A DNA stretch of 34,054 nt from an uncultured Oscillospiraceae bacterium (GTDB lineage Bacteria > Bacillota > Clostridia > Oscillospirales > Oscillospiraceae), in contig CANQNS010000017.1 in assembly GCA_947625285.1 (NCBI GenBank), positions 1 through 34,054 on the forward strand. The letters run 5' to 3'. Positions within the stretch are counted from its first letter, which is position 1. Each line of letters opens with the position of its first letter. The notes beneath the pieces are model-generated. The model was not told the origin of the DNA, made no database searches, and was given only the letters and a program-made list of their open reading frames with translations. Of the stretch, positions 1 through 34,054 are shown piece after piece. The translations under genes and the position numbers were made by a program.

Positions 1-816
1 CCCAGCCGGGACTGGCTGAACATCGCCAAGTCCGGCGAGGCCCGCTCCAAGATCAAGCAGTGGTTCAAAAAGGAGCGGCGGGAGGAGAACATCGTCCAGG
101 GCCGGGAGATGTTCGAGGCCGAGGCCCGGCGGGTGGGTCTCACCATGGCGGACGTGACGGACCCGGAGATAGTCCCGCTGATCTTAAAGCGCATGGCCGT
201 CATGGACATGGACGACATCTACGCCTCCATCGGCTACGGGGGCATGACCGCCTCCCACGCGGTGGGCCGCATCCGGGACGAGATAGCCCGCCACCGGACC
301 TCCTCCCGCAAGACGGAGCTGGACAAGATGCAGGAGCGGGCCGACCGCCGCCAGCAGAAGGAGCTGAAAGCCGTCCAGGGCGTGCTGGTGGAGGGGCTGG
401 ACAACTGCCTTATCAAATTCTCCCGCTGCTGCACCCCCGTGCCCGGAGACCCCATCGTGGGCTTCATCACACGGGGACTGGGCGTGTCCATCCACCGGCG
501 GGACTGCGTGAATTACCGCCGGGACGACGACAAGGGCCGGTGGATCAGCGTGTCCTGGGCCGACCGCATCACCGACAGCTACGCCGCGGACCTGTACATC
601 ACCTCCGACGAGCGGGGCGGCCTTGTCATGGACATCGCCACCATCCTCAACTCCCTCAACGCCAAGGTCCGCAGCCTCACCGCCAGGGACACCGGCAAGG
701 GACTGTCCACGGTCATCATCACCCTGGAGGTGAAGCAGGCCGCGGAGCTGCAGACCGTCATCAACAAGCTCCAGACCGTACGGGGCGTGCGGGAGATAAA
801 CCGGGGAGGTATTTGA
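1..816 (+). CDS. relA: Rel/SpoT-family (p)ppGpp synthetase/hydrolase, C-terminal part (5' truncated by window)
   Basis: Reading frame 1 is open from the first base, so only the last 271 residues are visible and the catalytic hydrolase and synthetase domains lie outside the window. What is seen: an opening segment (DWLNIAKSGEARSKIKQWF) typical of the region after the TGS domain, a helical stretch, the conserved Cys-rich segment (LIKFSRCCTPVPGDPIVGF, about residues 136-154) and a C-terminal ACT domain that begins around the DRGGLVMDI-like block and runs to the end. In the family this half senses uncharged tRNA on the ribosome and regulates the stringent-response enzyme. The next gene, dtd, starts 1 base after the TGA, and a GGGGAGGT ribosome site lies inside the rel 3' end. 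The rel-dtd order is common in Firmicutes. Family certain; Rel versus a monofunctional paralogue cannot be told from this half. Confidence 0.95.
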   Translation, partial: PSRDWLNIAKSGEARSKIKQWFKKERREENIVQGREMFEAEARRVGLTMADVTDPEIVPLILKRMAVMDMDDIYASIGYGGMTASHAVGRIRDEIARHRTSSRKTELDKMQERADRRQQKELKAVQGVLVEGLDNCLIKFSRCCTPVPGDPIVGFITRGLGVSIHRRDCVNYRRDDDKGRWISVSWADRITDSYAADLYITSDERGGLVMDIATILNSLNAKVRSLTARDTGKGLSTVIITLEVKQAAELQTVINKLQTVRGVREINRGGI

Positions 817-817
817 T

Positions 818-1264
818 ATGCGCGCAGTGGTAACAAGAGTGAAAAACGCCTCCGTGGAGATAGACGGAGCCGTTCACGGCCAGATCGGCCGGGGCTTTCT
901 GGTGCTGCTGGGGGTCCATGTGGACGACGGGCCGAAGGAGGCGGAGAAGATCGCGGACAAGCTCTGCGGCCTGCGGGTATTTGAGGACGCGGCGGGCAAG
1001 ATGAACCTGAACCCCGTCCAGGCGGGGGCCGACAGCCTTCTCATCGTCAGCCAGTTCACCCTCTTTGCCGACTGCCGCAGCCGCCGGCCCGGCTTCACCC
1101 TGGCCGCCAGGCCCGAGCAGGCCATCCCCCTGTACGAGCTGGTCATCGACCTGTGCCGGCAGCGGGGCTTCACCGTCCAGACAGGCGTGTTCGGCGCGGA
1201 TATGCAGGTGTACAGCCAGAACGACGGGCCCGTCACCATACTTCTCGACACAAAGGAGCTGTGA
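818..1264 (+). CDS. dtd: D-aminoacyl-tRNA deacylase
   Basis: Encodes 148 residues, the usual length of DTD. The enzyme hydrolyses D-amino acids (and glycine) mischarged on tRNA, in the cytosol. Both family motifs are present: SQFTLFAD at about residues 77-84 and the C-terminal NDGPVTILLD block with the Gly-Pro that forms the chiral-proofreading cis motif. The N-terminus MRAVVTRVKNASVEIDG is typical. ATG 818 follows a GGGGAGGT ribosome site at 803-810 and sits 1 base after the rel stop, so the two are translationally coupled. The next gene begins 2 bases after its TGA. Confidence 0.97.
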   Translation: MRAVVTRVKNASVEIDGAVHGQIGRGFLVLLGVHVDDGPKEAEKIADKLCGLRVFEDAAGKMNLNPVQAGADSLLIVSQFTLFADCRSRRPGFTLAARPEQAIPLYELVIDLCRQRGFTVQTGVFGADMQVYSQNDGPVTILLDTKEL

Positions 1265-1266
1265 CT

Positions 1267-1869
1267 ATGCTGATCAAGACCCTTACCGTCGGCCAGATCG
1301 AGACGAACTGCTACATCGTCACCGACGAGAACACCCTTCAGTGCGCCGTCATCGACCCCGGCGACGAGTCCAATACCATCCTCAACTATCTGGAGGAGAA
1401 CCATCTAACGGCCAAATACATCTTCCTGACCCACGGCCACTTCGACCACACCATGGCGGTCCGTGCGGTCCAGGAGGAGACCGGGGCCGCCGTGTGCATG
1501 AACAGGCGGGACACCGGCAAGGGGGACTACGCTTTCGACCCGCCCAAGGGCACGATCTTCTACGGGGAGGGCGACGCCTTCACCGTGGGGAGCCTCCGAT
1601 TCCAGGTGATGGAGACCCCGGGCCACACCCCCGGCGGGGTGTGTCTGCTCTGCGAGGACGCCATCTTCTCCGGGGACACCCTGTTCCGGGGCTCCTGCGG
1701 CCGGACCGATCTGCCCGGCGGGGATATGGGCCGGCTGCTGGCAAGCCTGAAGCGGCTTTACGAGCTGCCCGGTGACTACGAGGTCTGGCCGGGCCACATG
1801 GGCCCCACCACCCTGGACCGGGAACGCCGGAGCAACTACTATATGAAATACGCCGTGGGGGTGGATTGA
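1267..1869 (+). CDS. Metallo-beta-lactamase-fold hydrolase (glyoxalase II-like/YcbL type)
   Basis: A 200-residue protein with the full MBL-fold metal set: THGHFDH (His56, His58, Asp60, His61), GHTPGG, SGDTLFRGSCGRTD with the bridging Asp, and a C-terminal PGHMGPTT. This short single-domain form lacks the glutathione-binding C-terminal domain of classic GloB and is usually called hydroxyacylglutathione hydrolase-like; the real substrate (a thioester or related ester) is unknown. The frame is open further upstream inside dtd, but ATG 1267 is chosen because it lies 2 bases after the dtd stop, with GGAG inside the end of dtd (1255-1258), and the protein starts with the normal beta-strand. Third gene of the rel-dtd operon. 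Confidence 0.9.
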   Translation: MLIKTLTVGQIETNCYIVTDENTLQCAVIDPGDESNTILNYLEENHLTAKYIFLTHGHFDHTMAVRAVQEETGAAVCMNRRDTGKGDYAFDPPKGTIFYGEGDAFTVGSLRFQVMETPGHTPGGVCLLCEDAIFSGDTLFRGSCGRTDLPGGDMGRLLASLKRLYELPGDYEVWPGHMGPTTLDRERRSNYYMKYAVGVD

Positions 1870-1870
1870 C

Positions 1871-2269
1871 ATGACGCTGCGACCGGGCCAGACGGCCAGC
1901 TTTTCCAAGACTGTCTCCGAGTGGGACATCTATTCCATAGCCGGAGCCACCGGGGACATGAACCCCCTGCATGTGAACGCCCAGCAGGCCGCCCAGAGCC
2001 GCTTCGGCGAGCGCATCGCTCACTCCATTCTGCCCGCCGGGCTCATCTCCACGGTGCTGGGCATGTACCTGCCGGGGCCGGGGACGATCTATCTGCATCA
2101 GTCCCTGGACTTCACCGCCCCCGTGAAGATCGGGGACACCGTCACCGCCACCGTCACGGTGCTGGACGTGATCGACCCGGACAAGGGCGTCTACCGGCTG
2201 GAGACCGTCTGTGCCAACCAGCGGGGCGAGACCGTGGCCGACGGCGAGGCCGTAGTCATGTACAAATGA
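1871..2269 (+). CDS. MaoC-like (R)-specific enoyl-CoA hydratase-type protein
   Basis: A 132-residue single hot-dog domain. The hydratase-2 motif is clear: GDMNPLHVN with Asp29, Asn31 and His34, followed by the conserved FGERIAHSILPAGLIS helix. Asp and His are the catalytic pair in PhaJ/MaoC hydratases, which add water to trans-2-enoyl-CoA to give (R)-3-hydroxyacyl-CoA. It starts 1 base after the MBL gene, with GGGGGTGG at 1856-1863 as ribosome site, and is the last gene before a strong terminator. A physiological acyl-CoA substrate cannot be assigned; there are no other acyl-CoA genes nearby. Cytosolic. Confidence 0.9.
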   Translation: MTLRPGQTASFSKTVSEWDIYSIAGATGDMNPLHVNAQQAAQSRFGERIAHSILPAGLISTVLGMYLPGPGTIYLHQSLDFTAPVKIGDTVTATVTVLDVIDPDKGVYRLETVCANQRGETVADGEAVVMYK

Positions 2270-2282
2270 CGTCAGACGATGG

Positions 2283-2323
2283 GCGGGCCCGCTGCGAAAA
2301 AGCAGCGGGCCCGCGCCTTTTTT
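2283..2323 (+). terminator. Rho-independent terminator of the rel-dtd-MBL-maoC operon
   Basis: A perfect 13-base-pair stem (GCGGGCCCGCTGC, 2283-2295, pairing with 2302-2314) with an A-rich 6-base loop is followed by six T (2318-2323). The T run is also the 3' end of the opposing gene (its stop codon is at 2322-2324), so two convergent genes share this junction. Confidence 0.95.
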
Positions 2324-2738
2324 ATGCTTTTTTGAACCGCACCGCGCCCACCGCGTGGGCCAGAGCCGTCAGATTCTCCGCCGTCTCGGTCCGGACGATC
2401 AGCTCCTGCCAGCCGTCCTCCCCCGCCGGGCCCAGCGCGAAGTCGCACCACACCGCGTCCGGCCCCCGGCCAAACACCAGCGTGTCCTCCCCGCCCCGCT
2501 CCCGGAAGGCCGCCAGACACGCCGCCGCGTCCCCGCTGACCGCCTCCCGGCCCGGGCCGATGAAGCCCTCCGCCTTGGCAAGCGCCGTCAGCGCGTCCTC
2601 CACCGTCCGGCCCGGCTCCGCCGCCTGGGCCCGATACCGCCGGCGGACCGGCCCCTCCGGCCCCCAGGGCACACGGGGAAAATGCTTCCGCCGCAGAGCC
2701 TCCAGATCCTCCTGGGCAAATATCCGTTCAGTTGACAT
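2322..2738 (-). CDS. Hypothetical protein, 138 residues
   Basis: Not recognised. The start is set at the second in-frame Met (MSTERIFAQEDLEALRRKHF) because a good GGAGGAAG ribosome site lies 8 bases upstream of it; the longer version beginning at 2789 has no such site. The product is soluble, without signal peptide or membrane segment, and contains an N-terminal helical region with charged residues and a C-terminal half with alternating beta-type stretches (DTLVFGRGPDAVWCDFALG, then a Trp-Gln-Glu-Leu strand). It converges on the rel operon terminator and is divergent from the pyruvate-kinase-like gene. Codon use and GC match the neighbours, supporting a real gene. Confidence 0.7.
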   Translation of the reverse strand: MSTERIFAQEDLEALRRKHFPRVPWGPEGPVRRRYRAQAAEPGRTVEDALTALAKAEGFIGPGREAVSGDAAACLAAFRERGGEDTLVFGRGPDAVWCDFALGPAGEDGWQELIVRTETAENLTALAHAVGAVRFKKA

Positions 2739-2929
2739 AATACTTCTTCCTCCGACAGACCGGGGCCCGCATACCCATCCAAAAGGCATGGGCTATCCGG
2801 CGAATACCGACGCGCATAGTGTGAAAAGCCCGGTATACCGCCTCTTTTCGGCCGCATAAATACCGCATAGCGCGTGGATATGCCGTTATTTTACTATGTC
2901 CGCGCCCGGCCGTCAATCGCCGGCAGCCC

Positions 2930-2958
2930 TTGCGTCCCGGTCCGGGATGTGATACCCT
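2930..2958 (+). promoter_or_regulatory. Sigma-A-type promoter for the pyruvate-kinase-like gene
   Basis: TTGCGT (2930-2935), 17 bases, TACCCT (2953-2958), then a GGAGGG ribosome site and ATG 2983. The same TTGC..-17-TA...T layout recurs at several other genes in the window, which supports it. Confidence 0.6.
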
Positions 2959-2982
2959 GTCGGGAGAACGGAGGGATCTGCC

Positions 2983-3978
2983 ATGGAGATATACGGCACG
3001 CTGGGCCCGGCCTGCGACGACGCGGGGACTTTGGAGGCCATGTTCCGCGCCGGCATGACCGGGGTGCGGCTGAACCTGTCCCACGCGGCGCTGGACCAGG
3101 CGGCGGACCAGATCGAAAGGCTGCGCCGGGCAGCGGACCGATGCGGGATAAAGGCCGGGCTGTTGATCGATATGCAGGGGCCGGAGCTGCGGGTAGGCAA
3201 GCTCCCGGCCCCCCTGGAGCTGCCCACGGGCGGGACGGTCATGCTGGGTCCCGGCGGCATCCCCGTGCCGGAGCCGGTCCTATACCATATGCTGCCCGGC
3301 CAGGAGGTGCTGCTGGACGACGGGAAGCTGCTGCTGCGGGTGACGGCCCGGCGGACCGACGGCGGCGCGCTGGCGGAGGTGGTCCGGGGCGGGACGCTCC
3401 AAAGCCACAAGAGCATCGCCCTGCCGGGAGCAGGCATCCGGCCTCCCGCCATGACGGAGGCGGACCGGGCCAACATCCGCTCCGCCAGGGCATACGGCGT
3501 CACCGGCGTGATGCAGCCCTTCGTTCGGAGCCGGGAGGACCTGGAGGCGGTCCGGGCCGCCTTGGACGAGGCCGGCGGGCAGGACATCCGGCTGTTGGCG
3601 AAAATAGAGGACCTGGCCGGGGCGGAAAGGCTGCCGGAGCTGCTGACCGCCGCGGACGAGATCGTCATCGCCCGGGGAGACCTGGGCAACGCCCTGCCGC
3701 TGTGGGAGCTGCCGGCCCTGCAAAAGCGCATCGCCGCCCGGTGCCGGGCGGCAAATGAGCCCTTCATGGTGGTGACGCAGATGCTGGCCTCCATGGAGGC
3801 CAGCCCCGTGCCCACCCGGGCGGAGGTCAGCGACGTGTTCAACGCCGTGCTGGACGGGGCCTCGTCGGTGATGGTAACCGGGGAGACCGCCGTGGGCCGG
3901 TACCCCGTGGAGGTCATACGGTATCTTGCCAACACCGCCAAAGAAGCGGAGAAGTTTTTGGCGGTCCACCCAAAATAG
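2983..3978 (+). CDS. Pyruvate-kinase-like protein lacking the C-terminal domain
   Basis: The 331-residue product has the whole pyruvate kinase catalytic barrel: VRLNLSH (Arg29, Asn31, Ser33), DMQGPELR (Asp63), a shortened B domain, PPAMTEAD, KIED (catalytic Lys207, Mg ligand Glu209), ARGDLG (Mg ligand Asp233), VTQMLASM (Thr265) and PTRAEVSDVFNAVLDG. Ordinary bacterial enzymes are about 470-590 residues; here the protein ends just after the GETAVGRYPVEVI helix, so the allosteric C domain is absent. The Thr next to the K+-binding Asp (DTKGPE in the family) is Met64. ATG 2983 has GGAGGG upstream. The gene stands alone, and its TAG stop (3976-3978) lies inside the first bases of a dispersed repeat. 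Enzymatic activity as pyruvate kinase is plausible but unproven; it may act on a related enolate. Confidence 0.85.
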   Translation: MEIYGTLGPACDDAGTLEAMFRAGMTGVRLNLSHAALDQAADQIERLRRAADRCGIKAGLLIDMQGPELRVGKLPAPLELPTGGTVMLGPGGIPVPEPVLYHMLPGQEVLLDDGKLLLRVTARRTDGGALAEVVRGGTLQSHKSIALPGAGIRPPAMTEADRANIRSARAYGVTGVMQPFVRSREDLEAVRAALDEAGGQDIRLLAKIEDLAGAERLPELLTAADEIVIARGDLGNALPLWELPALQKRIAARCRAANEPFMVVTQMLASMEASPVPTRAEVSDVFNAVLDGASSVMVTGETAVGRYPVEVIRYLANTAKEAEKFLAVHPK

Positions 3979-4333
3979 AGCGTCTAACGGGGTGTCGGAG
4001 CCAGTCCGAAAGTATCTCTCGCCCGCACAGTTCCGCTTCGCTTCTCATCATGCGGGTCGAGAGACACTTCCGGTCCTGGCTTTCAAACCATTACTGCCAA
4101 GACCGCGCCCTCAGGGGAGCGGCGCACCAAAGGGCCGAAGACCAGAACCGGCAGCGTTTCCGCCACGCGATTTCGGGCGCGAAGCGAGCCGCGAGCGGGC
4201 CTAAGGGGTCCCCAAAAGGCACGCCTGCCTTTTGGGGAGAGGAGGAGCCGCGAGCCATTTGAGCTTTGCCGCTATGCGGCAAAGAGAGACCTGGCTTGCG
4301 GGCGACGACGAGTCGGGCTGGTCCCGATACCCA
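3974..4333 (+). repeat. Mosaic intergenic repeat, unit A (about 360 bp)
   Basis: Opens with AATAGAGCG (3974-3982), which supplies the stop codon of the upstream gene, then TCTAACGGGGTGTCGGAGCC. A segment of about 200 bases from here to 4197 recurs nearly unchanged at 24004-24226. Inside it, AGTATCTCTCG-CCCGCA and TGCGGGTCGAGAGACACT can fold into a long hairpin. Next come a 107-base module (4205-4311, entered separately) and GTCGGGCTGGTCCCGATACC (4312-4331), an imperfect inverted copy of the GGTGTCGGAGCCAGTCCG near the start, giving terminal inverted repeats of about 18-20 bases. AATAGAGCG then begins again at 4334. Together with unit B it fills the gap between convergent genes; the short reading frames across it look spurious. 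Confidence 0.85.
4205..4311 (-). repeat. 107-base repeat module, inverted relative to the copy at 24307-24413
   Basis: The reverse complement of 24307-24413 matches this segment with about 4 differences in 107 bases. It holds two hairpins: CCCCAAAAGGCA/TGCCTTTTGGGG with a 4-base loop, and TTTGCCGC/GCGGCAAA around a 3-4 base loop. The two copies are about 20 kb apart in opposite orientation, while the flanking repeat modules keep the same orientation at both loci. Confidence 0.85.
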
Positions 4334-4475
4334 AATAGAGCGTTCTAACTGGGTGTCGGAGCCAGTCCGAAAGTATCTCTCGCCCGCACAGTTCCGCTTC
4401 GCTTCTCATCATGCGGGTCGAGAGACACTTCCGGTCCTGGCTCTCAAACCGTTGGTGCCAAAGCCGCGCCCCTTG
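4334..4475 (+). repeat. Mosaic intergenic repeat, partial unit B
   Basis: Begins again with AATAGAGCG and repeats the first about 130 bases of unit A with few changes, including the full hairpin arm pair. It loses similarity after GCCAAAGCCGCGCCCC, about 12 bases before the stop codon of the opposing FAD/Rieske gene at 4488. Confidence 0.85.
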
Positions 4476-4487
4476 AGCGCGGCCTGC

Positions 4488-5924
4488 CTATGGCCGGATA
4501 TCCTTTTGGGCCGGGCCGGAAAGGAGCGCGCCGGTGTGGTCGAAGCGGGAGCCATGGCAGGGGCAGTCCCAGGTCCTTTCGTCCGCGTTCCAGGTGAGCT
4601 GACACCCCAAGTGGGGGCATCGGACGCCCACCACATGGTCCTGGCCCTCCTTGTCCCGGTAAAGGCCCGCCTTTTGGCCGTTCAGCTCCACCACCCCGCC
4701 CCAGCCCGGCGGCATCTCCCCGGCGGGGTCCTTCGCCGCGCCGAAATAGCTCCGCACCAGGCTCCGGGCCGTGACGGACATATCCTGCGCCAAGGTCCCA
4801 AGACTGGCTCGCAGCCGGAACCGATGGGGCGAGAACACCGCCGCGCAGTCGTTGGCCCGGCCCAGGATGGCGTCGGCCAGGATGTGAGCCGCGGCCATGG
4901 AGGTGGTCATGCCCCACTTCTGAAAGCCGGTAGCCACATACCAGTCAGGCCGGGAGGCGGCGAACTGTCCGATGAAGGGCACCCCGTCCTGAGGGACGCA
5001 GTCCTGGGCGGACCAGGCGGCCGTCTCCCGGCTGTCCGGCCAATACCGGCGCGCAGCCCGGCGCAGACGGTCGTACCGGCCCCCGGCGGCGTTGTCCCCG
5101 GTCCGATGCTCCCCGCCCCCCAGCAGCAGCGCGTCCCCCGCCATGCGGAAGCTGAGAGCGTCCGGGTCTATGCCGTAGTACATCCCCTCCAGCCGCCGGG
5201 TATGCTCCAGAGCCAGCACATAGCTGCGGGCCTGGTGCATCCGGGCAAAGTACAGCCCGGGGAAGTTCACAAAGGGGAAGTGGCAGGCAAAGATCACCTT
5301 TCCCGCCGACACCCGGCCCCGGTCCGTTATCAGCGTGTTCCCCTCCACCCGCAAAACGGGCGTGCGCTCATACACGGTCAGCCCCCGCGCCACGCCCCGC
5401 AGAAATTTCAGCGGGTGGAACTGCGCCTGCTTTTCAAACCGCAGGGCCTCCGCCACGGGAAAGGGCAGGTCCGTCGCCGTGGTGAGCCGGGCGGGCAGCC
5501 CCAGCTGCACCGCCGCGGACCACTCCCGCTGTAACGCGGTGGGGCTTTGGGTGGTGTACAGATACGCCGGCTGCTCCTGCAGATCGCAGTCGATGCCCTC
5601 TGTCTCCACAAGGGCCTTGTACTGCTCCACGGCCCGCTGATTGGCCCTGGCGTACTGGCCCGCCAGGGCCGGGCCTAGCTGGGTGATGAGCCGGTCGTAA
5701 ATAAGGCCGTGCTGGCTGGTGATCTTGGCGGTGGTGCCGCCGGTCTGGCCGGAACCCAGCCGGTCCGCCTCCAGCACCACCGTCCGCAGGCCCTCCCTTT
5801 GCAGCAGATAGGCCGTCAGGCACCCGGCAAACCCCCCGCCGATCACCGCCGCGTCCGCCCGCAGGTCCCCGCTCAGACTGCCCCGGGGCGGGAGCTCGAC
5901 TTCTTCCCACCATATCGAACGCAT
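4488..5924 (-). CDS. FAD-dependent oxidoreductase with C-terminal Rieske [2Fe-2S] domain (YhfW-like)
   Basis: 478 residues. The N-terminal DAO-type FAD domain shows the dinucleotide motif VIGGGFAGCLTAYL (Gly29-Gly34) and the following LEADRLGSGQTGGTTAKITSQH block; GFQKWGMTTS near residue 365 is typical for the family. The C-terminus carries a Rieske cluster site: Cys436-Pro-His438 and Cys454-Pro-Cys-His457, with the extra Cys441/Cys456 pair. Substrate is unknown; related proteins are annotated as glycine/D-amino-acid oxidase-like. The start at 5924 (MRSIWWEEVE) is chosen because GGGAGGG lies 6 bases before it, whereas the ATG at 5930 directly abuts that site. The C-terminus (AQKDIRP) is short compared with what I recall of relatives and ends beside repeat unit B, so a few residues may have been lost. 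Divergent from the aldolase gene. Confidence 0.9.
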   Translation of the reverse strand: MRSIWWEEVELPPRGSLSGDLRADAAVIGGGFAGCLTAYLLQREGLRTVVLEADRLGSGQTGGTTAKITSQHGLIYDRLITQLGPALAGQYARANQRAVEQYKALVETEGIDCDLQEQPAYLYTTQSPTALQREWSAAVQLGLPARLTTATDLPFPVAEALRFEKQAQFHPLKFLRGVARGLTVYERTPVLRVEGNTLITDRGRVSAGKVIFACHFPFVNFPGLYFARMHQARSYVLALEHTRRLEGMYYGIDPDALSFRMAGDALLLGGGEHRTGDNAAGGRYDRLRRAARRYWPDSRETAAWSAQDCVPQDGVPFIGQFAASRPDWYVATGFQKWGMTTSMAAAHILADAILGRANDCAAVFSPHRFRLRASLGTLAQDMSVTARSLVRSYFGAAKDPAGEMPPGWGGVVELNGQKAGLYRDKEGQDHVVGVRCPHLGCQLTWNADERTWDCPCHGSRFDHTGALLSGPAQKDIRP

Positions 5925-5978
5925 AGCCATCCCTCCCGCCCATATCCTAAACACCGGGGGGAAAAAATAAACGGCCCC

Positions 5979-6007
5979 TTTGCATCGGCGCCGTTTCATG
6001 CTATACT
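5979..6007 (+). promoter_or_regulatory. Promoter for the threonine-aldolase-family gene
   Basis: TTTGCA (5979-5984), 17 bases, TATACT (6002-6007); ATG 6040 lies about 26 bases after the expected start of transcription. Confidence 0.65.
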
Positions 6008-6039
6008 TTTCCCATTCTTACCATATGCGAGGACACGCC

Positions 6040-7068
6040 ATGATCCGTTTCAACAACGACTACTCCCAGAGCGCGCACCCGGCCGTGCTGCGGGCCCTGG
6101 CCCTCACCGCCGGCGAGAGCTTCCCCGGCTACGGGCTGGACCCCTGGTGCCAGAAGGCCGCCGGGCTGATACGGACCCGTCTGGACCGGCCCGACGCCCA
6201 GGTCCACTTCGTGGTGGGCGGCACCCAGGCCAACTACATCGCCGTGGCCGCCTGCCTGCGGCCCTATCAGTCCGTGATCTGCGCCGACAGCGGCCACATC
6301 CACGTCCACGAGACCGGCGCGGTGGAGCACGGGGGCCACAAGATCCAGGCCCTCCCCGCCGAAAACGGCAAGCTGGCCGCCGGGCAGATCGCCGCCGTGG
6401 CGGAGGAATACCGGGCGAGCCCCATCCCGGAGCATATCACCGAGCCCAAACTGGCGTACATCTCCTTCCCCACCGAGTACGGCACGGTCTACACGAAAGC
6501 GGAGCTGGCCGCCATCCGGGCGGTGTGCGACGAGTACGGCCTGTACCTGTTCGTGGACGGGGCACGGATGGGCTACGGCCTGGCCGCCTCGGACGTAACG
6601 CTGGCGGATATGGCCCGGTACGCGGACATCTTCACCATCGGCGGCACCAAATGCGGGACCCTGTTCGGGGAGGCGGTCATCATCGCCAACACCGCGCTCC
6701 AGCCCCACTTCCGCAGCTTCATCAAGCAGAACGGGGCCATGCTTGCCAAGGGGTGGCTGCTGGGCGTGCAGTTCGCCGCGCTGTTTGAAACGGGCCTCTA
6801 TTTCGACATCTGCCGCCAGGCGGTGGAGCAGGCCATGGTCCTCCGCGCCGCCTTCGCCGCCAGGGGCGTCCCCGCCTTCATCGACAGCCCCACCAACCAG
6901 CAGTTCGTGGTGCTGACCCGCGCCCAGGCGGATAAGCTGGCGGAAAAGTACGTCTACGAGCCGGAGCAGACTTTGGCCGACGGCCGCCTGTGCGCCCGCT
7001 TTTGCACCGCCTGGTACACGGACCCGGTAGACGTGGCCGCGCTGGCAGAGGATATCCAAAGTCTCTGA
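6040..7068 (+). CDS. ltaE: Low-specificity threonine aldolase family PLP enzyme
   Basis: 342 residues, the normal size. A beta-eliminating-lyase/aldolase-type PLP enzyme of fold type I: FVVGGTQANYIAV (cofactor phosphate region, about residues 57-69), HIHVHETGAVE (His stacking on PLP), FVDGARMGYG (Asp173, Arg176) and TIGGTKCGTLFGE with the Schiff-base Lys204. Family members cleave L-threonine or L-allo-threonine to glycine and acetaldehyde; some close relatives act on other beta-hydroxy amino acids. ATG 6040 follows CGAGGA at 6028-6033; earlier in-frame Met codons would overlap the promoter. Transcribed alone, divergent from the FAD/Rieske gene. The TGA is about 10 bases upstream of the next promoter. 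Confidence 0.9.
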   Translation: MIRFNNDYSQSAHPAVLRALALTAGESFPGYGLDPWCQKAAGLIRTRLDRPDAQVHFVVGGTQANYIAVAACLRPYQSVICADSGHIHVHETGAVEHGGHKIQALPAENGKLAAGQIAAVAEEYRASPIPEHITEPKLAYISFPTEYGTVYTKAELAAIRAVCDEYGLYLFVDGARMGYGLAASDVTLADMARYADIFTIGGTKCGTLFGEAVIIANTALQPHFRSFIKQNGAMLAKGWLLGVQFAALFETGLYFDICRQAVEQAMVLRAAFAARGVPAFIDSPTNQQFVVLTRAQADKLAEKYVYEPEQTLADGRLCARFCTAWYTDPVDVAALAEDIQSL

Positions 7069-7077
7069 TATTGGGTA

Positions 7078-7106
7078 TTGCACAGCGCACGTTAAAGTGC
7101 TATAGT
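7078..7106 (+). promoter_or_regulatory. Promoter of the FMN riboswitch-ribU unit
   Basis: TTGCAC (7078-7083), 17 bases, TATAGT (7101-7106), placed about 30 bases before the riboswitch. Confidence 0.75.
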
Positions 7107-7135
7107 ATGTATCGACAACTGAAAAGGCAGCGATG

Positions 7136-7287
7136 TCTTCAGGGCAGGGTGAAATCCCCGACCGGCGGTACAGTCCGCGAACGCGCAGCGCAGCGGGCGG
7201 CCGGCCTTTTGGCCGACGCCAACGCGCACAGCGCGCCGACCCGGTGGAACTCCGGGACCGACAGTTTACAGTCTGGATGGAAGAAGA
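7136..7287 (+). ncRNA. FMN riboswitch (RFN element)
   Basis: All conserved RFN blocks are present in order: TCTTCAGGGCAGGGTGAAAT, CCCGACCGGCGGTACAGTCC, a GC-rich variable arm (about 7178-7237) containing the GGCCGGCCTTTTGGCCG hairpin, GACCCGGTGGAACTCCGGGA, CCGACAGTTTACAGTCTGG, and the closing ATGGAAGAAGA that pairs with TCTTC at the start (helix P1). It binds FMN and, in this family, lowers expression of riboflavin biosynthesis or uptake genes. It precedes a RibU-type transporter, as expected. Confidence 0.97.
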
Positions 7288-7338
7288 TGTGTTGAGCGGC
7301 GCAGTTTGCGCGGGGTCTTTCCCGCCATGACGCGGCCC

Positions 7339-7384
7339 GATATTGACACCTGGAAGGCACGATAGCTTTCGAGGTGTCAATATC
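7339..7384 (+). promoter_or_regulatory. 13-base-pair leader hairpin between the FMN aptamer and the ribU ribosome site
   Basis: GATATTGACACCT (7339-7351) pairs perfectly with AGGTGTCAATATC (7372-7384). No T run follows; instead AAGGAGG begins 2-3 bases later. It is therefore not a standard terminator and more likely belongs to a translational expression platform or protects the leader. How it couples to the aptamer is not obvious from the sequence. Confidence 0.6.
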
Positions 7385-7404
7385 ATAAAGGAGGTATTTC
7401 CCCT

Positions 7405-8085
7405 ATGGACACTCATCCCACCGCCCGCCGCGCCGCCAGCGCCCGCCGGCCCGCCACCGTCGGCATGCTCTGCGCCGTGGCCTACGCCGCCATGCTCATC
7501 GGCCAGGTGATCCCCGCCGTGCAGGGCATCCTCAGCTACGACCCCAAGGATGTGGTCGTTGTCATCGGCGGATTCATCTATGGGCCCCTGACCGCCGTGC
7601 TCATCTCCGCCATCACAAGCCTGGTGGAGATGCTCACCGTCTCCTCCACCGGCCCCGTGGGCTTCGTCATGAACGTGGTCTCCACCTGCTCCTTCGCCGT
7701 GCCCGCCGCGCTGATCTACAGGCGGTCCCGGAGCATGAAGGGCGCCATCTGGAGCCTGGCCGCCGGCGTGGCTGTCATGGCCGCCATGATGTGCCTGTGG
7801 AACTACATCGTGACCCCCATCTACCAGGGCGTGCCCCGGCAGGTGGTGGCCTCCATGCTGCCCACGCTGTTTCTGCCCTTCAATCTGGTGAAGGGGGCCA
7901 TCAACGCGGGGCTGACCCTGCTGCTGTATAAGCCCATCGTCACCGCTCTGCGCCGGGCCGGTCTGGCGGAGGCGTCCCCCGCCGCCGGCGGCAGGAGCAA
8001 GGCGAACACAGGCGCGCTGCTGCTGGGCGCGGCGCTGGTCGTCACCGGCACGCTGCTGATCCTGGTCCTGCTGGGCGTCATCTGA
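7405..8085 (+). CDS. ribU: ECF transporter S component, riboflavin type (RibU-like)
   Basis: 226 residues, hydrophobic, with about six membrane segments: AAMLIGQVIPA, VVVVIGGFIYGPLTAVLISAI, GFVMNVVSTCSFAVPAALIY, IWSLAAGVAVMAAMMC, a segment around LPFNLVKGAINAGLTLLLYKP, and LLLGAALVVTGTLLILVLL. The NLVKGAINAGL stretch and the FIYGPLTA loop are typical for RibU-type substrate-binding components, which bind riboflavin and dock on the shared EcfAA'T module; that module is not in this window. ATG 7405 is preceded by AAGGAGGT. The upstream FMN riboswitch strongly supports riboflavin as substrate. Confidence 0.93.
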   Translation: MDTHPTARRAASARRPATVGMLCAVAYAAMLIGQVIPAVQGILSYDPKDVVVVIGGFIYGPLTAVLISAITSLVEMLTVSSTGPVGFVMNVVSTCSFAVPAALIYRRSRSMKGAIWSLAAGVAVMAAMMCLWNYIVTPIYQGVPRQVVASMLPTLFLPFNLVKGAINAGLTLLLYKPIVTALRRAGLAEASPAAGGRSKANTGALLLGAALVVTGTLLILVLLGVI

Positions 8086-8098
8086 AAAGCCATCCCCA

Positions 8099-8129
8099 CC
8101 GCGCCCCCGTCTATGGGACGGGGGCGCGG
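8099..8129 (+). terminator. Hairpin downstream of ribU
   Basis: CCGCGCCCCCGTC (8099-8111) pairs with GACGGGGGCGCGG (8117-8129) around a 5-base loop. The following bases (CCCTTCC) contain few T, so it is a strong hairpin but an imperfect intrinsic terminator. Confidence 0.65.
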
Positions 8130-8145
8130 CCCTTCCAAAAATGTA

Positions 8146-8199
8146 TTGACTTCGCCAAACTATCGTGATAGCATATACCAAACTATCACAGTAGTTTGG
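8146..8199 (+). promoter_or_regulatory. Promoter with paired operators upstream of the DUF4015 gene
   Basis: TTGACT (8146-8151), 17 bases, TAGCAT (8169-8174). CCAAACTATC occurs twice, at 8155-8164 and 8178-8187, 23 bases apart (about two helical turns). The first copy runs into the palindrome CTATCGTGATAG (8160-8171) in the spacer and -10; the second is the left arm of CCAAACTA-6-TAGTTTGG (8178-8199), just downstream of the -10. This placement suits a dimeric repressor. No regulator gene lies beside it. Confidence 0.7.
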
Positions 8200-8282
8200 T
8201 TTTGCGTTATGTAACCAGGCACACTTTTGCTGGCGTTCGGAACGGAAAAAGGCCCAATATATGGTCATTATCCCCCACCTGC

Positions 8283-8311
8283 TTGCATTTTTTGGGGGTT
8301 TGTGGTATGCT
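8283..8311 (+). promoter_or_regulatory. Proximal promoter of the DUF4015 gene
   Basis: TTGCAT (8283-8288), 17 bases, TATGCT (8306-8311); GGGAGG at 8331-8336 and ATG 8341 follow. The 110 bases between the operator and this site hold no gene I can support; CCCCCA and TGGGGG around 8272-8297 could form a small stem. Confidence 0.65.
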
Positions 8312-8340
8312 TTTATGGGATTTGGTTCCCGGGAGGCAAT

Positions 8341-10185
8341 ATGGCGACATCGCAAACGGAAAAAAAGGCGCGCAAACGCCATCATATGACGCCGGGCCAA
8401 AAGCTGTTGTTCATCGTGGTGCTGATGGCGGTATTCGCGGTGTGCAGCACGGTCTTTTTCGACCTGAACTCCATGGAGGAGGCCTATGAGCCGGCGGAGA
8501 ACAGCTCGGACTGGCCCGATCCCGTGCATGCCTATGTGCTGGCCCAGGAGGGCACCTTGACGGCCACCTTTTACAACGAGGGCCTGGCCCCCATCGGTGA
8601 GTACGGCCGTGGCACGGAGATCGAGCTGGAGAGCTGGGAGCCCTTTTCGGCCGAGAACGGCGAGGAGTATTACCACGCCTATCTGGACGGCCAGATGGGC
8701 TATATCCACTGCCAGAACGTGACCGACGACCAGTCCGCCCTGCTTCTGGAGGCCCAGCTCTATGTGCGCTCCACGGTCAATATGCTCCAGGAGGCCGACG
8801 ACTGCCTGATCGGCCCCCTGGCCCAGAAGGGCACCCTGCTGCGGATCGTGGGCTATGACTACTTCCGGGCCGACGGCACCGTCAATATGTACCACGTCAT
8901 GATGGGCGAGGAATTTGGCTGGATCAAGTCCGAATATGTGGCGATGGATTACGGCGAGGCCATGAGCAACTGGAACGACGACAACGACAGCTACGGCGCC
9001 CACGTGTTCCGCGGCGACGATTACGGCGGCGGCGACGCCGGCGATCTGGACTACTGGCCCCATGAGAAGGGCGACTTCTCCGACCAGGGCAACGAGATGC
9101 CCGTGGATACATACGCGCTGTATATCACCGCCGACCAGGTCAATCCGTCCACCGTCGCCCAGTATCTGGACTTGGCGGAGGGTACCCAGATCAACGCCTT
9201 CGTTGTCACGCTCATGGAGAACTTCCAGCTTGCCTACCCCTCCCCCTGGCTGAAGCAGGCGGACCTGCTGGACGAGTACACCGTGACCGGGTCCCTGAAC
9301 GAGACCAAGGAAGCCATCCAGATGCTCAAGGACGCGGGCTATTATGTGATCGGCCGTCTGACTACCTTCCAGGACTCCGCCCTGGCTACCGCACGGCCGG
9401 AGTGGAGCATCACCGACTGGGGCGGGCAGCTGAAGCAGATGAGCGAGAGCTACTGGCCCAGCCCCTTCTGCCGGGACGTGTGGCAGGTGAAGGTGGCGTT
9501 CGCCGCCGAGGCGGTGGACACCTTCGGCCTCAACGAAGTCCAGTTCGACTATGTCCGTTTCCCCGACTATATCCAGAATTACGAGAACGAGGGCTCCGTG
9601 GATCTGAAAAACACCGGCAGCGAATCCAAGGCCCAAGCCCTCCAGCGGTTCCTCACCTACGCCACCGACGTGATCCACGCCCACGGGGCCTATGTGGGCG
9701 CGGATATGTTCGGTGAGACCGGCAACTACTACGTGGCTCCCTACGGCCAGTACTGGCCCGCCATCTCCAACGTGGTGGACGTGATCTGCGGGATGCCCTA
9801 CCCCGACCACTTTGGCACCTACTACGAGAACAACGACCGCATCGTGCCCTATAAGCGGCCCTACAAGTCCACCAACGACTGGGGCATAAAGGTCAGCGAC
9901 CGGCAGACGGAGTGCGGCTCCCCCGCCGTCACCCGCACCTGGATACAGACCTGGGACGATTACGGCTATGAGTACGACTCGCTGAACATCATCCGCCAGA
10001 TCGTGGCCCTGTACGACGCGGACATCACCGGCGGGTACATGCTCTGGCACGGCAACGGCTCCCTGTTCGTTTCGGAGAAGCTGCCGGAGGTGCTCCAATA
10101 TGACTTTTTGAGCCTTTATAAAAAGTCCGAGGCGGCCAACCAGCTCCTGTCCGATTACATGCAGCTCAAGACCGAGGACGACTGA
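8341..10185 (+). CDS. Membrane-anchored putative glycoside hydrolase (DUF4015 type) with SH3-like domains
   Basis: 614 residues. A basic N-terminus and one membrane segment (about residues 21-40) make it a signal-anchored extracellular protein. Residues about 60-200 hold two SH3-like repeats (GYIHCQNV and GWIKSEYVAMD end them), possibly for cell-wall binding. From about residue 255 (ALYITADQVN) to 580 lies a TIM-barrel-type domain with INAFVVTL, DAGYYVIGRLTTF, VQFDYVRFP (about 400-408) and GADMFGE, matching the DUF4015 putative glycosyl hydrolase family; the acidic residues in the DYVRFP and GADMFGE strands are likely catalytic. Substrate unknown. ATG 8341 follows GGGAGG with 4 bases spacing; an extension to 8227 would run over the promoter. 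Single-gene unit ending at a strong terminator. Confidence 0.85.
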   Translation: MATSQTEKKARKRHHMTPGQKLLFIVVLMAVFAVCSTVFFDLNSMEEAYEPAENSSDWPDPVHAYVLAQEGTLTATFYNEGLAPIGEYGRGTEIELESWEPFSAENGEEYYHAYLDGQMGYIHCQNVTDDQSALLLEAQLYVRSTVNMLQEADDCLIGPLAQKGTLLRIVGYDYFRADGTVNMYHVMMGEEFGWIKSEYVAMDYGEAMSNWNDDNDSYGAHVFRGDDYGGGDAGDLDYWPHEKGDFSDQGNEMPVDTYALYITADQVNPSTVAQYLDLAEGTQINAFVVTLMENFQLAYPSPWLKQADLLDEYTVTGSLNETKEAIQMLKDAGYYVIGRLTTFQDSALATARPEWSITDWGGQLKQMSESYWPSPFCRDVWQVKVAFAAEAVDTFGLNEVQFDYVRFPDYIQNYENEGSVDLKNTGSESKAQALQRFLTYATDVIHAHGAYVGADMFGETGNYYVAPYGQYWPAISNVVDVICGMPYPDHFGTYYENNDRIVPYKRPYKSTNDWGIKVSDRQTECGSPAVTRTWIQTWDDYGYEYDSLNIIRQIVALYDADITGGYMLWHGNGSLFVSEKLPEVLQYDFLSLYKKSEAANQLLSDYMQLKTEDD

Positions 10186-10198
10186 AAACGTCAGCGTC

Positions 10199-10235
10199 GA
10201 CCCGCCCCCCACCGGGGGCGGGTCTCTTGTTTTTT
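10199..10235 (+). terminator. Rho-independent terminator after the DUF4015 gene
   Basis: An 11-base-pair stem, GACCCGCCCCC (10199-10209) with GGGGGCGGGTC (10214-10224), 4-base loop, then a T-rich tail ending in six T. Confidence 0.95.
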
Positions 10236-10244
10236 GGGGATGAA

Positions 10245-10273
10245 TTGACTTTCCGGCGGCGGTGTATTATAAT
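10245..10273 (+). promoter_or_regulatory. Strong sigma-A promoter for murT-gatD
   Basis: TTGACT (10245-10250), 17 bases, perfect TATAAT (10268-10273). Confidence 0.9.
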
Positions 10274-10339
10274 TTTTAATGTCGAATATTATAATAATGG
10301 ATAAGACCGCGTTTGCGGGAAGGCACAGGTATACGAAAG

Positions 10340-11713
10340 ATGGGTAAGCTGAAATTTTATCTGGCCCTTTGGGCGGCCAAGCTGTCCAAACCGGCGCTGA
10401 AGATCACCAAGCACAACGGCACCAACTTCCCCGGGGAGCTGGCGGTCCGGATCTGTCCGGACTTTCTCCGGTATGTTGCCAAGCCGGAGCACGTCATCGC
10501 CGTCACCGGCACCAACGGCAAGACCACCGTGTCGAACCTGTTGTGCGACATCCTGGAGATGGACGGCAAAAAGGTGCTGGATAACCGCTACGGCTCCAAC
10601 ATCATCTCCGGCGTCGCCACCAGTCTGATAAACGGCGTCAGCGTCTTTAACCGCTCCCGGTACCATGTGGCGGTGCTGGAGATCGACGAGCGGTCCTCCA
10701 AGCGCATCTATCCCTTCATGAAGCCGGATATGCTGGTGCTGACTAACCTGTTCCGGGACTCCATCATGCGCAACGCCCATCCCCAGTATATCGCGGACTT
10801 CCTCACGGACAGCATCCCGCCGGAGACAAAGCTGGTGGTGAACGCCGACGACCTGATCGCCGCCTCCGTGGCCCCGGACAACCCCCGGGTGTACTTCGGC
10901 ATCGAGCGCATGGACACGGACGTGACCGAGTGCGTCAACCTTATCAACGACATCCGCATCTGCCCCAAATGCAACGGGGACCTGAAATACGAGTACCTGC
11001 GCTATCACCACATCGGCAAGGCCTACTGCCCCCGCTGCGGCTTCCGGGCCCCGGAGTACGACTACGCGGGCCGGGACGTGGATCTGGAGCACATGACTAT
11101 GACTATCGCGGACAAGGAGGGCTCCGCCACCTACCGGCTGCTGTCGGACGGGGTGTTCAACATCTATAACATGGTCACCGCCGCCGCCCTGCTGCGGGAG
11201 CTCGGCATGACCCATGAGCAGATCGCCGGGTATATGGACAAGGCCCATGTGGTGGAGACCCGCTACAACGTGGAGCACGTGGGCAATGTGGACCTGGTGA
11301 TGCAGATGGCTAAGGAGAAGAACGCCCTGGCCTGCTCCCGGGCCTTCGACTACGTTTCCCAGCAGCCCGGCCGCAAAGAGCTGTTCCTCATGATGAACTG
11401 CCTGGGGGACGAAAAGCACTGGTCGGAAAACGTCTGCTGGCTGTATGACTGCGACTTTGAGTTTCTGGCCCGGGAGGGCATAGACCACCTGATCGCCACC
11501 GGCCCCCGGGCGCGGGATTACCGGCTGCGGCTGCTGCTGGCGGGGGTGCCGGAGGAGCGCATCGACTGCGAGGAGGACGAGTTCAAGGCCACGGAAAAGC
11601 TGCGCTTCGACCCCGGCAGCCAGGTCTATATGTTCTACGGCACCGACTCGCTGACCCTGGCCTATAAGGTCCGGGAAAAGGTGAAAAAGCTGGCGGAGGA
11701 GGCGGCAAAATGA
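10340..11713 (+). CDS. murT: Lipid II isoglutaminyl synthase, Mur-ligase-like subunit MurT
   Basis: 457 residues. A Mur-ligase central domain with the ATP loop GTNGKTT (57-63), an inserted four-Cys zinc ribbon (Cys208, Cys211, Cys230, Cys233) that marks MurT among Mur ligases, and a C-terminal DUF1727 domain ending in LAYKVREKVKKL. With the glutaminase GatD, MurT amidates the D-glutamate of the lipid II stem peptide to D-isoglutamine at the inner membrane face. ATG 10340 is chosen by homology of MGKLKFYLALWAAKLS; the ribosome site is weak (GAAAG just before it), and a TTG start at 10313 is possible but no better. Its stop overlaps the gatD start by 4 bases (ATGA). The partner has lost its glutaminase residues, so the ammonia source for this MurT is in question. 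Confidence 0.93.
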   Translation: MGKLKFYLALWAAKLSKPALKITKHNGTNFPGELAVRICPDFLRYVAKPEHVIAVTGTNGKTTVSNLLCDILEMDGKKVLDNRYGSNIISGVATSLINGVSVFNRSRYHVAVLEIDERSSKRIYPFMKPDMLVLTNLFRDSIMRNAHPQYIADFLTDSIPPETKLVVNADDLIAASVAPDNPRVYFGIERMDTDVTECVNLINDIRICPKCNGDLKYEYLRYHHIGKAYCPRCGFRAPEYDYAGRDVDLEHMTMTIADKEGSATYRLLSDGVFNIYNMVTAAALLRELGMTHEQIAGYMDKAHVVETRYNVEHVGNVDLVMQMAKEKNALACSRAFDYVSQQPGRKELFLMMNCLGDEKHWSENVCWLYDCDFEFLAREGIDHLIATGPRARDYRLRLLLAGVPEERIDCEEDEFKATEKLRFDPGSQVYMFYGTDSLTLAYKVREKVKKLAEEAAK

Positions 11714-12423
11714 AGATCGAAGTCCTGTACCCGGAGCTTTGCAACCTCTATGGCGACCTGGCAAACGCCAAGTACCTGGCCCGGTCCTGCGGCGCGGAGC
11801 TGGTAAACACCGCCCTTGCCGATCAGCCCCGGTTTTTGACGGAGGACGTTTCCATGGTCTACATGGGCGGCACCACCGAGCGGGGCCAGGTCATCGTCCG
11901 GGACGCCTTCGCCCCCTATCTGGAGGGGCTGAAAGAGCGCACCGAGGCGGGAGGCCTCACCCTGATCACCGGCAACGCCATGGAGATATTCGGTGAGTAT
12001 ATCGAGGATGAGGACGGCTCCCGGGAGGCCATGCTGAATCTGTTCCCCCTCTACGCGGACCGGCACTTCATGAACCGCTATAACTCCCTGTACCTGGGCC
12101 GGCTGGAGGCGGAGGACATCTCCATCGTGGGCTTCAAGAGCCAGTTCGGCCACTCCTACGGCGTCAACGTCGAGCCCCTGTTCCAGACCGTCCGGGGCGC
12201 GGGCATCAACCCCGCCGAAAAGGCCGAGGGCGTCCGGCGCAATAACCTGATGGCTACCTACCTGATCGGCCCGCTGGTACTGCTGAACCCGCCCTTCGCC
12301 AAGTATCTGCTGCGGCTCATGGGAGTGGAGGAGCCCGTCCTGGCCTTTGAGGAGGCCGCCATGGACGTGTACGCCCACCGGCTGGAGCAGTTCTCCCAGC
12401 CCGACCGGGGCTTCATCTACTGA
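11710..12423 (+). CDS. gatD: GatD-like class I glutamine amidotransferase subunit, catalytic residues replaced
   Basis: 237 residues, the normal GatD length, starting at ATG 11710 inside the murT stop. The fold landmarks are intact: LYPELCNLYGD near the start, the YMGGTTERGQ strand, NNLMATYLIGPL and a CobQ/CobB-like C-terminus. However, the nucleophile elbow normally read as (I)CGG(Y/F)Q is ITGNAMEIFG, with Thr87 where the Cys belongs, and the TYLHGP histidine is Ile186 (TYLIGP). The GFENH-GR-type segment that contacts substrate is GFKSQFGHSYG. The frame is uninterrupted and codon use is normal, so this is not a sequencing slip at one site. In family terms it should not hydrolyse glutamine by the usual Cys-His mechanism; it may be a structural partner of MurT. 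Family assignment is firm, function is inference. Confidence 0.88.
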   Translation: MKIEVLYPELCNLYGDLANAKYLARSCGAELVNTALADQPRFLTEDVSMVYMGGTTERGQVIVRDAFAPYLEGLKERTEAGGLTLITGNAMEIFGEYIEDEDGSREAMLNLFPLYADRHFMNRYNSLYLGRLEAEDISIVGFKSQFGHSYGVNVEPLFQTVRGAGINPAEKAEGVRRNNLMATYLIGPLVLLNPPFAKYLLRLMGVEEPVLAFEEAAMDVYAHRLEQFSQPDRGFIY

Positions 12424-12436
12424 GTGAAAAAACAAA

Positions 12437-12475
12437 GCGCGGGAACGGATGGATCCGTTCCCGCGCCGCTTTTTT
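12437..12475. terminator. Bidirectional terminator between gatD and rubrerythrin
   Basis: A perfect 14-base-pair stem (12437-12450 with 12453-12466, two-base gap at the tip) is followed by six T on the + side and preceded by an A-rich run (12427-12436) that gives a T-rich tail for the opposite direction. It serves both convergent genes. Confidence 0.93.
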
Positions 12476-12483
12476 GTGGCGTA

Positions 12484-13029
12484 TCACTCGCCAAAGTACC
12501 GCTTCAGCAGGCCCTGGAAAGCCTTGCCGTGGCGGGCCTCGTCCCGGGCCATCTCATGGACCGTGTCGTGGATGGCGTCCAGATTCAGGGCCTTGGCCTT
12601 CTTAGCCAGCTCGAACTTGCCGGCGGTGGCGCCGTTCTCGGCCTCCACGCGCATCTGCAGGTTCTTCTTGGTGGAGTCGGTGACGACCTCGCCCAGCAGC
12701 TCCGCGAACTTGGCGGCGTGCTCGGCTTCCTCATAGGCGGCCTTCTCCCAGTACAGGCCGATCTCGGGATAGCCCTCCCGATGGGCCACACGGGCCATAG
12801 CCAGATACATGCCCACTTCGGTGCACTCGCCGTTGAAGTTGGCGCGCAGGCCCTCCAGGATCTCCGGGTCAACGCCCTGGGCAACGCCCACCACATGCTC
12901 GGCGGCCCAGGTCATCTCGCCGCCCTGCTTGACGAACTTCTCCGCCGGAGCCTTGCACACCGGGCAGACCTCGGGGGCCTTCTCGCCCTCATATACGTAG
13001 CCGCAAACGCCGCAAACCCATTTTGCCAT
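12484..13029 (-). CDS. rbr: Reverse rubrerythrin (N-terminal rubredoxin, C-terminal diiron domain)
   Basis: 181 residues. The rubredoxin-type iron site is N-terminal (Cys6, Cys9, Cys22, Cys25), the opposite order to classical rubrerythrin. The four-helix diiron domain follows, with [19 protein letters not shown] and MARDEARHG supplying Glu/His ligands. Such proteins reduce hydrogen peroxide (and oxygen, in clostridia) in the cytosol of anaerobes using electrons from NAD(P)H-linked donors. ATG 13029 has GGGAGGT 9 bases upstream. It has its own extended -10 promoter and a 7-1-7 palindrome in the 5' leader, suggesting peroxide- or metal-responsive control. Monocistronic. Confidence 0.97.
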
Positions 13030-13053
13030 AATAATATACCTCCCAAAAGATTT

Positions 13054-13068
13054 TAGGAATAATTCCTA
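13054..13068 (-). promoter_or_regulatory. 7-1-7 palindrome in the rubrerythrin leader (Fur/PerR-like operator candidate)
   Basis: TAGGAATAATTCCTA is a perfect 7-1-7 inverted repeat, about 6-20 bases downstream of the predicted transcription start. Fur-family boxes (PerR, Fur, Zur) have this 7-1-7 shape; the bases agree only partly with the PerR consensus. Regulator identity is inference. Confidence 0.6.
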
Positions 13069-13080
13069 TATGTCCCAAAC

Positions 13081-13108
13081 ATTATAGCATATCCGCCCGG
13101 ATTGTCAA
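13081..13108 (-). promoter_or_regulatory. Rubrerythrin promoter
   Basis: On the minus strand TTGACA (13103-13108), 16 bases, TATAAT (13081-13086) with an extended TGC just before the -10. Confidence 0.88.
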
Positions 13109-13131
13109 TAGGACAGGCCGGGCGGATACGC
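13087..13131 (-). terminator. 14-base-pair inverted repeat overlapping the rubrerythrin promoter
   Basis: GCATATCCGCCCGG (13087-13100) and CCGGGCGGATACGC (13118-13131) pair with one wobble, with the rubrerythrin -35 box in the 17-base loop. It begins 7 bases after the end of the upstream same-strand operon, so it is probably that operon's terminator hairpin, though the tail is not a clean T run. It could also influence promoter use. Confidence 0.5.
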
Positions 13132-13138
13132 TTGTATT

Positions 13139-14158
13139 TTACCGCTTGAAGTCGGGCACGTATTTCAGGAACACGGGGAGCATGCCGGCCTTTTCCGGGG
13201 TCTGGGCGGGCAGCTGCCAGAAGTCGTGGGCGCAGTAGTTGTTGCCCTCGATGATGGCGGGGCCGTCGGGGGTGATGCCCACGTCCCAGCCCACATAGCG
13301 CATCTTGGGAAACACCATGGCCGCCTTCTTCACCAGCTCGCAGGCCTCCTGGAAGCAGGGGATCTCCCGGCCCACCAGCTTCACATGGGTCATGGGGTGC
13401 TCGTCGTAGACGATGCCCAGCGAGCCGTCCCCGCTGACGCCGGGGGAGCAGATGCGGCCGGTCTCCAGGTCCACCCGGCAGCCGAAGCCGTAGTTGTCCA
13501 CCACCCGGCCGTTCAGACCGTACTTCTGGGTGACGAAGATCACATGGGGCACGCCCTCATTGTCGATGAGGGTTATCATACGCATACAGTTCATGGCGTT
13601 GGGATAGACCTCCGCGTTCTGGGGGTGCTGCCGCAGCACCTCCTCCAAAAGCCAGGCGTCCTGCTTTTGCAGCTCCGCGTAGAAGCTGTCGAAGTCCGGG
13701 AAATCCGACAGGCTCACCTTGCTGCAGCCCTTGCCGCAGGAGCCGTGGGCGGGCTTGGAAAAGAGGGTCTGGTGCTTCTCGGCAAAGGCCCGGACCTCCT
13801 CCTTGGAGGCCTTGCGGAAATTGATCCAGTCCCGGTGGATGAAGTCGGCAAAGGTGGTGTCGAACTCCTCTTTGTCGTTGAAGTAGTGCTCAAAGGACAT
13901 GTCGTTCAGGAACATGACAAGATCCTTGGAGATCATGCGGGTCACGTAGGTGGAACGCTGCTCATCGTTCAGGTCCCAGAAGCCGAAGGTCACATAGTCG
14001 AAGTACCCCGCGCCAAACTTCCGGGCGCAGTGGATCATGTCGGCGGTGAGCCACAGCTTGCTCTTGCCGGACTTGTCGTGGGCCCGCTGGAGCACCTCCG
14101 CGAATTTCTTATACCGCATGCCGGACAGCACGCGCAGATAATACTTGACGGACGCCAT
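13139..14158 (-). CDS. ATP-grasp-like protein (sugar-transfer-associated ATP-grasp/hexapeptide-transferase family)
   Basis: 339 residues, soluble. I recognise the ATP-grasp arrangement from KPAHGSCGKG (glycine-rich nucleotide loop, about residues 135-144), DAWLLEEVL (adenine-side strand), RMITLIDN, VDLETG and the closing GWDVGITPDGPAIIEGNNYCAHDF, where Asp, Glu and Asn bind Mg-ATP. Family members are found in polysaccharide and cell-surface clusters, but substrates are largely unknown. Here it is the last gene of an operon with alanine racemase, only 3 bases after nhaC, with GGGAG 8 bases before its ATG. An acyl- or peptide-ligase role at the envelope is inference from this context. Confidence 0.8.
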   Translation of the reverse strand: MASVKYYLRVLSGMRYKKFAEVLQRAHDKSGKSKLWLTADMIHCARKFGAGYFDYVTFGFWDLNDEQRSTYVTRMISKDLVMFLNDMSFEHYFNDKEEFDTTFADFIHRDWINFRKASKEEVRAFAEKHQTLFSKPAHGSCGKGCSKVSLSDFPDFDSFYAELQKQDAWLLEEVLRQHPQNAEVYPNAMNCMRMITLIDNEGVPHVIFVTQKYGLNGRVVDNYGFGCRVDLETGRICSPGVSGDGSLGIVYDEHPMTHVKLVGREIPCFQEACELVKKAAMVFPKMRYVGWDVGITPDGPAIIEGNNYCAHDFWQLPAQTPEKAGMLPVFLKYVPDFKR

Positions 14159-14161
14159 GGT

Positions 14162-15610
14162 TTACTCTCCCTTCGCGGCCGCGCCGGCCTTCTTCAGCTT
14201 GGCGTACCGGACGCCGTTGGCGTCGGCCACCGTGACGCCCATATAGGCCATGGCGACGGCGGCGATGGGCATGAGCCAGTTGAAGATGGCCCAGGGGGCG
14301 TAGGTGCCCACGCCGATGCCCAGGGTGCCCAGGATGAACACGCCGCAGGTGTTCCAGGGGATCAGGCAGGAGCTGACCGTGCCCGCGCTCTCCAGGGCGT
14401 TAGACAGGCACTGGGGGGCCAGGCCGCGCTTTTTGTACTCCTCGGCGTACATCCGGCCGGGGACCACGATGGAGATGTACTGCTCCGGCATGAGGGCGTT
14501 GGACGCCACGCAGGTGGCCTCGGTGAGAGCCACCAGGGAGGCGGGCCGCTTGGCAAGGCCCGTCAGCTTGTTCACGATGACCTCCAGCTGGTGGCTGTCC
14601 TCCATGATCCCGCCGAACATCATGGCGATGATAGTCATGGAGATGGAGAACATCATGCTCATGAGGCCGCCGCTGTTGAGCAGCTCGTCGATCTCATAGA
14701 TGCCGGTCTCGCACACGAAGCCGTTCATGCCGCAGGAGAACAGGGTCCCCAGATTGCAGTCGGGCTGGAAGATGATGCCCACCAGCGCGCCGGTGACGAT
14801 GCCCAGGGTGATGCCGGGGATGGCGGGCATTTTGCAGGCCACCGCCACGATGACCACCACCGGGGGCAGCAGAAGGAGCGGGTTGATGTTGAACATGGTG
14901 GACAGGGCCTCCTGCAGCTCCTCCACCTTGCTCATGTCCGCCGCGCCGCCGTGGTACTGCATCACGCCCAGCACGCCGAAGAACACGATGCAGATGCCGT
15001 ACACGATGGCCGTGGGCAGGATCATGAACTTCACGTGGGTCATCACGTCGGTGCCCGCCATGGCGGGGGCCAGGTTGGTGGTGTCGGACAGGGGGCTCAT
15101 CTTGTCTCCGAAGTAGGCCCCGGACAGGATCGCGCCGGCGGTCATGCCGGGGCTCATGCCCAGGCCGTAGCCGATGCCCATCAGGGCCACGCCCATGGTG
15201 CCGATGGTGCCCCAGCTGGTGCCGGTGGCAAGGCTGGTGATGGAGCAGATCAGAAGCGTTGCGATGAAGAAGATGGAGGGCTTCAATATCTTCAGCCCGT
15301 AGTAGATCATGGCGGGCACCGTTCCCGCGTCCAGCCACACGCCGATCAGGATGCCGATGATAGCCAGGATGATGATGGACTGCATGGCCTTGTTGATGCC
15401 GCTGAACATGGCCTTTTCCACCTCGTCCCACTTATACCCCAGCCGCAGAGCCATCAGGGCCGCGCCGATGGTGCCCACGAACATGGGCACGTGGGGATCC
15501 ACGCCGTAGACCATGATGCCGATGGCGAGCATAGCCACCAGAAAGGCCAGCGTCAGCAGGGCCTCCCACATCTTCGGCATGCGGTGATTGCTGTTTTCGT
15601 TCATTTTCAT
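14162..15610 (-). CDS. nhaC: NhaC-family Na+/H+ antiporter
   Basis: 482 residues with 11-12 membrane segments. The family hallmark ILSGAYFGDKMSPLSDTTNL (about residues 160-179) and ATGTSWGTIGTMGVALMGI are present, and the second half repeats the pattern (SNALMPEQYISIVVPGRMY and SSCLIPWNTCGVFILGTLG). It exchanges Na+ (or another solute such as malate or lysine in relatives) for H+ across the cytoplasmic membrane. ATG 15610 has AAAGGA 4 bases upstream; a second ATG two codons on is possible. It lies 48 bases downstream of alr and 3 bases before the ATP-grasp gene, which suggests co-transcription. Confidence 0.93.
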   Translation of the reverse strand: MKMNENSNHRMPKMWEALLTLAFLVAMLAIGIMVYGVDPHVPMFVGTIGAALMALRLGYKWDEVEKAMFSGINKAMQSIIILAIIGILIGVWLDAGTVPAMIYYGLKILKPSIFFIATLLICSITSLATGTSWGTIGTMGVALMGIGYGLGMSPGMTAGAILSGAYFGDKMSPLSDTTNLAPAMAGTDVMTHVKFMILPTAIVYGICIVFFGVLGVMQYHGGAADMSKVEELQEALSTMFNINPLLLLPPVVVIVAVACKMPAIPGITLGIVTGALVGIIFQPDCNLGTLFSCGMNGFVCETGIYEIDELLNSGGLMSMMFSISMTIIAMMFGGIMEDSHQLEVIVNKLTGLAKRPASLVALTEATCVASNALMPEQYISIVVPGRMYAEEYKKRGLAPQCLSNALESAGTVSSCLIPWNTCGVFILGTLGIGVGTYAPWAIFNWLMPIAAVAMAYMGVTVADANGVRYAKLKKAGAAAKGE

Positions 15611-15658
15611 CTCGTCCTTTCTCCGATGGGTTATATGGAAAATTAATGAAACGCTTCC

Positions 15659-16777
15659 TTATGTCCCCGTGTAGACCCGGGGCACCCGCGCCGTGACGCC
15701 GCAGGCAAGCTCGTCGACGCTGACGCCGGACAGCTCGCTCATGCGCCGGATAGTCATGGCTCCTCCCAGCAGCGTCGCCTCGTCCCCCCGGCGCACGCCG
15801 GGTATGTCCGTCACGTCCGCCATGAACTGGTCCATGCACACCCGGCCGATGATGGGGGCCTCCCGGCCCCGGATCAGCACCGCGCCCTTGTTGGACAGCC
15901 GCCGGCTGTAGCCGTCGGCATAGCCCACCGGGATGGTGGCTACCACCGTCTCCCGGTCCGTCACATAGGTGCCGCCGTAGCCGATGGCCGCCCCCGCCGG
16001 GACCGTCTTGACTAAGCTGACCCGGGCGGCCCAGGTCATGACCTCCTCCAGACCCAGCGCGTCCCAGGGCCCCTCGTCCACGGTGATGAGGCCGTAGAGG
16101 ATGTCCCCCACCCGCACCGCGTCCAGAGCCGTGTCCGGCCGGAGGATCACTGCGGCGGAGTTGGCCGCGTGGAGCATATCCAGCTCGACGCCCGCGGCCC
16201 GGATGGCCTTTACGGTGTCCAGAAACCGCTCCATCTGCCGCTCTGTCTCCTCCGAGGCCGGATCATCCGCCTTGGCGAAGTGGGTGAAGGCTCCCTCTAT
16301 GCGAAGGCCCTCCATGGCGGCGATGCGCCGGGCCGCCGGCACGGCGGCCTGGCCCCAGGGCAGGCCGATGCGGTTCATGCCTGTGTCGATCTTCAACTGG
16401 ACGGGCTGCACCACGCCCGCGGCCCGGGCCAGGCCGTTGAGCCTGGCGGCGGTGGCCGGGTCAAAGACCGTGGGGGTCAGCCGGTGCTCGATCACCTTAT
16501 CCAGCTCGTCGTCCCATACGTCCGCCAGCAGAAGGATCTCGTCCTCCAGTCCGGCGGCCCGCAGCGCGGCCCCCTCCTGCCAGTAGGCCACCGCGAACCG
16601 GCGCACCCCGCAGCCGTGGAGAGCGGGCCACACGCCCGCCGCGCCCAAGCCGTAGGCGTTCGCCTTCAGCACGGCGACGATCTCCGTGTCCGGCCCCAGC
16701 AGCGACCGGGTCTTTTCTAGGTTGGCGGTCAGCCGGTCCAGATGGATCACCGCCTCGGTCCTTCCCTTCGTGAGCAT
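15659..16777 (-). CDS. alr: Alanine racemase
   Basis: 372 residues, a standard-length PLP enzyme that makes D-alanine for peptidoglycan. Visible: AVLKANAYGLG with the PLP Lys38, KIDTGMNRIG, GAFTHFAKAD, HAANSAAVI, GDILYG, the second-domain GYADGYSRRLSN with the catalytic Tyr, and GRVCMDQFMADVT. The start at 16777 (MLTKGRTEAV) is preferred over ATG 16783 because GGGAG is 6 bases before it and directly abuts the other. It follows the anti-sigma gene by a few bases, so D-alanine supply seems to be tied to the ECF sigma unit. Another alr may exist elsewhere; this copy could be stress-induced. Confidence 0.96.
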   Translation of the reverse strand: MLTKGRTEAVIHLDRLTANLEKTRSLLGPDTEIVAVLKANAYGLGAAGVWPALHGCGVRRFAVAYWQEGAALRAAGLEDEILLLADVWDDELDKVIEHRLTPTVFDPATAARLNGLARAAGVVQPVQLKIDTGMNRIGLPWGQAAVPAARRIAAMEGLRIEGAFTHFAKADDPASEETERQMERFLDTVKAIRAAGVELDMLHAANSAAVILRPDTALDAVRVGDILYGLITVDEGPWDALGLEEVMTWAARVSLVKTVPAGAAIGYGGTYVTDRETVVATIPVGYADGYSRRLSNKGAVLIRGREAPIIGRVCMDQFMADVTDIPGVRRGDEATLLGGAMTIRRMSELSGVSVDELACGVTARVPRVYTGT

Positions 16778-16789
16778 AGCCATCTCCCG

Positions 16790-17749
16790 TTATCTCTTAT
16801 AGCGGCTGCGTTTATAGGCCTGCCGGATGCCCCAGGCCACCAGGACCAGGCCCAGGGCCGTGGAGCCGACCAGCAGCCAGAAGCCCACGGTCAAGCTGGC
16901 GGCGATCACGTTCTTTTCCGCGCCGGTCACCAGCAGGAATGGCCGGATCAGCCAGGTGAGCCCGTTGCCGGCCAGGGCCACGCACAGGCCCGCCCGGACC
17001 GTTTTATTGAGAGGCAGCCTGGTGGCCAGGCCGTATTCCGCCAGGCACAGCGCGATCAGCGCGCCCACCGCGCCGATCCCCAGCAGCGCCGGGGACCACC
17101 GGGAGCGGGTCATGCACCAGGCCGTCGCCATCAAAAAGGCGAAGCCACCGTCCCAGGCGGCCAGGGCCAGGCCCTTGTTCTTTCCGAAAGCCCCCTGCAG
17201 GGGAAGCTCCTTCACCGCCCAGGGGACCAGCGCCGCCGCCGACAGGGCGTACAGCGCCACCGCCGCCGCCTTGAAATACCAGGCGTTGGTGTAGACCATG
17301 CAGGCCAGCAGCAGCAAAAGCAGACTCCCCGTGAAGCCCAGCAGGGTCCACCGGCCCGTGTACCGCCTGGTCCGCAGAGGCAGGATGGTGGCGCTCATCT
17401 CCACCAGCAGGGACGGAGCCAGCAGCAGCAGCCAGCCCCAGTCCATAGTCATGCCGTTCTCCCGGGCCGGGATCACCACCGCCAGCAGACAGGCCGGCAC
17501 GCATAAAAACGCCGCCAGCGCGCAGCTCACCGCGAAGGCCCGGTTCCGCCACCGGCGGGGGGCCAGCACCGCGGAGGTCTCCTGACGGAGAGAGTTCTCG
17601 CAGGCGTCGTTTTGCAGCTGTTTGTATATCTTCCCGCAGGCGGGACAGGTGCGGATATGCTCCTCGGCAAAGGCGCGGCTGGCGTCGGAGCAGGCCCCGT
17701 CCACCACCAGCGGCAGCAGGTCCCGCACCATATCGCAGGTCTTATCCAT
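16790..17749 (-). CDS. Anti-sigma factor with zinc-binding (zf-HC2) domain and multiple membrane segments
   Basis: 319 residues. The N-terminal cytosolic domain carries the ZAS motif His31-x3-Cys35-x2-Cys38 (EHIRTCPACGK). It is followed by a long hydrophobic part with about 8 membrane segments, beginning around AFAVSCALAAFLCVPACLLAV; most anti-sigma factors have only one. It overlaps the preceding ECF sigma gene, the usual pairing, and should hold that sigma factor at the membrane. ATG 17749 is used; a GTG two codons earlier (17755) is an alternative with a slightly better spaced AAAGG. The signal it senses is not evident. Confidence 0.87.
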   Translation of the reverse strand: MDKTCDMVRDLLPLVVDGACSDASRAFAEEHIRTCPACGKIYKQLQNDACENSLRQETSAVLAPRRWRNRAFAVSCALAAFLCVPACLLAVVIPARENGMTMDWGWLLLLAPSLLVEMSATILPLRTRRYTGRWTLLGFTGSLLLLLLACMVYTNAWYFKAAAVALYALSAAALVPWAVKELPLQGAFGKNKGLALAAWDGGFAFLMATAWCMTRSRWSPALLGIGAVGALIALCLAEYGLATRLPLNKTVRAGLCVALAGNGLTWLIRPFLLVTGAEKNVIAASLTVGFWLLVGSTALGLVLVAWGIRQAYKRSRYKR

Positions 17750-18224
17750 CCTCACCCATCCTTTCCTGTATCTGCAGCCGGGCCCGGTGGTAGGTCACCC
17801 GGGCCCAGGTCTCCGTCTTGCCAAATATCCGGCCGATCTCCCGGAACGCCAGCTCCCCGAACACCCGCAGCTGGAACACTTCCTTGTAGGGCTCCGGCAT
17901 ATCGTGGAGGATCAGGTGTATCCGAAAGGCCATGTCCCGGTCCAGGGCGTCGTCCTCCATGGGCCCGGCGGAGGCGGGTCCCTCCTCCGGCAGCGGGGAC
18001 TGGCGGGAACGGCGGCGCTGCTCGTCCAGGTAGAGGTTTTTCGCGATGGCGCACAGCCACGTCAGCTCCGACCCCTCGCCCCGGTACTGGCTCTGGGCGG
18101 TCATGGCCTTGTAAAAGGTCTGGGCCGTCAGCTCTTCCGAGAGGCTCCGGTCCCTGGACATAGTCAGCAGAAAGGAGTACACCTGCATATAAAAGGCGTC
18201 GTAAAGGCCCTCGTAGTCCAGCAC
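17742..18224 (-). CDS. ECF-type RNA polymerase sigma factor
   Basis: About 160 residues with the two expected regions: sigma-2 (YEGLYDAFYMQVYSFLLTM, LTAQTFYKAM, WLCAIAKNLYLDEQRRR) and sigma-4 (MPEPYKEVFQLRVFGELAFREIGRIFG, then TWARVTYHRARLQIQE). The start is taken as GTG 18224 because GGAGG is 5 bases before it; GTG 18230, two codons earlier, overlaps that site. Its upstream region holds a TGTAAC-16-CGTCTA element, so the gene probably drives its own transcription and that of the anti-sigma, alr, nhaC and ATP-grasp genes. Confidence 0.95.
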   Translation of the reverse strand: MLDYEGLYDAFYMQVYSFLLTMSRDRSLSEELTAQTFYKAMTAQSQYRGEGSELTWLCAIAKNLYLDEQRRRSRQSPLPEEGPASAGPMEDDALDRDMAFRIHLILHDMPEPYKEVFQLRVFGELAFREIGRIFGKTETWARVTYHRARLQIQERMGEDG

Positions 18225-18246
18225 CGACACCTCCCATCCCTTTGGT

Positions 18247-18274
18247 TAGACGTTGTTTCTTTCGATTTGTTACA
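18247..18274 (-). promoter_or_regulatory. ECF sigma-type promoter upstream of the sigma/anti-sigma/alr operon
   Basis: On the minus strand: TGTAAC (18269-18274), exactly 16 bases, CGTCTA (18247-18252). This matches the AAC-rich -35 and CGT-type -10 of B. subtilis SigW/SigV-like promoters, and suggests autoregulation by the adjacent sigma factor. Confidence 0.82.
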
Positions 18275-18292
18275 GGAAAAAGCAAAAATATT

Positions 18293-20203
18293 TTACGGCT
18301 GGTCCAATACCTGCGCGCCCAGCTCCGGCAGGTCCGTCATGACGGCGTCCGCGCCGATGGACTGCAGCCGGGCCATCTCCTCCGGGTCGTTGATGGTCCA
18401 GTACTGGACCGCGATATCGTGCTCATGGGCGTAGTTCACCACCCGGCTGGTGCCCAGGTTCACCACATAGTCCGTGGTGGGTATCTGCAGCGCACGGAAG
18501 CCGAAGTCCTCATCGTCACGGGGCAGGTCCAGCAGCGCGGCCGCGTAAAATCCTATGACCTCCCGGACCCCCGCGCTGCGGAGCATATCCGGGCAGTTCT
18601 CGGCCATATAGGCCGTGACCTCGTTGTGGAAGGTGCCCACCACCGCCCGGTCCAGGCAGTCCCGCTCCTTCAGGGCGTCGTACAGCTTGTCCGCCGCCTC
18701 AAAGCCCTTCTTCCCGCTGTTTTTGATCTCGATGATATAGCGGTAGTCCCGGTCCGCCGATTCCAGATACTCCAACGCCTGGTCCAGACTGGTGATTCGC
18801 AGGTCCTCCGGCACGTCGTCCCCGTGCAGGTCCGCGTAGGGTCTGGAGCCGTCGGCGGCGGTGAACTGCGCGCCCATGTTGAGCCGCAGCAGCTGCTCGA
18901 AGGTCAGGGAGCCCACGTCCACGTTGGGCCGGCCAAAGACCTCCTGGGCGTCGCTGGTCCGGTCCAGGGTGCCGTCGTGCAGCAGCACCAGGACCCCGTC
19001 CGCCGTCAGGTGCAGGTCGAACTCGAACATGTCCAGGGCGTAGTCCTGGCTCTGCACGCAGGCCTTTAACGCCATCATGGTGTTCTCCGGGGCCTCGCCG
19101 CCGCCGGCCCGGTGGCCGGACAGCATGGTGACGCCCAGCGGCGTGATAAGGGGGTTGGAAGCCTCCGGGAAGTCCCGGGGCTCCATGGATGAATCCCGGG
19201 TCACCACCCACAGCAGCGTTGCTGCCAGCAGCACGATCACAAGCAATACGATACCCATTATCTTCAACGCCTTTCTCCACCGCCGGCTCACGGGGCAGCC
19301 TCTGGCGAACCAGGGGAACGTCAGCGGCCAGACCAGGATCGCCGCCAGCACCATGATGCAGTAGCGCACCGCGCCGGCGATGAGACTACCGCCGAAAAGC
19401 GCGTTCAGCGGGGCCTTCAACGCCATCCGCAGCCCCATCACCACCGCCAGGCCCAGCAGGCATTTCAGTATCTGCGCCCACCAGGGGGCCTCCGTTTTGA
19501 AGTCCACATACCGCCGCTCCAGCGGGCAGGCGATCAGCACCCCCGCGGCCACTCCCAGCATGGTGGAGCTGTTTTTCTGAAACTCCGCCAGATTCTCCGC
19601 GTCCACGCCGGCGGGCCAGGTATGGAGCTTTCCATACAGCGCGGCGGCCAGGGCCAGCGCCGCCGTGACGGCGAACACCGCCGTCACCGCCCCCGGCTCG
19701 TCCCCGTGGTTTTTAAATACCGGCCACAGGCTGAACACCAGCGCAAGCCCCACCGCCGCGCCCACGGCCACGTCCGCCGGGGTGTGGACCCCCAGATACA
19801 TCCGGGAAAAGCACACCAGCCCCGCCAGGACCCACAAAACGGCCCGCTGCCAGGTCCTTTTCAGGGTCCGGGCCGCGCCGCCCAGGGCCACCACCGCGTT
19901 CTGGCTGTGGCCGCTGGGGAAGGAATAGCCCCCCGCCCCCGCCCGGGCGGACTCCACGATGGTGAAGGCCGGGTCCCGGACCCAGGGCCGGGGCACGGCG
20001 CAGACGATCTTCAGCGTCTGGCTGATCACCGTGCCGCCCACCCCGGCGGCGATGAGATAATAGCCGTTCTTCTTGCTGGCGCACCAGAACACCACGATAG
20101 CCAGCGCGATGAACAGTCCCTCGCCGCCGAAGACCGTCACGGCGGAAAACACCCGGTCCAGCGCCGGCGTGCGCAGCCCCTCCAAAACACGCAGAAATCC
20201 CAT
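18293..20203 (-). CDS. PAP2 phosphatase - glycerophosphodiester phosphodiesterase fusion membrane protein
   Basis: 636 residues. The N-terminal half is a PAP2 membrane phosphatase with all three motifs: Lys65-x6-Arg72-Pro, PSGHSQ (Ser97-His99) and SRMYLGVH (Arg134, His140). More membrane segments follow to about residue 336, the last near IMGIVLLVIVLLAATLLW. From about 360 a GDPD domain begins: SGHRAGGGEAPENT (His364, Arg365, Glu373), FEFDLHLTADG (Glu394, Asp396) and LLHDGTLDRT (His409), ending IGADAVMTDLP. PAP2 enzymes dephosphorylate lipid phosphates (phosphatidate, undecaprenyl-PP); GDPDs release glycerol phosphate from glycerophosphodiesters or teichoic acid. One chain thus joins two lipid/wall-turnover steps; whether the GDPD faces outside depends on an uncertain segment count. 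ATG 20203 has AGAGGT upstream. Confidence 0.92.
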   Translation of the reverse strand: MGFLRVLEGLRTPALDRVFSAVTVFGGEGLFIALAIVVFWCASKKNGYYLIAAGVGGTVISQTLKIVCAVPRPWVRDPAFTIVESARAGAGGYSFPSGHSQNAVVALGGAARTLKRTWQRAVLWVLAGLVCFSRMYLGVHTPADVAVGAAVGLALVFSLWPVFKNHGDEPGAVTAVFAVTAALALAAALYGKLHTWPAGVDAENLAEFQKNSSTMLGVAAGVLIACPLERRYVDFKTEAPWWAQILKCLLGLAVVMGLRMALKAPLNALFGGSLIAGAVRYCIMVLAAILVWPLTFPWFARGCPVSRRWRKALKIMGIVLLVIVLLAATLLWVVTRDSSMEPRDFPEASNPLITPLGVTMLSGHRAGGGEAPENTMMALKACVQSQDYALDMFEFDLHLTADGVLVLLHDGTLDRTSDAQEVFGRPNVDVGSLTFEQLLRLNMGAQFTAADGSRPYADLHGDDVPEDLRITSLDQALEYLESADRDYRYIIEIKNSGKKGFEAADKLYDALKERDCLDRAVVGTFHNEVTAYMAENCPDMLRSAGVREVIGFYAAALLDLPRDDEDFGFRALQIPTTDYVVNLGTSRVVNYAHEHDIAVQYWTINDPEEMARLQSIGADAVMTDLPELGAQVLDQP

Positions 20204-20237
20204 GGCCGATACCTCTTTTATAAAACTACTGCCCAGT

Positions 20238-20270
20238 ATTGTAACACAGGCGGGGAAAATATGCTAGAAT
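20238..20270. promoter_or_regulatory. Divergent extended -10 promoters of the PAP2-GDPD and second ECF sigma genes
   Basis: Minus strand: TGT-TACAAT (-10 at 20238-20243) for the fusion gene. Plus strand: TGC-TAGAAT (20262-20270) for the sigma operon. Both have a TG extension and poor -35 boxes. A TGTAAC element on the + strand (20240-20245) resembles the -35 of the other ECF promoter but has no CGTC partner. Confidence 0.5.
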
Positions 20271-20334
20271 TTATCCGCCCGGCGCACATTTTGCCCGCCC
20301 GGCCGTTATACAAGGTGAAGGAGCCTTCAAGCCC

Positions 20335-20787
20335 ATGGACCTGGAAGAACGCTACGACAAGATATATCGGTACTGCTTCCGGCGTCTTGGCAGCCGGGAG
20401 GCGGCGGAGGACGCGGTCCAGGAGACCTTCGCCCGGTATTTCGCCGCGCCGGAGGGCCGCCGGGACCGGGGCGGGGGCATGGGGTATCTCTATACCATCG
20501 CCCGGAACCTGTGCGCGGACCAGTACCGCAAGCCCCCCGCCGAGCCCCTGCCGGCGGACCTGCCCGCCCCGGAGGACCCGGACAGGACCGCCGCGGTCCT
20601 GGCTCTCCGGCAGGCCCTGGCCGCCCTTTCCCAAGAGGAACAGGAGTTGATATTGTTGCGTTATGTAAACCAAGAACCCGTATCTCTCATCGCCGCCGCC
20701 ACGGGCATGAGCCGCTTCGCCGTCTACCGGCGGACCCGGGGGGCCTTGGAGAAGCTGCGGCGGATGCTCTCGGAGGAGGAACCATGA
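20335..20787 (+). CDS. ECF-type RNA polymerase sigma factor (second)
   Basis: 150 residues. Sigma-2: YDKIYRYCFRRLGSREAAEDAVQETF and MGYLYTIARNLCADQYRK. Sigma-4: ALAALSQEEQELILLRYVNQEPVSLIAAATGMS with a helix-turn-helix and RTRGALEKLRRML. ATG 20335 is preceded by AAGGAG. Its end overlaps the next gene (ATGA), and four genes follow each other with overlaps, so it probably controls an envelope-stress ABC exporter. It is unlike the sigma factor at 17742-18224 in detail and has no zinc-finger anti-sigma partner. Confidence 0.93.
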   Translation: MDLEERYDKIYRYCFRRLGSREAAEDAVQETFARYFAAPEGRRDRGGGMGYLYTIARNLCADQYRKPPAEPLPADLPAPEDPDRTAAVLALRQALAALSQEEQELILLRYVNQEPVSLIAAATGMSRFAVYRRTRGALEKLRRMLSEEEP

Positions 20788-21485
20788 AAAGAAGCGAGCT
20801 GATCTCTCTGCTGGCGTCGGCCTGGCCCGCGCCCGACCCGGCCCGAAAGCGGGCGTTCCTGCGGGACGCGCCGGTCCGGCCGGTGAGCCACATATCCTTC
20901 GTGCTGGGCCAGGCGGGGTACGTGCGAAAGGCGGTGTGGGCCGTTTCGGCGGCGGTGTTCGCCCTGACGCTGGCTGTCAGCCGTCTGGTCCCGGCGGAGG
21001 GGCTCTGGATCGGGGCCGCGCTGACGCCCTTCGCGGCCATGGCCGCCGTTTCGGAGCAGGGCCGGGCGGCCCTGTACGGCATGGAGGAGCTGGAGCTGGC
21101 GAGCCGGTTCGGGCTCAAAAGCGTGGTCCTGGCCCGGATGGGGGCTGTGGGCCTGGTCCATCTGGCCCTGCTGGCGGCCCTGGCGGCGATGCTGGGGGGC
21201 GGGAGCTTTTTCCGGGCGGGGGTGTATTTTCTCACCCCCTACCTGCTGACGGACCTGACCGGCCTGGCGGCGGTCCGGCGCATCCGGGGCAAGGAGGGCC
21301 TGTACGTGTGCGCGGGGGCGGCGGTGCTGACGGCGGGGCTGGCCCTGGGACTGCACGGCGTCCGGGGCGTCTATGCCCCGGAGAGCTTCCGCTGGTGGCT
21401 GCTGGCCCTGGCCGCCGCGCTGGGCCTGGCCGGGCGGGAATACGCCAAGACCATACGAAAAACGGAGGAGCTATCGTGGAACTGA
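20784..21485 (+). CDS. Membrane protein of the ECF-ABC operon, possible anti-sigma factor
   Basis: 233 residues, not recognised as a named family. The N-terminal about 48 residues (MKRSELISLLASAWPAPDPA...) are soluble and charged; then about six membrane segments follow (AVWAVSAAVFALTLAVSRL, GAALTPFAAMAAVS, VGLVHLALLAALAAML, a segment near FFRAGVYFLTPYLLTDL, LYVCAGAAVLTAGLALGL, WWLLALAAALGLAG). ATG 20784 overlaps the sigma stop and has GGAGGA 5 bases upstream. Position right after an ECF sigma gene and a cytosolic tail fit a non-canonical anti-sigma factor, but a permease-accessory role in the ABC system is equally possible. No HxxxCxxC motif. Confidence 0.75.
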   Translation: MKRSELISLLASAWPAPDPARKRAFLRDAPVRPVSHISFVLGQAGYVRKAVWAVSAAVFALTLAVSRLVPAEGLWIGAALTPFAAMAAVSEQGRAALYGMEELELASRFGLKSVVLARMGAVGLVHLALLAALAAMLGGGSFFRAGVYFLTPYLLTDLTGLAAVRRIRGKEGLYVCAGAAVLTAGLALGLHGVRGVYAPESFRWWLLALAAALGLAGREYAKTIRKTEELSWN

Positions 21486-22180
21486 CCATCGACCGACTGT
21501 CCAAGCAATTTCAAAACAAGATCGCCGTGGACCGGGTGAGCCTGCGCCTGACCCCCGGCGTCACGGGCCTGTTAGGTCCCAACGGGGCCGGCAAGACCAC
21601 CCTCATGCGGCTGATCTGCGGCATTTTGAAGCCCACCGCCGGCACGGTCCGCTTCGACGGCCTGGACGTGAGCGCGGAGGAATACCGGGCCATCCTGGGA
21701 TATCTGCCCCAGGACTTCGGTTACTACCCGGACTTCACCGGGCAGGATCTTCTGCTGTACATGGCCGCCCTGAAGGGGCTTTCCAAGGCCGAGGCCCGGC
21801 GCAGATGCGGCCTGCTGATGGAGACAGTGGGCCTGGCGGATGTGCGGAAAAAGAAGGTAAAAACATACTCCGGCGGCATGCGCCAGCGGCTGGGCATCGC
21901 CCAGGCCCTTTTGAACGACCCGAAGCTGCTGGTCCTGGACGAGCCCACCGCCGGGCTGGACCCCCGGGAGCGGGTACGGTTCCGGGACCTGATCGCCTCT
22001 CTGGGCCGGGACAGCGTGGTGCTGCTCTCCACCCACATCGTCTCCGACGTGGAGCACATCGCCGGGCGGGTGCTCATCATGCGCCACGGCCAGATCGTCC
22101 ACGACGGGGCGTGGGATAGGCGCGAGGATCTGGAAAAATTCTACCTGGCACAATTTGGAGAGGAGGCAGACCATGCATAA
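21476..22180 (+). CDS. ABC transporter ATP-binding protein
   Basis: 234 residues with every ABC ATPase landmark: Walker A GPNGAGKTT (34-42), Q-loop LPQDFGYYPDF, signature YSGGMRQRLG, Walker B LLVLDEPTAGLDP and the H-switch STHIVSDVEH. The frame is open far upstream, but GTG 21476 is the likely start: GGAGGAG lies 6 bases before it, and it overlaps the preceding stop by 10 bases. Partner of the permease encoded next. Similar ATPases belong to ABC-2-type exporters for peptides, antibiotics or lipids. Confidence 0.95.
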   Translation: MELTIDRLSKQFQNKIAVDRVSLRLTPGVTGLLGPNGAGKTTLMRLICGILKPTAGTVRFDGLDVSAEEYRAILGYLPQDFGYYPDFTGQDLLLYMAALKGLSKAEARRRCGLLMETVGLADVRKKKVKTYSGGMRQRLGIAQALLNDPKLLVLDEPTAGLDPRERVRFRDLIASLGRDSVVLLSTHIVSDVEHIAGRVLIMRHGQIVHDGAWDRREDLEKFYLAQFGEEADHA

Positions 22181-23450
22181 CTTCGGCACACTCTATAAGT
22201 TCGAGCTGAAAAAGCTCTGTCAGCGGAAAATGATCTGGGCCGCCCTGATCATATTGATGGCGGCGGCGGCGCTGCCTCCCGCCTCTCAGGTCATAGGGAA
22301 AATGTATGTGTCCGCCGACGCGACCGGCGGCGAGGACCAGGTCTGGAGCCACTACGAGATCGTCCAGCGCCAGCGCACCGACCCGGCGGGGCTGGAGGGC
22401 CGGACGCTGGACACGGACCTCATTCAAGAGACCGTCGCGAAGCTGGGCGTGATAAGCCGGACCACCACCACGACGACCGGCGGCGGCGGCGATAACGCCG
22501 AGTCGTCCGTCACCGTCCGGCGGGCGGACCCGGACGAGCTGGGCTGGACCCTGGACGGCTATATCATCCAGGGGGAGTACGGGAACATATACGACACATT
22601 GGAGCGCGTGACCAGGAGCGTGACGGCGGACCTGACCGGCGACGATTATTACGCCGCGGTGGACGACGCCCGGGAGCGGGCCTATACATACCAGGGTCTG
22701 ACGGAGGACGAAAGGGCCTGGTGGACGGCGCAGGCGGAGAAGATAGAAACACCGCTCACTGTGATGGGCTATCCCGACGGGGGCTGGACCTTCCTGGCCG
22801 AGACGGCCTATGTGGGGGGCCTGTTCATCTTCCTGTTTTCCATCATCGCCCTGGCGGGGCTGTTCCCCATGGAGCGGCAGCGGCGCACCGACGCCCTTAT
22901 CCAATGCGCCCGAAACGGCAAAACGCCCCTGTACGCCGCCAAGCTCCTGGCGGGGCTGACGGCGAGCCTTTGCGGCGGGCTGGTGATACTGGGCTCCATG
23001 GCCGCCGGGTGCCTCGTCCTGCTGGGGCCGGAGGACGCCGCCACCGCCGTGCAGCAGCTGATGGACCCCACCTGGGGCGCGCCCATGACCGTGCGAAAGC
23101 TGGCTCTCACCGTCTGCGGGATATACCTTGCCGCCAGCCTCGTCCACGCCGCGTTCGTGATGGCGGTGAGCCTCCTTACCCGGGGCGGGACCCCTGCCAT
23201 GGCGGTGTGCTTCGGGGCGATGATGCTCTTTATCATGGTCCCGGTCATCCCCCTGTCCCACCCCCGTCTGAGCCAGACGTGGAGCCTGCTGCCGGCGGTG
23301 CTGGGCTCCACCGGCTTTTTCGACGGCCGGCTGGTGCATCTGGGCGGGTACCTGACCTGTTATCAAGCCGCGCCGCTGCTGTGGCTGGTCCTGACCCTGG
23401 CCCTGGCGGGACTGGGGCTGGCGCTCCACCGGCGGACGCCAGGCCGGTAA
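22173..23450 (+). CDS. ABC-2-type transporter permease with large extracytoplasmic domain
   Basis: 425 residues. One membrane segment after the N-terminus (IWAALIILMAAAALPPASQVI), then about 190 residues without hydrophobic segments that should face outside, then about six segments (AYVGGLFIFLFSIIALAGLFP through LLWLVLTLALAGLGLAL). The outer domain includes a low-complexity run of six Thr and four Gly (near residues 97-106). This layout is that of ABC-2 permeases whose ATPase is a separate chain. ATG 22173 lies inside the end of the ATPase gene with GAGGAGG just before. Transport substrate is unknown; ECF control suggests defence against an envelope-active compound. Confidence 0.88.
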   Translation: MHNFGTLYKFELKKLCQRKMIWAALIILMAAAALPPASQVIGKMYVSADATGGEDQVWSHYEIVQRQRTDPAGLEGRTLDTDLIQETVAKLGVISRTTTTTTGGGGDNAESSVTVRRADPDELGWTLDGYIIQGEYGNIYDTLERVTRSVTADLTGDDYYAAVDDARERAYTYQGLTEDERAWWTAQAEKIETPLTVMGYPDGGWTFLAETAYVGGLFIFLFSIIALAGLFPMERQRRTDALIQCARNGKTPLYAAKLLAGLTASLCGGLVILGSMAAGCLVLLGPEDAATAVQQLMDPTWGAPMTVRKLALTVCGIYLAASLVHAAFVMAVSLLTRGGTPAMAVCFGAMMLFIMVPVIPLSHPRLSQTWSLLPAVLGSTGFFDGRLVHLGGYLTCYQAAPLLWLVLTLALAGLGLALHRRTPGR

Positions 23451-23461
23451 AAGGCAAAGAC

Positions 23462-23490
23462 TTGCGCCCCCTTTCGGAATGTGCTATCTT
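23462..23490 (+). promoter_or_regulatory. Promoter of ogt, embedded in the preceding terminator hairpin
   Basis: TTGCGC (23462-23467), 17 bases, TATCTT (23485-23490). The -35 and spacer lie in the left arm and the -10 in the loop of the 17-base-pair hairpin. Confidence 0.65.
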
Positions 23491-23511
23491 CATTCCGAAA
23501 GGGGGCGTTTT
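23465..23511 (+). terminator. 17-base-pair hairpin ending the ABC operon
   Basis: CGCCCCCTTTCGGAATG (23465-23481) pairs perfectly with CATTCCGAAAGGGGGCG (23491-23507), 9-base loop, then four T (23508-23511). The AAAGGGGGC of the right arm is also the only ribosome-site-like stretch before the ogt ATG at 23514, so read-through transcripts would have it masked. Confidence 0.85.
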
Positions 23512-23513
23512 GT

Positions 23514-24005
23514 ATGGAGTTTTGCGCCTGGTACCCCTCGCCGGCGGGCCGGATGCTGCTGGCGTCGGACGGGGCGGCATTGACGGGGCTCTGGTTCGAC
23601 GGGCAGAAATACTTCCCCCAAAGGGCCATGACGCCCCGGGAGGACCTGCCCCTGTTCGGCACGGTCCGGGCCTGGCTGGACGGCTACTTCGCCGGGGACG
23701 AGCCGGACCCCCGCGCCCTGCCACTGGCCCCCGCCGGCGGCGATTTTCGCCGGCTGATATGGGGCCTGCTTTTGGACATACCCTACGGGCAGACCGTCAC
23801 CTACGGCGTCCTGGCGGACAAGGCCGCCCGGCGGATGGGCCGCTATACCATGTCCGCCCAGGCGGTGGGCGGCGCGGTGGGCCATAACCCCATCTCCGTC
23901 ATCATCCCCTGCCATCGGGTGGTAGGGGCCGACGGCTCCCTCACCGGCTACGCGGCGGGCCTGGGCGTCAAAAGCTGGCTTTTACAGCACGAGGGCGCGC
24001 TGTAA
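23514..24005 (+). CDS. ogt: Methylated-DNA-protein-cysteine methyltransferase
   Basis: 163 residues. The C-terminal domain has the active site IPCHRVV with acceptor Cys133, the helix-turn-helix around YGQTVTYGVLADKA and the GSLTGYAAGL loop; the N-terminal domain is the usual ribonuclease-H-like lid. It removes methyl groups from O6-methylguanine in a one-time suicide reaction. ATG 23514 is used; a GTG at 23481 would lie inside the terminator. Its TAA (24003-24005) overlaps the first bases of a dispersed repeat. Convergent with the amidohydrolase gene. Confidence 0.95.
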   Translation: MEFCAWYPSPAGRMLLASDGAALTGLWFDGQKYFPQRAMTPREDLPLFGTVRAWLDGYFAGDEPDPRALPLAPAGGDFRRLIWGLLLDIPYGQTVTYGVLADKAARRMGRYTMSAQAVGGAVGHNPISVIIPCHRVVGADGSLTGYAAGLGVKSWLLQHEGAL

Positions 24006-24260
24006 TAGAGCGTCTATCGTGGTGTCGGGGCCAGTCCGAAAGTATCTCTCGCCCGCACAGTTCCGCTTCGCTTCTCATCATGCGGGTCGAGAGACACTTC
24101 CGGCCCTGGCTTTCAAACCGTTACTGCCAAGCCCGCGCCCCAGGGGAGCGGCGCACCAAAGGGCTGAGGACCAGAGCCGGCAGCGTTTCCGCCACGCGAT
24201 TTCGGGCGCGAAGCGAGCCGCGAGCGTGCGGAAATGCTGTCGGGCTGGTCCCGATACCAA
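24004..24260 (+). repeat. Mosaic intergenic repeat, unit C (about 257 bp)
   Basis: Starts with AATAGAGCG at the ogt stop codon and follows unit A (3974 onward) closely up to GAAGCGAGCCGCGAGCG (end 24226). Where unit A has about 114 bases including the 107-base module, this copy has only TGCGGAAATGCT (24227-24238). It ends with the same GTCGGGCTGGTCCCGATACC (24239-24258). AATAGAGCG begins again at 24261. Confidence 0.85.
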
Positions 24261-24503
24261 AATAGAGCGGCAAATGCCGCTCTAACGGGGTGTCGGAGCC
24301 AGTCCGTCGTCGTCGCCCGCAAGCCAGGTCTCCCTTTGCCGCACGGCGGCAAAGCTCGAATGGCTCGCGGCTCCTCCTCTCCCCAAAAGGCAGGCGTGCC
24401 TTTTGGGGACCCCAATTGCCCGCACGGTTTCGCTGCGCTTCTCATCATGCGGGTCGAGAGACACTTCCGGCCCTGGCTCTCAAACCATTACTGCCAAGAC
24501 CGC
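24261..24503 (+). repeat. Mosaic intergenic repeat, composite unit D/E
   Basis: Starts AATAGAGCGGCAAATGCCGC, the form with a complete AGAGCGGCA/TGCCGCTCT end hairpin; units A and C lack an 11-base GCAAATGCCGC at this point. After GGTGTCGGAGCCAGTCCG the sequence jumps to the 107-base module in direct orientation (24307-24413), then to a partial copy of the main hairpin segment (24414-24503) that ends 3 bases before the stop codon of the opposing gene. Confidence 0.83.
24307..24413 (+). repeat. 107-base repeat module, direct orientation
   Basis: Inverted partner of 4205-4311 with the same two internal hairpins. It is fused directly to AGTCCG of the unit start, whereas at the other locus the inverted copy is fused to the GTCGGGCTGGTCCCGATACC end. 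Both junctions place the module's TCGTCGTCGCCC end next to the same terminal repeat. Confidence 0.85.
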
Positions 24504-24506
24504 TGC

Positions 24507-25763
24507 TTATCCCAGGATAGCGCGGGCGTGTTTCTCCGCGGCCCGGTAGACGCTCTCCGCATCCTCGCCCACATGAAATTCGCCGTTTTCGTACAGCACC
24601 TTGCCGGCGATCATAGTCATGCGTACGTTGGAAGGGTCGCCGGAGTAGATCAGATTCTTCACCACGTTGTTCACCGGGCGCATATTGGGCCGGTGCATAT
24701 CGATGCGGACCATATCGGCCTGCTTGCCCGGCGCGATGGCGTCGCAGTCTGTCAGGCCCATGGCCCGTGCGCCGCCGGCCACCGCCGCGTCCAGGATCCG
24801 GGCCGGGTCCCCCGCCGCGGCGTTTTCCTCCCGGAGCTTGGCATAGGTGTTGATGAGATACATCTCCCGGAACATATCCAGGGCGTTGTTGGAGGCGGGG
24901 CCGTCGGTGCCCACCGCCAGCTTCACGCCCTTTTCCATGGCCTCCCGCAGCCGGAAGATGCCGCTGGCCAGCTTGCCGTTGGACCCGGCGTTCAGCACCG
25001 CGTATGCCCCCCGCCTGGCGAAGATGTCCATGTCCTCGTCGGTGAAGTGGACGCAGTGGTACCCGCCGCCGCCGTAGTCGTAAAGGCCCAGGTCGTCAAA
25101 AAGCCGGGTGGGCGTGACGCCGTGGCGGGCAATGCACTCGTCCACCTCCCGCTTGGTCTCGGAATTGTGGCACCACACGGGGGCCTTGAAGTGGTGGGCC
25201 GCCTCGGACACGGTCTTGAAGGTCTCCATGCCGTTGGTGTACTCCGCGTGGAAGCCCAGCCGGTAGCCCACGAAGGGGCCCATGTTGTTGTATTTCTCAT
25301 AGCGGTCATAGACCCGGCTGGGGTCGTCCCCAGCCGTCAGGCTCTCGCACATGATGGCCCGGAAGCCCCAGTCCTTCGCTACCTGCACGAACTGGTCCGG
25401 GAAGAAGTACATATCGAAGCAGGCGGTGATGCCGTTGGCGATGTACTCCAGAAACGCCACCTTCACGAAGGCGGTCAGGCTCTCCGCCGTCAGCTTCGCC
25501 TCGTTGGGGAACACCTGCTTTTCCAGCCACTCCTGCAGGGGCAGATCGTCCGCCGCCGAGCGCAAAAACGTCATGCCGGAGTGGGTGTGGGCATCTTTGA
25601 AGCCGGGGATCAGAAGGTCGCCGCCCAGGTCCACCTGCCGCTGAAAGGCGGGCATGTCCTCCCTGGCCGGGCCCACGTAGCTTATGGCGGTCCCGTCCAC
25701 CCAGACCTCGTTTTCCGTGACGCCGGACGGCTCCAGCGTAAGACCGTTATAAAAGCGTATCAT
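24507..25763 (-). CDS. mtaD: Amidohydrolase, 5-methylthioadenosine/S-adenosylhomocysteine deaminase type
   Basis: 418 residues. Metal-dependent hydrolase fold with HTHSG (His59, His61), WCHNSETKREVDE (third His and Glu), CVHFTDED (fourth His) and VGTDGPASNN (metal Asp), the order seen in MtaD and other ATZ/TRZ-type deaminases. Members deaminate adenosine-like nucleosides such as 5'-methylthioadenosine, S-adenosylhomocysteine or adenosine to inosine-type products. A purine nucleoside phosphorylase gene lies just upstream on the same strand and could use such products, which supports the nucleoside assignment; guanine- or chlorohydrolase-like relatives cannot be excluded. ATG 25763 follows AAAGGAG (9 bases). 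It has its own promoter with a dyad over the -10. Confidence 0.87.
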   Translation of the reverse strand: MIRFYNGLTLEPSGVTENEVWVDGTAISYVGPAREDMPAFQRQVDLGGDLLIPGFKDAHTHSGMTFLRSAADDLPLQEWLEKQVFPNEAKLTAESLTAFVKVAFLEYIANGITACFDMYFFPDQFVQVAKDWGFRAIMCESLTAGDDPSRVYDRYEKYNNMGPFVGYRLGFHAEYTNGMETFKTVSEAAHHFKAPVWCHNSETKREVDECIARHGVTPTRLFDDLGLYDYGGGGYHCVHFTDEDMDIFARRGAYAVLNAGSNGKLASGIFRLREAMEKGVKLAVGTDGPASNNALDMFREMYLINTYAKLREENAAAGDPARILDAAVAGGARAMGLTDCDAIAPGKQADMVRIDMHRPNMRPVNNVVKNLIYSGDPSNVRMTMIAGKVLYENGEFHVGEDAESVYRAAEKHARAILG

Positions 25764-25818
25764 CTCGCGTCTCCTTTGCTCGTCATGTCAGTCTGTTCTG
25801 CTTCCATGTTTTCATGCA

Positions 25819-25879
25819 GGTATAATAGGGCCGTTGGCCCTATTATACCATGTCCCTCCGCCTTTGTGCAAGCGGAGGG
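25819..25879 (-). promoter_or_regulatory. Promoter with two dyads upstream of mtaD
   Basis: Minus strand: TTGCAC (25866-25871), 18 bases, TATAAT (25842-25847). The -10 lies in a perfect 14-base-pair inverted repeat, GGTATAATAGGGCC-3-GGCCCTATTATACC (25819-25849), which would also be the first hairpin of the mRNA. The -35 lies in the loop of a second dyad, CCCTCCGC/GCGGAGGG (25854-25861 and 25872-25879). The symmetry also puts a TATAAT on the + strand at 25821-25826. Confidence 0.75.
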
Positions 25880-25965
25880 ACCTTCCGTCGCGGGGCCGAT
25901 CCCGATACTCGCTCCACCAGGGGGCGCACGATGCGCCGTACCCGGGAACCGGCCCACAATGCACA

Positions 25966-26000
25966 CCGCGCTCCCGTCAGGCGAGAGCGCGGCGTTTTTT
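25966..26000 (+). terminator. Terminator-like hairpin oriented away from the flanking genes
   Basis: CCGCGCTC (25966-25973) pairs with GAGCGCGG (25985-25992) and is followed by CG and six T (25995-26000) on the + strand. The flanking genes are on the minus strand, where the hairpin lies 3' of the phosphorylase gene but has no T run. It may still act as the phosphorylase terminator, or end a + strand transcript. The stretch 25880-25965 holds no gene; GTCGCGGGGCCGATCCCGAT (25887-25906) resembles the end of the mosaic repeats. Confidence 0.6.
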
Positions 26001-26013
26001 CACTTTTGCCCGC

Positions 26014-26847
26014 TCACGCCTTGTCGATGGCGGGGATGGCGGCGGTCACCAGGGCGGAGAACCGCTCCGCGATGGCGTCCCCGGCGGCGATGACCTCCTC
26101 ATGGCACAGCGGCGAGCCGGACAGGCCCGCGCCCAGGTTGGAGATGCAGCTGATGCCGCACACCCGCAGCCCCATGTGCCGGGCCGCTACCGCCTCGCAG
26201 GCGGTGGACATACCCACCGCGCCGCCGCCCAGGCTGCCGTAGTAGCGCACCTCGAAGGGCGTCTCGAAGCTGGGGCCGGTCAACTGGATATAGACCCCCT
26301 CCTCCAGCTTCTGGCCCAGCTTGGCGGCGGTCTCGTGCAGAGCCCGGCGCAGGGCGGGGTCGTAGATCTCGCTCATGTCCGGGAACCGGGGGCCCAGCTG
26401 GTCCAGGTTGGGGCCGATCAGGGGGTTGGGGAAGTTGAACATCATCTGGTCCCGGATCACCATCAAAGACGGGATCTCCATCTTGGGGTCCAGGCCGCCG
26501 GCGGCGTTGGTGAGAAACAGGGTCTTGATGCCCAAAAGCCCCATCACCCGCACGGGCAGCACCACATCATGCACGTCGAAGCCCTCATAGTAGTGGACCC
26601 GGCCCTGCATGCACACCACCGGCACGCCGCCGATGTACCCGAACAGATACCGGCCCGCGTGGCCCGGCACCGTGGAAACGGGAAAGCCCGGCAGATCCTT
26701 GTAGTCCACCGACGCCACGATCTCCATGGTCTCCGCCACGGGGCCCAGGCCGGAGCCCAGGATCAGCCCGATCCGGGGCTGGAAGTCCGTTTTTGCCCGG
26801 ACCGCGTCCCGGCAGCGGATCAGTTTTTCGTAATACGCATTCGCCAT
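26014..26847 (-). CDS. punA: Purine nucleoside phosphorylase
   Basis: 277 residues, the trimeric PNP/MTAP fold. Visible: GLILGSGLG (phosphate loop), PGHAGRYLFGYIGG, VHYYEG, TNAAGGLDPKMEIPSLMVI, GPSFETPFEVRYY and VGMSTACEAVAARHMGL, with the usual Glu, Met and Asn base-site residues. It splits (deoxy)inosine and guanosine-type nucleosides with phosphate. ATG 26847 has GGGAGGG 8 bases upstream and lies 1 base after the xpaC stop, so xpaC and this gene are co-transcribed. With the deaminase downstream it forms a nucleoside-salvage pair. Confidence 0.95.
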   Translation of the reverse strand: MANAYYEKLIRCRDAVRAKTDFQPRIGLILGSGLGPVAETMEIVASVDYKDLPGFPVSTVPGHAGRYLFGYIGGVPVVCMQGRVHYYEGFDVHDVVLPVRVMGLLGIKTLFLTNAAGGLDPKMEIPSLMVIRDQMMFNFPNPLIGPNLDQLGPRFPDMSEIYDPALRRALHETAAKLGQKLEEGVYIQLTGPSFETPFEVRYYGSLGGGAVGMSTACEAVAARHMGLRVCGISCISNLGAGLSGSPLCHEEVIAAGDAIAERFSALVTAAIPAIDKA

Positions 26848-26848
26848 G

Positions 26849-28048
26849 TCAGTGCCCTCCCATAGCCGTTCCAAAGTCGTTTTTATCCGCCAGGCCGTCA
26901 CGCTTGAGCATATTCTCGATGACGCTCACGTCCCCGGCGATGTCCACCGCCTCGGCGGTGTATAGCTTGTCCAGCTGCTTTTCGTACCCGGCCACCAGGG
27001 TGTCCGCGATGCCCTCGATGTCCTTTTTGGCCTTAGCCATGTTCTCCCCCGTGACCCCCTGGGCCTCGATGCGGGCATAGGACTCCAGCAGCTTCAACGT
27101 GGTGGGCAGGTAATAGGTCATGAACCGGTCGATCTGGGGCCGCTTCTCCGGGTGGGCCTCCACCTCAGCGAAGATGGACGCGGTCAGCTCCTGCATCCGG
27201 CGGATCTTCTCGCTCATGGACTCGTCCTCGATGTCGATATCCGCCTGGCGGATGCGCTCCACATACCGCTCATACTCCGACATCTTGGACTGCTCGTCCG
27301 CGGCGGCCTGGGTCTTTTTGGCCTCGTCCTCCCGGCGGTACACGTCACGCATATCCTCCACGTCGATGACCAGCAGGCACCGCTCGTGGTCGATATAGGC
27401 CCTCTCGCCGTAGTAGCCCCGGTCCACCATCTCCGTCAGCATCTTGTCGGCTTCGGCCAGGTCCACGCCCAGGGTCTTGGAGAGCTTTTTGATGTCCACC
27501 ACGCCCTGGTCGCCGCTGACGGCCATGCACCGGCGGAACTTGGCCTCCTTCCGGCGGCCCAGGATGCCCGAAAAGGCCAGCGCGCCGCCGCTGAGAGCCA
27601 CCGCCACCATACTCAGCACCTGCCACAGCCCGGTGCCGATGGAGCCAATGGCCGACGCCGCGCCGAAAGCCGCCAGGATCCACCCGGCCACGGTCTTGGC
27701 CGTGGAGCCCGTGTCCGCGTGGCGCACGTCCGTGAACCGCCCGGCGCTCTCCGCCGTCCCGGTCCCGGAGGACGACTTTGCCCGGGCCCCGGACGCGGCG
27801 GTCCGCCGGCTCTGGGTCCCGGAGGTCCTCTGGCCGAATACCCGCTGCAGGAGGTTTCCCAAAATGTCGTTCCCAGCCGCGTGGGCAAAGGTCAGGATGA
27901 GCCCCACCGGGCCCAGCGCAAAGGTCAGCGCCATGCCCAGCACCCAGCTGACGCCGCCCCAGTCCGTATCCCGCCGGGGAGGGCGGGGGCCCGGCGAGCC
28001 GGGACCAGGTCCGGGAGAATCGTTGAAATTATAATGATATTCACTCAT
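26849..28048 (-). CDS. xpaC: XpaC-family protein (5-bromo-4-chloroindolyl phosphate hydrolysis family)
   Basis: 399 residues. A Pro/Gly-rich N-terminus (about residues 8-30), two hydrophobic stretches near VSWVLGMALTFALGPVGLILTF and a second pair from TVAGWILAAFG to GGALAFSGIL, then a soluble region: a winged-helix-like part (GDQGVVDIKKLSKTLGVDLAEADKMLTEMV), charged helices with coiled-coil character, and the family C-terminus with FMTYYLPTTLKLLESYARIE. XpaC relatives often sit with TelA-like genes; none is here. Biochemical role unknown despite the historic name. ATG 28048 is chosen by homology; no ribosome site precedes it, and the -10 box ends only 9 bases upstream, so the mRNA may be nearly leaderless. 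Confidence 0.87.
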   Translation of the reverse strand: MSEYHYNFNDSPGPGPGSPGPRPPRRDTDWGGVSWVLGMALTFALGPVGLILTFAHAAGNDILGNLLQRVFGQRTSGTQSRRTAASGARAKSSSGTGTAESAGRFTDVRHADTGSTAKTVAGWILAAFGAASAIGSIGTGLWQVLSMVAVALSGGALAFSGILGRRKEAKFRRCMAVSGDQGVVDIKKLSKTLGVDLAEADKMLTEMVDRGYYGERAYIDHERCLLVIDVEDMRDVYRREDEAKKTQAAADEQSKMSEYERYVERIRQADIDIEDESMSEKIRRMQELTASIFAEVEAHPEKRPQIDRFMTYYLPTTLKLLESYARIEAQGVTGENMAKAKKDIEGIADTLVAGYEKQLDKLYTAEAVDIAGDVSVIENMLKRDGLADKNDFGTAMGGH

Positions 28049-28057
28049 AGCGATCCA

Positions 28058-28086
28058 ATTGTACCACACCCCCGGCAAAAGGGAAA
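28058..28086 (-). promoter_or_regulatory. Promoter of xpaC, very close to its start codon
   Basis: Minus strand: TTTCCC (28081-28086), 17 bases, TACAAT (28058-28063), then 9 bases to ATG 28048. Confidence 0.6.
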
Positions 28087-28122
28087 GTACCCAATGATTA
28101 AACTTTGGTTAAAATGTCGCGC

Positions 28123-28151
28123 TTCCCCTTTTTCCGCCGGTCTGGTATACT
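28123..28151 (+). promoter_or_regulatory. Promoter of the MATE gene
   Basis: TTCCCC (28123-28128), 17 bases, TATACT (28146-28151); AAAGGAGG follows at 28164-28171. Confidence 0.65.
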
Positions 28152-28180
28152 GGTCCCGTCAGAAAAGGAGGCCGCGCCCC

Positions 28181-29524
28181 ATGCAGGAGACCGTTTTCGA
28201 CCTGGACCATCTGCCCCGGACCTATTTCAAGCTGGCTCTGCCGGTGATGCTGGGCATGGTGGTGACGCTCATATACAATCTGGCGGACACATATTTCATC
28301 GCCCGGACCGGGGTCACGGACCTGGTGGCGGGGGTGTCCCTGTGCAGCCCCGTGTTCACCGCCCTGATGGCCTTCGGCAACATCTACGGCCAGGGCGGCA
28401 GCTCCCTCATCTCCCGGATGCTGGGGAAAAACGACCGGGACGGCGTCCGGCGGGTCAGCTCCTTCTGCTTTTACGCGGCCATCGCCACGGGCCTTGTCCT
28501 GGCGGTCCCGGGCCTTGTCTTTCGGCGGGGGCTGCTGGCCCTCATCGGCGCGGACGGGAACACCCTCCCCTACGCCTCGGCGTACTTCTCCGTGCTGGTG
28601 GGCGGCGCGCCCATCGTCATTTTGAACTTCATCCACTCCAACCTGCTGCGCTGCGAGGGCATGAGCGGCCTGTCCATGGCGGGCACCGTGGGGGGCGCGG
28701 CGGTGAACATCGTCCTGGACCCCATTTTGATCTCCGCGCTGGGCTGGGGCGCACGGGGCGCGGCCATCGCCACGGTCATCGGCTACGCCTGCGGGGACCT
28801 GTTCCTGCTGGTGATGCTCCGGCGCAGGAGCCGGTATCTGTCCGTGGACATCCGGGCCTGCCATGTCTCCGGGGACGAGCTGCGGCAGATCCTGCTCATC
28901 GGCGTCTCCGCCGCGCTGACTAACCTCATGAGCAGCTTGAGCCTGGTGCTGATGAACAAGTACCTGGCCGCCTACGGCAGCGGCAAGGTGGCCGCCATGG
29001 GCATCGTGCTGAAGATCAACATGATCGCCCAGTGCTTCCTGATCGGGCTCTCCTTCGGCGGGGTGCCCCTGTTCGGCTACCTGTACGGCGCGGACGACCG
29101 GACGCGGCTCGGAAGGCTGACCCGCTTCTGCCTGACCTTCCTGTGCGCCCTGGCGGCCGCGCTGAGCCTGATGTTGGCTTTGGCCGCCCCCGCGCTGATG
29201 GCCGCCTTCGTCCGCGACGGGGACATCATCTCCGACGGCGCGGCCATGCTCCGCTGGCAGGCCGCCGGGAACGCGTTCGCGGCGGTGGTGATGCTGCTGA
29301 CCTGTCTTTTCCAGGCCACAGGCCGGGTGGTCCCCTCCTTTGCGCTGTCCGTCAGCCGGCAGGGGATGGTGTTCATCGCCGTGCTGGCCGCCGCCACGGC
29401 CCTGGCGGGCTACGACGGCCTGCTGGCCGCCCAGGCCGTCGCGGACCTGCTCAGCGCGGCGCTGGCCCTGGCCCTCTATGCCTCCGTGTTCGGCAAAGGC
29501 CGGCGGCGGTCCCGGACCGCCTGA
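28181..29524 (+). CDS. MATE-family multidrug/Na+-driven efflux transporter
   Basis: 447 residues with 12 membrane segments in two similar halves. Family signatures: LALPVMLGMVVTLIYNLADTYF at the first segment, ALMAFGNIYGQGGSSLISR, HSNLLRCEG and INIVLDP-like NIVLDPILI, with QCFLIGLSFGGVPLFGYLYG in the second half. It exports cationic drugs or metabolites in exchange for Na+ or H+. The frame is open far upstream, but ATG 28181 with AAAGGAGG 9 bases before it is clearly the start. Divergent from xpaC and monocistronic; substrate cannot be predicted. Confidence 0.95.
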   Translation: MQETVFDLDHLPRTYFKLALPVMLGMVVTLIYNLADTYFIARTGVTDLVAGVSLCSPVFTALMAFGNIYGQGGSSLISRMLGKNDRDGVRRVSSFCFYAAIATGLVLAVPGLVFRRGLLALIGADGNTLPYASAYFSVLVGGAPIVILNFIHSNLLRCEGMSGLSMAGTVGGAAVNIVLDPILISALGWGARGAAIATVIGYACGDLFLLVMLRRRSRYLSVDIRACHVSGDELRQILLIGVSAALTNLMSSLSLVLMNKYLAAYGSGKVAAMGIVLKINMIAQCFLIGLSFGGVPLFGYLYGADDRTRLGRLTRFCLTFLCALAAALSLMLALAAPALMAAFVRDGDIISDGAAMLRWQAAGNAFAAVVMLLTCLFQATGRVVPSFALSVSRQGMVFIAVLAAATALAGYDGLLAAQAVADLLSAALALALYASVFGKGRRRSRTA

Positions 29525-29540
29525 CATCCCGCCCGCGGCG

Positions 29541-29576
29541 AAAAAACGCGCCTCTGTCCCGAGACAGAGGCGCGTT
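29541..29576 (-). terminator. Terminator of the SLC13/ArsB-type permease gene
   Basis: A perfect 14-base-pair stem (29545-29558 with 29563-29576, 4-base loop) followed on the minus strand by six T (A run 29541-29546). The MATE gene ends from the other side and may use the same hairpin. Confidence 0.92.
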
Positions 29577-29588
29577 CGATATGTCGGC

Positions 29589-30857
29589 TCAACGCCACAC
29601 GAACCAGCAGAACAGGTACCCGGTCATGACGGCGGCCAGGGTGAAGGGCACGCCGATGCGCATGAAATCCCGGGTGGACACCTCGTAGTCCTGCCGGCGC
29701 AGGATGCCGATGGCGGTGATGTTGGCGGAGGCCCCGATGGGGGTGATGTTGCCCCCCAGGGTGGCCCCGGTGAGAAGGCCGAAGTACAGCAAAATGGGCG
29801 AGCAGTCCATGCTGACGGCGATGCCGCTGACTACGGGCAGCATGGTGGCTACATAGGGGATGTTGTCCACAAAGGCGGAAAACAGCACCGACCCCCAGAC
29901 GATGATGGTGTACATCACGAACAGGTTCGACCCGCCCAGCCGCACAAACAGCGCGGCGATGGCGTCGATGACGCCGCCCTCGGTGATGCCGGCGATGACT
30001 ACGAACAGCCCCGCCAGCAGCAACAGAGTCTGGTAGTCGATCTCCAGAAACGCGGCCTTTACGTTGTGCCAGCTCTTCTCCCGCAGCCGGGAGTGGACCG
30101 CCCCCACCAGGAACACGCCCACGCAGATCAGGCCGTTGGTGACGGCGGGCTTGCCGGGGATGAAGCTGGCGCAGATCAGCAGCGCCACCGTGCCCACAAG
30201 CAGATAGGTGGGAACGTAGTTGGTGACCTCGGTCCTGTCCGGGATCGTCACCGGCTCCCGCTGGTCCCGGAACAGCCACAAAATGATGGGCACCGTCATG
30301 ACCGCGCCCAGCTCCACCGCCCAGAAGATGGAGAACCTGCCGTCCATGAAGAAGAAGTCCAGAAAGTCCATGCCGGCGTAGCCTCCCAGCATGATGGAGG
30401 TGGTGTCCCCCACCAGCGTGGCCGCCCCCTGCAGGTTGGAGCTGACGGCGATGGAGATCAAAAGCGGCACCGGGCTGGTGCCCAGCTTGGTGGCGATGGC
30501 CAGCCCCACCGGGGCCAGCATCAGCACCGTAGCCACATTGTCCACGAACGCGCTCACCACCCCGGCGAACAGGCTCATAGCCACCGCCACCCACATGACG
30601 TTGGGCGTTTTAGTCAGCAGCACCTCCGCCATGCGGTTGGGCATCTTCGACTCGATGAACAGGCTCACCGTGCCCATGGTGCCGGCCAGCATCATCAGCA
30701 CGTTCCAGTCGATGGCCCCCGCCAGGGTCCGGAGCGGCACGAAGCCCAGCGCCACATAGACCGCCGCGCTTGTCAGGGCCACCCAGGGCCGGTACTTGGG
30801 CAGGGCGATCATCAGGCAGTATGTAAGGATGAACAGGACCAGGGCCAATACGGACAT
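29589..30857 (-). CDS. SLC13/ArsB-NhaD superfamily permease under a Mn2+ riboswitch
   Basis: 422 residues, about 11-12 membrane segments. The two halves repeat the ion-transporter-superfamily pattern: SAFVDNVATVLMLAPVGLAIA with SNLQGAATLVGDTTSIMLGG, and SAFVDNIPYVATMLPVVSGIA with GGNITPIGASANITAIGIL. Relatives move arsenite, Na+, citrate, dicarboxylates or sulfate. The start MSVLALVLFILTY at 30857 is chosen over upstream Met codons because AAAGGAG lies 8 bases before it. The leader carries a yybP-ykoY aptamer and terminator, which in known cases turn on Mn2+ exporters when manganese is high. A role in manganese or Mn-anion export is therefore inferred from regulation, not from the protein family. 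Confidence 0.9.
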   Translation of the reverse strand: MSVLALVLFILTYCLMIALPKYRPWVALTSAAVYVALGFVPLRTLAGAIDWNVLMMLAGTMGTVSLFIESKMPNRMAEVLLTKTPNVMWVAVAMSLFAGVVSAFVDNVATVLMLAPVGLAIATKLGTSPVPLLISIAVSSNLQGAATLVGDTTSIMLGGYAGMDFLDFFFMDGRFSIFWAVELGAVMTVPIILWLFRDQREPVTIPDRTEVTNYVPTYLLVGTVALLICASFIPGKPAVTNGLICVGVFLVGAVHSRLREKSWHNVKAAFLEIDYQTLLLLAGLFVVIAGITEGGVIDAIAALFVRLGGSNLFVMYTIIVWGSVLFSAFVDNIPYVATMLPVVSGIAVSMDCSPILLYFGLLTGATLGGNITPIGASANITAIGILRRQDYEVSTRDFMRIGVPFTLAAVMTGYLFCWFVWR

Positions 30858-30859
30858 GA

Positions 30860-31936
<1,077 letters not shown>

Positions 31937-31940
31937 AAAT

Positions 31941-31976
31941 AAAAAATGCAGCCGCCCGCCGTATACGGCGGGCGGC
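31941..31976 (-). terminator. Terminator of mnmG (shared with the HAD gene)
   Basis: A perfect 26-base palindrome (31951-31976, GCCGCCCGCC at the left) folds into a GC-rich stem. The A run 31941-31946 gives six T on the minus strand after mnmG. It lies 14 bases past the HAD stop and may also stop that transcript. Confidence 0.9.
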
Positions 31977-31981
31977 TCACA

Positions 31982-33784
31982 TCATGTCTTGTCCTTCTCT
32001 GTCCAGATCATCAGGGCGGTCAGGTCCGCCGGGGACACCCCGGAGATGCGGCTGGCCTGACCGAAGCTGGCGGGCCGGATGGCGGCCAGCTTCTGCCGGG
32101 CCTCGGTCCGCAGGCCCGGCACGGTCTCGTAGTCGATATTCAGCGGTATTCGTTTTTCTTCCATCCGGGCGAAGGCCTCCACCTCCCGGAGCTGCCGCTG
32201 TATATATCCCTCATATTTGATGGATATCTCCACTTCCTCGATCACCGCCCGGGGCAGGTCCGGCCGGTCCGGGTCCCGGTCCGCCAGGGACGCGTAGGTG
32301 TTCTCCGGCCGCTTCAGGAGCGGATAGAGCTTCCCCTTTTTCAGCCGGGCGATCTCTCTGTCTACCAATGAATATTTATCCAATACCTCTTGATACCGCT
32401 CGTCGCTTACCAGACCCACGTCGTGGCCGATGGATGCAAGTCGTTTATCGGCGTTATCCTGCCGGTGCAGCAGCCGGTATTCGCTGCGGCTGGTCATCAT
32501 GCGGTAGGGCTCGTTGGTGCCCTTGGTTACCAGATCGTCGATCAGCGCGCCGATGTAACCCTGGTCCCGGCGGATGATCACCGGGTCCTGGCCCCGGATC
32601 TTCCGGGCAGCGTTGACCCCGGCCACCCAGCCCTGGACGGCGGCCTCCTCGTAGCCGGAGGAGCCGTTGAACTGGCCCGCGCCGTAAAGGCCCGCGATCT
32701 TCTTGCTCTCCAGGGTGGCGTAAAGCTCCGTGGGGTCCAGACAGTCGTACTCGATGGCGTAGGCGGGCCGGGTCAGCTCGGCGCGCTCCAGGCCGGGAAT
32801 GGTGTGGACCATGGCGATCTGCACGTCCTCCGGCAAGGACGAGGACAGGCCCTGGATGTACAGCTCCTCGGTGTCCAGGCCCATGGGCTCAATGAAAAGC
32901 TGGTGGCGGGGCTTGTCCGGGAAGGTGACGATCTTCGTCTCGATGCTGGGGCAGTACCGGGGCCCTACCCCCTGGATGACCCCGTCGTAGAGGGGGCTCC
33001 GGTCCAGGTTTTCCCGGATGATCCGATGGGTCTCGGCATTGGTGTAGGTGAGATAGCACACCGCCCGGTTGGCCGGGGGCGTGTGGGTGGAGAAGGAAAA
33101 GGGCTGGGGGTCCGCATCGCCGGGCTGGGTCTCCATCTTGGAGAAGTCCACGGTCCGGGCGTTGACCCGGGGCGGGGTGCCGGTCTTGAACCGGCGCAGC
33201 CGCAGGCCCAGGCCCCGGAGACAGTCGGTGAGCGGCAGCGCGGCCGCAAGCCCGTCCGGCCCGGAGTCCCGGACCGCCTCGCCGGTGATGGTCCGGCCCC
33301 CCAGGTAGGTGCCGGAGGCCACTATGACCGCCTTCGCGCCCAGTACCGCGCCCTTGTCGGTGGTGACGGAGGTAACGCGGCCGTCCTCCACGCCGATGGA
33401 TATGACCTCTCCCTGGCGCACGTGCAAGTGCTCCTGCCGCTCCAGGGTCTGCTTCATGACGGCCTGGTACCGGCGGCGGTCGGCCTGGGCCCGGAGGGAG
33501 TGGACGGCGGGACCCTTGCCCAGATTCAGCATCCGATATTGGATGCAGGCCTTGTCTGCGGCCCGGCCCATCTCCCCGCCCAAAGCGTCCAGCTCCCGGA
33601 CCAGGTGGCCCTTGCCGGTGCCGCCGATGGCCGGGTTGCAGGGCATATTGCCCACCGCGTCCAGACTGACGGTGAAGCACACGGTCTCCAGCCCCAGCCG
33701 GGCGCCGGCCAGAGCCGCCTCGATGCCGGCGTGGCCCGCGCCGATCACCACGATATCATATTGTCCCGCGTCATAGGTCCTCAT
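31982..33784 (-). CDS. mnmG: tRNA uridine-5-carboxymethylaminomethyl modification enzyme MnmG (GidA)
   Basis: 600 residues. FAD motif [21 protein letters not shown] near the N-terminus, the family strings [21 protein letters not shown] and [31 protein letters not shown], and the C-terminal tRNA-binding region with ISGVSPADL. With MnmE it installs the cmnm5 group on U34 of tRNAs reading two-codon boxes, including the Leu(UAA) species encoded next door. ATG 33784 ([10 protein letters not shown]) is fixed by homology; the -10 box ends 7 bases before it and no ribosome site is present, implying a leaderless mRNA. mnmE is not in the window, and mnmG is transcribed alone. Confidence 0.97.
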
Positions 33785-33791
33785 AGCCGCT

Positions 33792-33820
33792 ATTGTAGCG
33801 CAATTTCCCGCCCGCCGCAA
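33792..33820 (-). promoter_or_regulatory. Promoter of mnmG, abutting the start codon
   Basis: Minus strand: TTGCGG (33815-33820), 17 bases, TACAAT (33792-33797), then AGCGGCT and ATG. Confidence 0.7.
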
Positions 33821-33832
33821 GAGGCGGCGGCG

Positions 33833-33861
33833 TTGACTTATCCGGCCCGATGGTGTAAGAT
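33833..33861 (+). promoter_or_regulatory. Promoter of the tRNA-Leu gene
   Basis: TTGACT (33833-33838), 17 bases, TAAGAT (33856-33861), 10 bases before the tRNA. Confidence 0.8.
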
Positions 33862-33871
33862 TGGCGTGCGT

Positions 33872-33959
33872 GCCGGCGTGGTGGAATGGCAGACACTGCG
33901 GACTTAAAATCCGCTGTCCGATTCAGGACGTGCGGGTTCGACCCCCGCCGCCGGCACCA
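33872..33959 (+). tRNA. tRNA-Leu (anticodon UAA)
   Basis: An 88-base class II tRNA including an encoded CCA. Acceptor GCCGGCG/CGCCGGC, D-arm GTGGAATGGCAGAC, anticodon stem GCGGA/TCCGC with loop CTTAAAA (anticodon TAA), a long variable arm (GTCCGATTCAGGAC) and T-arm GCGGGTTCGACCCCCGC. It decodes UUA, and UUG by wobble. Confidence 0.97.
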
Positions 33960-34034
33960 AACCAACATAATCCGAACCCAAGACCTGTGGGACCGTATCC
34001 CGTAGGCGATGGGTTCGGATTTGTCTTTTGGTTT
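33959..34034 (+). terminator. Large hairpin following tRNA-Leu, probable terminator
   Basis: AATCCGAACCCA (33969-33980) pairs with TGGGTTCGGATT (34010-34021), and AAACCAA (33959-33965) with TTGGTTT (34028-34034) extends the stem across a small internal loop. TGTCTTTTG after the inner stem is a moderate T tract. The outer arm begins on the last base of the tRNA CCA. Confidence 0.7.
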
Positions 34035-34054
34035 GAGCCGTATGAGGCGACACA

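Follow-up and report, generated by a model that had tools for sequence, protein, structure and literature searches.

The window, by which we mean the whole stretch of 34,054 nucleotides analysed here, carries a murT gene directly followed by a gatD-like gene, and an earlier note on this DNA proposed that the GatD partner has lost the catalytic residues with which glutamine is hydrolysed. This raises the question of what a MurT-GatD pair does when its glutaminase half appears to be dead, and which amine, if any, it uses. The source bacterium is probably from an animal gut, and its genome (2.06 Mb, 97% complete, 46 contigs) was searched for a second GatD, as the earlier note had advised; none was found, and that candidate explanation is rejected. 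The gatD-like reading frame is open throughout its 237 codons and its start and the end of murT share 4 nt, in agreement with the earlier description of an intact frame, length and overlap (Table 1).

Active-site residues of GatD and MurT

The window GatD matches GATase_3 (PF07685) with 40.9 bits, above the Pfam cut-off of 27, and scores 58.3 and 56.5 bits with the NCBIfam GatD models, below their curated cut-offs of 450 and 400. Its relatives of solved structure are four distinct GatD sequences, including those of S. aureus (5n9m, 6gs2) and of 6fqb, which we take to be from S. pneumoniae. The window MurT matches Mur_ligase_M and MurT_C of Pfam as well as the PDB MurT chains 7q8e, 6gs2 and 6fqb, and gives 205 and 190 bits with the NCBIfam MurT models, for which the cut-off is 800.

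Table 1. Features at the murT-gatD locus, in window coordinates.
Feature	Coordinates	Strand	Remarks
DUF4015 putative glycosyl hydrolase domain protein	8341-10182	+	just upstream of murT
murT, Mur ligase family protein	10340..11713	+	457 aa from ATG; longer TTG start at 10313 possible
MurT P-loop GTNGKT	10508..10525	+	kept
MurT Arg118	10691..10693	+	newly conserved, next to Mg-binding Asp-Glu pair; canonical Ala
MurT Asn145 and His147	10772..10780	+	newly conserved, active-site/gate loop; canonical Tyr and Glu
MurT Asn364	11429..11431	+	replaces triad Asp (S. aureus D349)
gatD-like ORF	11710..12423	+	ATG start, 237 aa; class I glutaminase-type domain lacking catalytic Cys and His
GatD Glu57	11878..11880	+	invariant in type A; canonical Asp
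GatD elbow LITGNAMEIFG	11962..11994	+	Gly88 (11971-11973) at Cys site; Asn89 and Glu92 newly conserved
GatD Arg123	12076..12078	+	glutamine-capturing Arg (S. pneumoniae Arg142, S. aureus Arg128), kept
GatD Ile186	12265..12267	+	at catalytic His (S. aureus His189)
ATP-grasp protein (ATPgrasp_ST)	13139..14158	-	candidate functional partner; 716 bp from gatD, convergent

A glutamine-hydrolysing GatD needs the Cys and His that correspond to S. aureus Cys94 and His189, and the window protein has Gly88 and Ile186 in their places. The elbow LITGNAMEIFG (residues 85-95) aligns without gaps to canonical GatD and to the solved S. aureus GatD in profile alignments, in which Gly88 occupies the Cys position and Thr87 that of the Ile preceding it; the loss at the elbow reported earlier is thus real, but its site is Gly88 and not Thr87. 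The replacement of the TYLHGP histidine by Ile186 is borne out both by the motif TYLIGP and by alignment to S. aureus GatD, and the substrate loop is indeed altered, reading GFKSQFGHSYG at residues 141-151. The proposed alignment to related proteins, here 51 homologues from the genus and family, contains none with an aligned Cys or His. The glutamine-capturing Arg is retained.

Altogether 167 GatD proteins were read from the family and genus matches: 60 with an ENH loop, 76 of type A (the window type) and 31 of type B, types A and B being dead forms that lack the canonical ENH loop. At the Cys site the 107 proteins of types A and B have Gly in 106 cases and Ala in one, and none has the catalytic His. 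Both residues are present in 56 of the 60 ENH-loop proteins, with one or both absent in the other four; because 'canonical' is used here for an ENH loop together with Cys and His, 56/56 holds by definition and 56/60 is the informative figure. The difference between 0/107 and 56/60 argues that the replacements do not reflect chance. Several other positions are strongly conserved, with Arg123 and Glu57 each present in 76/76 type A and 29/31 type B proteins, Asn89 in 76/76 and 19/31, and an acidic residue (Glu or Asp) at position 92 in 76/76 and 27/31. The alignments give good support to the prediction that the dead GatD subunit does not hydrolyse glutamine.

In S. aureus the triad is completed from the ligase side, GatD C94 and H189 acting with MurT D349, and a D349N change severely reduces activity (PMC6113224); in S. 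pneumoniae, MurT D355A is described as lowering activity without abolishing it (PMC6085368). The window MurT has Asn364 at the D349 site. Among 204 MurT partners compared at this position, Asp is found in 58/58 canonical, 3/3 degenerate and 0/74 type A proteins (Asn in 61), in 2/31 of type B (Glu in 29) and in 8/38 of the other dead MurT proteins, where some loci are counted twice.

The ligase residues themselves are kept. The P-loop Lys, the Mg ligands and the acceptor Asn are all present in the window MurT, and K59, N85, E110, D112, E113, D136 and R140 (pneumococcal numbers) are found in 31/31 type B proteins and in 70/70 type A rows with letters at these sites, four further type A rows being gapped. 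No row with letters at Asn85, Asp112 and Glu113 departs from these residues (most read NADD), and the ribose-contact Asn322 is in 68/74 type A and 31/31 type B proteins. Because the P-loop, Mg and acceptor residues are retained, there is good support for the window MurT still being an ATP-dependent ligase, which would activate a carboxyl as an acyl-phosphate.

Three MurT positions have acquired conserved residues characteristic of the dead forms. Arg118 is present in a fraction of 0.91 of type A, 1.00 of type B and 0.84 of other dead proteins (canonical Ala, 0.91), Asn145 in 1.00, 1.00 and 0.88, and His147 in 0.90, 0.94 and 0.88, respectively. The loop that carries the Asn145 and His147 sites borders the GatD gate, and an Ala substitution at S. 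pneumoniae Glu143, the site of His147, is reported to have a minor effect (both from PMC6085368).

Distribution and history of the dead form

A search of 250 genomes of the family gave GatD matches in 152, and GatD was read in 140, the 12 other matching genomes having weak matches that lie outside this count; since a dead GatD served as query, some of the 98 genomes that gave no match may hold canonical genes that escaped the search. The 140 genomes comprise 55 with canonical GatD only (one of them with two copies), 81 with dead forms and four with degenerate canonical-like proteins. Type A is present in 55 of the 81 dead genomes (one also has type B) and type B in the other 26, and seven of the 81 contain two or three dead GatD (G115, G004, G006, G134, G200, G264 and G267). 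A canonical and a dead GatD do not occur together in any of the 140.

Beyond the family, matches were obtained in 208 of 391 genomes sampled from the class and in 132 of 398 sampled from the phylum. The 28 best-scoring newly read loci of the class sample are 26 dead and two canonical, whereas outside the class 27 loci were read and all are canonical; the loci in both samples are the best-scoring ones, a choice that favours dead forms. Dead loci are distributed over 13 families of the class, the window's own and 12 further (including one locus from the phylum sample). The best 80 of 321 relatives in a scan of named genomes are mostly metagenome assemblies labelled Oscillospiraceae, Lachnospiraceae or Clostridia, and they include the cultured organism Sporobacter termitidis DSM 10068, whose match to the dead profile marks it as a carrier. 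According to a published survey, murT-gatD is widespread in Clostridiales (PMC6085368). Among the matches listed in the literature searched, we found no description of the dead GatD clade and nothing on point about ATPgrasp_ST or group B ligases.

In a MurT tree of 154 rows with a midpoint root, a single branch with SH-aLRT support of 99 separates 125 dead rows from 29 canonical or degenerate ones. The rows represent a random draw of 26 of the 58 canonical MurT proteins and 125 of the 143 dead ones after duplicates and short rows were left out, and the tree was built with a quick method and has some long branches. The 112 family rows likewise require one change between canonical and dead. The Cys and His losses are therefore common to the clade and not independent within it; independent losses inside the dead clade are rejected, and the earlier argument from independent loss at three active-site segments falls with them. 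Its conclusion, a selected change rather than decay, fares better, since one supported branch splits dead from canonical and the clade is deep, has invariant residues of its own and retains a conserved ligase.

Four canonical-like GatD proteins (L062, L284, L320 and L331, from G209, G051, G107 and G117, respectively) keep an ENH-type loop and have separate losses of Cys and/or His. The MurT partners of three of these lie on the canonical side of the tree.

Genes neighbouring the dead pairs

A gene for diaminobutyrate--2-oxoglutarate transaminase is situated directly beside a dead gatD at eight loci in four lineages (L199/L205; L211/L215/L217/L223; L176; and L039). Three of these transaminases were tested, and all score above the NF006733 cut-off and two above that of TIGR02407. 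In L176 (4695-10261) the order is transaminase, gatD, murT, murT, gatD, such that two dead pairs stand in tandem, and its gatD has 61% identity to that of the window. For most canonical loci the flank covered was 1.5 to 3 kb, so that a lack of linkage at these loci holds at short range.

Genome-wide, the transaminase is found in 24 of the 250 family genomes (23 above the cut-off): in 18/55 with type A, where one (G177) has a fragment under the cut-off, in 2/26 with type B, in 0/55 with canonical GatD and in four without a GatD match. It is absent from the window genome and from 37 of the 55 type A genomes. Of the 18 type A genomes with a transaminase gene, 17 do not have it next to gatD; there it mostly stands in different surroundings, often adjoining sua5-, coaE- and M18 aminopeptidase-like genes (named by eye). 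Ectoine synthesis is rejected as the reason for its presence, as no ectoine synthase exceeds the cut-off in 17 genomes searched, 16 of which have the transaminase; there is a single match under the cut-off, in G023.

A role for diaminobutyrate as residue 3 of the peptide stem is probably also to be rejected. A search of 13 genomes for MurE gave a match in 11, and in all of these, whether their GatD is dead or canonical, MurE contains DNPR, which we take to be the motif of meso-diaminopimelate ligases; the stem is thus probably a meso-diaminopimelate one, and diaminobutyrate would serve another use. This exclusion is loosened by second MurE-like ligases without DNPR in 2/11 genomes. These ligases have DDPD or DDPG instead and correspond to L395 (G158) and L396 (G056).

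At the window locus a rubrerythrin gene lies between gatD and the ATP-grasp gene, so the linkage here is a loose one. ATP-grasp genes stand beside dead pairs in about seven arrangements in several lineages: overlapping or abutting downstream (G001, G003, G004, G006 and G267), 61 bp downstream (G158), directly upstream of murT (11 loci, plus G172 and G091), divergent (G174), and convergent in the window's lineage. The ATP-grasp gene adjoins the transaminase in G023, G119, G094 and G231. With a threshold of 150 bits, chosen after the scores were known, the ATP-grasp protein is found in 29/81 dead genomes, 0/55 canonical genomes and 15 genomes without a read GatD; at 100 bits the counts are 30/81 dead and 3/55 canonical. 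Four genomes without a GatD match (G023, G043, G055 and G215) contain both the transaminase and the ATP-grasp gene, and in G023 the two are adjacent.

An independent-pair test of transaminase against ATP-grasp gave no signal, and one of dead state against transaminase had only one pair and no power. As dead versus canonical is a single change on the tree, the genome-wide associations of either gene cannot be corrected for ancestry, which the Fisher p values for them leave out of account. Moreover, several genes recur lineage by lineage at the 80 named loci (the best 80 of 321), at up to 10 loci each by a crude gene calling with frequent shadow ORFs; those other than the two above reach up to 6 or 7 loci each, so neighbourhood alone is little proof. 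A patatin-like protein gene is directly upstream of dead murT, preceded by an AddA-like helicase gene, at six loci that form one group (L180, L181, L183, L186, L187 and L194; by eye), and a TrmB-like methyltransferase gene, also named by eye, is upstream of murT at six loci.

Candidate reactions and their products

The window pair resembles the canonical MurT-GatD lipid II isoglutaminyl synthase of S. aureus and S. pneumoniae in its two-gene operon, its GATase_3 domain, its Mur ligase with a Cys4 ribbon, P-loop, Mg and acceptor residues, and its glutamine-capturing Arg. It differs in having other residues at all three triad positions (Cys, His and the MurT Asp), in the new GatD residues Glu57, Asn89 and Glu92 and MurT residues Arg118, Asn145 and His147, and in a two-residue insertion in the K-N-P loop. 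The explanation that we prefer, at a probability of roughly 43%, is that MurT-GatD has been repurposed to link the D-glutamate of lipid II to an amine that is not ammonia from glutamine and may be an amino acid. MurT would activate a carboxyl group, which is presumably the alpha-carboxyl of the D-glutamate residue in lipid I/II, and the attacking amine would be small and, with moderate support, most likely an amino acid. The dead GatD, with its kept Arg and the new conserved acidic residues where the active site used to be, would hold or position this amine. For some lineages 2,4-diaminobutyrate is the proposed amine, the gene for its synthesis lying beside the pair, and the ATP-grasp ligase would either lengthen the branch or make an adjacent amide bond. 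An amino acid as the nucleophile is consistent with the pocket's conservation, with the residues newly acquired by the ligase and with both neighbours, transaminase and ATP-grasp. The 'different reaction' that the earlier note had listed is thus favoured by the reshaped ligase site and some recurrent neighbours, short of proof. The full version, in which MurT and a pseudo-glutaminase attach amino acids to the alpha-carboxyl throughout the clade (2,4-diaminobutyrate in some lineages) and the ATP-grasp protein extends the branch, we consider unlikely as a whole.

A simpler explanation than an amino-acid donor exists in that S. aureus GatD C94G still amidates with ammonia at pH 8.5: glutamine-dependent amidation is lost, the ammonia-dependent reaction is kept and GatD is still required (PMC3266927). 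By analogy the dead pair could be an ammonia-dependent amidotransferase that makes D-isoglutamine from free NH3/NH4+ in an ammonium-rich habitat, with the dead GatD as a structural subunit needed by MurT. The clade has Gly naturally at the C94 site and keeps the MurT ligase residues, and the free ammonium suggested earlier stays a serious rival, the strongest of those considered. The likeness to C94G extends to the Gly at the nucleophile and an apparently live ligase; unlike that designed single change, the Gly of the window clade is natural and clade-wide and comes with loss of the His and Asp as well as with newly conserved residues. At pH 7.5, however, NH3 or NH4Cl is used by neither wild type nor C94G (PMC3266927), and free ammonia leaves unexplained the kept Arg123 and invariant Glu57 and Asn89 of the type A pocket, the new MurT residues and the transaminase and ATP-grasp neighbours. 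The pair could instead be a MurT-GatD relative whose ligase takes some other polymer or a small molecule as its acceptor, GatD then serving as a scaffold or a sensor. NCBIfam scores far under the cut-offs for both proteins would fit this, as would the Pfam name of ATPgrasp_ST, given for an association with sugar transfer; we nevertheless regard it as improbable, since residues Asn85, Asp112 and Glu113 of MurT do not vary and the dead pair replaces the canonical one in the genomes read and never accompanies it.

Class I glutaminases of other kinds are common in bacteria, and one encoded elsewhere could in principle feed ammonia to the window MurT. This finds no support: there is no other GatD in the window genome and no canonical and dead combination in the 140 genomes, and MurT has also lost the Asp with which it assists the GatD His, so the earlier suggestion of another glutaminase has very little in its favour. 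Pseudogene decay or an assembly error in one genome, for which a fragmented assembly of 46 contigs might speak, is refuted by a dead state recurring in 107 type A and B proteins, in 13 families and, judging by the profile match, in Sporobacter termitidis DSM 10068, and by the invariant residues, and has a negligible chance of being correct.

Group B peptidoglycan, in which the bridge is on the alpha-carboxyl of D-glutamate, is the kind of product expected if the preferred reading holds and an amino acid is joined at the D-glutamate carboxyl. Group B stems are unlike meso-diaminopimelate stems, and the clade differs from group B in that MurE of the genomes examined has DNPR, presumably a meso-diaminopimelate ligase motif. 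Diaminobutyrate is among the group B variants covered in a review whose relevant passages assign no type of peptidoglycan to Oscillibacter or to several genera of Ruminococcaceae (PMC11382707). Archaeal MurT-like proteins (PMC11915815) are also MurT relatives without a working glutaminase partner, but there GatD is absent, whereas in the window clade it is kept and conserved.

That many related bacteria share the dead state suggests that their walls may carry some other chemical group where amidation is the rule, and on the full version of our reading the pair would provide enzymes for unmapped peptidoglycan chemistry. The D-glutamate carboxyl is described as bearing on cross-linking in bacteria with canonical MurT-GatD, and NOD receptors sense peptidoglycan fragments with the D-glutamate residue (PMC11382707). 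Annotation by homology could name the dead pair a glutamine-dependent peptidoglycan amidase in many Clostridia, for which the mechanism would probably be wrong and the product perhaps so. A natural and old pseudo-glutaminase offers a test of GatD roles other than hydrolysis, and the cultured carrier Sporobacter termitidis makes the question of the donor directly testable.
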